Assembly (NCBI RefSeq): GCF_027000115.1
Contig: NZ_JALTON010000040.1
Span: 1-64,000 of the forward strand
Origin: Thiohalobacter sp.
GTDB taxonomy: Bacteria > Pseudomonadota > Gammaproteobacteria > Thiohalobacterales > Thiohalobacteraceae
DNA: 64,000 nucleotides
Reading direction: 5' to 3'
The translations under genes and the position numbers were made by a program. Below the pieces are notes generated by a model. The model saw only the letters and a list, made by a program, of their open reading frames with translations. It had not been told where the DNA came from and made no database searches. Shown here one piece after another: positions 1 through 64,000 of the stretch (its first letter is position 1; each line of letters starts with the position of its first letter).

Positions 1-455
1 CGCTGCGGATCCTCCTGACTGAGCAGCAGCTTGATCCGGGCCTGGCGGCCGAGAACGTAGGCGCTCCGCACCTGCTCGCGCAGGGCCACGGTCTGACGGT
101 CCAGTTGTGCCCGGGCCTCGGCCCGGGAACGGCGCAGCGCCTCCAGCCGCTGACGCCGGGCAGCCCGCTCGGCGTCCAGCCGACGCAACGCCCGGCTGGA
201 CGCGCCGATGGCGCCCTCGAGACGCGCCAGTTCGGCCGCCAGGCGCGATTCGCGATCCCGGTTGCGTGACAGCTCGCTGCGCAGGGACTCGATGCGGGCG
301 CGCAGGTCGGCAAGTCGGCGCGCGGCGGCCTCTGCGTCCTGATCGGCCGCCGGAACCGGTGGCGGGAGCAGCGCCAGCAGCAGGGCGGCGGCCAGGCCCC
401 GCCCCGTGCGGCAAGGCCCCTCAGGCGCCGCGCTGCTCCAGTTCCGCCGGTGCAT
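1..455 (-). CDS. envC: EnvC-like murein hydrolase activator, N-terminal part (cut by window edge)
   Basis: Reading frame open from an ATG at 455 to base 1. After a short basic segment there is a hydrophobic Ala/Leu stretch ending near PVPAA, a likely export signal. A long Arg/Glu/Leu-rich coiled coil follows, then [20 protein letters not shown], which resembles the end of the EnvC coiled-coil domain. EnvC proteins work in the periplasm and activate amidases at the septum; the C-terminal LytM (M23) domain would lie outside the window. The start overlaps the end of gpmI by 35 bases and has no clear ribosome binding site, so the exact start is uncertain. The gpmI-envC order is the same as in E. 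coli (yibO-yibP). Confidence 0.75.
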
Positions 456-2004
456 GCCGGTCGTCGAGCAGGCGCACCAGTGAGGTGCCGGTCATCTCCG
501 GGGGCACTTCCAGACCCATCAGGTAGAGCATGGTCGGGGCGACATCGCACAGCGCACCGCGGTCGGCCATTTCCGCCGGCCTGCCCACATAGACGCAGGG
601 CACGGGGTTGGTGGAGTGGGCAGTGTGAGCCTGGTTGGTCTCGGGGTCGCGCATCTTCTCGGCGTTGCCGTGGTCGGCGGTGATGAGCATCTCGCCACCG
701 ACTCGATGCAGGGCGTGCTGCAGGCGGCCGAGGCATTCGTCAATGGCCTCGATGGCCTTGACCGCGGCGTCGAAGTTGCCGGTGTGACCCACCATGTCGG
801 GATTGGCGTAGTTGCAGATGATCACATCGTAGCGCTGGCTTTCTATGGCTTCGACCAGCCTGTCGGTGACCTCGTAGGCGCTCATCTCCGGCTTGAGGTC
901 ATAGGTGGCGACCTTGGGCGAGGGCACCAGGATGCGGTCCTCGAACTCGAAGGGTTCCTCGATGCCGCCATTGAAAAAGAAAGTCACGTGCGCGTACTTC
1001 TCGGTCTCGGCGATGCGCAACTGGCGCAGGCCCAGTTTGGAAACGTACTCGCCGAACACGTTCTGCAGGCGCTCCGGCGGATAGGCGACGGGGATGTCGA
1101 ATTCGGAGTTGTACTCGGTCAGGGACACGAAGCGGCCCAGCCGGGGCCAGTAACTGCGCTCGAAACCGTCGAAATCAGGCTCTATGAAGGGCCGGGTGAT
1201 CTGGCGGGCGCGATCCGAGCGGTAGTTCATGAACACCACCACGTCACCGTCCTCCACCCGCACCCGCTCGCTGCCGGGCGGGACGATGGCCGTGGCCTTG
1301 ACGAACTCGTCGGACTCGCCGCGTTCGTAGGCCATCTTCAGGCCGGTGAGGGCATCGGGCGCTTCGTACTCGGCCTTGCCCAGGGTGATGAGATCGTAGG
1401 CGGCCTGGATGCGCGGCCAGCGATGGTCGCGGTCCATGGCGTAGTAGCGGCCGATCATGGACGCAAAGCGGCCGCCGCCGAATTCGCGGAACTTGTCTTC
1501 CATCAGCCTGATCGAGGCCTCGGCGCTGCGCGGCGGGGTGTCGCGGCCGTCGAGGAAGGCGTGCAGATAGACCTTGTCGGCGCCGCGCTCGACCGCGAGC
1601 TGCACCATGGCATGGATGTGACACTCATGGCTGTGCACGCCGCCCGGGGACAGCAGCCCGAGGATGTGCACCGCCTTGCCGTTGGCCTTCGCCAGGTCGA
1701 CGGCGTCGGTGAGCGTCTGGTTGCTGAAAAAGGAGCCGGTCTTGATGGAACGGCTGACGCGGGTGAACTCCTGGTACACCACGCGGCCGGCACCGAGGTT
1801 CAGATGGCCCACCTCGGAATTGCCCATCTGGTCACCGGGCAGCCCCACGGCCGCGCCGGAGGTGCGCAGCAGGGTGTGCGGATATTCCGCCCAGAGCCGG
1901 TCCCATACCGGCTTGCGGGCCGCGGCGATGGCGTTGAAGTCCGGGTCCTCGCTGTAGCCCCATCCGTCCAGGATGACCAGAACCATGGGTTTCGGCGTGC
2001 TCAT
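421..2004 (-). CDS. gpmI: 2,3-bisphosphoglycerate-independent phosphoglycerate mutase
   Basis: Interconverts 3- and 2-phosphoglycerate in glycolysis and gluconeogenesis using two Mn2+ ions and a phosphoserine intermediate. 527 residues (E. coli 514). It opens with [15 protein letters not shown]. The catalytic serine is in GNSEVGH (Ser63); further metal ligands and family motifs are [20 protein letters not shown] and [10 protein letters not shown] near the C-terminus. All family landmarks are present, so it should be active. An AGAGGAAG sequence lies upstream of the chosen ATG; an internal Met7 just before VLVILDG is a possible alternative start. It is divergent from the ArsR-yibN-grxC-secB-gpsA group and shares a 261-base intergenic region with it. 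Confidence 0.97.
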
Positions 2005-2158
2005 GGGCTCGTCAGCTTCCTCTTGAACTCGATGTTTGGAATAAGTCTAAATTGTCCGCGCGGCCCCGCCAAGGGGGTACACGGCCAAGCATCCGGTACA
2101 CGGGGTGGGAAAACGCCGAAACGCGGCCCTCGGCATCGCCACACTGGTAGAACGGCTT

Positions 2159-2171
2159 ATTATTGTATAAT
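2159..2171. promoter_or_regulatory. Inverted repeat overlapping a -10 box upstream of the ArsR gene
   Basis: ATTAT-TGT-ATAAT is a perfect 5-bp inverted repeat with a 3-base spacer. Its right half is contained in a TATAAT -10 hexamer (2166-2171). No good -35 box is visible. The site is about 95 bases before the regulator's start codon and in the AT-richest part of the gpmI/regulator divergent spacer. A repressor sitting here would block the promoter, as expected for an ArsR-family autoregulated operon. Operator function is inferred from position and symmetry only. Confidence 0.4.
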
Positions 2172-2265
2172 GTTTCTTTTATGAAAGTCAGCGTAGGGGA
2201 GGCATGCCGTGTCCGACGGCCCGTGCTGCTTGTCCATCCTTTGTGCGCCCGTCGAGGGGGGTATC

Positions 2266-2604
2266 ATGAGTGCAGATCCCATGAATGCGGAAATGTCGAG
2301 CGAGGAACTGATTTCCCGCGACGAGGACATCGAGCGCGCCTCGCGCTCGCTCAAGGCCATGTCCCACCCGCTGCGGCTGAAGATCCTGTGTACGCTCGGC
2401 GACCGCGAGGTCAGCGTCCAGGACATCGTCGAACACGTCGGCACTTCGCAGAGCAACATCTCGCAGCATCTGGCCATTCTTCGTGACAAGGGCATCCTCA
2501 CCGCCCGCAAGGACGCCAACCGGGTCTATTACCGGGTCGGTGACGCCCGTACCCTGGCACTGATCGGCATGATGCGCGAGGTGTTCTGCTCCCGCAGCCG
2601 GTAG
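2266..2604 (+). CDS. ArsR/SmtB-family regulator, possible BigR/SqrR-type persulfide sensor
   Basis: 112 residues, a winged-helix repressor of the ArsR family. The core runs from LKAMSHPLRLKILCTLGD through the recognition helix SQSNISQHLAILRDKG to the wing RKDANRVYYRV. There are only two cysteines, Cys42 (in KILCTLG) and Cys108 (in REVFCSRSR). Their 66-residue spacing is that of the redox pair in the sulfide/persulfide sensors BigR and SqrR, and the classic metal-site CxC of ArsR is absent. I chose the ATG at 2266 because GAGGGGG lies just upstream; a start at 2209 would add a poorly conserved leader. It precedes genes for a membrane rhodanese and a glutaredoxin, which fits sulfane-sulfur or redox control. 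That function is inference. Confidence 0.85.
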   Translation: MSADPMNAEMSSEELISRDEDIERASRSLKAMSHPLRLKILCTLGDREVSVQDIVEHVGTSQSNISQHLAILRDKGILTARKDANRVYYRVGDARTLALIGMMREVFCSRSR

Positions 2605-2676
2605 CCTTCCGCACCGCTTTCATCCGCCCGGCCGCCGCGGCCGGGCGGGGTTCCCGTTCACTCGCAGCGAGTCTCC

Positions 2677-3102
2677 ATGCAGCAGTTCATCGAATTCGTC
2701 GCCCGTCACTGGATCCTGTCCCTGACCTTCGTGGTCCTGCTGGGCCTGCTGGTCGGTGGCGAGATCCGGCGACGGCGCTACGGCATTCCCCAGATCGGCC
2801 CGCTGGCCGCCACCCAGGCCATCAACCACGAGGATGCGCTGGTGCTCGACACCCGGGAAGACAGCGAGTACGCCCGGGGCCATCTGCCGCACGCCTTGCA
2901 CCTGCCGCTGGGCAAGCTGCCCGAGCGCCTCTCGGAACTCGAGAAGTACCGTGACCGCCCCATTATCGTCTACTGCCGCAGTGGCAACCGTTCCATGTCC
3001 GCTGCCCAGCAGCTCGCGAAGGCCGGCTTCGGCAAGGTCTACAACCTGCAAGGGGGCATCATGGCCTGGGAAAGCGCCAACCTCCCCGTTACGCGCAAGT
3101 AA
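2677..3102 (+). CDS. yibN: Membrane-anchored rhodanese-like protein (YibN family)
   Basis: 141 residues. A single transmembrane helix (about residues 10-28) is followed by basic residues RRRR and one rhodanese domain. The active-site loop is CRSGNRS with the catalytic Cys100, and the domain ends in NLQGGIMAWE, typical of single-domain rhodaneses that carry sulfane sulfur as a persulfide. The gene lies 72 bases after the ArsR gene and 14 bases before grxC, the same order as E. coli yibN-grxC-secB-gpsA. The physiological sulfur donor and acceptor are not known from sequence. Confidence 0.9.
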   Translation: MQQFIEFVARHWILSLTFVVLLGLLVGGEIRRRRYGIPQIGPLAATQAINHEDALVLDTREDSEYARGHLPHALHLPLGKLPERLSELEKYRDRPIIVYCRSGNRSMSAAQQLAKAGFGKVYNLQGGIMAWESANLPVTRK

Positions 3103-3116
3103 GCAGCGAAAGTACC

Positions 3117-3398
3117 ATGAAGCATCAGGACAACCCCCCGCCCGTGGTCATGTATTCGACCCGTTTCTGCCCCTACTGCGTCCGCGCGCGGATGCTGCTC
3201 GACGCCAAGGGCGTGCCCTACGAGGACATCCGCGTCGACTTCGACAGCGGACTCAGGACCGAGATGGAACGGCGCAGTGGCCGCACCTCGGTGCCGCAGA
3301 TCTTCATCGGCGACACCCATGTCGGCGGCTGCGACGACCTCTATGCCCTTGAACGGGCGGGGCGGCTGGACGCCCTGCTCGGCCTGGCCACCGAATAG
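3117..3398 (+). CDS. grxC: Glutaredoxin 3
   Basis: Dithiol glutaredoxin, a GSH-dependent disulfide reductase of the cytoplasm. 93 residues with the active site CPYC at Cys18/Cys21, the cis-proline motif TSVPQIFIG and the GSH-binding GGCDDL that follows. Compared with E. coli GrxC (83 residues) it has a slightly longer N-terminus. It starts 14 bases after yibN and is probably cotranscribed with it. The 101-base gap to secB contains GC-rich hairpins, including a perfect 8-bp stem at 3456-3474. Confidence 0.95.
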
Positions 3399-3499
3399 GC
3401 GGGCCGGCTGTCGCGGCGCGGTCCGCCGCGCTACCATGGCCCACATTCGATCACCCGACGGCCGGCGGCCGTCGCCGCAACCCACAGGATGGAAGACCC

Positions 3500-3976
3500 A
3501 TGTCCGAAGAAAACCAGAACGCCGGCGACAAGCAGTTCGCGATCCAGAAGATCTACGTCAAGGACCTCTCCTTCGAAACGCCCAATTCGCCCCAGATCTT
3601 CACCGAGGAGTGGCAGCCCGAAATCAACCTCAACCTCAACAGCGAGTCGCGCCCGGTAACCGATACCGTGTTCGAGGTCGTCCTTTCCCTCACCGTGACC
3701 GCGAAAATCGGCGACAAGACCGCCTATCTGGCCGAGGTGCAGCAGGCCGGCGTGTTCACCATCGCCGGCTTTGCGGAGGAAGAACTCAAGCCCATGCTCG
3801 GCGCCTTCTGCCCCAACACCCTCTATCCCTTTGCCCGCGAGACGGTGGCGGACCTGGTCAACCGCGGCGGCTTTCCGCAGCTCCTGCTGGCGCCGATCAA
3901 TTTCGACGCCCTCTACGCCCAGCAGGCCGCAGGAAACGTGCAGGCACAGGTCGATCCGGGCAACGCGCAACACTGA
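3500..3976 (+). CDS. secB: Protein-export chaperone SecB
   Basis: 158 residues (E. coli 155). SecB is a tetrameric cytoplasmic chaperone that keeps presecretory proteins unfolded and hands them to SecA. Family hallmarks are visible: [12 protein letters not shown] near the start, [10 protein letters not shown], the glycine/phenylalanine-rich [11 protein letters not shown], then [11 protein letters not shown] and the C-terminal [18 protein letters not shown] ribosome binding site (AGGATGGAAG) precedes the ATG. The gene lies 5 bases upstream of gpsA, the usual proteobacterial arrangement. Confidence 0.98.
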
Positions 3977-3981
3977 GGCCG

Positions 3982-4980
3982 ATGGACGCGGCCGACATCT
4001 CGGTCCTCGGGGCCGGTTCCTGGGGCACCGCCCTCTCCCTGCTGCTCGCCCGCAACGGCCATCGCGTCTGTCTCTGGGGCCATCTCGCCGACGCCATGGC
4101 CGAGATGGCCCGGGATCGCGAGAACCGCGCCTTTCTGCCCGGTTTCACGCTGCCCGAGCGCATCGCCCCCACCGCCGATCTGGCGCAGGCGCTGGCCGCC
4201 CGCGACCTGCTGGTGGTGGTACCCAGCCACGCCTTCCGCGAAGTGCTGACGCGCATGGCGGATGGCCTGCGTGACGACGCCCGGCTGGCCTGGGCCACCA
4301 AGGGCCTGGAGATGGCCAGCGGCAAGCTGCTGCACCAGGTCGCCGGAGAGGTGCTGCCCGGCCGGGCCTGCGCGGTCCTGTCGGGACCGACCTTCGCCCG
4401 CGAGGTCGCTGCCGGCCTGCCCACCGCGGCCACCGTGGCCAGTGCCGATCCGGCACTGGCCGAACAGTTCGCCGGACGCGTGCGTGGCGAGACCTTCCGC
4501 GCCTACACCAGCGACGACGTCATCGGCCTGGAACTGGGCGGCGCCATCAAGAACGTGCTCGCCATCGCCGCCGGCATCTCCGACGGGCTCGGCTTCGGCG
4601 CCAACGCCCGCGCCGCCCTCGTCACCCGCGGCCTGGCCGAGATGATGCGCCTGGGCGTCGCCCTCGGCGGCCGGCGCGAGACCTTCATGGGCCTCGGTGG
4701 CGTCGGCGACCTGGTGCTCACCTGCACCGACAACCAGTCCCGCAACCGCCGCCTCGGCCTCGCGCTGGGCGAGGGCCGCGACCGCGCCGAAGCCGAGCGC
4801 GAGATCGGCCAGGTGGTCGAGGGCGCCGCCACCGCCCGCGAGATCCACAAGCTCGGCCACAAGCACGACATCGAGATGCCCATCTGCGAGGCGGTGTACC
4901 GCGTGCTGTACGAAGACCTGACCCCGAAGGCCGCGGTGCGCGAGCTGCTGACCCGCGAGCCCAAGGCGGAGACCTTGTGA
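3982..4980 (+). CDS. gpsA: NAD(P)H-dependent glycerol-3-phosphate dehydrogenase
   Basis: Reduces dihydroxyacetone phosphate to sn-glycerol-3-phosphate for phospholipid synthesis. 332 residues. The dinucleotide-binding motif GAGSWGTA is at residues 10-17; LSGPTFAREVA, the catalytic-lysine region GGAIKNVLAIAAG and the C-terminal MPICEAVYRVLYE are all present. The start ATG lies 6 bases after the secB stop codon, so the pair is translationally close. It ends the yibN-grxC-secB-gpsA unit; the following 580 bases are non-coding repeats. Confidence 0.97.
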   Translation: MDAADISVLGAGSWGTALSLLLARNGHRVCLWGHLADAMAEMARDRENRAFLPGFTLPERIAPTADLAQALAARDLLVVVPSHAFREVLTRMADGLRDDARLAWATKGLEMASGKLLHQVAGEVLPGRACAVLSGPTFAREVAAGLPTAATVASADPALAEQFAGRVRGETFRAYTSDDVIGLELGGAIKNVLAIAAGISDGLGFGANARAALVTRGLAEMMRLGVALGGRRETFMGLGGVGDLVLTCTDNQSRNRRLGLALGEGRDRAEAEREIGQVVEGAATAREIHKLGHKHDIEMPICEAVYRVLYEDLTPKAAVRELLTREPKAETL

Positions 4981-5002
4981 GTGCCCGGCCGGTCACCCCT
5001 GG

Positions 5003-5032
5003 GTAGGATAGGCAAAGGGAAGCGTGCCCATC
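5003..5032 (+). repeat. REP-like hairpin, left copy
   Basis: Head GTAG followed by GATAGGCA, a 10-base loop AAGGGAAGCG, and TGCCCATC. Only one position in the 8-bp stem deviates. GTAG-headed hairpins of this kind are the substrate type of REP-associated tyrosine (Y1) transposases; no such transposase is in the window. The inverted partner is at 5510-5539. Confidence 0.65.
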
Positions 5033-5047
5033 AGAACCCCGCAAGAA

Positions 5048-5074
5048 CGCCACGGACGACACGGAAGGCACGGA
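5048..5074 (+). repeat. 27-base dispersed repeat unit, copy 1
   Basis: Purine-rich unit beginning CGCCACGGACGACACGGAAG. The exact reverse complement (27 of 27 bases) is at 5467-5493, and a 24-of-27 match in the plus orientation is at 61689-61715 after the atp operon. It does not overlap any gene. Confidence 0.75.
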
Positions 5075-5275
5075 CAGAAGAATGATGCCGGGCTGGCAGG
5101 CAGCCAGACCGGCCACCGACCCGGGTTCCGGTCCCCTCTGCCGCCCCGAGCATCGCAGCGGGACGCGGATCAGGCCGCGCGAGTGTCTGAGCGCAGCGAG
5201 TTGCGCGCGGCCCCGCGGCCCGCGAGAAGCGCAGGGCACCCGAAGGGGGCGGCAGCGGGGCGGCCTTTCTTTTGG

Positions 5276-5307
5276 TTACTTTCCTTTGGCCGGGCAAAGA
5301 AAAGTAA
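5276..5307 (+). repeat. Hairpin repeat with A/T-rich 13-bp stem
   Basis: TTACTTTCCTTTG pairs with CAAAGAAAAGTAA across a GCCGGG loop, with one C-A mismatch in 13 positions. Flanking GGCGG and CCGCC can extend the stem. In this GC-rich context the A/T-rich stem stands out. Recurrent intergenic elements of this look exist in proteobacterial genomes; copy number here cannot be judged from one window. Confidence 0.6.
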
Positions 5308-5351
5308 GCCGCCCGGCAGGGGCGGAAGAAAGCGCGGCTCCCGCCCATCCT

Positions 5352-5432
5352 GTAGCCCGGACGCAGGCCCCCAGGGCCGTAATCCGGGAAACGCGGTTGT
5401 CCCCGGGTTGCGCTCCGCTCCACCCCGGCTAC
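5352..5432. repeat. GTAG...CTAC-bounded palindromic repeat
   Basis: Begins GTAGCCCGGACGCAGG and ends CACCCCGGCTAC. The ends are complementary (GTAGCCCGG with a near-match CCCGGCTAC), and TCCGGG/CCCGGG pairs lie inside. It has the form of a bipartite REP/BIME-like element and overlaps no gene. Confidence 0.55.
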
Positions 5433-5466
5433 GGCGTCAGCTGCGAGAGCCTAGCAGTTGATTGGA

Positions 5467-5493
5467 TCCGTGCCTTCCGTGTCGTCCGTGGCG
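5467..5493 (-). repeat. 27-base dispersed repeat unit, copy 2 (inverted)
   Basis: Exact reverse complement of the unit at 5048-5074. With it and the adjoining REP-like hairpins it forms the outer inverted repeat of the nest. Confidence 0.75.
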
Positions 5494-5509
5494 CACTTGT
5501 AGTTTTTCT

Positions 5510-5539
5510 GATGGGCACGCTTCGCTTTGCCCATCCTAC
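5510..5539 (-). repeat. REP-like hairpin, right copy (inverted)
   Basis: GATGGGCA, a 10-base loop and TGCCCATC form a perfect 8-bp stem, followed by CTAC (GTAG head on the minus strand). It is inverted relative to the copy at 5003-5032 and lies 21 bases past the trmL stop codon, so it will also be transcribed at the end of trmL mRNA. Confidence 0.65.
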
Positions 5540-5560
5540 CCGGGGCGAGCGGGTGGGCAC

Positions 5561-6025
5561 TCATTCCGCACCCTCGAACCCCAGCTGCCGCCAGGCCTCG
5601 AACAGGGTGACCGCCACCGCATTGGACAGGTTGAGGCTGCGATTGCCGGGCCGCATGGGCAGGCGCAAGCGCCGTTCCCGTGGCAGGGCATCGAGCAGGG
5701 CCTGCGGCAGGCCGCGGGTTTCGGGTCCGAACAGGAAGGCATCGCCGGGGCGGTAGCAGGGCCCGTCGTGGCGGGTGTGGCCGCGGGTGGAAAGGGCGAA
5801 CAGGCGCGCCTCCGGCAGCGTGGCCAGCGCGCCATCCAGATCGTCGTGGAGGGCGACCTCGGCCCATTCGCGGTAGTCGAGCCCGGCGCGGCGCAGGCGG
5901 CGGTCGTCGAACTCGAAGCCCAGCGGGCGCACCAGATGCAGGCGGCAACCGGTGTTGGCGCACAGGCGTATGATGTTGCCGGTGTTGGGCGGGATCTCCG
6001 GCTGATAGAGGATCACATGGAACAT
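5561..6025 (-). CDS. trmL: tRNA (cytidine/uridine-34-2'-O)-methyltransferase TrmL
   Basis: SPOUT-class methyltransferase that 2'-O-methylates the wobble base of two leucine tRNAs. 154 residues from the ATG at 6025 (E. coli 157). The N-terminus [20 protein letters not shown] and the three SPOUT knot motifs ([28 protein letters not shown]) are intact. An upstream in-frame ATG at 6082 would add 19 unconserved residues, so I reject it. It stands alone, convergent with gpsA and divergent from pyrD. Confidence 0.95.
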
Positions 6026-6123
6026 GGGTACCGGTACAAGCACGACGGTTTCCGGTATTCTACCGGCCATCCGAGCCGCCATCGGCCCCGTTTTCCCTCT
6101 CGAGTCCTGTATCGGCCCGCTGC

Positions 6124-7101
6124 ATGACGCCCGAAGAATCTGAACTGCTCGCCCTGGATTTCTGCGGACTGCGTTTCGCCAGCCCGCTGGTGCTGCTGTC
6201 GGGCTGTGTCGGCTTCGGCGAGGAGTACACCCGCGTCGAAGGCTTTTCCAACCGCGATGTCGGTGCCGTCTGCCTGAAGGGCACTACCGGCGAGCCGCGG
6301 CTGGGCAATCCGCCACACCGGGTTTACGAAACGCCGGCCGGCATGCTGAACGCCATCGGCCTGCAGAACCCGGGCGTGGACGCGGTGGTCGAGCGGATCC
6401 TGCCGACCCTGGATTTCTCGGAGACCCGATTCATCGCCAATGTCTCGGGATCGACGGTCGAGGAGTACGTTCGGGTCACCGAGCGCTTCGAGGATTCGCC
6501 CATCGACGCCATCGAGATCAACATCTCCTGCCCCAACGTCAAGGAGGGCGGGGTGGCCTTCGGCAACGACCCGGACATGTCGGCGCGGGTGGTGGAGGCC
6601 TGCCGCAAGGCGACCCGCAAGCCGCTCATTACCAAGCTCTCCCCCAACCAGACCGACATCGCCGAGAATGCCCGCCGCTGCATCGATGCGGGCGCCGACG
6701 CCTTCGCCGTCATCAACACCCTGATGGGCATGGCCATCGACATCGAATCGCGCACCCCCGTCATCGGCAACAATCAGGGCGGCCTGTCCGGACCCGCCAT
6801 CAAACCGGTGGCCCTGCTCAAGGTGCACCAGGTGGCCCAGGTGTGCCGGCCGCACGGCATCCCCATCATCGGCCAGGGCGGCGTGACCAGCGCCGAGGAC
6901 GCCCTGGAATTCCTGATCGCCGGCGCGACCGCCGTCGGCGTCGGCACCGCACTTTTCTACGATCCCCTCATCTGCCGGAAAATCAACGCCGGCATCGCGG
7001 CTTACCTTCGCCGCCATGGCCTCGGAAACGTCAGCCAGTTGACGGATACCCTGGTCCTCAACCAGCCACCAGCGCCCGGCGGCGGTGGCTGCGGCAACTG
7101 A
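6124..7101 (+). CDS. pyrD: Dihydroorotate dehydrogenase, class 1B type catalytic subunit
   Basis: FMN TIM-barrel enzyme oxidising dihydroorotate to orotate in pyrimidine synthesis. 325 residues. Family features are [37 protein letters not shown], the active-site [11 protein letters not shown], where class 1 enzymes use Cys as base, [23 protein letters not shown] and FMN-phosphate motifs IIGQGGV and GVGTALF. This is the cytosolic class 1B pattern rather than the membrane class 2 enzyme common in gammaproteobacteria. Class 1B enzymes normally pair with PyrK (FAD, Fe-S), which is not adjacent. The C-terminus ends with an odd glycine-rich tail, GGGGCGN. No clear ribosome binding site precedes the ATG. 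Confidence 0.9.
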
Positions 7102-7300
7102 CCTCAAGCCTATCTGACTGTTTTCCCTTTTCTTTCTGGCCCCGATCCGGTACACACCGGTCACCATGGTGCGCGCTGGTCCGAACCTTGCTTCAGCTTG
7201 GCCGGGAACGTGCGGCCGCGCGCCGGCGGCGCGTGAAACCCTCCGCGAGTCAGTCACCTGCGGCTGGCACAAACACAGGTCCACAGGGTCATCGGAGTCC

Positions 7301-7903
7301 ATGCAACAGCAGGTCAACCTCTACCAGCCCGTCTTCCGCCGCGAGCAGCATCTGCTCTCGGGGCGGACCCTGATGCAGATTCTCGCACTGGCGGTGCTGG
7401 CGCTGGGTCTTTGGGCGGTGGCGGCAAGCTTCCAGGCCACGCGCGCTGCGCACAGCGCGGCAACGCTGGCCCAGGCCTACGAACGGCAGGCGGCCGGACT
7501 GGCACGCCTGGTCGATCCCGAGGCCCGTGCCCGGCTCGCCGGGCTGGACCGCGAAATCGAACGACTGGAAAGGCAGCTTGCGGAGGGCAAGCGGCTGCTG
7601 ACCGCGATCGACACCCTGGTGGTGCCAGGTCAGGGCGGCTTCTCGCCTCGCCTCGAGGCGCTGGCCCGCCACCGGCTGCCCGGCCTCTGGCTGACCGGCA
7701 TCCGCCTGCAGTCCGGCGGCGGCACCCGTCTTTCGGGCATGACGCTGGATCCACGGCTGGTGCCCCGCTACCTGGAACTGCTCAATCAGGACCCGCGGCT
7801 GGCCGCCTCGCCGCTGTCGCAGGTGCGCATGAACCGCGCCGGCGAGGACCCGCGTGCCCTGCACTTCGTTCTCGGCGGGGCCGGCGAAGGGGAGGCGTCA
7901 TGA
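7301..7903 (+). CDS. PilN-like MSHA assembly protein (MshI2 position)
   Basis: 200 residues. A short cytoplasmic N-terminus contains QQVNLYQPVFRRE, equivalent to the conserved NLL(P)-type motif with which PilN binds PilM. One transmembrane helix (about residues 26-44), a coiled coil and a small periplasmic domain follow. The ATG at 7301 has GGAG just upstream. The stop overlaps the mshJ start by 4 bases (ATGA). It is the first gene of the pilus locus and is preceded by a 199-base spacer. In Vibrio the corresponding position is occupied by the MshI pair; here the PilM-like MshI is at the far end of the locus. Confidence 0.8.
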   Translation: MQQQVNLYQPVFRREQHLLSGRTLMQILALAVLALGLWAVAASFQATRAAHSAATLAQAYERQAAGLARLVDPEARARLAGLDREIERLERQLAEGKRLLTAIDTLVVPGQGGFSPRLEALARHRLPGLWLTGIRLQSGGGTRLSGMTLDPRLVPRYLELLNQDPRLAASPLSQVRMNRAGEDPRALHFVLGGAGEGEAS

Positions 7904-8547
7904 AGCTGCCCGCGCGCGTCGAAGGCTGGCTGGAACGACTGGACGCGCTGTCGCTGCGCGAGCGTCTGATCGTGCTCGGCACCGGGCTGCTGCTGGCGTG
8001 GTTCCTGTTCAACAGCCTGTTCATCGACCCTGCCCTGCGCCAACTGGAACAGCGGCGGCTGGAAATCACCGAGTGGGAGAGCCGGCTGGCCACGCTGGAG
8101 ATCCAGACCCGCGAAATGGCCGGTGACGGCAGCCAGGCCATTGCCAGCCGTGAGGCCCGGCTGCAGGAACTGCGAGCGGCGCTGGCTGCGCGCCACGCCG
8201 AACTGGAAAGTCGCCTGGGTACCCTGCTCGAACCGCGTCAGGCCGCGCACCTGTTGCGCGACCTGTTGCGCGGCCATCGCGACCTGCGCCTGCTGGCCCT
8301 GGAAACCGGCGACCTGACCCCCTGGCCCGCAGACGAGACCGCTGACCCGGCGACCGGCTTTGCGCGCTATGACCTGCACCTGGAGCTGGAGGGCAGTTAT
8401 CTCGCCGCGCTGGATTACCTCGCCGAACTCGAAGCGCTGCCCTGGCGGCTGATGTGGGATCGTTTCGAACTGGAAAGCACCGGGCATCCGCGGGCGCGGA
8501 TCCGCATCGATCTCTACACGCTCGGCATGCGCGGAGGTGATGCATGA
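7900..8547 (+). CDS. mshJ: MSHA biogenesis protein MshJ (PilO-like)
   Basis: 215 residues: short cytoplasmic segment, one transmembrane helix around residues 25-42 (LIVLGTGLLLAWFLFNSLF), a coiled coil (about 45-115) and a C-terminal ferredoxin-like domain as in PilO. With the PilN-like protein and MshK it should form the inner-membrane alignment complex that connects the assembly platform to the secretin. Translation is coupled to both neighbours by 4-base ATGA overlaps at each end. Confidence 0.82.
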   Translation: MKLPARVEGWLERLDALSLRERLIVLGTGLLLAWFLFNSLFIDPALRQLEQRRLEITEWESRLATLEIQTREMAGDGSQAIASREARLQELRAALAARHAELESRLGTLLEPRQAAHLLRDLLRGHRDLRLLALETGDLTPWPADETADPATGFARYDLHLELEGSYLAALDYLAELEALPWRLMWDRFELESTGHPRARIRIDLYTLGMRGGDA

Positions 8548-8858
8548 ATGCCTGGCTGCTGCTGCTCGCGCTGATCGGCACCCCGTCCCAGGCCGCGCCG
8601 CTCGGCGACCCCACCGCCCCCAGCGAGCCGCTGGGCACGGCGGCCGCCAGCGGCCGTTCCGGCGGCTGGACCCTGAGCGCCACCCGTATCCGCAACGGCG
8701 ACCGGCGGGCATTCATCAACGGCCGCGAGGTCCGCGAGGGCGATGCCATCGGCAACGCCCGTGTGCGCCGCATCCGCCACACCGAAGTCACCCTGGAGGC
8801 AGACGGCCAGCGCTTCACGCTGCGTCTGCTGCCCACTGCCATCAAGGCCAAGCCATGA
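8544..8858 (+). CDS. mshK: MSHA biogenesis protein MshK (PilP-like)
   Basis: 104 residues with a cleavable signal (NAWLLLLALIGTPSQAAP) and a small periplasmic beta-domain resembling the PilP/GspC homology region (LSATRIRNGDRRAFINGREV then VRRIRHTEVTLEADGQ). Such proteins bridge PilN/PilO-like partners to the secretin. The start overlaps the mshJ stop and the stop overlaps the mshL start, both by 4 bases. Identification rests on size, domain character and position between mshJ and the secretin gene. Confidence 0.75.
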   Translation: MNAWLLLLALIGTPSQAAPLGDPTAPSEPLGTAAASGRSGGWTLSATRIRNGDRRAFINGREVREGDAIGNARVRRIRHTEVTLEADGQRFTLRLLPTAIKAKP

Positions 8859-10585
8859 ACCGACCGACACAACCATCCATCGCGCTCGGACTGCTGCTCG
8901 GCGGCGCGCTGTTCGTCACCGCCGGCTGCCAGATGAATCCGGCGCGGGACAGCCGCGAACTGGCACCGAACCTGGGCGCCATCGACGACAGCCTCAAGAA
9001 CCCGCCGGCCGCCGCGCCCGCGACGCCGCCACCGGAGGTCAGCGCGGCCCTGTTGCCGCCGCTGCAACTGTCGGTACCGACCCCGCGTGTGGTGGAACCG
9101 CGCTTCGACGTCGCCGTCAACGAGATGCCGGCGCGGGCCTTCTTCATGGGCCTGGTCGAGGGCACGCCCTACAACGTGGTGGTACATCCGGATGTCGCGG
9201 GCAAGCTGTCGCTGAACCTGCGCAACGTCACCGTGGACGAGGTGATGCAGACCCTGCGCGACGTCTACGGCTACGAATTCCACCGCCGCGGCAACCTGTA
9301 TCAGGTGATGCCGGCACGCATGCGCTCGCGCATCTTCCGCATCGACTATCTCAATATCCAGCGCATCGGTGCCTCGCGCACCCGTGTCAGCTCCGGTCAG
9401 ATCAGCGGCACCGACGTCGGCAACTCGGGCACTGAATCCGACACCGACAGCGACACCGAAACCACGAGTTCGAGCACCGGCGGCGCCGTTTCCGGCAGCG
9501 AGGTGGAAACCCGGTCCGATGCCGACTTCTGGCACGAACTGACGGAGTCCCTGCGCATGCTGATCGGTGAGGAAGACGGGCGCCGCGTGGTGGTCAATCC
9601 CCAGGCCGGCATCGTGGTGGTACGCGCCATGCCCGGCGAACTGCGCGACGTGCAGCACTTCCTCGATACCCTGCAAAAGGTGGTCGCACGCCAGGTCATT
9701 CTGGAGGCGAAGATCATCGAAGTGGAACTCAACGATGGCTTCCAGTCCGGCATCAACTGGGCGGCCATCGGCCGACCCGCGAAGGGCGAGACCATCCAGG
9801 CCGGCCAGACCGGCGGCGGCAACGTGTTCGAGAACGGCACCTCGGCGCTGGCCGGCAGCACCCCGGTGCTGTCGCCCGGCACCAATGTCACCAGCCTGGC
9901 CACCACGGCGCTCGGAGGCGTTTTCACGCTGGATCTCAACCTCAATGACTTCAATGCCTTCATCGAGCTGCTCAAGACCCAGGGCAAGGTGCAGGTGCTG
10001 TCCAGTCCGCGGGTGGCGACGGTCAACAACCAGAAGGCGGTGATCAAGGTCGGTACCGACGAGTTCTTCGTCACCGACATCGACACCCAGACCAACACCA
10101 CCGGCGTCAGCGCGCTCAACCAGACGGTGAACGTGCAGCTGACGCCCTTCTTCTCCGGCGTCGCGCTGGACGTGATTCCGCAGATCGACGACAACGGCGA
10201 GGTGATCCTGCACATTCACCCGACGGTGAGCGAGGTCAAGGAAAAGACCAAGGAGATCAACGTTTCCACCGAAAGCACCCTGTCCGTGCCCCTGGCGCTG
10301 TCGAGCATCCGCGAGTCGGACACCATCATCCGCGCCCGCAGCGGCCAGGTGGTGGTGATCGGCGGGCTGATGAAGGACCAGCAGCGCGACGAAACGGCGA
10401 AAACCCCCGTGCTCGGCGACATGCCCGTGGTCGGCAACCTGTTCCAGCATCAGCGCCGGTCGCGCACCAAGAGCGAACTGGTCATCCTGCTGCGGCCCAT
10501 TGTCACCAACGGCGTCGATTCCTGGTCCGAGGCGCTGCGCGCCAGCGCCGAACGCGTGCAGGCCATGGACCTGCCCCGCCACTGA
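8855..10585 (+). CDS. mshL: MSHA secretin MshL
   Basis: 576 residues. Outer-membrane secretin through which the pilus exits. Lipoprotein signal with lipobox VTAGC (Cys25), N-domains (STN/secretin_N, about residues 85-260), a low-complexity Ser/Thr/Asp/Glu spacer near residues 195-215 (TESDTDSDTETTSSSTGG), then the secretin barrel with VLSSPRVATVNNQKAVIKVG, SGQVVVIGGLMKD and the C-terminal ELVILLRPIV. The lipid anchor suggests no separate pilotin is required. The ATG overlaps the mshK stop. Confidence 0.93.
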   Translation: MNRPTQPSIALGLLLGGALFVTAGCQMNPARDSRELAPNLGAIDDSLKNPPAAAPATPPPEVSAALLPPLQLSVPTPRVVEPRFDVAVNEMPARAFFMGLVEGTPYNVVVHPDVAGKLSLNLRNVTVDEVMQTLRDVYGYEFHRRGNLYQVMPARMRSRIFRIDYLNIQRIGASRTRVSSGQISGTDVGNSGTESDTDSDTETTSSSTGGAVSGSEVETRSDADFWHELTESLRMLIGEEDGRRVVVNPQAGIVVVRAMPGELRDVQHFLDTLQKVVARQVILEAKIIEVELNDGFQSGINWAAIGRPAKGETIQAGQTGGGNVFENGTSALAGSTPVLSPGTNVTSLATTALGGVFTLDLNLNDFNAFIELLKTQGKVQVLSSPRVATVNNQKAVIKVGTDEFFVTDIDTQTNTTGVSALNQTVNVQLTPFFSGVALDVIPQIDDNGEVILHIHPTVSEVKEKTKEINVSTESTLSVPLALSSIRESDTIIRARSGQVVVIGGLMKDQQRDETAKTPVLGDMPVVGNLFQHQRRSRTKSELVILLRPIVTNGVDSWSEALRASAERVQAMDLPRH

Positions 10586-10595
10586 GGCAGTCCGC

Positions 10596-11501
10596 ATGTA
10601 CCGCGCCCACTTCGGACTGCAGGACCGGCCATTCGGGATCACGCCCGACACCGGCTACTTCTTCGAGTCGCCGGGTCACCAGGAGGCGCTGAACGTACTC
10701 ACCGTGGCCCTGCGCAGCGGCGAGGGTTTCATCAAGGTCACCGGCGAGGTCGGTACCGGCAAGACGCTGCTGTGCCGCAAGCTGCTCAACGGCCTCGACG
10801 AGGACTTCGTCAGTGCCTACATCCCCAATCCCTTCCTGAATCCGACCGCACTGCGCATGGCGCTGGCGGAGGAACTGGGGCTGCAGTTCGCGCGCAACAT
10901 CGGCCAACACCGCCTCCTGGGGCTGATCCGCGAACGTCTCATGGCATTCGCCGCGGATGGCCGGCGGGTGGTGCTCGTCATCGACGAAGCCCAGGCCATG
11001 CCCGACGATTCGCTGGAGGCACTGCGGCTGCTCACCAACCTGGAGACCGAGCGCGAGAAGCTGCTGCTGGTGGTGCTGTTCGGCCAGCCGGAGCTGGACG
11101 AGCGCCTGTCGGCACGCTCGGTGCGCCAGCTCAAGCAGCGCATCGTGTTCTCGCATCACCTGCGGCCGTTCACGGCTGCCGAAACGGCGGCTTATGTACA
11201 GCACCGGCTGGCCCGCGCCGGTGCCAGCCGCTTCCAGCTCTTCGATCGCGGCGCACTGCGTCTGCTGCATCGCGCCAGCCGCGGCATCCCGCGCCTGATC
11301 AACATCCTTGCCCACAAGGCGCTGATGTCGGCCTATGGCGCCGGGGCGGCGCAGGTGAGCGCGCGTCACGTGCGCCTGGCCGCGGCCGATACCGAGGACG
11401 CCGAGCACCTGCCACGCTTCGGCTGGCCGGCGCTGCTCGGCAGCTTCGGCTCGCTGACCGCGCTCAGCCTTGCGGCCTGGCTGGGAAGAGGGCTGCCGTG
11501 A
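10596..11501 (+). CDS. mshM: MSHA biogenesis protein MshM (ExeA-like AAA ATPase)
   Basis: 301 residues. AAA ATPase of the GspA/ExeA group that helps install the secretin across the cell wall. N-terminus YRAHFGLQDRPFGITPD is characteristic; Walker A is GEVGTGKT and Walker B VVLVIDEAQ; sensor and arginine-rich regions follow. The C-terminus ends in a hydrophobic segment (LLGSFGSLTALSLAAWL), possibly a membrane anchor. The ATG at 10596 lies 10 bases after mshL, and the stop overlaps the mshN GTG. Confidence 0.9.
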   Translation: MYRAHFGLQDRPFGITPDTGYFFESPGHQEALNVLTVALRSGEGFIKVTGEVGTGKTLLCRKLLNGLDEDFVSAYIPNPFLNPTALRMALAEELGLQFARNIGQHRLLGLIRERLMAFAADGRRVVLVIDEAQAMPDDSLEALRLLTNLETEREKLLLVVLFGQPELDERLSARSVRQLKQRIVFSHHLRPFTAAETAAYVQHRLARAGASRFQLFDRGALRLLHRASRGIPRLINILAHKALMSAYGAGAAQVSARHVRLAAADTEDAEHLPRFGWPALLGSFGSLTALSLAAWLGRGLP

Positions 11502-12604
11502 GCCTGGTCAACCAGATGCTGCGTGATCTGGAGCAGCGCCGCGGCGATGCCGCTGCCGCGGTACACACGCTCGAGGGCCTGCGCGCGGCGCCGGCCAACG
11601 GACCGGAAGCCGGGCTGCGCTGGCCGATCGCCCTGGCCGGACTGGGCCTGATCGCGGCTGCCGCCGCTGTCGGCTGGTGGCTGGCGTCCGCGGATGAGGC
11701 CGCGCCGGGTACGGCGTCACCGGCGAGCATCCAGGTCGCGTCTCCGGCAGCGGTGCCAGCGACGACCAGAGCGGAAACGATGCCGGAAAACGCGCAGCTT
11801 GCAGCGTCGGATGCCGGCGCGGACAGTGCGGCGCCCCAGGAACCTGCCGCCGGCAACGATCAGGTGCCTGCCGGGACCCCCGGGCCGGCAGACCGGCCCG
11901 AGGCCGCGGCGCCAGCGCCGACGGCGGGCGATGCAACACCGAAGGCACCCGTACGGGTGCGCGAGGCGGCACCGACGCCTGCGCCGGCGATGCGCAAGTC
12001 GGTGCACACGCCCACGCCCGCCGAGCAGGCCGAAGCGGCCTACGCGGACGCGGTGCGCGCCTTCGGTCGCGGACAACTCGGCCAGGTGGAGGCCGCGCTG
12101 CAAAGGGCGTTGGCCGCCGATCCGGACCATGTACGCGCCCGTGAAACCCTGGCCGGGGTGCTGGTGCACCAGGGCCGGCTGGCCGAGGCCGAGCGGGTAC
12201 TGGCCGAGGGCCTGGCGCGCAATCCGACCCGGCCCGGACTGGCACGGCTGCAGGGGCGGCTGCTGGCCGAGCGTGGTCAGGATGCCGCCGCGATCGGCGT
12301 TCTGGAGGGCGCCCTGCCCGAAGCCGGCAACGATGCCGGTTATCTCGCCCTGCTGGCCGGCGTCTACCAGCGCAGCGGTCGTGCCGCGGACGCGGTGGCC
12401 GCCTATCGCGGGGCACTGGCGCTGCTGCCCGACCGGGGACCCTGGTGGATGGGCCTGGGCCTGTCGCTGGAATCGCTGGGCGACAGCGCCGGCGCGCGTG
12501 AGGCCTATGGTCGCGCCCTGCAGACCCGACTGCAGCCGCGCATCGAACAGTATGTCCGCCAGCGACTGGCGGTGCTCGATGCCGCTGCCGGGGAGGTGCA
12601 CTGA
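11498..12604 (+). CDS. mshN: MSHA biogenesis protein MshN (TPR protein)
   Basis: 368 residues with a GTG start that overlaps the mshM stop. It begins SLVNQMLRDLEQRR, the usual MshN opening, followed by one transmembrane helix (about residues 48-67), a long Ala/Pro-rich spacer to about residue 170, and several tetratricopeptide repeats (EAALQRALAADPDHVRARE, then LAEAERVLAEGLARNP and later copies). A bitopic periplasmic scaffold is expected. It is adjacent to mshE with one base between stop and start. Confidence 0.85.
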   Translation: MSLVNQMLRDLEQRRGDAAAAVHTLEGLRAAPANGPEAGLRWPIALAGLGLIAAAAAVGWWLASADEAAPGTASPASIQVASPAAVPATTRAETMPENAQLAASDAGADSAAPQEPAAGNDQVPAGTPGPADRPEAAAPAPTAGDATPKAPVRVREAAPTPAPAMRKSVHTPTPAEQAEAAYADAVRAFGRGQLGQVEAALQRALAADPDHVRARETLAGVLVHQGRLAEAERVLAEGLARNPTRPGLARLQGRLLAERGQDAAAIGVLEGALPEAGNDAGYLALLAGVYQRSGRAADAVAAYRGALALLPDRGPWWMGLGLSLESLGDSAGAREAYGRALQTRLQPRIEQYVRQRLAVLDAAAGEVH

Positions 12605-12605
12605 G

Positions 12606-14306
12606 ATGGCGGTACCCAAGCGCGTCCGCATCGGTGACCTGCTGGTCGAGAAGAAGGTCATTTCCGAGGCCCAGCTTCAGGCCGCGCTGGCCGACCAGAA
12701 GAAATCCGGGCGCAAGCTGGGACGGGTACTGGTCGACAACGGTTTCATTACCGAGGATGCACTGCTCAGGCTGCTGTCCGAACAGCTCGACATCCCCTAT
12801 ATCGATCTGAGCCGGTTCGAGCTGGACCCGGCGCTGGTGCAGCGCCTGCCCGAGACCTATGCCCGCCGCTATCGCGCGCTGGTGCTGAAGGAGACCGACG
12901 ACGGCTATCTGGTGGGCATGGCCGATCCCACCGACATCTTCGCCTACGACGAGCTGGCGCGTATCCTGAAGAAGCCGCTGTCGCTGGCGGTGGTCAAGGA
13001 GGCCGATGTCCTGCGCTGCATCGACCAGGCCTACCAGCAGGGCGAGCAGCTGCGCAGCCTGGCCAGCGAGGTCGGTCAGGACATCGCCGAGAATGCCTTC
13101 GATCTCGGTGATCTTGCCGCCGACAGCTCGCGCAGCGATGCGCCGGTGGTGCGGCTGATCCAGACCATCTTCGAGGATGCGGTCCGGGTCAATGCCTCCG
13201 ACATCCACATCGAACCGGACGAGGACGCGCTGCGCATCCGCCGCCGCATCGACGGGGTGCTGCACGAGCAGGTCATGGACGAGCGGCGCGTCGCGGCTGC
13301 CCTGGTCTCGCGCCTCAAACTGATGGCCGGACTCGACATCTCCGAGAAACGGCTGCCGCAGGACGGCCGCTTCACCCTGCGCATACAGGACAAGCGCATC
13401 GATGTCCGCCTGGCCACCATGCCCACGCAGAACGGCGAGGCGGTGGTCATGCGCCTGCTCGATCCCGACGCCGTGCGCCTGGACCTGGCCGAGCTCGGCA
13501 TGCCGCCGTCGCTGCTGGCCGCCTATCGCAAGGTGGTTCACCGCCCGCATGGCCTGGTGCTGGTCACCGGCCCCACCGGCAGCGGCAAGACCACGACCCT
13601 GTATGCCACCCTGGCCGAACTCAACCGGCCGCAGACCAAGATCATCACCGTCGAGGACCCGGTCGAGATCCAGATGCCGCGCATCAACCAGGTGCAGGTG
13701 AATCCGAAGATCGGCCTGGACTTCGCCACCGTGCTGCGCACCGCCCTGCGCCACGACCCGGACGTGGTGCTGGTGGGCGAGATCCGCGACCGCGAGACGG
13801 GCGAGATCGCGCTGCGCGCGGCGCTCACCGGCCACCTGGTGCTGTCAACGCTGCACACCAACGACGCCGTGAGCACCGCGCTGCGCCTGATCGACATGGG
13901 CCTGGAGCCCTATCTGGTGGCCTCGGCGGTGCAGGCCATCGAGGCCCAGCGGCTGGTGCGTCGCATCTGCGACCACTGCCGCGCCCCGTACCGGCCCGAG
14001 CCGGCCGAACGGGCCTGGCTTCAGGGCCTGCTCGGCGACGACCAGCCGGTGCCGGAATTCCATGCCGGCACCGGCTGCGGCCATTGCAACCACACCGGCT
14101 ACCGCGGCCGCATCGGCGTCTACGAGCTGCTGCGCATGGAGGCGCCCCTGATCGACGCCCTGCGCCGCAACGACCCGTCGGCCTTCGAGGCCGCCGCCGC
14201 GGCCCAGCCCGGCCACCGGCCGCTGGTGCACGAGGCCCTGGACCTGGCGCGGCAGGGCGTGACCACCCTTTCCGAGGCCATGCGCCTGAGCGGCGGGGTG
14301 GCGTGA
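12606..14306 (+). CDS. mshE: MSHA pilus extension ATPase MshE, c-di-GMP responsive
   Basis: 566 residues, GspE/PilB-family hexameric ATPase that powers pilus assembly. Two tandem MshEN motifs are at the N-terminus (RIGDLLVEKKVISEAQLQAA and KLGRVLVDNGFITEDALLRL), the c-di-GMP-binding module described for Vibrio MshE. Walker A GPTGSGKTT, Asp box TVEDPVEIQ, Walker B LVGEIRDRET, His box LSTLHTND. A Zn-binding tetracysteine follows (CDHC then CGHC). Catalytic and regulatory elements all look intact, so pilus extension probably responds to c-di-GMP. Confidence 0.95.
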   Translation: MAVPKRVRIGDLLVEKKVISEAQLQAALADQKKSGRKLGRVLVDNGFITEDALLRLLSEQLDIPYIDLSRFELDPALVQRLPETYARRYRALVLKETDDGYLVGMADPTDIFAYDELARILKKPLSLAVVKEADVLRCIDQAYQQGEQLRSLASEVGQDIAENAFDLGDLAADSSRSDAPVVRLIQTIFEDAVRVNASDIHIEPDEDALRIRRRIDGVLHEQVMDERRVAAALVSRLKLMAGLDISEKRLPQDGRFTLRIQDKRIDVRLATMPTQNGEAVVMRLLDPDAVRLDLAELGMPPSLLAAYRKVVHRPHGLVLVTGPTGSGKTTTLYATLAELNRPQTKIITVEDPVEIQMPRINQVQVNPKIGLDFATVLRTALRHDPDVVLVGEIRDRETGEIALRAALTGHLVLSTLHTNDAVSTALRLIDMGLEPYLVASAVQAIEAQRLVRRICDHCRAPYRPEPAERAWLQGLLGDDQPVPEFHAGTGCGHCNHTGYRGRIGVYELLRMEAPLIDALRRNDPSAFEAAAAAQPGHRPLVHEALDLARQGVTTLSEAMRLSGGVA

Positions 14307-14307
14307 C

Positions 14308-15531
14308 ATGGCGCTGTTCCGGTACAGGGCCCGCGGCCCGCGCGGCGACGCCATCGAGGGCACCCAGGAGGCCGCCTCGGCCGAGGCCGTCGCCGGCCGC
14401 CTGATCGAGGGCGGGCTGGTCCCCATCGACATCCAGGTCGTCGACGACCATCCGGCGGCCTCGCGCGACCTGCGCGATCTCTTCCCCGGCCGCGTCGGGC
14501 TGGCCGACCTGATCCTGTTCAGCCGCCAGATGTACAGCCTGGTCCGCGCCGGCGTGCCCATGCTGACCGCGCTCAACGGGCTGGCGGCCACCAGCCGCAA
14601 CCGCACCCTGGCGCGCGCCCTCGGCGAGGTGGTGCAGATGCTCGAGGCCGGCCATGACCTGGCCACCGCGCTGAACCACCAGCCCGAGGTGTTCAGCGAC
14701 TTCTATGTCTCCATGGTGCGGGTGGGCGAGACCAGCGGCCAGCTGGAGGACATCTTCCGGCAGCTGACCTACTACCTGGAGCGTGAGAAGAAGACCCGCG
14801 ACCAGGTGCGCGCCGCGGTGCGTTATCCGCTGTTCGTGCTGGTCATGATCACCATCGCCATCGGCATTATCAACGTGTTCGTGGTCCCGGCCTTTGCCCA
14901 GATCTTCGAGCGTTTCGACGCCGAGCTGCCACTGGCCACGCGCATCGTCATCGCCCTGTCCGACTTCACCGTGGACTACTGGCATCTGCTGCTGGGCGGG
15001 CTGATTGGCGCCGTGGCCGGGCTGCGCATGTATCTCGCCACCGAGGACGGCCGCTACCGCTGGCACCGGGCCATGCTGCGCCTGCCGCTGATCGGCGACG
15101 TGCTCTATCGCGCCGCGCTGTCGCGCTTCGCGCGCCTGTTCGGGATATCACAGCGCGCCGGCGTGCCCCTGATCACCGCGCTGACGGTGGTGGCGCGGGC
15201 CCTGGGCAACGACTTCCTGCGCGAGCGTGTGCTGGGCATGCGCGAGGGCATCGAGCGCGGCGAGGCCATCAGCCACACCGCCGCCGGCTCGGGCATGTTC
15301 GATCCGCTGGTGCTGCAGATGATGGCCGTGGGCGAGCAGTCCGGCACCGTCGACGAGCTGCTGCTGGAGATCGCCCGCTACTACGACCAGGAGGTCGAGT
15401 ACGCCATCGAGCGCCTGAGCGCCGGCATCGGCCCGCTGCTGACCATCTTCATCGGCCTGCTGCTGCTGGTGCTGGCGGTGGCCGTGCTGCTGCCCTGGTG
15501 GGACCTGGCCACGGTGGCGCTCAGCCGGTGA
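14308..15531 (+). CDS. mshG: MSHA inner-membrane platform protein MshG (PilC/GspF family)
   Basis: 407 residues. Polytopic platform protein with two GspF domains. The first cytoplasmic domain contains LILFSRQMYSLVRAGVPMLT; three membrane segments are visible (about 170-195, 220-240 and the C-terminal LLTIFIGLLLLVLAVAVLLP), and the second F domain has RFARLFGISQRAGVPLITAL. It turns ATP hydrolysis by MshE into pilin movement. It starts one base after mshE and is followed by 147 bases before mshA. Confidence 0.95.
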   Translation: MALFRYRARGPRGDAIEGTQEAASAEAVAGRLIEGGLVPIDIQVVDDHPAASRDLRDLFPGRVGLADLILFSRQMYSLVRAGVPMLTALNGLAATSRNRTLARALGEVVQMLEAGHDLATALNHQPEVFSDFYVSMVRVGETSGQLEDIFRQLTYYLEREKKTRDQVRAAVRYPLFVLVMITIAIGIINVFVVPAFAQIFERFDAELPLATRIVIALSDFTVDYWHLLLGGLIGAVAGLRMYLATEDGRYRWHRAMLRLPLIGDVLYRAALSRFARLFGISQRAGVPLITALTVVARALGNDFLRERVLGMREGIERGEAISHTAAGSGMFDPLVLQMMAVGEQSGTVDELLLEIARYYDQEVEYAIERLSAGIGPLLTIFIGLLLLVLAVAVLLPWWDLATVALSR

Positions 15532-15678
15532 AATGCGCAAGCGACTGATTTTAAAGCCGACATGGAAGGGCGGGCGGCATCGGGCTAAAGATTCGGCCGC
15601 CGGCAAACGATACAGGTTCAGACAGGCTTCTCGTCCGTACAGCAGCCCCTGCGTGGGCAGGCAACAAGGAGACACCCG

Positions 15679-16071
15679 ATGAACAGGCAATCCGGATTCA
15701 CCCTCATCGAACTGGTGATGGTTATCGTCATCCTCGGCATCCTCGCCGCCATGGCAGTGCCCAAGTTCGTGGATCTTTCGTCGTCGGCCGAGGCCGCCGC
15801 GGCGCGCGGCATGAGCGGCGCGGTCAAGTCGGCGCATGCCATCGCCATCGCCGACCTCAAGACCTTCCCGACGGTCACCCAGCTCGCAACCTATGTGAAT
15901 GCCCAGGGCGTAACGGCTGCCCCCGGCGGTATTCAGGTCGACATCAATGGCAGGACCTGTACCATTCCTACCTACACGGATGCCAACTGCTCTTCCGGCA
16001 ACCAAACCACCGCGACTGGTAATACGGTGCAGTGTGTGGGAACCCTGACCAGCATGGCCAGCTGTACCTGA
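15679..16071 (+). CDS. mshA: MSHA-type major pilin
   Basis: 130-residue type IV prepilin. Leader MNRQSG is cleaved before FTLIELVMVIVILGILAAMA; Glu5 of the mature protein is present. The globular part is small, with four cysteines late in the chain (RTC, ANC, VQC, ASC), allowing two disulfides. AAGGAGA lies 7 bases before the ATG, one of the strongest ribosome binding sites in the locus. A strong hairpin terminator follows 48 bases after the stop, which fits high expression of the major subunit relative to mshC and later genes. Confidence 0.92.
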   Translation: MNRQSGFTLIELVMVIVILGILAAMAVPKFVDLSSSAEAAAARGMSGAVKSAHAIAIADLKTFPTVTQLATYVNAQGVTAAPGGIQVDINGRTCTIPTYTDANCSSGNQTTATGNTVQCVGTLTSMASCT

Positions 16072-16119
16072 GGCAGGACGCCGCCCGCCAACGCTGTCAT
16101 GACGTGAAGGGCTGGACGG

Positions 16120-16152
16120 AAGGGGTGGGCGCAGGCCCGCCCCTTTCCTTTT
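16120..16152 (+). terminator. Terminator or attenuator between mshA and mshC
   Basis: AAGGGGTGGGC and GCCCGCCCCTT form an 11-bp stem (one T-G pair) with a GCAG loop, followed by TTTCCTTTT. The next gene in the same direction starts at 16173 with no obvious promoter, so partial read-through probably sets the ratio of major to minor pilins. Confidence 0.8.
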
Positions 16153-16172
16153 GCATCCCCGGGATACCTGCC

Positions 16173-16643
16173 ATGAGCCACAGGGACGCGCAACGCCGCC
16201 AGCAGGCCGGCTTCACCCTCACCGAGCTGGTGATGGTGCTCATCCTGATCGGCGTGCTCGCCGCGGGTGCCGCACTGCGCGCCGGCTTCGGCGATGTCAC
16301 CGTATCGGCCCAGGCCCGCCAGGTCGCCCGCGACCTGCGCCACACCCAGCTGCTGGCCATGACCGAGGGCCGCACCCTGCGCTTCGAGTCGCTGGGCACG
16401 AGCTACCGGGTCACCGATACCGTCAGCCCGGTCATCGATCCCGCCACCGGCGCCGATTTCGTGGTCAACCTGGAAGACGGCGCCCGCCTGAGCGCCGGCA
16501 CCCTGGACTTCGACAGCCTCGGGCGCCCGGTCAGCGGCGGCAGCCTGGTCGCCGGGGTCAGCAGCTTCACCCTGAGCGGTGCCAGCCAGTCGGCCCGCAT
16601 CGACATCCAGCCGGTCACCGGCTTTGCGAGCGTGACGCCATGA
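16173..16643 (+). CDS. mshC: MSHA minor prepilin MshC
   Basis: 156 residues. Prepilin leader SHRDAQRRQQAG is followed by the cleavage and assembly segment FTLTELVMVLILIGVLAAGA with Glu5. The globular domain resembles GspH/FimT-type minor pseudopilins (ARQVARDLRHTQLLAMTEGR). The ATG at 16173 lies after the mshA terminator hairpin; longer in-frame upstream sequence would run through that hairpin and is rejected. The stop overlaps the mshD ATG (ATGA). Confidence 0.85.
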   Translation: MSHRDAQRRQQAGFTLTELVMVLILIGVLAAGAALRAGFGDVTVSAQARQVARDLRHTQLLAMTEGRTLRFESLGTSYRVTDTVSPVIDPATGADFVVNLEDGARLSAGTLDFDSLGRPVSGGSLVAGVSSFTLSGASQSARIDIQPVTGFASVTP

Positions 16644-17035
16644 GGCCGGGCGACCGCGGCTTTTCGCTGATCGAGCTGGTGCTGGTCATCCTGGTGCTGG
16701 CGGTGGCGGCCGTGGCCCTGGCCACCCAGTTCAGCCAGTCGGTCGCCGGCATCGGCCTCGACGAGGAACTGCAGACCGCCACCCGCCTGGCCGAGGAACG
16801 CGCCGAGCAGCTGCTCGCCGACCGCCGCCGCAGCGGTTATGCCGCAGTGCCGCTGGGGACCACCACGGATACGCTCGCCGGATCCTACGCCGGCTACGGC
16901 CGCACCGTCACCGTCAGCGCCTATGCCGGCCCGGCCTGTCCGGTGCCGGCCAGCGGCTGTCGCGAGGTGGACATCACCGTCACCCGCGGCGCGGCCACCC
17001 GCGCGCGGCTCCGCTTCCTGGTCGCGAACTACTGA
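16640..17035 (+). CDS. mshD: MSHA minor prepilin MshD
   Basis: 131 residues with leader RPGDRG and mature N-terminus FSLIELVLVILVLAVAAVAL. The rest is a small domain with two cysteines close together (PACPVPASGCRE), likely a disulfide. Similar to PilV/MshD-type minor pilins that prime assembly at the pilus tip. It is coupled to mshC by a 4-base overlap and followed after 11 bases by mshO. Confidence 0.8.
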   Translation: MRPGDRGFSLIELVLVILVLAVAAVALATQFSQSVAGIGLDEELQTATRLAEERAEQLLADRRRSGYAAVPLGTTTDTLAGSYAGYGRTVTVSAYAGPACPVPASGCREVDITVTRGAATRARLRFLVANY

Positions 17036-17046
17036 GGGCCGACGCA

Positions 17047-17580
17047 ATGCACCGACACGGCCGCGGCTTCACGCTGATCGAGACGGTGGTCACGCTCACC
17101 GTGCTGGCCATCATCGCCGGCATCACCGCTTACGGCATCGGCCACGCGGTGCGGGCGCAGCAGCAGGCACAGACTGTGTTCGAGACCCTCGACCGCTTGC
17201 GCCTGGCCAGCGAGCGCCTCGCCCGGGAACTGCGCAGCGTGCGCCGTGATCCGACCACGCCCGCCAACTATGACTTCCTGTCGCGCACGGCGACCGCGGT
17301 CAGCTTCCGGCGGCTGGAAGCGGACGGCGTCACCGTGACCACGGTCAACATCGCCGCGAGCGGCAGCAACCTGGACCTCGGCTACGACAGCCCGGCCGGT
17401 GACTGGCGGCTGACCGACCAGGTCAGCAGCTTCACCCTCGCCTACTACCAGGCCGACGGCGCGACGCCCGCCACCGGCAACGCCGATGTCGCCTTTGTCG
17501 AGTTCGAGCTGGTGCTGCTGGATGGCAACGGCAACAGCTATCCGCAGCGCACGCGGGTGGCCCTGAGGAACACGCAATGA
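17047..17580 (+). CDS. mshO: MSHA minor prepilin MshO
   Basis: 177 residues. Leader HRHGRG, then FTLIETVVTLTVLAIIAGIT with Glu5, then LASERLARELRSVRRD, the usual helix continuation in PilW/MshO-type minor pilins, and a beta-rich C-terminal domain with no cysteines. The stop overlaps the mshP ATG. Probably part of the priming tip complex with MshC, MshD and MshP. Confidence 0.85.
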   Translation: MHRHGRGFTLIETVVTLTVLAIIAGITAYGIGHAVRAQQQAQTVFETLDRLRLASERLARELRSVRRDPTTPANYDFLSRTATAVSFRRLEADGVTVTTVNIAASGSNLDLGYDSPAGDWRLTDQVSSFTLAYYQADGATPATGNADVAFVEFELVLLDGNGNSYPQRTRVALRNTQ

Positions 17581-18857
17581 ACAGGGGCGGCATCCGGCGG
17601 CAGCGCGGCGCGGCCATGGTCATCGCAGCGGTATTCCTGATCGTCGCCGTGCTGGTGTACGGCCTGGTGGCGCTGCGCATGGCCGGTACCAGCGTGACCG
17701 ACTCGGCGCTGGTCGCCGATGCCGCCGAGGCCCTGTTCCTGGCCGAGAGCGGCCTGGAGCGCGCCGCCCAGCGGCTGGCGAACGGGACCGCCTGCGCCGC
17801 GCTGGCCCCCGACGCCGGGCAGGCCTTCGGCAGCGGCGACTTCCAGATCCTGTCGGCGGCCGATGTCGGCGGCCTGTGCCGGGTTCAGGTCGTGGGCAGG
17901 CGGTTGATGGCCGGCCAGCCACGGGCACAGCGGGTGATCGAGGGGGATTTCGCGCTCGGGGCCAGCGGCAACTGGGTGGTCGGCAACAACGGTGTGGTTC
18001 TCACCGATGGCAGCGGGAGCTGGTCGACAGTGCCCGCGTTCACCGGTGACGACCTGAATGGCATCGATTGCGCGGGCAGCAGCTGCCTGGCGGTCGGCGA
18101 CCGTGGCGGCGCCTTTACCTACGACGGTTCCGCCTGGTCCGCGACAGCCACGGGTACCGGTCAGGACCTTGAGGATGTTGCCTGCGAACCGGGCACCACC
18201 AGCGCCTGTTTCGCGGTCGGCGAAAATGGCACCGCCCTGCGCTGGACGACGGCCTGGGCGGCGACCAACAGTGGCACGGGCCGCGACCTCAATGGCGTGT
18301 ATTGCGGCACCGGCTTTTGTTATGTCGTGGGGGACAACGGGACCATACGACGCTGGACCGGTGGGACCAACTGGCTGGGCGGCGAGATCGCCTTCAGCGC
18401 CCGGAACCTCAACGGCGTCGCCTGTCTGCCGGGCAGTGCGACCGCCTGTTTCGCCGTCGGCCGGAACGGGACTCTTTTGCAACGCTTCGCTTTCGGACCC
18501 TGGGGGTTCTGGATCTCGGTGGCATCGGGGACGGGGCGCCACCTCAACGACATAAGCTGCCCCACAACCACCTTCTGTGTGGCCGTAGGCAACAACGGAA
18601 CCGCCCTGGTCTGGAACGGCACGAGCTGGAGCGGCTCGGCCACCGGCACATCCCGGCGTCTGCGGGGCGTCGACTGTGAAACGGGCGTCGCCGGCAACTG
18701 CCTCGCCGTGGGCAACAACGGCACCATCCTGGCCTGGAACGGTGCCGCCTGGAGCACCCAGCCCTCCGGTACGGGCAGTCGGCTGAACGATGTCGCAGTC
18801 GCCAGCGGCGGTGGTGGCAGCGTCACCCTTGCCCGCTGGCGCGAGCGCATCTTCTGA
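17577..18857 (+). CDS. mshP: MshP/PilX-like minor pilin carrying a seven-repeat propeller-like domain
   Basis: 426 residues, far longer than a pilin-only MshP. Residues 1-128 are the pilin part: RRQRGAAMVIAAVFLIVAVL with the PilX-type start rather than a FTLIE motif. Residues about 130-408 hold seven repeats of 38-45 residues with the core CxAVGxNGTxxxWxGxxW ... GTGxxLxGVxC. Cysteine pairs 165/170, 203/211, 243/248, 283/291, 328/334 and 367/375 sit at the junctions and probably form disulfides. The last residues (VTLARWRERIF) look like the end of the pilin, so the repeats may be inserted rather than appended. A sialidase/Ycf48-like beta-propeller displayed at the pilus tip as an adhesin is inferred. 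Confidence 0.8.
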   Translation: MNRGGIRRQRGAAMVIAAVFLIVAVLVYGLVALRMAGTSVTDSALVADAAEALFLAESGLERAAQRLANGTACAALAPDAGQAFGSGDFQILSAADVGGLCRVQVVGRRLMAGQPRAQRVIEGDFALGASGNWVVGNNGVVLTDGSGSWSTVPAFTGDDLNGIDCAGSSCLAVGDRGGAFTYDGSAWSATATGTGQDLEDVACEPGTTSACFAVGENGTALRWTTAWAATNSGTGRDLNGVYCGTGFCYVVGDNGTIRRWTGGTNWLGGEIAFSARNLNGVACLPGSATACFAVGRNGTLLQRFAFGPWGFWISVASGTGRHLNDISCPTTTFCVAVGNNGTALVWNGTSWSGSATGTSRRLRGVDCETGVAGNCLAVGNNGTILAWNGAAWSTQPSGTGSRLNDVAVASGGGGSVTLARWRERIF

Positions 18858-18924
18858 GCCCGGCCTGGCACGCACCGCAGGCCGCCGGTATGCTGTAGCC
18901 ACACCAACAAGAGGGCACACACCC

Positions 18925-19860
18925 TTGCTGTCCCTGTTCCGAAAGCGCGATGCCGCCATCCGCCATGCCGTCGTTCCGCTCGACCGGGGCGTGGCCTTTG
19001 CCGAGGTCGACCGCCGTGGCGAGGCGCGCCCTCGTCTCGTCCGCTGTGGCTTCGTACCCAACGGCGACGATGCCGCGGCGGCGCTGGCGCGTGCGGTGCG
19101 GGCATGCGGCGCGCGCCAGGCGCCGGTCTCCACCCTGCTCGATGTCGGCAGCTACAACCTGCTGTTGGTGGAAATGCCGCGAGTGCCCCCGGAGGAAATG
19201 CGCCAGGCGGTACGCTGGCAGGTCCGCGACCTGATCGACTTCCACATCGACGATGCCGTGATCGATGTGTTCGACGCGCCGGCCAGCGCGGCGCGCGGCG
19301 TGCAGGACCATCTCTACGTGGTCGCCGCCCGCAAGGCGCTGGTGCAGGAGCGGGTCGATGCCCTTGCCGCGGCCGGCGCGAAGCTGGGCGTGATCGACAT
19401 TCCCGAGCTGGCGCTGCGCAATCTCGCAGCGCTGCTGGAAGAAGACCGCGAGGGCGTGGCGCTGTTGTATCTGGGCGACGACAGTGGCCTGATCGCGCTG
19501 TGCCGGCAGGGGGTGCTGTATCTGGCGCGCACCCTGGCGCTGGGACAGGTTCGGGTGTCGGAGGCGCTTGCCGGCGGCGACGAACAGCTGTTGGGTTCGC
19601 TGGCGCTGGAGATCCAGCGCACGCTGGACTACTACGACCGCCACTTCCAGCAGGCGCCCATCGGCCGGCTGGCCGTGGCGCCGCTGGCCTTCGACGGCGC
19701 CCCGCTGACCGAATCCATCCAGTCCCAGCTCGGCCTGCAGTCGCGGATGATCGACCTGTGCCAGACGCTGGAATGCGAGACCACCCCCGACGCAGAAACC
19801 GCCAGCCAGGTCACCCTTGCCGTGGCTGCGGCCTTGCGGCAGGAGACGCGCAGCCTGTAG
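18925..19860 (+). CDS. mshI: MSHA biogenesis protein MshI (PilM-like)
   Basis: 311 residues from a TTG at 18925, with AGAGGG upstream; an ATG at 18790 lies inside mshP and is unlikely. The N-terminus LSLFRKRDAAIRHAVV resembles MshI. The body has an actin-like fold signature typical of PilM relatives (LLDVGSYNLLLVEMP, EEMRQAVRWQVRDLIDFHID, VALLYLGDDSGLIALCRQG). It would sit in the cytoplasm and bind the PilN-like protein. It is the last gene of the locus and about 11 kb from its expected partner genes, unlike the Vibrio order. Confidence 0.85.
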   Translation: MLSLFRKRDAAIRHAVVPLDRGVAFAEVDRRGEARPRLVRCGFVPNGDDAAAALARAVRACGARQAPVSTLLDVGSYNLLLVEMPRVPPEEMRQAVRWQVRDLIDFHIDDAVIDVFDAPASAARGVQDHLYVVAARKALVQERVDALAAAGAKLGVIDIPELALRNLAALLEEDREGVALLYLGDDSGLIALCRQGVLYLARTLALGQVRVSEALAGGDEQLLGSLALEIQRTLDYYDRHFQQAPIGRLAVAPLAFDGAPLTESIQSQLGLQSRMIDLCQTLECETTPDAETASQVTLAVAAALRQETRSL

Positions 19861-19868
19861 GGATCAGG

Positions 19869-19886
19869 GCGCGGGCCAGCCCGCGC
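19869..19886. terminator. GC hairpin between convergent mshI and ntrC
   Basis: GCGCGGGC-CA-GCCCGCGC lies in the 38-base gap between the convergent genes, 9 bases after the mshI stop. The loop is too tight for the full 8 bp, so about 7 bp would form. No T-run follows on either strand, so intrinsic termination is doubtful. Confidence 0.3.
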
Positions 19887-19898
19887 AACGACAGAACC

Positions 19899-21321
<1,423 letters not shown>

Positions 21322-21329
<8 letters not shown>

Positions 21330-22398
21330 CCCGTGACTCCAGGGGCAACAACAAGGTGAAAACGGTTTCGCCCGGTTCGCTGCGGCACTCGATCAGGCCG
21401 CCGTGCAGATTGACCAGCGACTGGGCGATGGACAGACCCAGTCCCGTGCCTTCGGCGTGACCGGTCACCATGGGCAGGAACAGGGTCTCGCGCATGTCCT
21501 CGGGGATGCCGGGGCCGTTGTCGATGATCTCCACGCTGAGCACCAGGCGGTGGCGCTGCTGGCCGATGGTGAACTGGCGCCTCGCGCGGGTGCGCAGGGT
21601 GATGGTGCCCTGGCCATCCAGCGCCTGCGCGGCATTGCGCACGATGTTCAGCACCGACTGGATCAGCATGTCGGCATCGGCCTGCAGTTCGGGGATGCTG
21701 GGGTCGTAGTCGCGCTCGATCTCGATGCCGCCGCCCTCGGCAAGCACCAGGCTGCGGACGTGCTCCAGCACCTCGTGGATGTTGGTCGGCTGCCGCTTGG
21801 GCAGGGTCTTCGGCCCCAGCATGCGGTTGACCAGGCTGCGCAGGCGGTCGGCCTCGCCGATGATGATGCGGGTGTATTCGCGCAATTCCTCCGAATCCAG
21901 CTCGCGCTCCAGCAGCTGCGCAGCACCGCGCAGGCCGCCCAGGGGATTCTTGATCTCGTGCGCCAGACCGCGCACCAGTTGGCGCATGGCCTGGCTCTGC
22001 TCCAGCAGCGTCTCCTCGCGGGCGATGCGCAGGTGGCGATCGACGCGGATCAGCTCGACGATCAGCAGGGTATCCCGGCCGCTCTCGGTCTGCGGGGTGA
22101 CCGTGTAGTCGACGGTGATCTCCTTGCCGTTGTGCAGGCGCAGGTCGCGGCCCCGCTCGGTGAAGGCACGGAATTCGTCCAGGGCACTGGCAAGCCGACC
22201 GGCCAGGGGCTGGGCATCGGCGACCAGATCGCTGAGGGTGAGGCCGCGCAGATGGCGTGCGCTGTGCGCGAACAGGGCCTCGGCGGCCGGATTGAGGTGA
22301 AGGATGCGCAACTCGGCATCGAACACCACCACGGCGGTACTCAGGCTTTCCAGAATGCGGGTCTGGCCCGGGGTCATGAGATCGATCTCGGCAGCCAT
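21322..22398 (-). CDS. glnL: Nitrogen sensor histidine kinase NtrB
   Basis: 358 residues from the ATG at 22398. PAS domain (about 12-115), dimerisation/phosphotransfer helix with LAHEIKNPLGG and phosphorylated His147, then an ATPase domain with N box NIVRNAAQAL, G1 DNGPGIP and G2 GTGLGLSIAQ. PII normally switches it between kinase and phosphatase; no glnB is in the window. An alternative ATG at 22377 would suit the sigma-54-like element just upstream (22411-22426). An in-frame start at 22470 adds poorly conserved residues and is rejected. Confidence 0.93.
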
Positions 22399-22410
22399 GA
22401 AAGATCTGCG

Positions 22411-22426
22411 TGCAAGAACCAAACCA
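22411..22426 (-). promoter_or_regulatory. Possible sigma-54 promoter of ntrBC
   Basis: On the minus strand TGGTTTGGTTCTTGCA matches the -24 TGG and -12 TTGCA of the sigma-54 consensus with correct spacing. Transcription would start near 22400, which suits the 22377 start codon better than the 22398 one. An NtrC-type site lies about 170 bases upstream (22576-22592). Judged from sequence only. Confidence 0.4.
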
Positions 22427-22575
22427 GCTTCGGGTACCCGGCAGCGGTGTACTGCTGCGGCCACAACCAAGGTATAACTTGTTGAAAACCGCCAGGTTGA
22501 TCGCCGAGTATTCGGCCAGCGCGCCCGGTGCGCCCTGTATGCTGGTCCAGGACCGTGCAGGGCACCCCGCCATTA

Positions 22576-22592
22576 TGCACCACAATGGTGCG
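22576..22592. promoter_or_regulatory. NtrC-binding site upstream of ntrBC
   Basis: TGCACCACAATGGTGCG matches the palindromic NtrC consensus TGCACC-N5-GGTGCA at all but the last base. It lies between the DUF4124 gene and ntrB, next to the DUF4124 stop codon, so it probably serves autoregulation of ntrBC. Confidence 0.75.
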
Positions 22593-22597
22593 TTAGA

Positions 22598-23143
22598 TCA
22601 GTTGGCCCGCTTACGGGCCGGAAAGAGCACCGACTGGCGGTGCAGATAGACGGTGACCGGCGCGCTCTCGATCAGCACCTGGTCCCGCGGGTCGACCACC
22701 TGGACCTGGATGCGGTGCTCGCCGCGATCGACGTTCTCGAACCGGTAGCTGCCGCCAGAGACGCGGGCAATCGGACGGCCGTCGAGCAGCACCCGGTACT
22801 GGTGACCCAGCTGCGACTTCAGGCCCGGTTCGGTGGCAAAGCGGATCTCGAAGCTGCCGGCGTTGTCGCGGATGGTGGCCTGGTCCTGGGGCTGGAGGAT
22901 GCGCACCGCGCTGTAGGCAGGCGCCTCGGCGGGGGCCTGCGGCCGGGTCCGAATCGGCGGCAGCGGAGGCGGGGTGTAGGTGCTGGGTGGTGGCAACTCC
23001 ACCTTCTCGGCCCCCGGCGGGGGCTGGTCCCCGAAGTGGACCGTGCCATCCTCGTCCACCCAGCGATAGACCTCGGCGGCCATGGCCTGGCCGGCAAGCA
23101 GCGCGAGCAGCAACAGCGTTAGACCAGTTCGATGCGGGTACAT
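22598..23143 (-). CDS. Exported DUF4124-domain protein
   Basis: 181 residues. Signal peptide YPHRTGLTLLLLALLAGQAMA, then a DUF4124 motif EVYRWVDEDGTVHFGDQPPPG, a proline-rich linker (about residues 48-75) and an Ig-like/Fn3-like beta domain with YRVLLDGRPI and HRIQVQVVDPRDQ. The function is not known; such proteins are common beside ntrBC/glnA in gammaproteobacteria. It is probably periplasmic. It lies between the glnA terminator and ntrB on the same strand. Confidence 0.85.
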   Translation of the reverse strand: MYPHRTGLTLLLLALLAGQAMAAEVYRWVDEDGTVHFGDQPPPGAEKVELPPPSTYTPPPLPPIRTRPQAPAEAPAYSAVRILQPQDQATIRDNAGSFEIRFATEPGLKSQLGHQYRVLLDGRPIARVSGGSYRFENVDRGEHRIQVQVVDPRDQVLIESAPVTVYLHRQSVLFPARKRAN

Positions 23144-23226
23144 GAATGTTCCTCTCCCTGCTTCCCTGCAGACACCGGCGCCGGTGCCAGGTTCCGCTGC
23201 CTGAAGCGTAATGCGACAAGGCCCTG

Positions 23227-23255
23227 AAAAGCAAAGGGCCCCGCGAACGGGGCCC
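23227..23255 (-). terminator. Intrinsic terminator of glnA
   Basis: On the minus strand GGGCCCCG-TTCG-CGGGGCCC (8-bp perfect stem with a stable TTCG tetraloop) is followed by TTTGCTTTT. It begins about 24 bases after the glnA stop codon and separates glnA from the DUF4124-ntrBC genes. Confidence 0.9.
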
Positions 23256-23278
23256 CTGCAAGCAGCGTTCCGCGGAAT

Positions 23279-24688
23279 TCAGACGCTGTAGTACATGTCG
23301 AACTCCACCGGATGGGTGGTCATGCGCAGGCGTGTGACCTCTTCCATCTTCAACGCGATGTAGCCGTCGATGGCATCGTCCGTGAACACGCCGCCGGCGG
23401 TGAGGAACTTGCGGTCGGCGTCGAGGGCCTCCAGTGCCTGATCGAAGGAATGACAGACCTGCGGGATCTCGGCTTCCTCCTCCGGCGGCAGATCGTACAG
23501 GTCCTTGTCCATGGCGTCGCCCGGATGGATCTTGTTCTGGATGCCGTCCAGGCCGGCCATCATCATGGCCGCGAAGGCCAGATAGGGGTTGGCGGTGGAG
23601 TCGGGGAAACGCACCTCGATGCGCCGTGCCTTCGGGTTGGAGACGAAGGGAATGCGGATGGAGGCGGAGCGGTTGCGGGCCGAATAGGCCAGCATCACCG
23701 GGGCCTCGAAACCGGGCACCAGGCGCTTGTAGGAGTTGGTGGAAGCGTTGGTGAAGGCGTTCAGGGCACGGGCATGCTTGATGATGCCGCCGATGTAGTA
23801 GAGCGCCAGATCGGACAGGCCACCGTACTTGTTGCCGCTGAAGATGTTCTTGCCCTTCTTCACCAGCGACTGGTGCACGTGCATGCCGTTGCCGTTGTCG
23901 CCGACCAGCGGCTTGGGCATGAAGGTCGCGGTCTTGCCGTAGGCCGCTGCCACGTTGTGGACCACGTACTTCAGAATCTGTACTTCGTCGGCCTTGGCGA
24001 CGAGCGTGTTGGCGCCGACGCCGATCTCGCACTGGCCGGCGGTGGCCACTTCGTGGTGATGCACCTCGGTCTTGAGGCCCATCTCCTCCAGCGCCAGGCA
24101 CATGGCCCCGCGCAGATCATGCAGGGAGTCGACCGGCGGCACCGGGAAGTAACCGCCCTTGACCGATGGGCGATGGCCCATGTTGCCGTCCTCGAACACG
24201 CGCTCGGTGTTCCAGGAGGCCTCGCTGGAATCGACCTTGTAGAAGGCGCCGCTGATGTCGGAACCCCAACGCACGTCGTCGAGCACGAAGAACTCGTTCT
24301 CGGGGCCGAACAGCGCCTGGTCGGCGATGCCGGTGGATTTCAGATACTCCTCGGCGCGCACGGCGATGGAACGGGGATCACGCTCGTAACCGGACATGGT
24401 GGCGGGTTCTAGGATGTTGCAGCGGATGTTGAGCTGCGGCTCGTCGGAGAAGGGGTCGAGCACAGCGGTCTTGGTGTCCGGCATCAGGATCATGTCGGAC
24501 TCGTTGATGCCCTTCCAGCCCGCGATGGAGGAGCCGTCGAACATCTTGCCGTCCTTGAAGAAGGATGCGTCGATGGTATCGGCCGGAACGGTGACGTGCT
24601 GTTCCTTGCCGCGGGTGTCCGTGAAACGCAGATCGACGAACAGGACCTCGTTGTCCTTGATCATCTTCTGAACCTTGGCTGCTGTCAT
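23279..24688 (-). CDS. glnA: Glutamine synthetase type I
   Basis: 469 residues, the same length as E. coli GlnA. Makes glutamine from glutamate, ammonia and ATP as a dodecamer. Visible motifs: [75 protein letters not shown], and [17 protein letters not shown]. The adenylylation tyrosine lies in [10 protein letters not shown] near residue 398, so it is probably regulated by GlnE/GlnD as in enterics. GTGGAG precedes the ATG at 24688; a longer frame from 24724 is rejected. Sigma-54 and NtrC elements are upstream. Confidence 0.98.
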
Positions 24689-24784
24689 TGCTGTTTCTCC
24701 ACTTGCCTTTTGGTGAACATCCACTGCCGCGGAAGGTCAGGGCCACACGCGCGCGCAGTACCGGAATTCGGGTGTCCATCCGGG

Positions 24785-24800
24785 TGCATGTTCCATGCCA
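24785..24800 (-). promoter_or_regulatory. Sigma-54 promoter of glnA
   Basis: On the minus strand TGGCATGGAACATGCA: -24 TGGCA and -12 TGCA with the correct 4-base spacer and only minor deviations from TGGCACG-N4-TTGCA. A start near 24773 gives a leader of about 85 bases. Two NtrC sites lie roughly 100 and 130 bases upstream, like glnAp2 of enterics. Confidence 0.75.
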
Positions 24801-24863
24801 CGGACAGACGCCCTTTTATTACCAATAGTTAGACGACATTTCGGGACCCGCGCCCCGACCAAA

Positions 24864-24880
24864 TGCACCATTCTGGTGCC
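24864..24880. promoter_or_regulatory. NtrC-binding site, glnA proximal
   Basis: TGCACCATTCTGGTGCC matches TGCACC-N5-GGTGCA except the final base. Centred about 100 bases upstream of the inferred sigma-54 transcription start. Confidence 0.8.
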
Positions 24881-24893
24881 CCTCTACGCAGAG

Positions 24894-24910
24894 CGCACCA
24901 TGATTGTGCA
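24894..24910. promoter_or_regulatory. NtrC-binding site, glnA distal
   Basis: CGCACCATGATTGTGCA is a weaker match (two changes) to the NtrC palindrome. Its centre is 30 bases, about three helical turns, from the proximal site, so both would lie on the same face. It directly abuts the stop codon of the cation-efflux gene. Confidence 0.6.
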
Positions 24911-26074
24911 TCATTCGAACAACACGCGCAGGTCACCGAATCCGTCGAGCTGCCGCGCGCGCGCTTCCAGCCGGGCGCGCAGCGCCTCGGCGGCGGCCCG
25001 GTCGGTGGCCAGCTCCAGCGGCAGCACCAGATCCACATGCACCTTGCCATCCAGGTAGTGCAGGGTGATGTCCCGGATCTGTCCGGCCACAGGATCGTCG
25101 GCCCAGAGCGCGCGCAGGCGCGCCAGCAGTTCGTGACGCAGCGGCAGATGATCACACGAAGAGCGGGTTTCGTCATCCTCGGGATCGATGTGCACGGTGA
25201 CGTCGGCCACGGCATCGATGTCGTTGATCAGGGTCTGGCGGACCTTCTCGCCGATCTGGTGACCCTCGGAGACGCTGAGGGTGGGGTCCACCTGGATGTG
25301 GACGTCCACCAGCGCATCGCCGCCGCTCATGCGGCTGCGCAGCATGTGCAGGGCGCGCACGCCCTTGACGTCGCGGATGGCTTCGCGGATGCGCTGCAAT
25401 TCCTCTTCGTCGAGCGCGGTATCGATCAGCTCCTGCAGGCTGCGCCAGGCCAGGTCCCAGCCGATCTTCGCCACCATGAAGCCGACGATGGCCGCGGCAA
25501 TGGCGTCCATGTACGGGAGGCCGGCCATGGTGCCGGCGACGCCGATCATGACCACGATCGAGGAAATGGCGTCCGAGCGATGGTGCCAGGCATTGGCCCG
25601 CAGCATCTTCGAGCGCAGGCGGCGCGCGACCACCATGGTGTAGTGGTAAAGCGCCTCCTTGGCCAGCACCGACACCAGCGCACCCACCAGCGCCAGCATG
25701 CCCGGCACCAGCAGCTCTTCTGGATTGAACAGACGATGCGCGGCATCCCAGGCGATGCCGATGGCCACCAGCACCAGCACCACGCCGAGTGCCACCGTCA
25801 TCACCGTCTCGATGCGACCATGACCATAGGGATGCTCCTCGTCGGCCTCGCGGTGGGCATGCTTGGCGGCGAAGATCACCATGACATCGGTGGCCAGGTC
25901 CGACAGGGAATGGATGCCATCCGCAACCAGAGACTGCGAATTGGCCGCGACACCGATGACGATCTTGCCGATGCCCAGCAACAGGTTGACGACGAGACCG
26001 ACAAGGGTGACGCGCCGGGTCGCCTGATAGCGTTCGGCGGGCTCGGCGCGTGCGGTGTGAACGGGTGCGTGCAT
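24911..26074 (-). CDS. Cation diffusion facilitator family transporter
   Basis: 387 residues. CDF-family divalent metal/proton antiporter of the inner membrane, FieF/MamB-like. About six transmembrane helices in the first 215 residues, with metal-site motifs SLVADGIHSLSDLATD in TM2 and HHRSDAISSIVV in TM5. The C-terminal cytoplasmic domain is duplicated-looking (VDVHIQVDPTLSVSEGHQI, VTVHIDPED, then a further about 90 residues with VHVDLVLPLEL), longer than the usual single CDF C-domain. Substrate (Zn, Fe or other) cannot be told. It ends right at the glnA enhancer region. Confidence 0.9.
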   Translation of the reverse strand: MHAPVHTARAEPAERYQATRRVTLVGLVVNLLLGIGKIVIGVAANSQSLVADGIHSLSDLATDVMVIFAAKHAHREADEEHPYGHGRIETVMTVALGVVLVLVAIGIAWDAAHRLFNPEELLVPGMLALVGALVSVLAKEALYHYTMVVARRLRSKMLRANAWHHRSDAISSIVVMIGVAGTMAGLPYMDAIAAAIVGFMVAKIGWDLAWRSLQELIDTALDEEELQRIREAIRDVKGVRALHMLRSRMSGGDALVDVHIQVDPTLSVSEGHQIGEKVRQTLINDIDAVADVTVHIDPEDDETRSSCDHLPLRHELLARLRALWADDPVAGQIRDITLHYLDGKVHVDLVLPLELATDRAAAEALRARLEARARQLDGFGDLRVLFE

Positions 26075-26144
26075 GCTGATCGGCGGTCCGGTGTCTCGGA
26101 AAGGGCCCTATTTCACCGCCAGCGGGCGGCGGAAGCAAATGGGT

Positions 26145-26372
26145 TCAGCCGCCCACGCGCACCAGGATGCGGATGTCCCGGTCCTGCTGCTCGGTGGCCA
26201 GCACCTGATGGCCATTGATGCGGCACCAGGTCGGGATGTCGTGCAGGGCGCCCGGGTCGGTGCAGTGCACCAGCAGCTCGTCACCCGGCGCCAGCCCGGC
26301 GATGGCATCCTGGGTGCGGATCACCGGGAGCGGACAGAGGATGTTGCGGGCATCCAGCTCGTGACGGCTCAC
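26145..26372 (-). CDS. TusA-family sulfur carrier protein
   Basis: 75 residues. TusA fold with the sulfur-carrying cysteine in NILCPLPVIRTQDAI (Cys13, CPxP motif) and a second cysteine pair later (HCTDPGAL, TWCRING). TusA proteins relay persulfide sulfur to tRNA thiolation or to sulfur oxidation. The ATG overlaps the stop of the PP-loop gene by 4 bases, so the two are translated together. That supports sulfur delivery to the PP-loop enzyme. Confidence 0.9.
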   Translation of the reverse strand: MSRHELDARNILCPLPVIRTQDAIAGLAPGDELLVHCTDPGALHDIPTWCRINGHQVLATEQQDRDIRILVRVGG

Positions 26373-27409
26373 AGCAGCCAGTCCCCGGGGATCTCGGCCG
26401 GTGGCAGGGGGCGAACCGTTGTCTCGCGCGGCTCGCCGCCCGGCGGAACGATGGCCACCGTGACCGCCTCGGCATCGCGGCCCTGGCCATAGCGGGCCAC
26501 CAACCGCGCGGCCAGCTCCAGATCCTCCGCCGAAGGCGTGCCATCGACCAGTGCCAGCGGACCCTTGTGGCTGGTGGCATGCAGATGGGTGAACTGCCGG
26601 CGATAGCCCTCCAGAAAGCGGTTCTCGCCTTCCTCGCGGCCGATGATCAGCTTGAAGTGCGGGGCGGGGCGGATGTGGCGGCCGACCTTGAGCAGCATGA
26701 TGTCGTCGAGTTCATAGCGCCGTTCGCCGCGCGCCGACCACAGGTCGGCCAGCTTGGCGGAATACTGGGCATCGGTGAGAAAGCAGCAGCCGCCGGCCGG
26801 CTGGGCATAGTCGGTGAAACCGTAGCGCGCCGCCAGCGCCATCTGCGGCTTGCGCGAGCGACCGCTGAAATCGTACAGGCGCTCCCGGTCCACCCAGCCC
26901 TCGCGCTCGGGCAGGGTCGGCGGCAGGTTCTTCGCGCACAGCGGCCGCAACAGCCGGTCCTCGGCACCGGACTCCTGCGCCACCAGCGGCAGGGTATCGG
27001 CGCGCTGCGACTTCGGCCGCTGGCCGACCACTTCGCCGGTGACGATGAAATCGAAGCCGTTGGCCTCGATCCACTCGGTGGCCTTGCGCACCATGAATAC
27101 CTTGCAGTCGAGACAGGGGTTGAGGTTGGCGCCGTATCCGTGCTTCGGATTGAGCACGATGTCCTTGTATTCCTCGATCACGTCGATGATGTGCAGCCTG
27201 ATGCCGAGTTGCTCCGCCACCCACAGGGCGTTGTTGCGCTTGGGCCGGGCACGGTCCTTCTTGCGAATGGCGTGGGTGTGGCCTTCGACGCAGAACCCCG
27301 TAAAGAAATTGATGCCCTCGACATGGATGCCCTGTTCCTGCACCACGCGCGCGGCAAGCATGGAATCGAGTCCGCCGGAGATGAGGGCAACGGCTTTGCG
27401 CTGGGTCAT
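26369..27409 (-). CDS. PP-loop ATPase, ThiI/MnmA-like putative thiolase
   Basis: 346 residues. N-terminal adenylating PP-loop SGGLDS (11-16), then HAIRKKDRARPKRNNAL and cysteine motif NPCLDC (Cys99/Cys102), a common site in tRNA thiolation enzymes. Cys208/Cys209 lie in PAGGCCFLTD. The C-terminal third, with LKVGRHIRPAPHFKLIIGRE, resembles the NFACT-R-like RNA-binding domain. Related proteins are usually labelled tRNA thiouridylase-like, but the substrate is unknown. It lacks the THUMP and rhodanese domains of ThiI. The coupled TusA supports sulfur transfer to RNA or another acceptor. Confidence 0.75.
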   Translation of the reverse strand: MTQRKAVALISGGLDSMLAARVVQEQGIHVEGINFFTGFCVEGHTHAIRKKDRARPKRNNALWVAEQLGIRLHIIDVIEEYKDIVLNPKHGYGANLNPCLDCKVFMVRKATEWIEANGFDFIVTGEVVGQRPKSQRADTLPLVAQESGAEDRLLRPLCAKNLPPTLPEREGWVDRERLYDFSGRSRKPQMALAARYGFTDYAQPAGGCCFLTDAQYSAKLADLWSARGERRYELDDIMLLKVGRHIRPAPHFKLIIGREEGENRFLEGYRRQFTHLHATSHKGPLALVDGTPSAEDLELAARLVARYGQGRDAEAVTVAIVPPGGEPRETTVRPLPPAEIPGDWLL

Positions 27410-27539
27410 GGCACGAGACCGGATACGGCTGCAAGGGGAGGGGCATTCTACAGCGCGGCCGCGGCCGGCGGCCAGCGCGCCTATTGCACCAGGGGCTGCG
27501 GATGATGGCGGATTTGCAGCCGGGCTCGGGAGGCGCTGG

Positions 27540-27573
27540 CACTCAAGCCGTAGCCGTCGCTACGGCTTGAGTG
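27540..27573. repeat. Perfect 15-bp hairpin inside the MITE-like element
   Basis: CACTCAAGCCGTAGC and GCTACGGCTTGAGTG form a perfect 15-bp stem with a CGTC loop. Outer complementary segments (GGCGGATTT with AAATCCGCC, GCTCGG with CCGAGC) extend the cruciform to 27507-27604. No T-run flanks it, so it is not a typical terminator. Confidence 0.85.
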
Positions 27574-27603
27574 AAGCACCCCCGAGGCCGAGCGAAAATC
27601 CGC

Positions 27604-27730
27604 CAGGGCCGCAGCAGGCAGCGGGCGGGCACAAATCGTACCCCGGGCCACGGGCAAAAAACCCGGTTCATTGTCCACCAGGACAACAAGCTACCCGCCG
27701 CCCGCTTCCGCCCTGGTGCAATAGGCGGGC
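27604..27730 (-). repeat. Dispersed palindromic repeat, copy A
   Basis: In minus orientation it matches copies B (28398-28544) and C (43621-43754): GGAAGCGGGCGGC near one end, CAATGAACCGG in the middle, GGTACGATTTGTGCCCGCCC and CTGCTGCGGCCCTGG at the other end. The GC-rich ends are complementary. Confidence 0.75.
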
Positions 27731-27769
27731 TGGCGCGGCAACCGCCGTGTCGGTGGGGAACAGGGCCGC

Positions 27770-28345
27770 TCAGTGGCGCCGGCGGGGCGGTGCGTCGAGC
27801 GGCATGGGCGCGCTGCCGGTGGTCTCGGCCAGCCGGCGGCGGGCATGTTCGCTGCCGGTCTCCAGCCAGATCTCGGCCTGCACGAGGGGATCCAGTGTCG
27901 CCTGCGGGTCCATTTCGCGCATGGCCGAGAGCACGTCGCGCAGGGACACGAAGCCCTCCGACAGCCGGGCATAGACCTCGGCCGCGGCGTGGCGCAACCG
28001 CTCGGCCAGCAATCCGTAGGCGCTGCGGCCCATGTCCACGTAATAGCCGACCCGCACCAGCCGGCGCTCGGCCCGCTCCGGATAGAACCCGGAATAGAGC
28101 AGGCACTGGTCGCCGACATCGCGCAACTGTTCCGTCTGCAGCGCGCCCTGCGCACGCATGGAGCGCAGGAACTCCAGCGCCATCACCCGGCTGGCCAGAT
28201 CCGGGCGCGCGGCAAAGCGCATGAGCAGAAACACCAGGTAGCTTTCCAGCTCCTCGCCCAGCCGGCACTCGCAGGCCGCCTCGGCCTCGCTGACCAGGGC
28301 GTGCCACTGGGCGGTCGAGGTGGGTCCCAGCACGATGCGTGGCAT
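27770..28345 (-). CDS. Conserved hypothetical protein
   Basis: 191 residues, function not recognised. The ATG at 28345 has a perfect AGGAGG ribosome binding site 6 bases upstream. The protein is mostly helical and soluble: PRIVLGPTSTAQWHALVSEA, then CRLGEELESYLVFLLMRFAA, FLRSMRAQGALQTEQLRDVG, and YYVDMGRSAYGLLAERLRHA. There is no signal peptide or membrane segment. Three cysteines (two in EAACECRL, one in GDQCLL) are present. It is flanked on both sides by copies of the dispersed palindromic repeat, so it appears to be a single-gene unit. Confidence 0.8.
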   Translation of the reverse strand: MPRIVLGPTSTAQWHALVSEAEAACECRLGEELESYLVFLLMRFAARPDLASRVMALEFLRSMRAQGALQTEQLRDVGDQCLLYSGFYPERAERRLVRVGYYVDMGRSAYGLLAERLRHAAAEVYARLSEGFVSLRDVLSAMREMDPQATLDPLVQAEIWLETGSEHARRRLAETTGSAPMPLDAPPRRRH

Positions 28346-28397
28346 CTGAACCTCCTGACAGGGCCTGTCTGAAACAGCGGCGCGGAATGCGGGCCGC

Positions 28398-28544
28398 TTT
28401 AGCCCGCATAGTGCACCCGGGCGGAAGCGGGCGGCAGGCAACGGGTCGTCCCGGCGGGCAATGAACCGGATTTCTTGCCCATGGCCCGGCGTACGATGTG
28501 TGCCCGCCCGCATCCTGCTGCGGCCCTGGCGCAACATGCGAGCC
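28398..28544 (+). repeat. Dispersed palindromic repeat, copy B
   Basis: Begins TTTAGCCCGCATAGTGCACC and ends CTGGCGCAACATGCGAGCC; the ends are imperfect inverted repeats. Inside, GGAAGCGGGCGG pairs with CCGCCCGCATCC, and GGGCAA/TTGCCC flank a TGAACCGGATTT loop. It is the most complete copy, shared with 27604-27730 and 43621-43754. Confidence 0.8.
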
Positions 28545-28652
28545 AGGCCTGGAACCATGCAGGTTTCAGGCCATCGGTCATCCCGGCAACCGGCCGTGCC
28601 CCCAGATTGCGGTCTTCGGCGCGGCGCTTCAACCCCCTGTCGTGGCGGCGAA

Positions 28653-28680
28653 TTGCCTGTACCGGATTGCCTGCTAGAAT
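28653..28680 (+). promoter_or_regulatory. Sigma-70 promoter of the outer-membrane protein gene
   Basis: -35 TTGCCT (28653-28658), 16-base spacer, -10 TAGAAT (28675-28680). The start codon of the barrel protein follows 60 bases later. Confidence 0.6.
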
Positions 28681-28740
28681 GGCCGGATGCAGTCCCGCGA
28701 CTGCCGGAAGCCACAACAACACCAAGGTGGAGGAAAGCCC

Positions 28741-29268
28741 ATGAGATACACCCCGCTCGCGGCCGCGGCCGCATTCACCCTGCTCGCTGCCCAGGCCCAG
28801 GCCGGCGGCTATGCCGGTATCGCCCTCGGCCAGGCCAGCATCGACGACACCGTCACTCAGTCGGGCACCAGTGCCGGCATCGACGAGAACGCCACGGGCT
28901 GGAAGATCTTCGGCGGCTACGGCTTCACCGACAACCTCGGCGTCGAGGCCGGTTGGGCCGATCTGGGCGACATGAACGAGGGTGGTGTCGTCGACACCGA
29001 GACCGAGGGCTTCTATGCCGCCGGCGTCGGCCGCTTTCCGATCGGGGACAGCGGCCTTTCGGTTCACGGCAAGCTGGGCCTCTATGCCTGGGATCAGGAC
29101 ATCGCCATCTCGGGCGGTACGGTGAGCCACGACGGTATCGATTTCATGTACGGCATCGGTGCCAAGTACCTCGTCAACGACCTGCTCGGCGTGCAGTTCG
29201 ACTGGGAACGCTACAACACCGAAACCGACGCCGACCTGATTTCGGTGGGCATCACCCTGAACTTCTGA
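28741..29268 (+). CDS. Small outer-membrane beta-barrel protein
   Basis: 175 residues. Signal peptide RYTPLAAAAAFTLLAAQAQA, then an OmpA-like/OmpW-size 8-strand barrel: alternating aromatic-glycine strands (GGYAGIALGQ, WKIFGGYGFTDNLGVEAGWA, GFYAAGVGRFPI, KLGLYAWDQD, FMYGIGAKYLVNDLLGVQFD) and the C-terminal SVGITLNF with a terminal Phe, the BAM signal. GGAGG precedes the ATG. It has a promoter of its own and no operon partners. The function is unknown; no peptidoglycan-binding domain is present. Confidence 0.88.
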   Translation: MRYTPLAAAAAFTLLAAQAQAGGYAGIALGQASIDDTVTQSGTSAGIDENATGWKIFGGYGFTDNLGVEAGWADLGDMNEGGVVDTETEGFYAAGVGRFPIGDSGLSVHGKLGLYAWDQDIAISGGTVSHDGIDFMYGIGAKYLVNDLLGVQFDWERYNTETDADLISVGITLNF

Positions 29269-29370
29269 ACCCGCCGGCACCGGCCGCCCGCGCCTGACTT
29301 GGGCCGGGTGGTCGGGCTATACTTGCCCGCCGACCCCCCATCCACCACTGCCAGCGGGTAGCGCACGTCA

Positions 29371-30309
29371 ATGTCTGCCGACCAAGCCGCGGCCCCGGCC
29401 GCCTTCGAGCCGACCAGCTTCCAGGGACTGATCCTCGCCTTGCAGGGCTACTGGGCCCGCCAGGGCTGTGTGCTGCTGCAACCGCTGGACATGGAGGTGG
29501 GTGCCGGCACCTTTCATCCGGCGACCTTCCTGCGCGCCATCGGCCCCGAGCCCTGGCGTACCGCCTATGTGCAACCCTCGCGCCGCCCGACCGACGGCCG
29601 CTACGGGGAGAATCCCAACCGTCTGCAGCACTATTACCAGTTCCAGGTCATCCTCAAGCCCTCGCCGGACGACATCCAGGACCTCTACCTGGATTCGCTG
29701 CGCGAACTGGGCATCGACCCCCTGGTGCACGACATCCGCTTCGTGGAGGACAACTGGGAATCGCCCACGCTGGGCGCCTGGGGCCTGGGCTGGGAAGTCT
29801 GGCTGAACGGCATGGAGGTCACCCAGTTCACCTATTTCCAGCAGGTCGGCGGCCTCGACTGCCGGCCGGTGACGGGTGAGATCACCTACGGCCTGGAACG
29901 CATCGCCATGTACCTTCAAGGGGTGGAGAGCGTCTTCGACCTGGTATGGACCCGGGGTCCCGACGGCCCCGTGACCTACGGCGACGTCTTTCACCAGAAC
30001 GAGGTCGAACAGTCCGCCTACAACTTCGAACACGCCGACGTGGATTTCCTGTTCCGCTTGTTCGATCAGTGCGAGCGCGACGCCAACCGGCTGATCGAAG
30101 CCAATCTCCCGCTGCCGGCGTATGAACAGGTACTCAAGGCCTCGCACGCCTTCAACCTCCTCGACGCCCGCAGCGCCATTTCGGTGACCGAGCGCCAGCG
30201 TTACATCCTGCGCGTGCGGGCGCTGGCCCGCGCCGTGGCCGAGGCCTATTACCAGGCCCGCGAGCAGCTCGGCTTCCCGATGCTGGCCACTTCGAAAAAG
30301 AGCGCCTGA
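29371..30309 (+). CDS. glyQ: Glycyl-tRNA synthetase alpha subunit
   Basis: 312 residues (E. coli 303). Class II core of the alpha2beta2 enzyme. Near the start is [17 protein letters not shown], then [69 protein letters not shown] and [17 protein letters not shown] -10-like sequence is at 29318-29323. It is followed after 57 bases by glyS on the same strand. Confidence 0.98.
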
Positions 30310-30366
30310 TCGAAGCAGTTTGCGGCAAAAGCCGCTGGATAGAGATATTTTCGAGGACGTTCCAAG

Positions 30367-32451
30367 TTGAACACAAGCACCGCGAGCCGTGACCTGCTGA
30401 TCGAGATCGGCACCGAGGAACTCCCACCCAGGGCCCTGCCCCGCCTGTCCGAGGCCTTCGCGGACGGGGTCGCCGCGGGCCTCGATCGCGCCGGCCTCGA
30501 CCACGGCGACCTGCGCGCCTTCGCCACACCACGGCGACTGGCGCTGCTGGTGGCCGAGCTGGCCGAGGCCCAACCCGACCGCGAGACACTACGCAAGGGG
30601 CCCGCGGTGACCGCGGCCTTCGATGCCGAGGGCTGTCCGACCAAGGCGGCGGAAGGCTTCGCCCGCTCCTGCGGCGTGGCAGTCGAGGCCCTGGAGCGGA
30701 TCGAAACCGACAAGGGCGCCTGGCTGGCCTTTCGGCGTTTCGAGCCCGGTCAGCCCGCAACGGCGCTGATCCCGGGCATCGTCGCCCAGGCGCTGGCCGG
30801 CCTGCCCGTTCCCAAGCGCATGCGCTGGGGCGACGGCGAGGTGGCATTCGTGCGCCCCGTCCACTGGGTGGTGCTGCTGTTCGGCGACGAGGTGGTCGAG
30901 GCCGAGATCCTGGGCCTTCAGGCCGGGCGCGAGACCCGCGGCCACCGCTTCCACCATCCACAGCCCCTGTACGTCTCCGAACCGGCCGCATGGGCACCCA
31001 TGCTGGAAACCGAAGGCCATGTGTTGGCCGACTTCGCCACCCGCCGGGAGGCCATCCGCGGTCAGGTGATCGAGGCGGCCCGCCGACTGGGCGGCGAGGC
31101 ATTGATCGACGAAGAGCTGCTCGATGAAGTCACCGCGCTGGTGGAATGGCCCGTCGCGGTTGCCGGCAGCTTCGAGCAGCGCTTCCTCGAGGTGCCGGCC
31201 GAGGCGCTCATATCCTCCATGCAGGACCACCAGAAGTACTTCCCGGTGGTCGACGCGGAGGGCCGGCTGTTGGCCCACTTCGTCACCGTGGCCAACATCG
31301 AGAGCCGCGATCCCGAACAGGTCCGCGCCGGCAACGAGCGTGTGATCCGGCCGCGATTGACCGACGCCGCCTTCTTCTGGGACCAGGACCGCAGGCAACC
31401 CCTGGAGTCGCGGGTGGAACGCCTTGGCGACATGCTGTTCCAGAAGCAGCTCGGCACCTTGCTCGACAAGTCCCGGCGGGTGGCCGGGCTTGCCGCCGGC
31501 ATCGCCGTGGCCATTGGCGGCCGCGGTGACTGGGCCGAGCGCGCCGCACTGCTGTCCAAGTGCGACCTGCTCACCCAGATGGTCTACGAGTTCCCGGAAC
31601 TGCAGGGCATCATGGGCCGCTACTATGCGCTGCACGACGGCGAACCCGGTGAGGTGGCCAGCGCGCTGGAGGAACAGTACCGTCCGCGCTTCGCCGGCGA
31701 CGACCTGCCGAAAACGGCCACCGGTCGCGCGCTGGCCATCGCCGACCGCCTCGATACCCTGGTCGGCATCTTCGCCGTCGGCCAGGCCCCGACCGGCGAC
31801 AAGGATCCCTTCGCCCTGCGCCGTGCCGCCTTGGGTGTGCTGCGCATCCTCATCGAATGCGAACTCGATCTCGATCTCGAGCAACTGCTGGCCGAAGCCG
31901 CAGCCACCCTGCCGGGCGCGCTCGATGCCGGCGCCGCCGTGCCGGCGGTGTTCGAGTTCATGCTCGACCGCCTGCGGGCCTACTATCTGGACGCCGGTAT
32001 CCGGCCGCAGGTGTTCGACGCCGTACGCGCCCGGCGTCCCACGCGACCGCTGGACTTCGCACGCCGCGTGCAGGCCGTCGAGGCCTTTCTGGCACTGCCC
32101 GAGGCCGAGAGCCTGGCGGCGGCCAACAAGCGCATCGCCAACATCCTGCGCAAGGCCGGGGACAGGATACCGGAGCAGGTGGACCCGGACCGCTTCACCG
32201 AGACGGCCGAACAGACCCTCTGGGAACGGCTCAGCGCGTTGCGTTCAGAGGTCGAGCCGCTGCTCGCCGCCGGCGATCATGCCGCAGCCCTGGTACGGCT
32301 GGCGGCGCTGCGCCCCGAAGTGGATCGCTTCTTCGACGAGGTGATGGTGATGGCCGAAGACGCAGACGTGCGGGCCAACCGGCTGGCGCTGCTCCGACAG
32401 TTGCAGGCGCTCTTCCTGCAGGTGGCCGACATCGCACTGCTACAGGTGTAG
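30367..32451 (+). CDS. glyS: Glycyl-tRNA synthetase beta subunit
   Basis: 694 residues (E. coli 689). Start codon is TTG at 30367 with GAGG 9 bases upstream; the N-terminus RDLLIEIGTEELPPRALPR is the conserved beginning. Characteristic segments are KRMRWGDGEVAFVRPVHW, QDHQKYFPVVDAEGRLL, NIESRDPEQVRAGNERVI, a degenerate HD domain (SKCDLLTQMVYEFPELQGIM) and QAPTGDKDPFALRRAALGVL, followed by the C-terminal anticodon-binding DALR-like domain. It works with GlyQ. Confidence 0.97.
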   Translation: MNTSTASRDLLIEIGTEELPPRALPRLSEAFADGVAAGLDRAGLDHGDLRAFATPRRLALLVAELAEAQPDRETLRKGPAVTAAFDAEGCPTKAAEGFARSCGVAVEALERIETDKGAWLAFRRFEPGQPATALIPGIVAQALAGLPVPKRMRWGDGEVAFVRPVHWVVLLFGDEVVEAEILGLQAGRETRGHRFHHPQPLYVSEPAAWAPMLETEGHVLADFATRREAIRGQVIEAARRLGGEALIDEELLDEVTALVEWPVAVAGSFEQRFLEVPAEALISSMQDHQKYFPVVDAEGRLLAHFVTVANIESRDPEQVRAGNERVIRPRLTDAAFFWDQDRRQPLESRVERLGDMLFQKQLGTLLDKSRRVAGLAAGIAVAIGGRGDWAERAALLSKCDLLTQMVYEFPELQGIMGRYYALHDGEPGEVASALEEQYRPRFAGDDLPKTATGRALAIADRLDTLVGIFAVGQAPTGDKDPFALRRAALGVLRILIECELDLDLEQLLAEAAATLPGALDAGAAVPAVFEFMLDRLRAYYLDAGIRPQVFDAVRARRPTRPLDFARRVQAVEAFLALPEAESLAAANKRIANILRKAGDRIPEQVDPDRFTETAEQTLWERLSALRSEVEPLLAAGDHAAALVRLAALRPEVDRFFDEVMVMAEDADVRANRLALLRQLQALFLQVADIALLQV

Positions 32452-32460
32452 GTGACTACG

Positions 32461-32838
32461 ATGAGCGAACGCAACCCCGATTCCTACCAAGCCATGCTCG
32501 ATGCCGTGCAGGCCTTCCACGACAAGCACGACTTTCGCAACACCGGCGGCGAGGAACTGACCTACCGCATCGCGCTGATGGCCGAGGAGCTGGGCGAGAT
32601 CGCCGAGGCGGTCACCAAGGGCAAGGGCAGGGAGGTGCTGGCCGAGGAGGTCGCCGACCTGTTCATCCTGCTCATCGGCACAGCCATCTCGGCGGACTTC
32701 GACCTGCGCGCCGCCTTCTGGAAGAAGATGGATCGCATCATGCAGCGCCCGTCACGCATGGTGAACGGGCGTATCCGCGTTTCCGAATTCCGCGACATGG
32801 ACTCACCCGAAAAGTGCACGAAGCCGATTAAAGGTTGA
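32461..32838 (+). CDS. MazG-like nucleotide pyrophosphohydrolase
   Basis: About 125 residues from the ATG at 32461, with TAGGTGA upstream; a GTG at 32452 directly after the glyS stop is the alternative. All-alpha NTP-PPase fold: AEELGEIAEAVTKG and, about 12 residues later, EEVADLFILL make up the EExxE...ExxD Mg2+ site. Likely a house-cleaning enzyme acting on non-canonical nucleotides; the substrate is not known. It is probably cotranscribed with glyS. Confidence 0.8.
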   Translation: MSERNPDSYQAMLDAVQAFHDKHDFRNTGGEELTYRIALMAEELGEIAEAVTKGKGREVLAEEVADLFILLIGTAISADFDLRAAFWKKMDRIMQRPSRMVNGRIRVSEFRDMDSPEKCTKPIKG

Positions 32839-32970
32839 GGTATGCCGATGTTTACAAGGAGTATTTCTCGTATATCAGCGGGTAGCGGATTGTTACCGCA
32901 CCGCTCTGCCGGCGTCTGCACGCCAGGCGCACATCCATCCGGCAGCTTCGTGCAGCTTTCGGGCTAAGGC

Positions 32971-33519
32971 GTGAAGCTGATCATTCTCGACCGCGACGGG
33001 GTCATCAACGAGGACTCCGACGCCTACATCAAGTCGCCCGAGGAGTGGCGTGCCATACCCGGCAGCCTGGAGGCCATCGCCGCGCTCAATCGCGCCGGCT
33101 GGCGGGTGGTCATAGCGACCAACCAGTCAGGCGTCGCGCGTGGCCTGTTCGACATGGATATGCTCACCCGCATCCATGCCCGCATGCAGGAGGCACTGGC
33201 CGAGGCGGGCGGGCATGTCGACGCCATTTTCTTCTGTCCGCATGGGCCGGACGACCGGTGCGACTGTCGCAAGCCGCGGCCCGGGCTGTTCGAGGATATC
33301 GCGCGCCGGCTGCACCAGCCACTCAATGGCGTCCCGGCGATCGGCGACTCGCTGCGCGATCTGCAGGCCGCGGAGGCCGTCGGCGCCCGTCCCATCCTGG
33401 TACGCACCGGCAAGGGCCGGCTGACCGAGGCCGGACTGGGCACGAACCACCGGCTACCCGTGTATGACGATCTGGCCGCTGCCGTGCGCCGGCTGCTGGA
33501 GGAAGACACCGGGACATGA
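32971..33519 (+). CDS. gmhB: D-glycero-beta-D-manno-heptose-1,7-bisphosphate 7-phosphatase
   Basis: 182 residues, HAD-family phosphatase for ADP-heptose synthesis in LPS inner core formation. It starts with GTG at 32971 (AAGG upstream). Motif I LDRDGVINE has Asp7 (nucleophile) and Asp9; motif II is IATNQSGVARG; the Zn-binding loop CPHGPDDRCDCRKPRPG is complete; the C-terminus has IGDSLRDLQAAEAVGARP. The stop overlaps the plsC ATG by 4 bases. Confidence 0.95.
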   Translation: MKLIILDRDGVINEDSDAYIKSPEEWRAIPGSLEAIAALNRAGWRVVIATNQSGVARGLFDMDMLTRIHARMQEALAEAGGHVDAIFFCPHGPDDRCDCRKPRPGLFEDIARRLHQPLNGVPAIGDSLRDLQAAEAVGARPILVRTGKGRLTEAGLGTNHRLPVYDDLAAAVRRLLEEDTGT

Positions 33520-34259
33520 GCAGTACAAGACTTCCGCCGCGCCCGCTGCTGGTGCTGCGCTCTGCCCTCTTTTCGCTGGTGATGATCACCACGGTGCTGG
33601 TGTTCGCGCCGCTGGTGGTGCTGATGGTCCCCTTCCCCTTCGAGTGGCGCTACGCGGTGGCCACGCGCTGGGCACGGCTCAATCTGCGCTGGCTGAAGCT
33701 CACCTGCCGCCTCGGCTACGAAGTGGAAGGCCGTGAAAACATTCCGACTCGGGCGTCCATTGTCTTTTCCAAGCATCAGTCGGCCTGGGAGACGCTCGCC
33801 CTGCAGGAAATCTTTCCGCCCCAGGTCTGGGTGCTGAAGCGCGAGCTGCTGTGGCTGCCCTTCTTCGGCTGGGCGCTGGCCCTGCTCGAACCCATCGCCA
33901 TCGATCGCAAGGCCGGCCGCAAGGCCGTCCAACAATTGGTCGATCAGGGTTGTCGCCGACTGGAGAAGGGTCGCTGGGTGGTCGTCTTCCCCGAGGGCAC
34001 CCGAGTTGCGCCCGGCACCCGCGGACGCTATCGCATCGGCGGCGCCGTGCTCGCCGAGCGCAGCGGTGCGCTGGTGGTGCCGGTGGCGCACAACGCCGGC
34101 GAATACTGGCGCCGCCGCGCCTTCATCAAGTATCCGGGCACCATCCGGGTGGTGATCGGGCCACCCATAGAAACGAGGGGAAAGACCGCGCAGCAGATCC
34201 TGGCTGAAGCCGAGAAATGGATCGAGGCCACCATGGAAAAGATCACCACGCTTGGCTAG
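33516..34259 (+). CDS. plsC: 1-acyl-sn-glycerol-3-phosphate acyltransferase family protein
   Basis: 247 residues. N-terminal transmembrane segment (LVMITTVLVFAPLVVLMVPF), then the acyltransferase motifs: block I SKHQSAWETL (HX4E in place of the canonical HX4D, as seen in one PlsC subfamily), block III VFPEGTRVAPG and block IV VVPVAHNAG. It makes phosphatidic acid from lysophosphatidic acid at the inner membrane. It is translationally coupled to gmhB, a common pairing in beta- and gammaproteobacteria. Confidence 0.9.
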   Translation: MSSTRLPPRPLLVLRSALFSLVMITTVLVFAPLVVLMVPFPFEWRYAVATRWARLNLRWLKLTCRLGYEVEGRENIPTRASIVFSKHQSAWETLALQEIFPPQVWVLKRELLWLPFFGWALALLEPIAIDRKAGRKAVQQLVDQGCRRLEKGRWVVVFPEGTRVAPGTRGRYRIGGAVLAERSGALVVPVAHNAGEYWRRRAFIKYPGTIRVVIGPPIETRGKTAQQILAEAEKWIEATMEKITTLG

Positions 34260-34318
34260 CCTGTTGGACATGAACAGGGGCACCATCAGGGCATGACAAG
34301 CATCCGGAGCCTTCTGCC

Positions 34319-34720
34319 ATGAAACGCCTGCTGCCCATGCTCGCGCTTGCCGCTCTGGTCAGCGCCTGCATCCAGCGGCCCGTCATCCACGAAGCGGACA
34401 TGGTGGTGGGGGACCGACACAACCGCGTCGAGATCCGCTTCAGCGACCGCGACCGGGTGCTGATCCGGGACTACTACCGTCGCCACCTGCCACCCGGACT
34501 GGCGAAGAAATCGCGACTGCCGCCGGGACTGCGCAAGCAGCTCTATCGCCATGGCGAACTGCCACCCGGTCTGCAGGGTCGTGGCCTGCCCGCCGAACTG
34601 GAGAGACGGCTGACGCGACTGCCGGATGGTTACGTACGGATTCGGGTGGGAACGGACGTGGTGCTGATGGATCGGCGCACGCGGGTCGTGCTCGACATCA
34701 TTCGCGACATCGGCGACTGA
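34319..34720 (+). CDS. CigR/RcnB-like small lipoprotein
   Basis: 133 residues. Lipobox LVSAC with Cys17 after RLLPMLALAAL. The mature part has repeated LPPGL units (HLPPGLAKK, LPPGLRKQL, LPPGLQGRGLPAELERRL) followed by PDGYVRIRVGTDVVLMDRR, the CigR/RcnB-type C-terminal strand motif. Basic and probably periplasmic; the function is unknown here. It is 59 bases downstream of plsC and convergent with gyrB. Confidence 0.75.
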   Translation: MKRLLPMLALAALVSACIQRPVIHEADMVVGDRHNRVEIRFSDRDRVLIRDYYRRHLPPGLAKKSRLPPGLRKQLYRHGELPPGLQGRGLPAELERRLTRLPDGYVRIRVGTDVVLMDRRTRVVLDIIRDIGD

Positions 34721-34760
34721 ACGGGCGCCGCGCAAGGCCGCGCAAGGCGAGGAGCCGACG

Positions 34761-38296
<3,536 letters not shown>

Positions 38297-38320
38297 GCCC
38301 CGGGGATCCCTGGCCGCGGG

Positions 38321-39421
38321 CTAGAGCCGCATGGGCATCACCACGTAGCGACTCTCGCCACCATCGGGCGCGTCGATCAGGCAACTGCTGTTGGCATCGG
38401 TGAGCAGGACCCGAACCTGATCCCCCGGGAGGGCGGCCAGGGCATCCAGCAGGTAGGTCACGTTGAAGCCGATCTCCAGCGGGCCGGCGCTGTAGTCGAC
38501 CTCCAGTTCCTCCTCGGCCTCTTCCTGCTCGGGGTTGTGGGCCTGGATCTTCAGGCTGTTTTCGTCCAGTACCAGCCGGATGCCGCGGTATTTCTCGTTG
38601 GAGAGGATGGAGGTGCGTGACAGGGCCTGGCGCAGCTCGCCACGATCGGCCACCACGGCCTTGTCACCGCCCTTGGGCATCACCCGCTGGTAGTCCGGGA
38701 AACGACCGTCGATGAGCTTGGAGGTGAACTGGATATCCGGCAGGCCGATGCGAATGTGGTTGGCGCCGAGCTGGACCTCGGCCTCCACGTCCGAGGCTTC
38801 CAGCAGCCGGCCCAGTTCCTGGATGCCCTTGCGCGGCACTATGACCTGCTGGGGTTCCGTCACGCCCGTCTCGGCCCCGGTTTCGGACAAGGCCAGCCGG
38901 TGGCCATCGGTGGCCACGGCGCGCACCCGGTCGGGTTGCAGCTCGATCATCAGGCCGTTGAGGTAGTAGCGGACGTCCTGCTGGGCCATGGCGAACTGGG
39001 TGCGCTCGATGATGGCCTTCAGCGCCTGCTGCGGCATGCGAAAGGATTGTGCCGTCTTCAGCTCCTCGATCACCGGGAAGTCAGCCGCGGGCAGTGTGGA
39101 GAGGGTAAAGCGGCTGCGTCCTGAGCGGACCAGGGCACGATCTCCGTCCAGCCGGAATTCCAGCGTGGATTCCTCGGGCAGGGAGCGACAGATGTCCAGC
39201 AGCTTGCGGGCCGGGACCGTGATCTCGCCACCTGCCTCAACCTCCAGAGGCAGGCGGGCAACCAGCTCGACCTCGAGATCCGTCGCCGTCAGGGTCAGTC
39301 CCTCGGGGCTGGCCTGGATGAGCAGATTGCCCAGCACCGGCAGGGTCTGCCTGCGCTCCACCACACCGACGATCTGCTGTAGAGGTTTAAGCAACGCTTC
39401 GCGCTGGACCTTGAATTTCAT
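38321..39421 (-). CDS. dnaN: DNA polymerase III beta sliding clamp
   Basis: 366 residues, the same length as E. coli DnaN; forms the dimeric processivity clamp. N-terminus KFKVQREALLKPLQQIVGVV, middle-domain segment FTLSTLPAADFPVIEE, hydrophobic-pocket region and the C-terminal SSCLIDAPDGGESRYVVMPM are conserved. The ATG abuts the AT-rich putative origin spacer, and recF follows 24 bases after the stop. Confidence 0.98.
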   Translation of the reverse strand: MKFKVQREALLKPLQQIVGVVERRQTLPVLGNLLIQASPEGLTLTATDLEVELVARLPLEVEAGGEITVPARKLLDICRSLPEESTLEFRLDGDRALVRSGRSRFTLSTLPAADFPVIEELKTAQSFRMPQQALKAIIERTQFAMAQQDVRYYLNGLMIELQPDRVRAVATDGHRLALSETGAETGVTEPQQVIVPRKGIQELGRLLEASDVEAEVQLGANHIRIGLPDIQFTSKLIDGRFPDYQRVMPKGGDKAVVADRGELRQALSRTSILSNEKYRGIRLVLDENSLKIQAHNPEQEEAEEELEVDYSAGPLEIGFNVTYLLDALAALPGDQVRVLLTDANSSCLIDAPDGGESRYVVMPMRL

Positions 39422-39655
39422 GCTGGCTCCTGTGCCTTTATCCCCAAGACAATATTTCTATCAAAGATCTTTTCTTGAACACCTGTTACTGTATCTACTG
39501 CCGACCCTGCCTGTGGAAGAAATCAATATTTTATTTTTTAAACAAATATTTAATACCAATTTCCTGGGACCTGAACCGGGCCTGTGGGCTGTTTGCCGCC
39601 TGTGGACAAGCTGTGTGGCGAAACCGGCCGCGAAGTTTTCCACAGCTTGCTCACA
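39422..39655. other. Putative chromosomal replication origin (oriC), dnaN-dnaA spacer
   Basis: 234-base spacer containing a strongly AT-rich segment (39518-39564, e.g. AATATTTTATTTTTTAAACA), a likely unwinding element. DnaA-box-like 9-mers with one mismatch to TTATCCACA are at 39438-39446 (TTATCCCCA), 39601-39609 (minus-strand TTGTCCACA) and 39636-39644 (TTTTCCACA), with a weaker one near 39512. Together with dnaA, dnaN, gyrB, nearby parS sites and rpmH this marks the origin. A perfect box is on the other side of dnaA. Confidence 0.65.
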
Positions 39656-41008
39656 TCATGTGGTCAGGGTTCTCAACAGGTTGTAATAGTCTTCCTTGAT
39701 CCGTACATCCGTCTCCCGCAGCTCGGCCACCTTGCGGCAGGCGTGCAGCACCGTGGTGTGGTCGCGACCCCCGAAGGCATCGCCGATTTCCGGCAGACTG
39801 TGGCTGGTCAGCTCCTTGGCCAGCGCCATGGCGACCTGGCGGGGCCGCGCGATGGAGCGGCTACGCCGCGCCGACAGTAGGTCGGCCACGCGGATCTTGT
39901 AGTACTCGGCCACCGTCTTCTGGATGTTCTCGATGGAAATGAGGCGGTCCTGCAGCGCCAGCAGGTCGCGCAGGGCCTCCTTGACGAATTCCACGGTCAC
40001 GGCACGGCCGGTGAAGCGGGCACTGGCAATGATGCGCCGCAGGGCGCCCTCCAGTTCGCGGATGTTGGACTGGATGCGCTTGGCGACGAAAAAGGCCACC
40101 TCGTTGGGCAGCTCGAGCTGGCTCTGCGCGGCCTTGGCCATGAGGATCGCCACGCGGGTCTCCAGCTCCGGCGGTTCGATGGCCACCGTCAGGCCCCAGC
40201 CGAACCGCGACTTGAGGCGTTCCTCCAGGCCGTCGACCTCCTTGGGGTAACGGTCGCAGGTCAGTACCACCTGCTGCTGGCCCTCCAGCAGCGCGTTGAA
40301 GGTGTGGAAGAACTCCTCCTGCGAGCGCTCCTTGCCGGCGAAGAACTGGATGTCGTCGATCAGCAGGGCGTCCACCGAGCGATAGTAGCGCTTGAACTCG
40401 TTGATGGCGTTGTGCTGCAGGGCCTTGACCATGTCCGCCACGAAGCGCTCGGAATGCAGGTACACCACCCGCGCGCCGGGCTTGGACTCGAGGATCAGGT
40501 TGCCGACGGCATGCATCAGGTGGGTCTTGCCCAACCCCACGCCGCCGTAGATGAACAGCGGATTGTAGGCCCCCCCGGGGTTCTCGCCGACCTGGATGGA
40601 GGCCGCCTTGGCCAGCTGGTTGGACTTGCCCTCGACGAAGGTCTCGAAGGTGAAGTTGGGATTGAGCGTGGGGCTGCCACCCGCGGTCCGGCGACCGGCC
40701 TCGCGGTCCTCGGCGCGGCTGAAGCGGGCCTCCGCCGGCCGCGCCGGCGTGCTCGCGGTCGAACTCTTGCGGGTACCGACTTCCAGACGGATCTCGGGCG
40801 TGGCGCCGAATACCTCGGTCAGCGTCTCGTTGATCTTGCCGATGTAGTGTTCGCGTACCCAGTCCAGGACAAAGCGGTTAGGCGCAAGCAGGCGCAGGGA
40901 CTCGCCCTCGTTGACGGCATGCAGCGGACGAATCCAGGTGTTGAACTGTTGTTCGGGGATTTCCCCTTCAAGCCGGTCCAGGCATTTCTTCCACAGGGGC
41001 GCGTCCAA
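39656..41008 (-). CDS. dnaA: Chromosomal replication initiator DnaA
   Basis: 450 residues. Start is TTG at 41008 (E. coli uses GTG), with GGAGG/AAGG 10-20 bases upstream. Domain I ([20 protein letters not shown]), a short linker (about 85-110), domain III AAA+ with Walker [10 protein letters not shown] and Walker [11 protein letters not shown], and domain IV with [14 protein letters not shown] and the DnaA signature [14 protein letters not shown]. It initiates replication at oriC. A DnaA box 87-95 bases before the start codon suggests autoregulation. Confidence 0.98.
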
Positions 41009-41094
41009 CGCTGCCTTACCTCCGCGTGTGGTGTTGTTCTGTCCGTCGGTCGGTCATGAGGGAAAGGGCGCCAGTCTACCCCCGTTCGTGGGCG

Positions 41095-41103
41095 TTATCC
41101 ACA
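41095..41103 (+). promoter_or_regulatory. Consensus DnaA box between dnaA and rpmH
   Basis: TTATCCACA, a perfect consensus box, in the 237-base divergent spacer of dnaA and rpmH. Probably used for dnaA autoregulation or as part of a second origin segment, as known for pseudomonads. Confidence 0.8.
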
Positions 41104-41134
41104 CCCTGGAACGGCCTGCCGCGAGTCCTTTCTG

Positions 41135-41164
41135 TTGACAGCAAAACGGCCCCGCCGGTACCAT
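41135..41164 (+). promoter_or_regulatory. Promoter of rpmH-rnpA-yidD-yidC
   Basis: -35 TTGACA (41135-41140, perfect), 18-base spacer, -10 TACCAT (41159-41164). The rpmH start codon is 82 bases downstream. Confidence 0.6.
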
Positions 41165-41245
41165 TGCACGTTCCCTGTGGCCGGCCTGACCGGTCCTGTT
41201 TTTCCGCGACTTTATCCGTTGCCGAAATTTCAAGAGTAGCTGGCC

Positions 41246-41380
41246 ATGAAACGCACTTTCCAACCGAGCAATCTGAAACGCAAGCGCACCCACGGCTTCC
41301 GTGCCCGCATGCGTACCAAGAATGGTCGCCTGGTCATCAAGGCCCGTCGCGCCAAGGGCCGCGCTCGCCTGACCGTCTGA
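41246..41380 (+). CDS. rpmH: 50S ribosomal protein L34
   Basis: 44 residues, very basic: [20 protein letters not shown] then [20 protein letters not shown] and LTV. This is the complete L34 sequence pattern (E. coli 46 residues). It starts the rpmH-rnpA-yidD-yidC cluster, divergent from dnaA, as in most bacteria. The next gene, rnpA, begins 10 bases after the stop codon. Confidence 0.98.
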
Positions 41381-41390
41381 CCCCGGTGCC

Positions 41391-41759
41391 TTGGGCCCGA
41401 CCGACAACCGCTTTCCCCGCGCGGTCCGCATCGTCCGTCCCGCGGACTACCGCCGGGTGTTCGGTCAGGGTGTCCGTGTGAGCGACGCGGCGATGGCCGT
41501 TCACGCCGTCGCCAACGGACTCGGTCACCCCCGCCTGGGCCTGGCCATCTCCCGCAAGGTGTCGCCGCGCGCCGCCGACCGCAACCGACTCAAGCGCATG
41601 CTTCGAGAATGCTTTCGCACCCATCAGCGGGCCATGCCGCCGCTCGATATGGTGGTGGTCGGCCGCCCCGGCATGCTGCGCCTGGATTTCCACGAACTCT
41701 GTGCCCGGTTTCTGAACCACGCCGACCGCCTGGGTAGACGGCTATGCGAAGCCTCCTGA
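41391..41759 (+). CDS. rnpA: Ribonuclease P protein component
   Basis: 122 residues from a TTG at 41391 (E. coli 119). Binds RNase P RNA and pre-tRNA leaders. N-terminus [20 protein letters not shown], beta strands with [18 protein letters not shown], the RNR motif [14 protein letters not shown] and the C-terminal VVVGRPGM region are present. Its end overlaps yidD by 16 bases, the usual arrangement. Confidence 0.95.
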
Positions 41760-41968
41760 TCGCCGTTATCCGCGGCTATCGCTACCTGCTCAGTCCCTGG
41801 CTGGGCGCGAGCTGCCGTTTTCATCCGACCTGTTCCTGCTATGCCATTACCGCCATAGAGCGTTTCGGCGCCCTGCGCGGGAGCTGGCTGGCCCTGCGCC
41901 GCATCGGCCGTTGCCATCCCTGGCATGCCGGCGGGATCGATCCCGTCCCCGACAAGACGCCCCACTGA
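41744..41968 (+). CDS. yidD: Membrane protein insertion efficiency factor YidD
   Basis: 74 residues. Short amphipathic protein with [33 protein letters not shown] and [20 protein letters not shown], three conserved cysteines and the HP(T)CS motif. It associates with the inner membrane and aids YidC-dependent insertion. Overlaps rnpA by 16 bases and lies 18 bases before yidC. Confidence 0.96.
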
Positions 41969-41986
41969 CCCACGACAAGCGACGCC

Positions 41987-43621
41987 ATGGACAACACCCG
42001 CCTGCTGCTTTTCATTGCCCTGTCCTTCACCGCCCTGCTGCTCTGGGAGGCCTGGCAGCGCGACTACGGCGCCGCGCCGCAGCCCGTGGCGACCGAGCAG
42101 GCCGAGAGCCCCGGTGCCGCGACAACCACCGGCGCCGATGTCCCCAGTGCCGCGCCGGCCGCGGCCGCTGTCCCGGAAACCCCGTCACGGCAGGCCGATA
42201 CCGCGCCCACCGTTACCGTGGTCACGGATGTGCTGGAGGTCCACATCAGTACCCGCGGCGGTGACCTGCGCGAGGCCGACCTGCTCGACTATCCGGTGAG
42301 TGTCGATCGGCCGGACGAGCCGGTGCGGCTGCTGGAGGATACGCCCGGCCGCTTCTTCGTCGCCCAGTCCGGCCTGCGCGGCAGCGGCAGTGCCGAGCCC
42401 ACCCACTACGCCCGCTACACGGCTGCTGCCAGTGAATACCGCCTGGCCGACGGCCAGCAGGAACTGGTGGTGCCGCTGGAATGGGTATCGCCCGAAGGGG
42501 TGCGGGTGATCAAGCGCTATCGCTTCAGCCGCGGCGATCACCTGGTCGTGGTCGAGCACGAGGTGCGCAATGGCTCGGGGGAGGTCTGGACCGGACGCCA
42601 GTACCGTCAGCTGGTACGCAGCAAGCCCACCCAGTCCCGAGGCATGATCTATACCTACACCGGCGGCGTCATCTACAGCCCGGAGGAGAAATACGAAAAG
42701 TATGACTTCTCTGACATGGCCGATGTCCCCCTGTCGCGTGACATCACCAACGGCTGGGCTGCGGTCATCGAACATTATTTCCTGGCCGCCTGGGTACCCG
42801 AGCGGGGTGAGCCCAATCACTACTATTCCAAGGCGCTGCCCAACGACCGTTACGTACTCGGCCTCATCGGCCCCGACCGCAGCCTGGCGCCCGGCGAGTC
42901 GACCCTGTTCCGCAGCCAGCTCTATGTCGGGCCCAAGATCCAGTCCCGGCTGGAGCAGATCGCCGAGGGGCTGGAACTGACCGTCGACTATGGTGCGTTG
43001 ACCATCCTCGCCAAGCCCATCTTCTGGCTGCTGCAGAAGATCCACGCCCTGATCGGCAACTGGGGCTGGTCCATCATTCTGCTGACCCTGCTCATCAAGC
43101 TGGCCTTCTACAAGCCCTCCGAGATGAGCTACAAGTCGATGGCGCAGATGCGCAAGCTGGCGCCGCGGCTGCAGGCGCTCAAGGAGCGTTACGGCGACGA
43201 CAAGCAGAAGCTCAACCAGGCCATGATGGACCTGTACCGGACCGAGAAGATCAACCCGCTCGGGGGCTGCCTGCCGATCCTGGTGCAGATCCCGGTGTTC
43301 ATCGCGCTGTACTGGGTGCTGCTGGAGAGCGTCGAACTGCGCCAGGCACCCTTCATTCTCTGGATCCAGGACCTGTCCACCAGGGACCCCTACTTCGTGC
43401 TGCCATTGATCATGGGCGTGACCATGTTCATCCAGCAGAAGCTCAATCCCGCGCCGCTGGATCCCATCCAGGCCAAGGTGATGATGGCGCTCCCGGTGGT
43501 GTTCACCGTGATGTTCGCCTTCTTTCCCTCGGGTCTGGTGCTGTACTGGGTGACCAACAACGTGCTGTCCATTGCCCAGCAGTGGGTCATCACCCGGCGC
43601 GTGGAGGCCGGCGGCAAATAG
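41987..43621 (+). CDS. yidC: Membrane protein insertase YidC
   Basis: 544 residues (E. coli 548). N-terminal transmembrane helix (RLLLFIALSFTALLLWEAW), an Ala/Pro-rich linker, a large periplasmic domain (about 75-345), then the conserved five-helix core with WGWSIILLTLLIKLAFYKPS, the cytoplasmic loop MAQMRKLAPRLQALKERYGD, NPLGGCLPILVQIPVFIALY and the C-terminal VLYWVTNNVLSIAQQW. Inserts inner-membrane proteins, including ATP synthase subunit c. The stop codon touches copy C of the dispersed repeat. Confidence 0.97.
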   Translation: MDNTRLLLFIALSFTALLLWEAWQRDYGAAPQPVATEQAESPGAATTTGADVPSAAPAAAAVPETPSRQADTAPTVTVVTDVLEVHISTRGGDLREADLLDYPVSVDRPDEPVRLLEDTPGRFFVAQSGLRGSGSAEPTHYARYTAAASEYRLADGQQELVVPLEWVSPEGVRVIKRYRFSRGDHLVVVEHEVRNGSGEVWTGRQYRQLVRSKPTQSRGMIYTYTGGVIYSPEEKYEKYDFSDMADVPLSRDITNGWAAVIEHYFLAAWVPERGEPNHYYSKALPNDRYVLGLIGPDRSLAPGESTLFRSQLYVGPKIQSRLEQIAEGLELTVDYGALTILAKPIFWLLQKIHALIGNWGWSIILLTLLIKLAFYKPSEMSYKSMAQMRKLAPRLQALKERYGDDKQKLNQAMMDLYRTEKINPLGGCLPILVQIPVFIALYWVLLESVELRQAPFILWIQDLSTRDPYFVLPLIMGVTMFIQQKLNPAPLDPIQAKVMMALPVVFTVMFAFFPSGLVLYWVTNNVLSIAQQWVITRRVEAGGK

Positions 43622-43754
43622 TACCAGGTCGGAAGCGGGCGGCAGGCAAGTCGTTGCGTAACCAGGCGATGAACCGGATTTCGTAGCCATGGTCCAGAGT
43701 ACACTTTGTGCCTGCCCGCATCCTGCTGCGGCCCTGGTGCAACATGCGGGCTAG
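43621..43754 (+). repeat. Dispersed palindromic repeat, copy C
   Basis: Fills the 148-base gap between yidC and mnmE. Shares with copies A and B the segments GGAAGCGGGCGGCAGGCA, GATGAACCGGATTTC, TTTGTGCCTGCCCGCATCC and TGCTGCGGCCCTGGTGCAAC. Being in the same orientation as transcription, it will be part of a yidC-mnmE read-through RNA. Confidence 0.8.
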
Positions 43755-43769
43755 GCGGGCCACGCATCC

Positions 43770-45113
43770 ATGACCCTGGATGCCGATACCATCGCTGCCA
43801 TCGCCACGCCACCGGGTCGCGGGGGCGTCGGCATCGTCCGCATCTCCGGCCCCCGCGTGCCCGACATCGCGCGTGCCCTCGCCGGCGGCCTGCCCTCACC
43901 CCGGCGCGCCAGCCTGCAGACTTTCCGCGACGCCGCGGGCCAGCCCATCGATCAGGGCTTGCTGCTGTACTTTCCCGGCCCGGCTTCCTTCACCGGCGAG
44001 GACGTGCTGGAACTCCAGGGCCATGGCGGACCGGTGGTTATGGATCTGCTGCTGGCGCGGGTACTGGAACTGGGTGCGCGGCTGGCCCGTCCCGGCGAAT
44101 TCTCCGAGCGTGCCTTCCTCAACGGCCGCATGGACCTCGCCCAGGCCGAGGCCGTTGCCGACCTGATCGACGCCGCCAGTGCCGCCGCCGCGCGCGCCGC
44201 CGTGCGCTCCCTGGAAGGTGCCTTTTCCGAGGCCGTGCACGGACTCAATGAACAACTGATCGAGCTGCGCATGTACGTGGAGGCCGCCATCGACTTCCCG
44301 GAAGAGGAGATCGATTTCCTCGCCGACCGCGAAGTGGAAAGGCGCCTGCAGGGTCTGAATGATGCCTTCGACAGCCTGCTGGCACGCGCCCGCCAGGGCA
44401 GCCTGCTGCGGGAAGGCATGACCCTGGTGATCGCCGGCCGGCCCAATGCCGGCAAGTCCTCGCTGCTCAACGCGCTTGCCGGTCGTGACACCGCCATCGT
44501 CACCGACATCCCCGGCACCACCCGCGACCTGCTGACCGAACGCATCGTGCTCGACGGCATGCCGCTGACGGTGATCGATACCGCCGGCCTGCGTGACAGC
44601 AGCGACCCGGTCGAACGCGAAGGCGTTCGTCGCGCCTGGCAGGCCATTGCGCAGGCCGATGCCATCCTGCTGGTGATCGATGACAGCAGCGGCGTCGATG
44701 GCGAGGATCAGGCACTCGTCGAACGCCTGCCGCAGCAGGTCCCGCTCGTGCGTGTGTACAACAAGGTCGATCTCACCGGGCGCGCGCCGGGCGAGGAGGA
44801 AGGCGGCGTGCTCGCGCTGTCTGCGCGCACCGGCGCCGGGCTGGATGCCCTGCGTGCCCGGCTCAAGCGCTGCGTGGACTATGCCGGCGAGACGGTGGAC
44901 GGCTTCAGTGCCCGCCGTCGCCATCTGGATGCCCTGCGGCGGGCGCGTGACCATTTCGATGCCGGCCGGGCGGCGCTGCGGGTGCAGCGCGCCGGCGAAC
45001 TGCTGGCCGAGGAGCTGCGTCTGGCGCAGAACGCCCTGGCCGAGATCACCGGCGAGTTCACCAGTGACGACCTGCTCGGGCGTATCTTTTCGCGTTTCTG
45101 CATCGGCAAGTAG
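43770..45113 (+). CDS. mnmE: tRNA-modification GTPase MnmE
   Basis: 447 residues (E. coli 454). Works with MnmG to make 5-carboxymethylaminomethyl-U34 in tRNAs. N-terminal tetrahydrofolate-binding domain ([30 protein letters not shown]), helical domain, and an inserted G domain with G1 GRPNAGKSS (223-231), G2 [10 protein letters not shown]3 DTAGL and G4 NKVD. It ends with the essential FCIGK motif. Separated from mnmG by slyD and the tgpA-DUF58-moxR group. Confidence 0.97.
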
Positions 45114-45149
45114 CGCCCCCTCAACCGCGTCGCCGGCGCAAACGAAGAC

Positions 45150-45173
45150 GGGCGGCCCCTGGGGGACCGCCCG
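45150..45173. terminator. GC hairpin between convergent mnmE and slyD
   Basis: GGGCGG and CCGCCC enclose CCCC/GGGG, forming a 10-bp stem with one bulge. Read on the minus strand it is followed by GTCTTCGTTT, only weakly U-rich. It may end both transcripts. Confidence 0.45.
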
Positions 45174-45199
45174 CCGGTCGAGCAGAACCGCTGCCGCGA

Positions 45200-45682
45200 T
45201 CAGTGATCGTGGCCGCCGGCACCGTGCACGTGGCCGTGGCTCTTTTCCTCCTCGGTGGCATCACGCACGTCCACGATCTCCACGTCGAAGGTCAGGGTCA
45301 TGCCGGCCAGAGGGTGGTTGCCGTCCACGGTCACGCCCTCGTCGGACACCCGGGTCACGGTGACCATCAGCGGGCCGTGCGAGGACTGGGCCTCGAAGCG
45401 CATGCCGGGCTGGATGTCGTCCACGCCCTGGAAGGCCTCGCGCGGGACCGTCTGGATCAGCGCCTCGTCGGTCAGGCCATAGCCTTCCTCGGGCTTGACC
45501 TCCACGGTGAGCTTGTCGCCTGCCTGCTTGCCCTCGAGGGCATTCTCCAGGCCGGGGATGATGTTGTGAGCGCCGTGCAGATAGGCCAGCGGCTCGCCGC
45601 CTGCGGAGCTGTCGAGGGTCTGCCCTTCCGGGTTCTTCAGGGTGTAGTGGAGGGAAACCACCTTGTCGGATGCTACTTGCAT
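45200..45682 (-). CDS. slyD: FKBP-type peptidyl-prolyl isomerase SlyD
   Basis: 160 residues (E. coli 196). N-terminal FKBP segments (VVSLHYTLKNPEGQTLDSS, PLAYLHGAHNIIPGLENALEG) with the insert-in-flap chaperone domain (KPEEGYGLTDEALIQTVPRE to GNHPLAGMTLTFDVEIV). The C-terminal tail HGHVHGAGGHDH is a short His-rich metal-binding tail, lacking the cysteines of the longer E. coli tail. It may bind nickel or zinc. It lies alone, convergent with mnmE. Confidence 0.93.
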   Translation of the reverse strand: MQVASDKVVSLHYTLKNPEGQTLDSSAGGEPLAYLHGAHNIIPGLENALEGKQAGDKLTVEVKPEEGYGLTDEALIQTVPREAFQGVDDIQPGMRFEAQSSHGPLMVTVTRVSDEGVTVDGNHPLAGMTLTFDVEIVDVRDATEEEKSHGHVHGAGGHDH

Positions 45683-45808
45683 GGGATCGCCTTTCTTTCG
45701 GTTGCTTGAAACGGGGGGTGCAGAGGGCCCGGGCGAGCTTCTTGGGGGGATGTCCGCGGGGGTCTTGCGTGGGATCGTGGCCGATGATACCGCGAAACGG
45801 CGTCCGGT

Positions 45809-47791
45809 TCACGCCGCGGGCCGTGGGGTTGGGGCGCGGCGGCGTGGCCGGAAGTCTGCGATCAGGCGGCGCAGTACGGCCAGCCGGGCCGGGTCCGGCG
45901 CCGGTCCGTAGCGCTCGGCGGCCAGCAGCTCGATGATGGCGGTGGCCTCCGCGGCGAGATCGGGCCGCCGGGCGAGGATGCGCTGGCGCTGGGCCAGGGG
46001 ACCCTCGGCGGACCCGCGTTCCAGCCCCAGCGGCGCAAGGCGTCGCTGGAAGCGCCGCTCCAGTCGGGCCAGGGGATCGGCCGGCGGACGTCGCCGCAGC
46101 ACCCACAGGCTGGTGACCAGCAGCGCCAGGCCCAGTGTGATTGCCAGCAGCCGGCCCAGCCCGGACCATGACAGCGCCTCCAGGCCGAAACGTGCCAGCA
46201 GCGCCCGCTGCCGCTCCGGCCCGTAGCCCAATACCCAGGCGTCCCAGCCGGCGGCCAGGCTGTCGGCGAAATGGCCGAGCGTCTGCCAGCCACGCATCAG
46301 CCAGCCGTCCGCCGCCACCAGGAAGCCCACCGCGCGGCCCTCGCCTGCCGTGGCCGCATCGATCCGGTACTCGATGCGCTCGGGCGCCACTGCGGCGGTC
46401 GGGTCGACCCGCACCCAGCCCTCACCTTCGATCCAGACCTCGGACCAGGCGTGGGCATCCGACTGCCGCACCACCAGATAGCCGCCGACCGGATTGAATT
46501 CGCCACCCTGGTAGCCGGTCACCACCCGCGCCGGCAGGCCGGCCGCGCGCATCAGCAGGGTGAAGGCGGCGGCGAAGTGTTCGCAGAACCCGGTGCGGGT
46601 GCGGAACAGGAAGGCGTCGGTCGGATCGGCGGCACGGTCGAGCGGCGGCGGTCGCAGGCTGTAGACGAAGGGCTGCTCGCGGAACAGGCGCAGGGCCGCG
46701 GCGATGATGTCGCGCGGATCGCGTGCCGAGCGCTGCCATTGCCGCGCCAGCGCCCGCACCCGCGGGGACAGGCTGCGCGGCAGCGCCAGGTTGCGGAAGC
46801 GCTGGGCCACGGTCAGCGCCGGCCCGGGGTGATCCGGCTGGGACTGCAGCCGATGGAACCAGCCGTCCCGGCTGCCCGCGGCCAGCCTGAGTTCGAGGTT
46901 CTCCGACAGCGTGGCGTCGTCCGGCGCCGCCAGCGGGCGGTCCAGTGCCAGCAGCCAGCGCTGGGGGCCGGGCTCCGGCAGGATGCGATAGTGGTACACC
47001 GGGCCGGTGGGACGCAGGGCCGGCAGGGTCACCCGCTCGCCCACGGCCTGCCAGCGCCGGCCGTCGGTCAGCTCCAGCACCGGCCCCCGCCAGTAGCGCT
47101 GGACGGGTGGCGGCATCGGTCCCTCGAAGCGGACGCGGAAGGCGACCGCCTCGGACCGCGCCAGTTCGCTGATGGCGCCCACCGTCATTTCCTCGCTCAG
47201 GCCCGTCACCGCGCGCCCGGCGTCGCCGGGCAGACGCCACAGGGGACCGGGGATGCGCGGAAACAGCAGGAACAGCACCAGCATCACCGGCAACGCCGCC
47301 GCGAGCATGCCTGCGGCGCGGCGCAGAAGGTCCTTCAGCGGCAACGGTCCCGAAAACCGGATCCAGACCGCAACCAGGGCCAGGGTCACGCCGCCGGCAT
47401 AGAGGGTGTGAGCCAGGCCGGTGTCGAACAGCAGATCGGCGGCGACCAGAAAGAAACCCAGAAACACCACCAGAAGGCCGTCGCGCGGCCGCTGCAGTTC
47501 GGTGAGCTTCAGTGCCGCCAGCAGCACCAGCAGGCTGCTGCCCGCCTGCTGGCCGAACAGGGTGCCCTGGGTCAGCAGCAGGCCCAGCCCGGCGAGCGCC
47601 GTCAGGCCCAGCCGCAGCCAGCGCTGGATCCACCCGGACGCTGTGGAGTGGCCGCCCAGCCACCAGGCCCAGGCCAGGATCAGCGCCCACAGCGGCAACA
47701 GGGCGGTCGGCAGCCGGGGCAGGTGGGGCAGGCTGGCCAGGCCAGTGACCAGCCAGAGGGCGCGTGCCGGCAGTGGTACCGGGTCGATCAC
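45809..47791 (-). CDS. tgpA: TgpA-type membrane transglutaminase-like protease
   Basis: 660 residues from a GTG at 47791 that overlaps the DUF58 stop by 4 bases. The N-terminus has about six membrane helices (DUF3488), then a periplasmic transglutaminase core with Cys in RTGFCEHFAAAF, His in QSDAHAWSEVWIEG and Asp in WVRVDPTAAV, a further transmembrane helix (LLAITLGLALLVTSLWVL) and a C-terminal DUF4129-like cytoplasmic tail. The catalytic triad is complete. The moxR-DUF58-tgpA cluster is widespread; the physiological substrate is not established. Confidence 0.9.
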   Translation of the reverse strand: MIDPVPLPARALWLVTGLASLPHLPRLPTALLPLWALILAWAWWLGGHSTASGWIQRWLRLGLTALAGLGLLLTQGTLFGQQAGSSLLVLLAALKLTELQRPRDGLLVVFLGFFLVAADLLFDTGLAHTLYAGGVTLALVAVWIRFSGPLPLKDLLRRAAGMLAAALPVMLVLFLLFPRIPGPLWRLPGDAGRAVTGLSEEMTVGAISELARSEAVAFRVRFEGPMPPPVQRYWRGPVLELTDGRRWQAVGERVTLPALRPTGPVYHYRILPEPGPQRWLLALDRPLAAPDDATLSENLELRLAAGSRDGWFHRLQSQPDHPGPALTVAQRFRNLALPRSLSPRVRALARQWQRSARDPRDIIAAALRLFREQPFVYSLRPPPLDRAADPTDAFLFRTRTGFCEHFAAAFTLLMRAAGLPARVVTGYQGGEFNPVGGYLVVRQSDAHAWSEVWIEGEGWVRVDPTAAVAPERIEYRIDAATAGEGRAVGFLVAADGWLMRGWQTLGHFADSLAAGWDAWVLGYGPERQRALLARFGLEALSWSGLGRLLAITLGLALLVTSLWVLRRRPPADPLARLERRFQRRLAPLGLERGSAEGPLAQRQRILARRPDLAAEATAIIELLAAERYGPAPDPARLAVLRRLIADFRPRRRAPTPRPAA

Positions 47792-48750
47792 GCATCTTCT
47801 CCGAACAGGGCCAGGGCGCGCAGGCAGCGTGACCGCTGTTCCGGGCCGCGCCCCGGTTCCAGGGTGGCGTCCGGCAGGCGCAGGCCGTACCCGAGTCCGG
47901 CCGCCTCCGCGTCCAGCACCCAGCGACAGAGCTGGCTCAGGCGCCGTTCTGTATCGCCCGCCGTGGCCGCCCATTCCAGCCAGCAGTGCTCGCCGCCGTC
48001 ACCGCCGAATTCCCGGGTCCAGAGGGTGTCGGTACGGGCAAAGGCCTTCCAGTCGATCTGCCGGGGCGGGTCCCCGGGGTGATAGTTGCGATAGCCGCGA
48101 AAGTCGTCCGCGCCGTGCCCGGCATCACCCTCGGCGGAAGGCCGGCGCGCGGATCCCGCGGGCGGTTCGCCGCTGCCCAGCGGGCGCGGGTAGACCAGCG
48201 CCTCGGTGTCGAAGTCGATCCAGGTCCAGGCGCGAAACAGGCCCAGCGGGAAACGGCTCTCCAGCCGAACCCGACCCAGCCGCTGCCGGCCGCGGCGAGG
48301 CGCCGGCCGCTCGAGCTGTACCTGCGTCGGCTGTCGCCCGACCCGGACGAGGCTCACGGCCGGGCCGGAATCCGGTGCGAGCCGCAGCGCCCAGCGCTCA
48401 CGCTCGCCGGCCTCCAGCCAGAGATCGTAGCCGGCCGCTTCGCCGGCGAAGGCCGCGCGGGTGGCGCCCGCCCGTACCCGCAGTCCGGCCAGGTTGCGCC
48501 AGGTCTCGAGCATGGCCACCAGTCCCAGGCCGGTGAGCGCGAAGGCGAGCAGGAACACCAGGCTGTTGCCGTAGTTGGTGGCCGTGGCCAGCAGCAGCAG
48601 CACGAAGCCGGCCAGACCGAAACCGGTCCGGGTGGGCAGGATGAAGACGCTGCGCCCGGCGATTCCCAACGGCTGGCGGCCGACGCTGCGCGGGGTACGG
48701 CGATCGAAAAAGGCGGTCCAGGGTCGGGTGGTCAGGGTTGGTCGAGACAA
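47788..48750 (-). CDS. DUF58 domain protein
   Basis: About 320 residues. Two closely spaced membrane helices (GFGLAGFVLLLLATATNYGN, LVFLLAFALTGLGLVAMLE) are followed by a cytoplasmic region with the DUF58 core FRGYRNYHPGDPPRQIDWKA and an adjoining vWA-like part. The GTG at 48750 is preceded by GGGGAAG; an ATG at 48783 has no ribosome binding site and is the alternative. Partner of the MoxR ATPase and TgpA. An unusual 0.2-kb AT-rich spacer separates it from moxR. Confidence 0.85.
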   Translation of the reverse strand: MSRPTLTTRPWTAFFDRRTPRSVGRQPLGIAGRSVFILPTRTGFGLAGFVLLLLATATNYGNSLVFLLAFALTGLGLVAMLETWRNLAGLRVRAGATRAAFAGEAAGYDLWLEAGERERWALRLAPDSGPAVSLVRVGRQPTQVQLERPAPRRGRQRLGRVRLESRFPLGLFRAWTWIDFDTEALVYPRPLGSGEPPAGSARRPSAEGDAGHGADDFRGYRNYHPGDPPRQIDWKAFARTDTLWTREFGGDGGEHCWLEWAATAGDTERRLSQLCRWVLDAEAAGLGYGLRLPDATLEPGRGPEQRSRCLRALALFGEDA

Positions 48751-48783
48751 CACGAGGTCTTCCCCACGCCCGTGGGCCTGCAT

Positions 48784-48958
48784 ATAAAAGTAAATATATT
48801 CATATCGTTAGTGACATATTTGAGGTCATCTGCAAATATGGTCGAGACCCCGGATGCCGGGATGGGCGGGCCGGATGGATCATGCCGGCGCCCCATGTCG
48901 GGGTTGGCTCCATATATTTGAGGTATACCCCAAATTTGATCTTGATCATGGATCGGGG
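48784..48958. other. AT-rich spacer with paired palindromes between moxR and DUF58 gene
   Basis: Strikingly AT-rich for this genome at both ends. CATATTTG...CAAATATG (48815-48840) is a perfect 8-bp inverted repeat with a 10-base loop; ATTTG...CAAAT (48916-48935) is a shorter second one. Both share the direct repeat ATATTTGAGGT (48816-48826 and 48914-48924), 98 bases apart. No open frame is apparent. The moxR and DUF58 genes are normally almost contiguous. Confidence 0.6.
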
Positions 48959-49864
48959 TCAGGGGATGGCCACGGCCAGCAGCGGCGCGAGCGGATCCTC
49001 GCCCGTGCCCGGGGGCTCGACCGGCACCAGCCGATGGCCGGCGACCGCGGGCAGCACGGCCTGCACATCGTCGGGCAGGACGTGGTCGCGGCCGTCGATG
49101 CAGGCCCAGGCCCGCGCTGCGTTGCGCAGGGCCAGCCCCGCCCGCGGGGAGAGCCCCTGGCGATAATGGCCACTGCGCGACTCGGCCAGCAGCGCCAGCA
49201 GGTACTCGGCCAGCGCCGGGCCGACATGCACCTGGGCGGCCTCCGCCTGCAGCCGGCACACCGCCTCCGCATCCAGCCGTGGCGGCAGGCGCTCGATCAG
49301 CTCGCGGCGGTCGCTGCCCAGCAACAGCGCGCGCTCGGCATCCTCGGCGGGGTAGTCCAGGCGGATGCGCATCAGGAAGCGATCGAGCTGGGATTCGGGC
49401 AGGCGGAAGGTGCCGACCTGGTCGATCGGGTTCTGGGTGGCGATGACAAAGAAGGGTTCGGGCAAGGGACGGGTTTCGCCCTCGACCGTCACCTGGCGCT
49501 CCTCCATGGCCTCCAGCAGGGCGCTCTGGGCCTTGGGCGTGGCGCGGTTGATTTCGTCGGCCAGCACCAGCTGCGAGAAGATCGGGCCGGGATGAAAACG
49601 GAAGCGGCCGGCATCGCGCTCGAACACCGCCACGCCGAGGATGTCCGCCGGCAGCAGGTCGCTGGTGAACTGGATGCGTTGATAGGCCAGGCCCAGCAGC
49701 CGCGCCAGCAGATGGGCCAGCGTGGTCTTGCCCACGCCGGGCAGGTCCTCGATCAGCAGGTGGCCGCGCGCCAGCAGGCAGGCGAGTGCCAGCCGCAGGG
49801 CGCGGTCCTTGCCCAGAATCACCGTGCCGGCATCGGCCAGCACCGACTGGATGCCTTCATGCAT
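48959..49864 (-). CDS. MoxR-family AAA ATPase
   Basis: 301 residues from the ATG at 49864; an earlier ATG at 49936 would add 24 residues. Walker A GVGKTT (43-48), [13 protein letters not shown], Walker [21 protein letters not shown], sensor 1 VIATQNPID, and the lid domain with [16 protein letters not shown]. MoxR ATPases work as chaperones with the von Willebrand/DUF58 protein encoded next. Divergent from mnmG with about 110 bases between starts. Confidence 0.93.
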
Positions 49865-49975
49865 GGTCCCATGGTGCGGGCCGCCTGCGGTGGCGTCAAT
49901 CGGGTTGCTGGTCAAGGTGGGCGGGGGCTCATACAATGGAGGGTTCCACCGCTACCGGGTCAGGCACGGGGCAGC

Positions 49976-51871
49976 ATGCAGTACCAGGAGACATTCGATG
50001 TGATCGTCGTGGGCGGCGGGCACGCGGGCACCGAGGCGGCGCTCGCGGCCGCGCGCATGGGCGCCCGTACCCTGCTGCTGACCCACAACATCGATACCCT
50101 GGGCCAGATGAGCTGTAACCCGGCCATCGGCGGCATCGGCAAGGGCCATCTGGTCAAGGAAATCGATGCCCTGGGCGGGCTGATGGCGCGCGCCATCGAC
50201 CGCGCCGGCATCCAGTTCCGCATCCTCAATGCCTCCAAGGGGCCCGCGGTGCGCGCCACCCGTGCCCAGGCCGATCGCCAGCTCTACCGCCAGGCGGTGC
50301 GCGGGGCGCTTGAGCAGGCCCCGAACCTCACCCTGTTCCAGCAGCCGGTCGACGACCTGATCCTGGACGGCGACCGGGTCGCCGGCGTGCGTACCCGCAT
50401 GGGGCTGGACTTCCGTGCCGCCGCCGTGGTGCTCACCGTCGGTACCTTCCTTGGCGGCCGCATCCACATCGGTCCCTCGCAGCACGAGGGTGGCCGCGCC
50501 GGCGATCCGCCGGCCAACGCGCTGGCCCGGCGGCTGCGGGAACTCGATCTCGGGGTGGAGCGGCTGAAGACCGGTACCCCGCCACGCATCGACGGGCGCA
50601 GCATCGATTTCAGCCGTCTCGAGCCCCAGCACGGCGACACGCCGCCGCCCGTGTTTTCCTTCCTGGGCGAGGCCGCCGAACACCCGCGCCAGGTGCCCTG
50701 TCACATCAGCCGCACCAATGCCCGCACCCACGACATCATCCGCGCCGGACTGGACCGCTCGCCGCTGTTCACCGGGGTCATCGAGGGCGTCGGGCCGCGC
50801 TACTGTCCTTCCATCGAGGACAAGGTGGTGCGTTTCGCCGAGCGCGATTCGCACCAGATCTTCGTCGAGCCCGAGGGCCTGGATACCACCGAGGTCTATC
50901 CCAACGGCATCTCCACCAGCCTGCCCTTCGACGTGCAACTGGCGCTGGTGCGTTCCATCGAGGGCTTCGGGAACGCCGTCATCACCCGCCCCGGTTATGC
51001 CATCGAGTACGACTACTTCGATCCGCGCGGCCTGCGCCATTCGCTGGAGACCCGCGCCCTCCAGGGGCTGTTCTTCGCCGGCCAGATCAACGGCACCACC
51101 GGCTACGAGGAGGCCGCGGCCCAGGGCCTGCTGGCCGGTCTCAATGCCGCGCTGCGGGTGCAGGGCCGCGAGCCCTGGTGGCCGCGCCGCGACCAGGCCT
51201 ACCTGGGCGTGCTGGTCGACGATCTGGTGACCCGCGGCACCACCGAGCCCTACCGCATGTTCACCAGCCGGGCCGAGTACCGGCTGCTGCTGCGCGAGGA
51301 CAATGCCGACCTGCGCCTGACCCCGATCGGGCGCGAGCTGGGGCTGGTCGACGACCGGCGCTGGGACGCCTTCGCCCACAAGCGCGAGGCCATCGAGGCC
51401 GAGCGCGAGCGGCTGGCAGCGCTCTGGCTGCGTCCCGGCACGCCGGCGGCCGAGGCCCTCGCCGCCCGCACCGGCCAGGCGCTGACCCGCGAGCAGCGCG
51501 CGCTCGATCTGCTGCGGCGCCCCGACATCGACTATGACGCCCTGACCGCGCTGGACGGCATGGGCCCGGCCCATCCCGACCCCGCGGTGCGCGAGCAGGT
51601 CGGCATCCAGACCCGCTATGCCGGCTACATCGACCGCCAGCGTGACGAGATCGAGCGCCAGCGCCGCCACGAGGCCCAGCCGCTTCCCGACGACTTCGAC
51701 TATGCTCAGGTCAGGGGCCTGTCCGCCGAGGTGCGCGAGAAGCTCGCCGCGCGGCGCCCGGCAACGCTGGGGCAGGCGGCGCGCATACCCGGCGTGACCC
51801 CGGCGGCGATCTCCCTGCTGCTGGTCCATCTGAAGAAGCATCGCGGCGCGCCCCGGCGCCGGCGAGCCTGA
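49976..51871 (+). CDS. mnmG: tRNA uridine-5-carboxymethylaminomethyl modification enzyme MnmG
   Basis: 631 residues (E. coli 629). FAD-binding [19 protein letters not shown], signature [52 protein letters not shown] and [14 protein letters not shown] are all present, with a C-terminal helical domain that contacts MnmE and tRNA. A TACAAT -10-like box lies at 49932-49937. It starts the mnmG-rsmG-parA-parB group; rsmG follows after 9 bases. Confidence 0.98.
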
Positions 51872-51880
51872 GGAATCCAC

Positions 51881-52567
51881 ATGGCGGTCTTTGCCAGGCG
51901 TATCCGCAAGTCATCCCAGGTCGAACGCGGCCCCGGTCCCGAGGAGCGCCTCGATCGGGGCCTGCTGGCGCTGGAAGTCGAGCTGCCCGAGGGCGCGCGC
52001 GAGCACCTGCTGGCGCTGGTGCGGCTGCTGGCCAAGTGGAACCGGGTCTACAACCTGACCTCGGTACGAAAGCCGGCCGACATGGTGGGCCGGCACCTGC
52101 TGGACAGCCTCAGCGTATTGCCGCATCTTCGGGGACCGCGGGTGCTCGACATCGGCACCGGGGCCGGTCTGCCCGGGCTGGTGCTCGCCATCGCCCGGCC
52201 CGACTGGCAACTGGTGCTGCTCGATGCCAGCAACAAGAAGCTGCGCTTCGTGCGCCAGGCGGTGGCCGAGCTGACGCTCGACAATGTCGAGGTGGTGCAC
52301 TGCCGGGTGGAGGACTACCGGCCCGACGAGGTCTTCGACTCCGTGGTCAGCCGCGCCTATTCCTCGCTGGAGGAGATGTACCAGGCCGGCCACCGTCTGT
52401 GCCGGCCGGATGGCCGCATCCATGCCATGAAGGGCGTGTTTCCGGTGGCGGAAATGGATGCCCTGTCGCGGCCGGGTGTCGTCGAGCGGGTCGAGCGTCT
52501 GCAGGTTCCGGGGCTGGATGCCGAACGGCATCTGGTCATCATGCGTCCCGAGGCGGACGCCGAATAA
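51881..52567 (+). CDS. rsmG: 16S rRNA (guanine-527-N7)-methyltransferase
   Basis: 228 residues; E. coli RsmG is 207, and the excess is an Arg/Lys-rich N-terminal extension (AVFARRIRKSSQVERGPGPE). LAKWNRVYNLTSVR, SAM-binding VLDIGTGAGLPGLVLAIARP, VVSRAYSSLEEMYQ and HAMKGVFPVAEMD are conserved. A shorter start is possible, but AGGAATCC before the ATG at 51881 favours this one. In the mnmG-parA operon. Confidence 0.94.
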   Translation: MAVFARRIRKSSQVERGPGPEERLDRGLLALEVELPEGAREHLLALVRLLAKWNRVYNLTSVRKPADMVGRHLLDSLSVLPHLRGPRVLDIGTGAGLPGLVLAIARPDWQLVLLDASNKKLRFVRQAVAELTLDNVEVVHCRVEDYRPDEVFDSVVSRAYSSLEEMYQAGHRLCRPDGRIHAMKGVFPVAEMDALSRPGVVERVERLQVPGLDAERHLVIMRPEADAE

Positions 52568-52607
52568 CAAGACAAGGGGGCCGGGTGCCGCCGGCGGCGC
52601 GGGTGTC

Positions 52608-53408
52608 ATGGGCAGGATACTGGCAATCACCAATCAGAAGGGGGGGGTCGGCAAGACCACCACCTGCGTCAATCTGGCCGCGGCGCTGGCGCTCACCCGT
52701 CGTCGCGTGCTGCTGGTGGACCTGGATCCCCAGGGCAACGCCACCATGGGCAGCGGCGTGGACAAGCACGAGCTGGACTATTCCAGCTGCGACGTGCTGC
52801 TGGGCGAGATCGACATCCGCCAGGCGATCCAGCATTCCGAGGCGGCCGGCTTCGACGTGCTGCCCGGCAACAGCGACCTGACCGCCGCCGAGGTCGAACT
52901 GCTGGGCATGGACGACCGTGAGGACCGCTTGCGCCAGGCGCTGGAATCGGTGCGCGACCGCTACGATTACATCCTCATCGATTGCCCGCCCTCGCTGAAC
53001 ATGCTCACCGTCAACGCCCTCGCCGCGGCCGACGGCGTGCTGATTCCGATCCAGTGCGAGTACTATGCGCTGGAGGGCCTGAGCGCCCTGCTCGAGACCA
53101 TCGAACAGGTACGCGCTGCGCTCAATCCCGGTCTGGAAATCGAAGGATTGCTGCGAACCATGTACGATGCCCGCAATAATCTCGCGGTGCAGGTCGGTGA
53201 ACAGCTCATCGAGCACTTCGGCGACCGCGTCTACCGCACCATCGTGCCCCGCAACGTCCGCCTCGCCGAGGCGCCCAGCCATGGCATGCCGGTGTTGCGC
53301 TACGACAAGGCCTCGCGCGGCGCGCTGGCCTACCTGGCGCTGGCCGGCGAACTGGTGCGACGGGAGCAGGAGGCCGCCGGCGCGGCCGTCGAGACCCAAC
53401 AGGCCTGA
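52608..53408 (+). CDS. parA: Chromosome partitioning ATPase ParA (Soj)
   Basis: 266 residues, deviant Walker-type ATPase: KGGVGKTT at 11-18 directly after GRILAITNQ, LLVDLDPQGNATMGSG, YDYILIDCPPSLNMLTVNAL, and the C-terminal VRLAEAPSHGMPVLRYDKAS. Lacks the N-terminal DNA-binding extension of plasmid ParAs, so it is the chromosomal type. With ParB and the parS sites in recF it moves origins apart. It is 13 bases upstream of parB. Confidence 0.97.
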   Translation: MGRILAITNQKGGVGKTTTCVNLAAALALTRRRVLLVDLDPQGNATMGSGVDKHELDYSSCDVLLGEIDIRQAIQHSEAAGFDVLPGNSDLTAAEVELLGMDDREDRLRQALESVRDRYDYILIDCPPSLNMLTVNALAAADGVLIPIQCEYYALEGLSALLETIEQVRAALNPGLEIEGLLRTMYDARNNLAVQVGEQLIEHFGDRVYRTIVPRNVRLAEAPSHGMPVLRYDKASRGALAYLALAGELVRREQEAAGAAVETQQA

Positions 53409-53421
53409 ACAAGACAGCGAC

Positions 53422-54303
53422 ATGGCAGCCAAGAAGAAAGGACTGGGGCGCGGACTGGACGCCCTGATCAAGACCCGACCGGCGGCCCGGCCCGCGCCGG
53501 TGCCCGCCGCATCCGAAGCCGCCGGTGACGGCAGCCTGCGCACCCTCGCCATCGACCTCATCCAGCGCGGCAGGTACCAGCCCCGCACCGACATGCATCC
53601 CGAATCGCTGCAGGACCTGGCCGATTCCATCAAGGCGCAGGGCCTGGTGCAGCCGATCGTGGTCCGCCCCGTTGGCGGCGGCCGCTTCGAGATCATCGCC
53701 GGCGAGCGGCGCTGGCGCGCGGCCCAGCTCGCCGGCCTGCAGGCGGTGCCGGTGGTGGTGCGCGACGTGCCGGACCGCGCCGCCATCGCCATGGCCCTGA
53801 TCGAGAACATCCAGCGCGAGAATCTCAATCCGCTGGAAGAGGCCCGCGCCCTGCGCCGGCTGATCGACGAGTTCGAGATGACCCACCAGGAGGCCGCCGA
53901 GGCCGTCGGCCGCTCGCGCACGGCCGTGTCCAACCTGCTGCGCTTGCTGGAACTCAACGACGACGTCAAGCAACTGGTCGAGGCCGGGAAGCTGGAGATG
54001 GGCCATGCCCGTGCCCTGCTGGCGCTCGCCGGGGCGCGGCAGAGCGAGGCGGCGCGGACGGTGGTGGCGCGCGGGTTGTCGGTGCGCGAAACCGAGCGTC
54101 TGGTGCGCAAGCGACAGCGCGGGGAACGGCCAAAGCCGAAGGCGGCGGCCCCCGACCCGGACGTGCAGCGGCTGGAACGCGAACTCTCCGAGCGTCTGGG
54201 TGCCCGGGTCAGCCTCAAGGCGGGCGCCCGCGGCAAGGGACAGCTGGTGATCAGCTACAATTCCCTGGACGAACTCGACGGGATCCTGGCGCACATTCGC
54301 TGA
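53422..54303 (+). CDS. parB: Chromosome partitioning protein ParB (Spo0J)
   Basis: 293 residues. N-terminal ParA-activating segment KKKGLGRGLDALIK, CTP-binding and clamp motif GERRWRAAQLAGL, ENIQRENLNPLEEARALRRL, helix-turn-helix MTHQEAAEAVGRSRTAVSNL and a C-terminal dimerisation domain LERELSERLGARVSLKAG. It binds the 16-bp parS sequence, two of which are at 37.2 and 37.9 kb. It ends the operon; the atp promoter lies 52 bases downstream. Confidence 0.97.
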   Translation: MAAKKKGLGRGLDALIKTRPAARPAPVPAASEAAGDGSLRTLAIDLIQRGRYQPRTDMHPESLQDLADSIKAQGLVQPIVVRPVGGGRFEIIAGERRWRAAQLAGLQAVPVVVRDVPDRAAIAMALIENIQRENLNPLEEARALRRLIDEFEMTHQEAAEAVGRSRTAVSNLLRLLELNDDVKQLVEAGKLEMGHARALLALAGARQSEAARTVVARGLSVRETERLVRKRQRGERPKPKAAAPDPDVQRLERELSERLGARVSLKAGARGKGQLVISYNSLDELDGILAHIR

Positions 54304-54354
54304 GGGGCGCTTTCCGCACACTTTAACGGGACATAATCTCCGTTTATCCGTGCA

Positions 54355-54383
54355 TTGACCCCCTGTACGGCAGCCTTTATACT
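54355..54383 (+). promoter_or_regulatory. Sigma-70 promoter of the atp operon
   Basis: -35 TTGACC (54355-54360), exact 17-base spacer, -10 TATACT (54378-54383). The atpI start codon is 115 bases downstream. One of the best consensus promoters in the window. Confidence 0.85.
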
Positions 54384-54497
54384 GCGCGCCCCGATTTTGG
54401 TTGACCGGATTTCAACCATCGCGGAGCACGGAACAACGGAGACGATTGTCGCGCGCCCCCCGATCCCCCCGGCGCATCGGCCCGGTGAGCGAGCGAC

Positions 54498-56014
<1,517 letters not shown>

Positions 56015-56061
56015 GTAACAGAGACGTTTGTCCACTCACTGCCACTTAGCGAGGTGACGGT

Positions 56062-56532
56062 ATGAACTTCAATGCAACCCTCATCGGTCAGATGGTGGCG
56101 TTTGCGGTCTTTGTCTGGTTCTGCATGAAGTACGTCTGGCCGCCGCTGGTCAACGCACTGAATGAACGCAAGGCAAGGATTGCCGACGGCCTGGCCGCTG
56201 CGGAGCGCGGCAAGCACGAACAGGCGCTCGCCCAGGAGCGCGCGAAGGAAGTGCTGCACGAAGCCAAGCAGCAGGCCCAGGAGATCATCGGTCGTGCCGA
56301 GAAGCGTGCCGCCGAAATCGTCGACGAGGCCAAGGATGCCGCTCGCGCCGAAGGCGAGCGCCTGCTGGCGGCCGCCCGCGCCGAGATCGACCAGGAGGTC
56401 AACCGCGTGAAGGAAGACCTGCGCAGGCAGGTGGTGTCCGTCGCGGTTGCCGGTGCCGAAAAGGTGCTGGAGCGCGAGGTCGACGAGTCCACCCACGGCG
56501 AGCTGCTGAACAAGCTGGCAGCCCAGATCTGA
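56062..56532 (+). CDS. atpF: ATP synthase Fo subunit b
   Basis: 156 residues, as in E. coli. N-terminal membrane helix [20 protein letters not shown], then a long charged right-handed coiled coil ([20 protein letters not shown] onward). A homodimeric peripheral stalk is expected; no second b' gene is present. It ends 12 bases before atpH. Confidence 0.97.
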
Positions 56533-56544
56533 AGGTAGCGCGCC

Positions 56545-57081
56545 ATGGCCGAACTCACGACGATCGCCCGACCCTATGCCCTGGCCGTGTTCAAGCTGGC
56601 CCGGGAGCAGCAGGCACTCGACCGCTGGGCCGACATGCTCGGGCTGGCCGCCGTCGTTGCTGCCGATGCCGAGATGTCCCGCCTGATCGACAATCCGCGG
56701 CTGACCGAGCGCCAGCTCGCCGATCTCTTCATCGAGATCTGTGGCGATGGCCTGGACGCGCAGGGGCGCAACATGATCCGGGTGCTTGCGGAAAACCGCC
56801 GCCTCAAGGCATTGCCCGAGATCCACCGCCTGTACCTGGCACTCAAGAGCGAGGCCGAGGGTGCCATCCAGGCCGAGCTGGTCAGCGCCAGGCCGGTCAG
56901 CGAGGTCCAGAAGCAGGCAATCCTCGAGTCCCTGAAAAAGCGTTTCGGCCGCGATGTCGAGCTCGACTGCAGGATCGATGAATCGCTCGTCGGCGGTGCC
57001 GTGATTCGTGCCGGTGACCTGGTCATAGACGGTTCGGTGCGGGGCAAGCTGGCCCGACTGGCCACGGCCCTGAGCCACTGA
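56545..57081 (+). CDS. atpH: ATP synthase F1 subunit delta
   Basis: 178 residues (E. coli 177). N-terminal helical bundle with [17 protein letters not shown] and the C-terminal segment [29 protein letters not shown] typical of OSCP/delta. It joins the b-stalk to the alpha subunits. It is 14 bases upstream of atpA. Confidence 0.97.
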
Positions 57082-57095
57082 GAGGAATTCCAACC

Positions 57096-58637
<1,542 letters not shown>

Positions 58638-58703
58638 ATCAGGGCTCGCGCAGCGGGGTCCGCGTGATCCCGCTGCCGAACCCGGCAACCAGGAACTGAG
58701 CAC

Positions 58704-59567
58704 ATGTCTGGCGCGAAAGAGATACGCACCAAGATCAAGAGCATCAGCTCGACGGCCAAGATCACCAAGGCCATGGAGATGGTGGCGGCGAGCAAGATGC
58801 GCAAGGCCCAGGACCGCATGCTGGCCACACGCCCCTATGCGGAGAAGATGCGCAGCGTGATCGCGCACCTGGCGCAGGCACATCCCGAATACCATCATCC
58901 CTATCTGCAGGCGCGGGAACAGGTCAGGCGTGTCGGCCTGATCGTCGTTTCCACCGATCGCGGCCTGTGCGGCGGGCTCAACATCAACCTGTTCAAGCGC
59001 GTGCTGGGGCAGATGAAGCAGTGGTCGGATGCCGGCGTAGAGATCGATCTGGCGGTGTTCGGTACCAAGGCGCAGCAGTTCTTCAAGCGCATCGGCGGCC
59101 GCGTGCTGGCGCAGGCCACGCACATGGGCGACGCGCCGGAGCTGACCGATATTCTCGGCACCGTCAAGGTGATGCTGGATGCCTACGAGGAAGGCGGCAT
59201 CGACGAGCTGCACCTGGCCTACAACGGCTTCGTCAACACCATGACCCAGTCACCGGCCATCGCTCAGCTCATTCCGATCCAGGGTGCCGGCGACGAGGAA
59301 CTGAAGCATCACTGGGATTACATCTACGAGCCGGACGCCAAGCCGGTGGTGGATGCGCTGATGATGCGTTACATCGAGTCGCTGGTATACCAGGGCATCG
59401 TCGAGAACGTCGCCTGCGAGCAGGCCGCCCGCATGGTCGCCATGAAGGCAGCGACCGACAACGCCGGCAATCTCATCGATGAGCTGCAGTTGGTGTACAA
59501 CAAGGCCCGTCAGGCGGCGATCACCCAGGAGATATCGGAGATCGTCAGCGGCGCGGCGGCGGTATAG
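58704..59567 (+). CDS. atpG: ATP synthase F1 subunit gamma
   Basis: 287 residues, as in E. coli. N-terminal coiled coil [20 protein letters not shown] and [29 protein letters not shown] in the Rossmann domain; C-terminal helix [37 protein letters not shown]. It is the rotating shaft. The 134-base spacer to atpD after it holds an inverted repeat. Confidence 0.98.
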
Positions 59568-59571
59568 TGCG

Positions 59572-59682
59572 CAGATACAAGAGCCAGGATACAAGCCATT
59601 TCAGAGAAACGAGAGACAGGATACAGGAGCCGGGATACAGAAAAGCAGGCATGGCCAGCTTGTATCTTGCATCTTGTATCTG
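59572..59682 (+). repeat. Inverted repeat in the atpG-atpD spacer
   Basis: The left arm 59572-59596 (CAGATACAAGAGCC...GATACAAGC) is mirrored by the right arm 59658-59682 (GCTTGTATCTTGC...CTTGTATCTG) with about 22 of 25 positions complementary. Further GGATACA units lie between the arms (59608-59640). The element is A/T-richer than the flanking genes and would fold into a long hairpin in the atp mRNA. Confidence 0.75.
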
Positions 59683-59683
59683 A

Positions 59684-61078
<1,395 letters not shown>

Positions 61079-61166
61079 CGGCCGGGAACGACCAGGACAC
61101 GGCTTCCCGACCGCTTGGGCCCAGGCCGCCCGGCGGCCGGGAAGCCAGCAGCTGAGTGTTTATACT

Positions 61167-61592
61167 ATGGCTATGGAAATTCATGTCGACATCGTCAGCG
61201 CCGAGGGCCAGATCTTTTCCGGTCCGGCCACGATGGTGTTCGCGCCGGCGGAAATGGGCGAGCTCGGCATTGCGCCGCGCCATACCCAGTTGCTCACCCG
61301 GCTGGTGCCCGGCGAGGTTCGCATCCAGGACCAGCAGGGCAACGAGCAGAGTTTCTTCGTATCCGGCGGCATGCTGGAGGTTCAGCCGCACGTGGTCACG
61401 GTGCTGTCCGACACGGCCGTCCGCGCGGCCGATCTGGACGAGGCCGCCGCCCTGGAGGCCAAGAAACGGGCCGAGGACCTGCTGGCCAACCGTGAGGCGG
61501 AGATCGACTACGCCAAGGCACAGGCCGAGCTGGCCGAGGCCATCGCACAGCTGCGTGCCATCGAGAAGATGCGCAAGAAGGGCCGGGCCTGA
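61167..61592 (+). CDS. atpC: ATP synthase F1 subunit epsilon
   Basis: 141 residues (E. coli 139). N-terminal beta-sandwich ([59 protein letters not shown]) and a C-terminal two-helix inhibitory domain ([33 protein letters not shown]). The ATG at 61173 is an alternative start. Last gene of the operon, followed by a terminator. Confidence 0.97.
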
Positions 61593-61618
61593 CGGGATCG
61601 GTCGCTTGCGTGATTCCG

Positions 61619-61651
61619 AGGGGGCGGCCTGTGGCTGCCCCCTTGTCCTTT
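61619..61651 (+). terminator. Terminator of the atp operon
   Basis: AGGGGGCGGCC-TGT-GGCTGCCCCCT forms an 11-bp stem with one G-T pair, followed by TTGTCCTTT. It begins 26 bases after the atpC stop. Confidence 0.8.
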
Positions 61652-61688
61652 CGGGTGGGGCAATGCAGCGGTCTGGAAAGAGCAAGAG

Positions 61689-61715
61689 CGCCACGGACCG
61701 CACGGAAGACACGGA
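61689..61715 (+). repeat. 27-base dispersed repeat unit, copy 3
   Basis: 24 of 27 matches to the unit at 5048-5074, beginning CGCCACGGACCGCACGGAAG. Located just after the atp terminator. Confidence 0.65.
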
Positions 61716-61825
61716 CGAATTCAGTACTGAAACCGTTGGAAGGCAAAACCTTGCAACGCCGGCAGGCGCCTTCCCGTCCCCGGCACACCCCGCGCCTCCG
61801 TGACCTCGGCGTCACGACCGATGCG

Positions 61826-61848
61826 CTGGTGCAACATGCGGGCTAAAG
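61826..61848 (+). repeat. Solo end of the dispersed palindromic repeat
   Basis: CTGGTGCAACATGCGGGCTA plus AAG equals the right end of copies B and C (28526-28544, 43735-43754) without the rest of the element, and its complement is the left end of copy B. Confidence 0.6.
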
Positions 61849-61938
61849 CAAGGCGATGTTCCGCCGCTGACAGGGGTGTTGCGGATTCCGGCGACGGTTG
61901 GCTGGACGCCATCCCCGCCGCTCGATTAGGCTGAGTGA

Positions 61939-63303
61939 ATGGAACTGCATGTCGTGATCCTTGCCGCCGGGCAGGGAACAAGGATGAAATCGGACCTGCC
62001 CAAGGTGCTGCACCCGCTGGCCGGCCGGCCGCTGCTGGGACACGTCATAGAGGCCGCTCGCAAGCTGGATCCTGCCGCCATCCAGGTGGTGTATGGCCAT
62101 GGCGGTGACCGGGTGCGGGCCGCGCTGTCCGACGCCGGCGTCGACTGGATCGAGCAGGCCGAGCAGCTCGGGACCGGCCACGCCGTCGCCCAGGCGCTGC
62201 CGGCCATCCCCGACGCCGCCAGGGTGCTGGTCCTCTACGGCGACGTGCCCCTGATCGCCCCGGCCACCCTGCGCCGCCTGGTGGAGGCCGCCGGCACCGA
62301 TGGCCTGGGCCTGCTCACCGCCGAGCTGCCCGACCCCGCCGGCTACGGGCGCATCCTGCGCGATGGGCAAGGCACGGTCATCGGCATCGTCGAGCACAAG
62401 GATGCCAGTCCCGAGCAGCACGCGATCCGCGAGATCAACACCGGCTTCCTCGCCGTCGGTGCAGAGCGCCTGCGCGACTGGATCGCGCGGCTCGACAATC
62501 GCAATGCCCAGGGCGAGTACTACCTGACCGACATCATCGCCATGGCCGCCGCCGACCATGTGCCGGTGCGCGCGGTTCACCCCGACGCCCTGCACGAAAT
62601 CCTCGGCGTCAACGACCGTCGCCAGCTCGCCGAGCTGGAACGCATCCACCAGCGCCTGCAGGCCGAGGCCCTGCTGCTGGCGGGTGTCAGTCTTGCCGAT
62701 CCGATGCGCTTCGACCTGCGCGGCACCCTCGAACACGGCCGCGATGTCCGCATGGACGTCAATTGCATTCTGGAGGGCCGCGTCGTACTGGGCGACCGCG
62801 TGCGCATCGGCCCCGGCTGCCTGTTGCGCAACGTGGAGATCGCGGACGATGTCGAGATCCTGGCCAACTGCGTGATCGAGGACGCCGTCATCGGCGCCGG
62901 TTCGCGTATCGGCCCCTTTGCCCGCATCCGTCCCGAGACGCGGCTGGACCGCGAGGTGCACATCGGCAACTTCGTGGAGCTCAAGAAATCGGACATCGGT
63001 GCCGGCTCCAAGGTGAATCATCTCAGCTATATCGGCGATACCAGCATCGGGCGCGGCGTGAATGTCGGTGCCGGCACCATCACCTGCAACTACGACGGCG
63101 CGAACAAGCACCGCACCGTGATCGAGGACGAGGCCTTCATCGGTTCGGACACCCAGCTGGTGGCGCCGGTCACCGTGGGTCGCGGCGCGACGCTGGGGGC
63201 GGGCACCACCCTCACCCGTGACGCGCCGCCCGGCGAGCTGACCCTCAGCCGCAGTCCGCAGAAGACCATCAAGGGCTGGCAGCGGCCGGTGAAGAAGAAG
63301 TGA
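61939..63303 (+). CDS. glmU: Bifunctional GlcNAc-1-P uridyltransferase / GlcN-1-P acetyltransferase
   Basis: 454 residues (E. coli 456). Makes UDP-GlcNAc for peptidoglycan and LPS. N-terminal pyrophosphorylase with [20 protein letters not shown] and [11 protein letters not shown] (residues about 5-230); C-terminal left-handed beta-helix acetyltransferase with hexapeptide repeats, [20 protein letters not shown] and the acetyl-CoA site [14 protein letters not shown]. It is followed by glmS in the same direction after 174 bases. Confidence 0.98.
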
Positions 63304-63477
63304 GGCGTGAGATGAAGGAATACAACCGGTCACCCGGCGGCCGGATGGACAAGACACAGCGTGGCCATCATGAAACCGTGACTGCGCGAAGCCCGTTGCC
63401 GGCAACCGCCTGCACCTGTCGGCAGGACGGGCCGCCAGCCCGCCCATGCATCTCCGGACCAGGGAAGGCCTGATCCC

Positions 63478-64000
63478 ATGTGCGGCATCGTCGGCGCCAT
63501 TGCCCAACGCAACGTGGCCCCCATTCTCATGGAGGGCCTGCGACGGCTCGAGTATCGCGGCTACGATTCCGCCGGCATTGCCCTGCGCGACGCCGATGGC
63601 CGCATCCAGCGCATCCGCTCGGTGGGCAAGGTCGCCGAGCTGCAGGCGAGGCTGGACGCGGAACCCATCGAGGGTGAACTGGGCATCGCCCACACCCGCT
63701 GGGCCACCCACGGCATTCCCGCCGAACGCAATGCCCACCCGCACATGAGCGGCGAGTCGGTTGCCATCGTCCACAACGGCATCATCGAAAACCACGCCGA
63801 GCTGCGCGAGCGGCTGATCGGCGAGGGCTTCCGCTTTTCCTCGGAGACCGACACCGAGGTCATCGCCCATCTCCTGGCCAGCCTGCTGCGCCAGGAATCC
63901 GATCTGTTCGCCGCGGTGCAGAAGGCGCGCGAGGCCCTGGTCGGTGCCTATGCCCTGGCGGTGATCGCGCCCGGCGAGCCGGATCGCATGATCGTCGCCC
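63478..64000 (+). CDS. glmS: Glutamine-fructose-6-phosphate aminotransferase, N-terminal part (cut by window edge)
   Basis: 174 residues visible of about 610. Class II glutamine amidotransferase domain: catalytic Cys1 after Met removal (CGIVGAIAQRNVAPILMEGL), LEYRGYDSAGIA, IAHTRWATHG, NAHPHMSGESVAIVHNGIIE and FSSETDTEVIAHLL. It makes glucosamine-6-phosphate for the pathway that GlmU completes. AGGGAAGG precedes the ATG. The isomerase domains lie beyond the window. Confidence 0.97.
   Translation, partial: MCGIVGAIAQRNVAPILMEGLRRLEYRGYDSAGIALRDADGRIQRIRSVGKVAELQARLDAEPIEGELGIAHTRWATHGIPAERNAHPHMSGESVAIVHNGIIENHAELRERLIGEGFRFSSETDTEVIAHLLASLLRQESDLFAAVQKAREALVGAYALAVIAPGEPDRMIVA

Follow-up and report, generated by a model that had tools for sequence, protein, structure and literature searches.

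Modular type IV pilins are already known (PMC8179133). The PilB and PilC pilins of Streptococcus sanguinis combine a pilin module with a bulky head for display at the tip; however, in these the vWA or lectin head follows the pilin module as a fusion and is neither inserted nor a propeller (PMC8179133, PMC9934059). ComZ, the competence pilin of Thermus thermophilus, carries an inserted domain between its penultimate and last strands and is the nearest known modular pilin to the one described here, although that domain, a beta-solenoid, is a presumed DNA binder, and ComZ belongs to another pilus, with no propeller and no link to MshQ (PMC6561018). In the PilX/PilY1 system, a propeller-containing tip protein possesses a C-terminal strand that is predicted by complex models to join and complete the PilX sheet (PMC11046646, PMC13190605); but these are two proteins with a non-covalent joint, and the PilY1 propeller (PF05567) is of another family. 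The MSHA pilus has a tip pilin candidate, MshP, and the DUF6701 protein MshQ, which has been described as a putative MSHA adhesin, and whose loss in V. cholerae leads to fewer surface pili (PMC7096442). How a non-pilin adhesin is attached to the tip of a type IV pilus is an unsettled question. A 2026 preprint by Ellison et al. reportedly deals, judging by its title, with strand complementation in tip initiation complexes and may already cover MSHA. The propeller type discussed below is shared with Ycf48/Hcf136, an assembly factor of photosystem II, which has seven blades and the same repeat type but stands alone, acts in assembly and lies outside any pilin.

Here we describe an MshP of Thiohalobacter sp. 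with the architecture of a modular pilin, i.e. a pilin module joined to an additional domain whose type is not confined to pili. With a probability of about two in three, we regard it as the MshP/MshQ tip complex in a covalent, one-chain form, the propeller being its exposed, probably adhesive head. As far as we found, a pilin with a propeller as its head, the swapping of heads at a single MshP slot, the clean loss of a head and the alternation of such forms with MshQ are new.

The MSHA locus and its last minor pilin

The window, i.e. the whole stretch of 64,000 nucleotides that was analysed, contains an MSHA locus with the gene order mshJ-K-L-M-N-E-G-A-C-D-O-P, as assigned from sequence and order (Table 1). 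The final minor pilin gene, after mshA-C-D-O, is mshP; its open reading frame is intact, with no internal stops, and the frame and the locus order agree with the preliminary description of a last minor pilin of 426 residues. Classical MSHA loci share this locus position and the N-terminal MshP module, and their MshQ appears to end in a similar last strand, but they use two genes where one is found here. No mshQ lies between mshP and mshI, and DUF6701 gave no match in MshP or its genome in a search that was positive in 81 of 370 genomes of the class.

Table 1. Features of the MSHA locus and of MshP, with positions in the window.
Feature	Position	Strand	Remarks
mshG-like platform protein	14308..15531	+	named from sequence and order
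mshA-like major pilin	15679..16071	+	
mshC-like minor pilin, GFTLTE	16173..16643	+	named from locus order
mshD-like minor pilin, GFSLIE	16640..17035	+	named from locus order
mshO-like minor pilin, GFTLIE, Glu5 present	17047..17580	+	
mshP, proposed one-chain tip pilin, 426 aa	17577..18857	+	ATG overlaps stop codon of upstream mshO
MshP pilin module, residues 1-128	17577..17960	+	leader, strand list of model, weak PilX_N match
Seven-bladed propeller, residues 132-407, six Cys pairs	17970..18797	+	
Gly-rich linker, residues 408-415	18798..18821	+	low-pLDDT block
Conserved tail VTLARWRERIF; strand 416-424, predicted last strand of pilin sheet	18822..18854	+	
mshI (PilM-like)	18925..19860	+	directly 3' of mshP, gap about 70 bases

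The class III leader of the pilin module ends at Gly11, and the AlphaFold2 model gives a helix at residues 10-68 and strands at 87-97, 100-111 and 114-127; an additional Cys pair, Cys73/Cys101, lies within this part. The Pfam profile PilX_N matches weakly (E 0.075, 13.5 bits, under its cut-off of 25.5), and profile A5 connects the N-terminal part of MshP to the short MshPs of genomes with DUF6701, so that leader and helix are those of a PilX_N/GspK-like protein. Position +5, counted from the leader, holds Ile instead of Glu, and among MshA, C, D, O and P of this locus only MshP lacks Glu5. A missing Glu5 is expected of a GspK-type tip pilin, and this feature, together with the GspK-like character, suggests that MshP is located at the tip. 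A fold search with an insert-less pilin alone gave no significant PDB match, probably because the long helix dominates.

In the AlphaFold2 model (21 sequences; mean pLDDT 89.5), a closed seven-bladed propeller separates the third strand of the pilin sheet from the last. Three N-terminal strands and one C-terminal strand, 403-407, together close blade 1, and six further blades make up the ring, blade order and closure being taken from the strand list of the model alone. The seven repeats that had been recognised earlier are recovered by an HMM built from homologous blades, which counts seven, and by seven VG..G cores, starting at residues 134, 172, 213, 250, 293, 336 and 377. The propeller fold that had been supposed from these repeats is upheld both by the predicted closed ring and by comparison with other propellers: Foldseek gives as its top match a designed seven-bladed propeller (7bid, E 2.7e-11) and includes Ycf48 (2xbg, E 8.2e-8) among its natural matches, and a sequence-profile search ranks Ycf48 first (E 2.9e-6), as the nearest natural propeller. 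With seven blades and this profile similarity, the domain belongs to the Ycf48 type. Pfam and NCBIfam searches did not recognise it, a PDB search with the single MshP sequence returned nothing significant, and PF05567, the PilY1 domain, had no match in MshP.

Among the 26 unbroken propeller-bearing proteins, including the present MshP, 23 have seven blades, two have six and one has 14. A blade number that is nearly fixed, with one exact doubling, is the pattern predicted by a closed seven-bladed ring. The 14-blade homologue (L049:1971-4295) apparently holds two tandem propellers in one slot. The positions given earlier for six Cys pairs (165/170, 203/211, 243/248, 283/291, 328/334 and 367/375) are all correct; their placement where one repeat meets the next is not borne out, as the model puts each pair at the hairpin of the first two strands of a single blade, and pairs so placed would not join neighbouring blades. 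The cysteines are mostly gained or lost pairwise (both present in 114 blades, neither in 35, one only in 18), and the six pairs are probably disulfide staples.

Tail and insert slot among relatives

The tail that follows the propeller is conserved: all 33 intact MshP relatives, which were collected by an N-terminal pattern only, have W-x-[E/D] within their 14 C-terminal residues, against 3.8-5.5% of other open reading frames. In the model of an insert-less homologue, the tail forms the fourth pilin strand (pLDDT 89). The tail had at first been likened to a PilX-type C-terminus, but the usual PilX C-terminus differs, the PilX of the same genome ending in ...VTEVMVRSYYGRKF; VTLARWRERIF instead corresponds to the tail seen in insert-less MshP, and it is similar to the ends of MshQ and PilY1. 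Tail matches in two further proteins (L088 and L092) were set aside, as they are located inside an extra domain and are probably due to chance. A PilX-like protein ending in ...VIVWREE (L067) comes from a contig labelled Thermoplasmata archaeon, which is possibly mis-binned.

The survey of mshP homologues that the preliminary description had proposed found the same architecture, i.e. pilin, propeller and tail, in many gammaproteobacteria, in the same family, in other families and in complete genomes. The most informative relative comes from a Thiogranum MAG (L051): its MshP of 143 aa is 75% identical to a propeller-bearing MshP of 442 aa (L040), and the propeller is exactly absent. The junction is in frame, reading ...RLAAG before and NSAVTLIRWQEIIAN after the missing domain, the tail is retained in DNA and protein, mshO and mshI flank the gene in the same synteny as in L040, and the locus contains no detached propeller gene. 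The tree places L051 with L040, strongly supported, inside a set of propeller forms, which points to a probable loss of the propeller in L051. There is a small chance that the empty slot is a private assembly error of this MAG, against which stands a second insert-less form in another genome (G005). Together with the model, the insert-less relative that keeps its tail sustains the earlier suggestion of a domain inserted into a pilin rather than a simple fusion. The slot also accepts other contents. In the sister of the L040/L051 group (L050) an unrelated domain occupies this position, further relatives bear other domains there, without a Pfam match, and on the tree the slot content has to change 8 times, where 3 would be the fewest possible.

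Five relatives (L054, L057, L060, L018 and L016) have an extra segment of about 60-80 residues in the pilin part, before the propeller, which reads ..STTIPV.ST.GY...GR..ID.E.I.Y..RG.D.T.A..H..G..; L054 carries the label Myxococcales.

Alternation with MshQ and the proposed tip

MshP-like matches and DUF6701 matches were compared across 370 gammaproteobacterial genomes. A W-x-E-tailed MshP without DUF6701 was found in 27 cases, DUF6701 without such a tail in 30, both in 1 and neither in 15, the last class being in part ordinary PilX. This near mutual exclusion (Fisher p 2.8e-8, uncorrected for kinship, the counts not being independent by descent) splits the two builds almost cleanly by family, with two families (f65 and f83) containing both. 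Four complete single-contig genomes (G001, G004, G090 and G294) have no DUF6701. Among the genomes surveyed, DUF6701 occurs together with a W-x-E-tailed MshP-like protein in one alone (G092, L114), which has two neighbouring PilX-like genes. Where DUF6701 is present, the MshP-like proteins are, with one exception, 126-170 aa long, and several can be aligned with the pilin profile as far as its end, i.e. the third strand, where they terminate without a fourth strand. A tail of similar kind is found at the C-terminus of MshQ (e.g. ...RIIYWRERFD and ...GIYRGDDRIIYWRERFD): 34 of 40 MshQ tails fit [IL][YFHLD]x[RKQ][ED] in their last ten residues, against a background of 1.8%, a contrast that is descriptive as the motif was chosen post hoc, and Trp occurs within the motif in only 8 of the 40. 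The tail VTLARWRERIF resembles this IY-x-RE type, in a stretch too short to prove homology. The alternation and near exclusion with MshQ make the present MshP look like the one-piece version of a pilus tip that is normally made of two pieces.

We propose the following arrangement. MshP would sit uppermost among the minor pilins of the MSHA pilus, anchored in the filament tip by its pilin helix. After three pilin strands the modelled chain passes into the Ycf48-type propeller and then returns to add the W-x-E tail as the last pilin strand. In the classical build, MshP stops after strand three, and MshQ most likely completes it in trans by strand addition; the one-chain build would make this joint in cis, so that the head could not dissociate. 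The propeller would form an exposed head, most likely binding a surface ligand in adhesion, and in other lineages different domains take its place at the same slot. The architecture, the point of insertion, the conservation of the tail, the swapping of modules and the near mutual exclusion with MshQ all have computational support, and the position at the tip, strand addition in classical MSHA, the disulfides and ligand binding are inferred.

The architecture could also have arisen by plain insertion, the ancestral MshP being four-stranded, the propeller having been inserted into the loop that precedes the last strand, with the likeness of the tail to those of MshQ and PilY1 being convergent or due to chance. 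We regard this as unlikely. MshQ tails match the motif far above background, the short MshPs of DUF6701 genomes are without a fourth strand, and L051, which together with G005 shows that insert-less tailed forms exist, is nested among propeller forms and looks like a loss, even though ComZ demonstrates that insertion can occur at exactly that point (PMC6561018).

An equally doubtful reading assigns the propeller mainly to assembly, either as a secretin plug or as a scaffold on which the minor pilins are primed, rather than to ligand binding. That Ycf48 is an assembly factor fits such a role. The lower number of surface pili after mshQ loss in V. cholerae fits it as well (PMC7096442). However, the slot can hold unrelated domains or be empty, as would sooner be expected of a head that can be exchanged than of an assembly part that is conserved. 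That separate pilin and propeller genes were fused here by a sequencing or assembly error is refuted for practical purposes: nothing was found in its favour, although a frameshift within the propeller breaks mshP in one relative (L048, MAG G010), the same full-length reading frame recurs in different families and in genomes that are complete and consist of a single contig, and the empty slot with its tail in L051 and the unrelated domain in another close relative argue against any such fusion.

The one-chain tip with an adhesive head, our preferred reading, bears on how tip proteins are coupled in general. MSHA tips may come in two interchangeable builds, i.e. a split pilin completed by an MshQ strand in trans and a single chain with an exchangeable head, with the strand joint as a general coupling between tip pilin and adhesin; we lean, if only slightly, towards this wider view. 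Natural one-chain forms, with a covalent joint, heads swapped at a fixed slot and MshQ absent, provide independent evolutionary evidence for the strand joint and allow it to be tested on one protein alone.

The analogy with PilY1 drawn in the preliminary description proved better founded than first supposed, but the direct counterpart is MshQ. Many PilY1 proteins have ends similar to the MshP tail, for instance ...GRLSWKEIRR, and the PilY1 of the same genome has ...GRFSWEEL.... This genome encodes a separate PilY1/PilX tip set (L112) on a contig (C50) other than that of mshP, in which PilY1 ends in ...GRFSWEELRCATTDANCTN and has its W-x-E motif 15 residues before the C-terminus.

Follow-up and report, generated by a model that had tools for sequence, protein, structure and literature searches.

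Small gene-free insertion elements are usually viewed as deletion products whose interior is irrelevant. In the stretch of DNA analysed here (the window; 64,000 nucleotides from Thiohalobacter sp.), the gap between a PP-loop gene and a hypothetical gene holds a segment that the original prediction had read as a MITE-like element of 264 bp with 24-bp inverted ends. The locus raises two questions: whether this segment is a mobile element, and whether what lies between its ends matters for its mobility.

Boundaries, copies and target duplication

The boundaries of the element were set by alignment of 24 copies from the same genome (Table 1). The inverted ends are real, as the arms 27471-27494 and 27711-27734 are 96% complementary over 24 nt. 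However, these arms consist of a 20-bp terminal inverted repeat and a 4-bp mutated target duplication (CCAG/CTGG), so the outermost 4 bases had been wrongly counted in and the predicted extent of 264 bp (27471-27734) is corrected to 254 bp. CCAG and CTGG are each one change away from CTAG, which is duplicated more often than any other flank in this genome. No protein gene was found inside the element, in agreement with the original prediction: the sole candidate frame scored 19 with a custom coding model, below the cut-off of 25 adopted in later scans. The cruciform exists, at 27540-27573, but as the tip of a 121-nt hairpin, and the reported dispersed repeat corresponds to the element's right half, which remains in the copies whose hairpin is deleted.

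Table 1. Coordinates of the element, its parts and related copies in the window
Feature	Position	Strand	Remarks
Left target-site duplication, CCAG	27472-27475	none	Derived from CTAG
Whole element, 254 bp	27476-27729	+	Oriented with the hairpin in the 5′ half
Left terminal inverted repeat	27476-27493	+	Genome consensus CCCGCATATTGCACCAGG
Hairpin domain, 121 nt	27495-27615	+	Covariance model R1: 109 bits on +, 50 on -
Hairpin tip	27540-27573	+	Perfect 15-bp arms, loop of 4 nt
Variable 3′ domain	27616-27711	+	The dispersed repeat of the original prediction
Motif ACAAATCGTAC	27631-27641	+	Related forms directly 3′ of the hairpin in 52/68 elements
Right terminal inverted repeat	27712-27729	-	Alignment of genome copies and end matches
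Right target-site duplication, CTGG	27730-27733	none	Derived from CTAG
Second family copy, hairpin deleted	28403-28542	-	Flanks TTAG/CCAG
Third family copy, hairpin deleted	43611-43750	-	One damaged end

The other copies that the original prediction called for are abundant in the genome of origin (2.65 Mb in 63 contigs). At least 24 places cover at least 245 of the 286 query bases at 83 to 100% identity, a count that is a lower bound because 40 of 215 candidates were scored. The 18-bp end matched 172 times with up to 3 mismatches, against once for the reversed pattern. Together, these numbers show that the repetition is not due to chance. Four contigs of this genome (C27, C30, C36 and C55) begin or finish inside element copies or within about 100 bases of them, and the assembly was probably broken by the repeat.

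To analyse the flanks, 65 non-overlapping elements, one per place, were kept from 103 pairs; 37 belong to the genome of origin and 28 to stretches fetched from G004, the complete genome of a member of the same family. The flanking 4-mers were identical in 18 of the 37 elements (shuffled mean 5.7; 0 of 5000 shuffles reached 18) and in 14 of the 28 (shuffled mean 7.3; 0 of 5000 reached 14). The commonest duplicated flank, CTAG, is self-complementary. As asymmetric flanks are also duplicated (CTAT, ATAG, CTTA, CAAG, TTAG and CTAA), the target duplication is 4 bp long and not TA; its preferred form is YTAR. Among the 23 elements of the genome of origin with a non-palindromic flank, identical direct 4-mers were present in only 4 and inverted ones in 2. 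Small derivatives contributed further duplications (CTAA, CTAG and TTCA). YTAR is scarce, with 69 unoccupied sites, 52 outside and 17 inside genes, in 169,617 bases of the window and of loci from the genome of origin.

The segments 26301-27403 and 27851-28333 of the window are syntenic with G004 at 82% and 81% identity, respectively. In the window, 447 bp separate them; in G004 the interval has 169 bp, 278 bp fewer, and contains no element. The look for empty sites in relatives that the original prediction proposed could be answered at the level of the spacer; joined flanks of the window copy gave no spanning match, the divergence being too high to resolve the junction to the base. With its terminal inverted repeats, many copies, 4-bp target duplication and lack of a gene, and with a relative whose syntenic spacer does not contain it, the element bears out the MITE-like reading; no autonomous partner with matching ends was found among the transposase types and end pairs examined. 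That reading nevertheless overlooked the nature of the interior, a folded domain that is conserved and common to many families.

Conservation of the hairpin and spread of the family

An exact scan of 84,980 species genomes with the end pattern returned at least 116 stretches, and the matches listed include Thioalkalivibrio, Microbulbifer, Halomonas, Thiohalobacter, Arenicellales, Chromatiales and many uncultured Gammaproteobacteria. Among sampled genomes, model R1 matched 37 of 369 from the class (E ≤ 0.01; 29 families) and 7 of 398 from the phylum (E ≤ 1e-4). The latter seven are the genome of origin and six genomes of a single family outside Gammaproteobacteria, in most of which the ends are related, the flanks are YTAR-like and the hairpin follows the same plan. 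An end-like sequence was present at the expected 18-nt offset in 22 of 29 loci found with R1. One Rhodobacteraceae contig (L165) is almost identical to a Chromatiales contig (L246) from a similarly named project, and its assignment may be a binning error. No match was obtained in 72,556 plasmid records (three queries) or in 50,697 phage records (one query), and two viral-contig matches to the short end pattern were discarded because no element surrounds either. We found no publication describing the element in the literature searched.

The interior of the relatives follows a common order: CGGATGATGGCG, a hairpin with CATAGC-GCTATG-like tip arms, often an ACAAA-TGTAC motif, and then GCCGCCTTGGTGCAATATGCGGG. 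The ACAAA-TGTAC motif was present in 52 of 68 elements, against 4% in shuffled sequences. Several of the listed elements depart from this order and represent other element classes, whose ends are the same but whose long hairpin differs in sequence. We cut the 5′ domain from each predicted fold, which yielded 90 domains from 99 elements; although the classes differ in sequence, the hairpin measures 120 to 124 nt in 65 of these domains.

We then asked how well the pairing is preserved. Alignment A2 omits two loci, L227 and L248, that were both in the first alignment. Over 21 rows, 91.9% of the cells were paired and 27 of the 42 pairs showed a double-sided change, while sliding the partner made pairing fall to 22 to 40%. 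Over 81 model-aligned rows, 90.5% of the cells were paired (at most 39.3% when slid), 40 of 42 pairs had a double-sided change, and double-changed cells numbered 612 versus 164 after shuffling; this alignment was fitted to the structure, and four of its rows are the opposite strand of other rows. As judged from the aligned sequences, pairing is maintained through compensatory changes across many bacterial families.

The mispairs were examined for a bias towards one strand. Between lineages (19 rows below 85% identity), G.T exceeded A.C by 49 to 14 (p = 1e-5), and by 20 to 7 (p = 0.02) after removal of six poor or G.U-fixed pairs. Within the genome of origin the two were balanced (19 and 18), and recent copies thus show no sign of selection on one strand. 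One strand therefore seems to be preferred when lineages are compared, which does not hold for recent copies, and it is possible that the hairpin acts as RNA. No Rfam family matched within the element at its gathering score. Sub-threshold matches to microRNA families in the element are probably palindrome noise, and the sole match to exceed its gathering score was to a glycine riboswitch in L206, at a position not covered by the elements.

In some copies, such as C21:3472, C40:133085 and the window copy, a private change at one end has its counterpart at the other, and in some cases this extends to the target duplication. In the genome of origin, 11 end pairs with private changes were identical, versus 4.5 after shuffling, which suggests arm-to-arm correction or selection for pairing. 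The former is what one would expect of an ordinary MITE, an internal-deletion derivative of an IS that depends on its ends alone; the palindrome would then have no role of its own, and template-switch correction between the arms would produce the matched changes. The ends, the target duplication and the absence of a gene all fit such an origin, as do the balanced G.T and A.C mispairs in the genome of origin and the matched difference between CCAG and CTGG at the window copy, which arm-to-arm correction predicts. Correction should, however, erase the mismatched loops, and these are conserved, with hardly any variation in columns such as GGA and GA/GA. In addition, the fold and its near-constant length are retained from family to family, with a median row identity of 65%, and the excess of G.T between lineages is not predicted by correction alone. 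We thus consider this explanation unlikely, though it deserves to be kept in mind.

A stop codon adjoins 19 of the 65 elements of the genome of origin and G004, the target duplication containing the stop, compared with 30 of 235 free YTAR sites outside genes (odds ratio 2.8, p = 0.004). This adjacency and the G.T excess between lineages would be accounted for if the element were a structured RNA or a transcription terminator that serves the host and was spread by selection, with mobility being secondary. That scenario appears improbable to us, as the patchy distribution (37 of 369 genomes), the widely unequal copy numbers, the decay of many copies and the solo ends, which show no orientation bias to gene starts, fit a parasite better. 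A promoter role was considered for the solo ends, some of which are upstream of genes, but was rejected, as gene ends outnumber gene starts when they are read inward: the 33 solo ends outside genes in the genome of origin lead to a gene start in 8 cases, to a gene end in 21 and to no nearby gene in 4 (outward, 16 starts, 16 ends and 1 without a gene). Some solo ends are no more than the 3′ end of elements, which is conserved.

Hairpin loss and a model for mobility

The genome of origin also contains copies of about 140 bp without the hairpin, including the two in Table 1, micro-copies of 29 to 36 bp with intact duplications (L088 and L079), and solo ends. The junctions of these derivatives are compatible with deletion between the short direct repeats CCAGGG or GCGGGC. 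We built a tree of copies from the right half shared by 33 of the 37 elements of this genome, omitting three that scored low and one without the junction. Its 11 hairpin-less rows do not form a clade; they require 10 label changes, against 9.3 for shuffled labels, and supported neighbours mix both types, as shown by hairpin-less C12:188 beside full-length C39:113310 (100/91). In contrast to this scatter, identical right halves occur in three rows, each of them full length. The hairpin was thus lost repeatedly, and as far as can be seen its loss is a dead end, with hairpin-less copies not amplifying. Scattered hairpin-less copies are nevertheless to be expected of deletion-prone palindromes in any case, and a few might have moved.

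Altogether, we propose that the segment is probably a non-autonomous insertion element of the MITE class, about 240 to 330 bp long, that is mobilised in trans and requires its hairpin in cis. A transposase encoded elsewhere or already lost would be supplied in trans, cut at the CCCG ends and stagger the target by 4 bp; the ends, the duplication and the spacer comparison point to such an enzyme. The hairpin would be needed in cis for mobility, acting either as RNA or as a folded single strand, such that only full-length copies multiply. This requirement is suggested by what becomes of hairpin-less copies and by a fold that is conserved and nearly constant in length. After insertion, the palindrome would often be deleted between the CCAGGG or GCGGGC repeats, leaving remnants of about 140 bp, of about 30 bp, or solo ends. 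A more daring proposal, which we hold to be rather doubtful, is that the hairpin of one strand, in the form of RNA or single-stranded DNA, serves the YTAR-duplicating enzyme as a structural cofactor or measuring device, and that the family is an ancient class of hairpin-guided mobile DNA found in Gammaproteobacteria and at least one other proteobacterial class. Since the interior kept one fold and a near-fixed length in many families and hairpin-less copies seem not to multiply, the family represents a sharp, testable case for internal structure driving mobility, and it points to a YTAR-targeting transposase.

Candidate enzymes and known systems

Target duplications of 4 bp of the TTAA or YTAR type are made by IS1380/piggyBac, IS701 and IS5-group elements, and the ends of IS1380 and piggyBac start with CC. 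The element resembles all of them in its 4-bp duplication and the latter two in its CC-starting ends; it differs in that none of the genes of the tested families found here has its ends. None of the DDE_Tnp_1, IS1380-type and RAYT genes examined bears the ends of the element, no IS701-type gene scored above the cut-off, and the transposase with matching ends that the original prediction sought in the lineage was not encountered among these types. DDE_Tnp_1 was not found in the genome of origin, and the DDE_Tnp_1 genes of G004 and G008 were rejected as partners because they do not carry the ends, with 3 of 14 loci having matches somewhere in the flank. The IS701-type transposase (PF13546, DDE_5) was above the cut-off in 0 of 8 element-bearing genomes and the IS1380-type (PF13701, DDE_Tnp_1_4) in 2 of 20, where the loci examined had no bordering ends.

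The genome of origin encodes a single Y1_Tnp (RAYT) protein, and hairpins dominate REPINs and the element alike, as expected if the latter were a REPIN-like element moved by RAYT via single-stranded DNA hairpins. We find this highly improbable: the RAYT gene sits among GTAGGATGGGCAAAG repeats and is not bordered by CCCGCATATTGCACC ends, and the element has a clear 4-bp target duplication, unlike single-strand HUH transposition, which to our knowledge produces none. Repeats of the GTAGGATGGGCAAAG type also occur in inverted pairs, at 4997-5545 of the window and in L098 (G000:C58).

End pairs 0.5 to 4 kb apart were also sought among the loci examined as candidates for an autonomous element. The clearest long pair (L219, 1802 bp) encloses a porin-like gene and no transposase, and L184, L195 and L210 have host genes inside. 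At L219:1351-3156, the porin-like gene lies between an outer end and a complete element, with CTAG on both sides of the 1.8-kb unit, which is possibly a composite with cargo. We know of no autonomous partner for many MITE families, and the missing partner thus weakens only the descent from a known IS.

According to the parts of a 2007 review consulted here (PMC2229807), known bacterial MITEs are small, hairpin-forming and mostly TA-flanked, and their enzymes are unknown save for RUP, for which IS630-Spn1 was proposed as the transposase source. As described there, Correia/NEMIS, ERIC (IRU/RU-1) and RUP are about 100 to 200 bp long and A+T-rich, with TA at most termini. They share with the present element small size, lack of genes, multiple copies, inverted ends, a target duplication and transcripts that would form long stem-loops. 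Unlike them, the present element is 240 to 330 bp long and G+C-rich, makes a 4-bp YTAR duplication, has a terminal stem, a 120- to 124-nt hairpin and a variable second domain, and has relatives in many families. YPAL/RU-2 of Yersinia is likewise palindromic and mobile, with target duplications, no A+T richness and termini without TA, but in the portions of its descriptions consulted it is 168 bp long, with internal rather than terminal inverted repeats and duplications of 3 to 26 bp (PMC2229807, PMC2759123). No sequence likeness to RU-2 was seen when the letters published in these portions were compared by eye rather than by alignment. The family works like known bacterial MITEs; it differs from those published descriptions in the 4-bp YTAR duplication, the G+C-rich two-domain fold, the near-constant hairpin length and the breadth of hosts.

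The window holds one further insertion, of 158 bp, at 32806-32963. It has CCCGAAAAGTGCACGAAG and CTTCGTGCAGCTTTCGGG as ends and YTAR-like flanks (CTCA/CTAA), is not present at the syntenic site of G004, and is probably a divergent member of the same group of elements.
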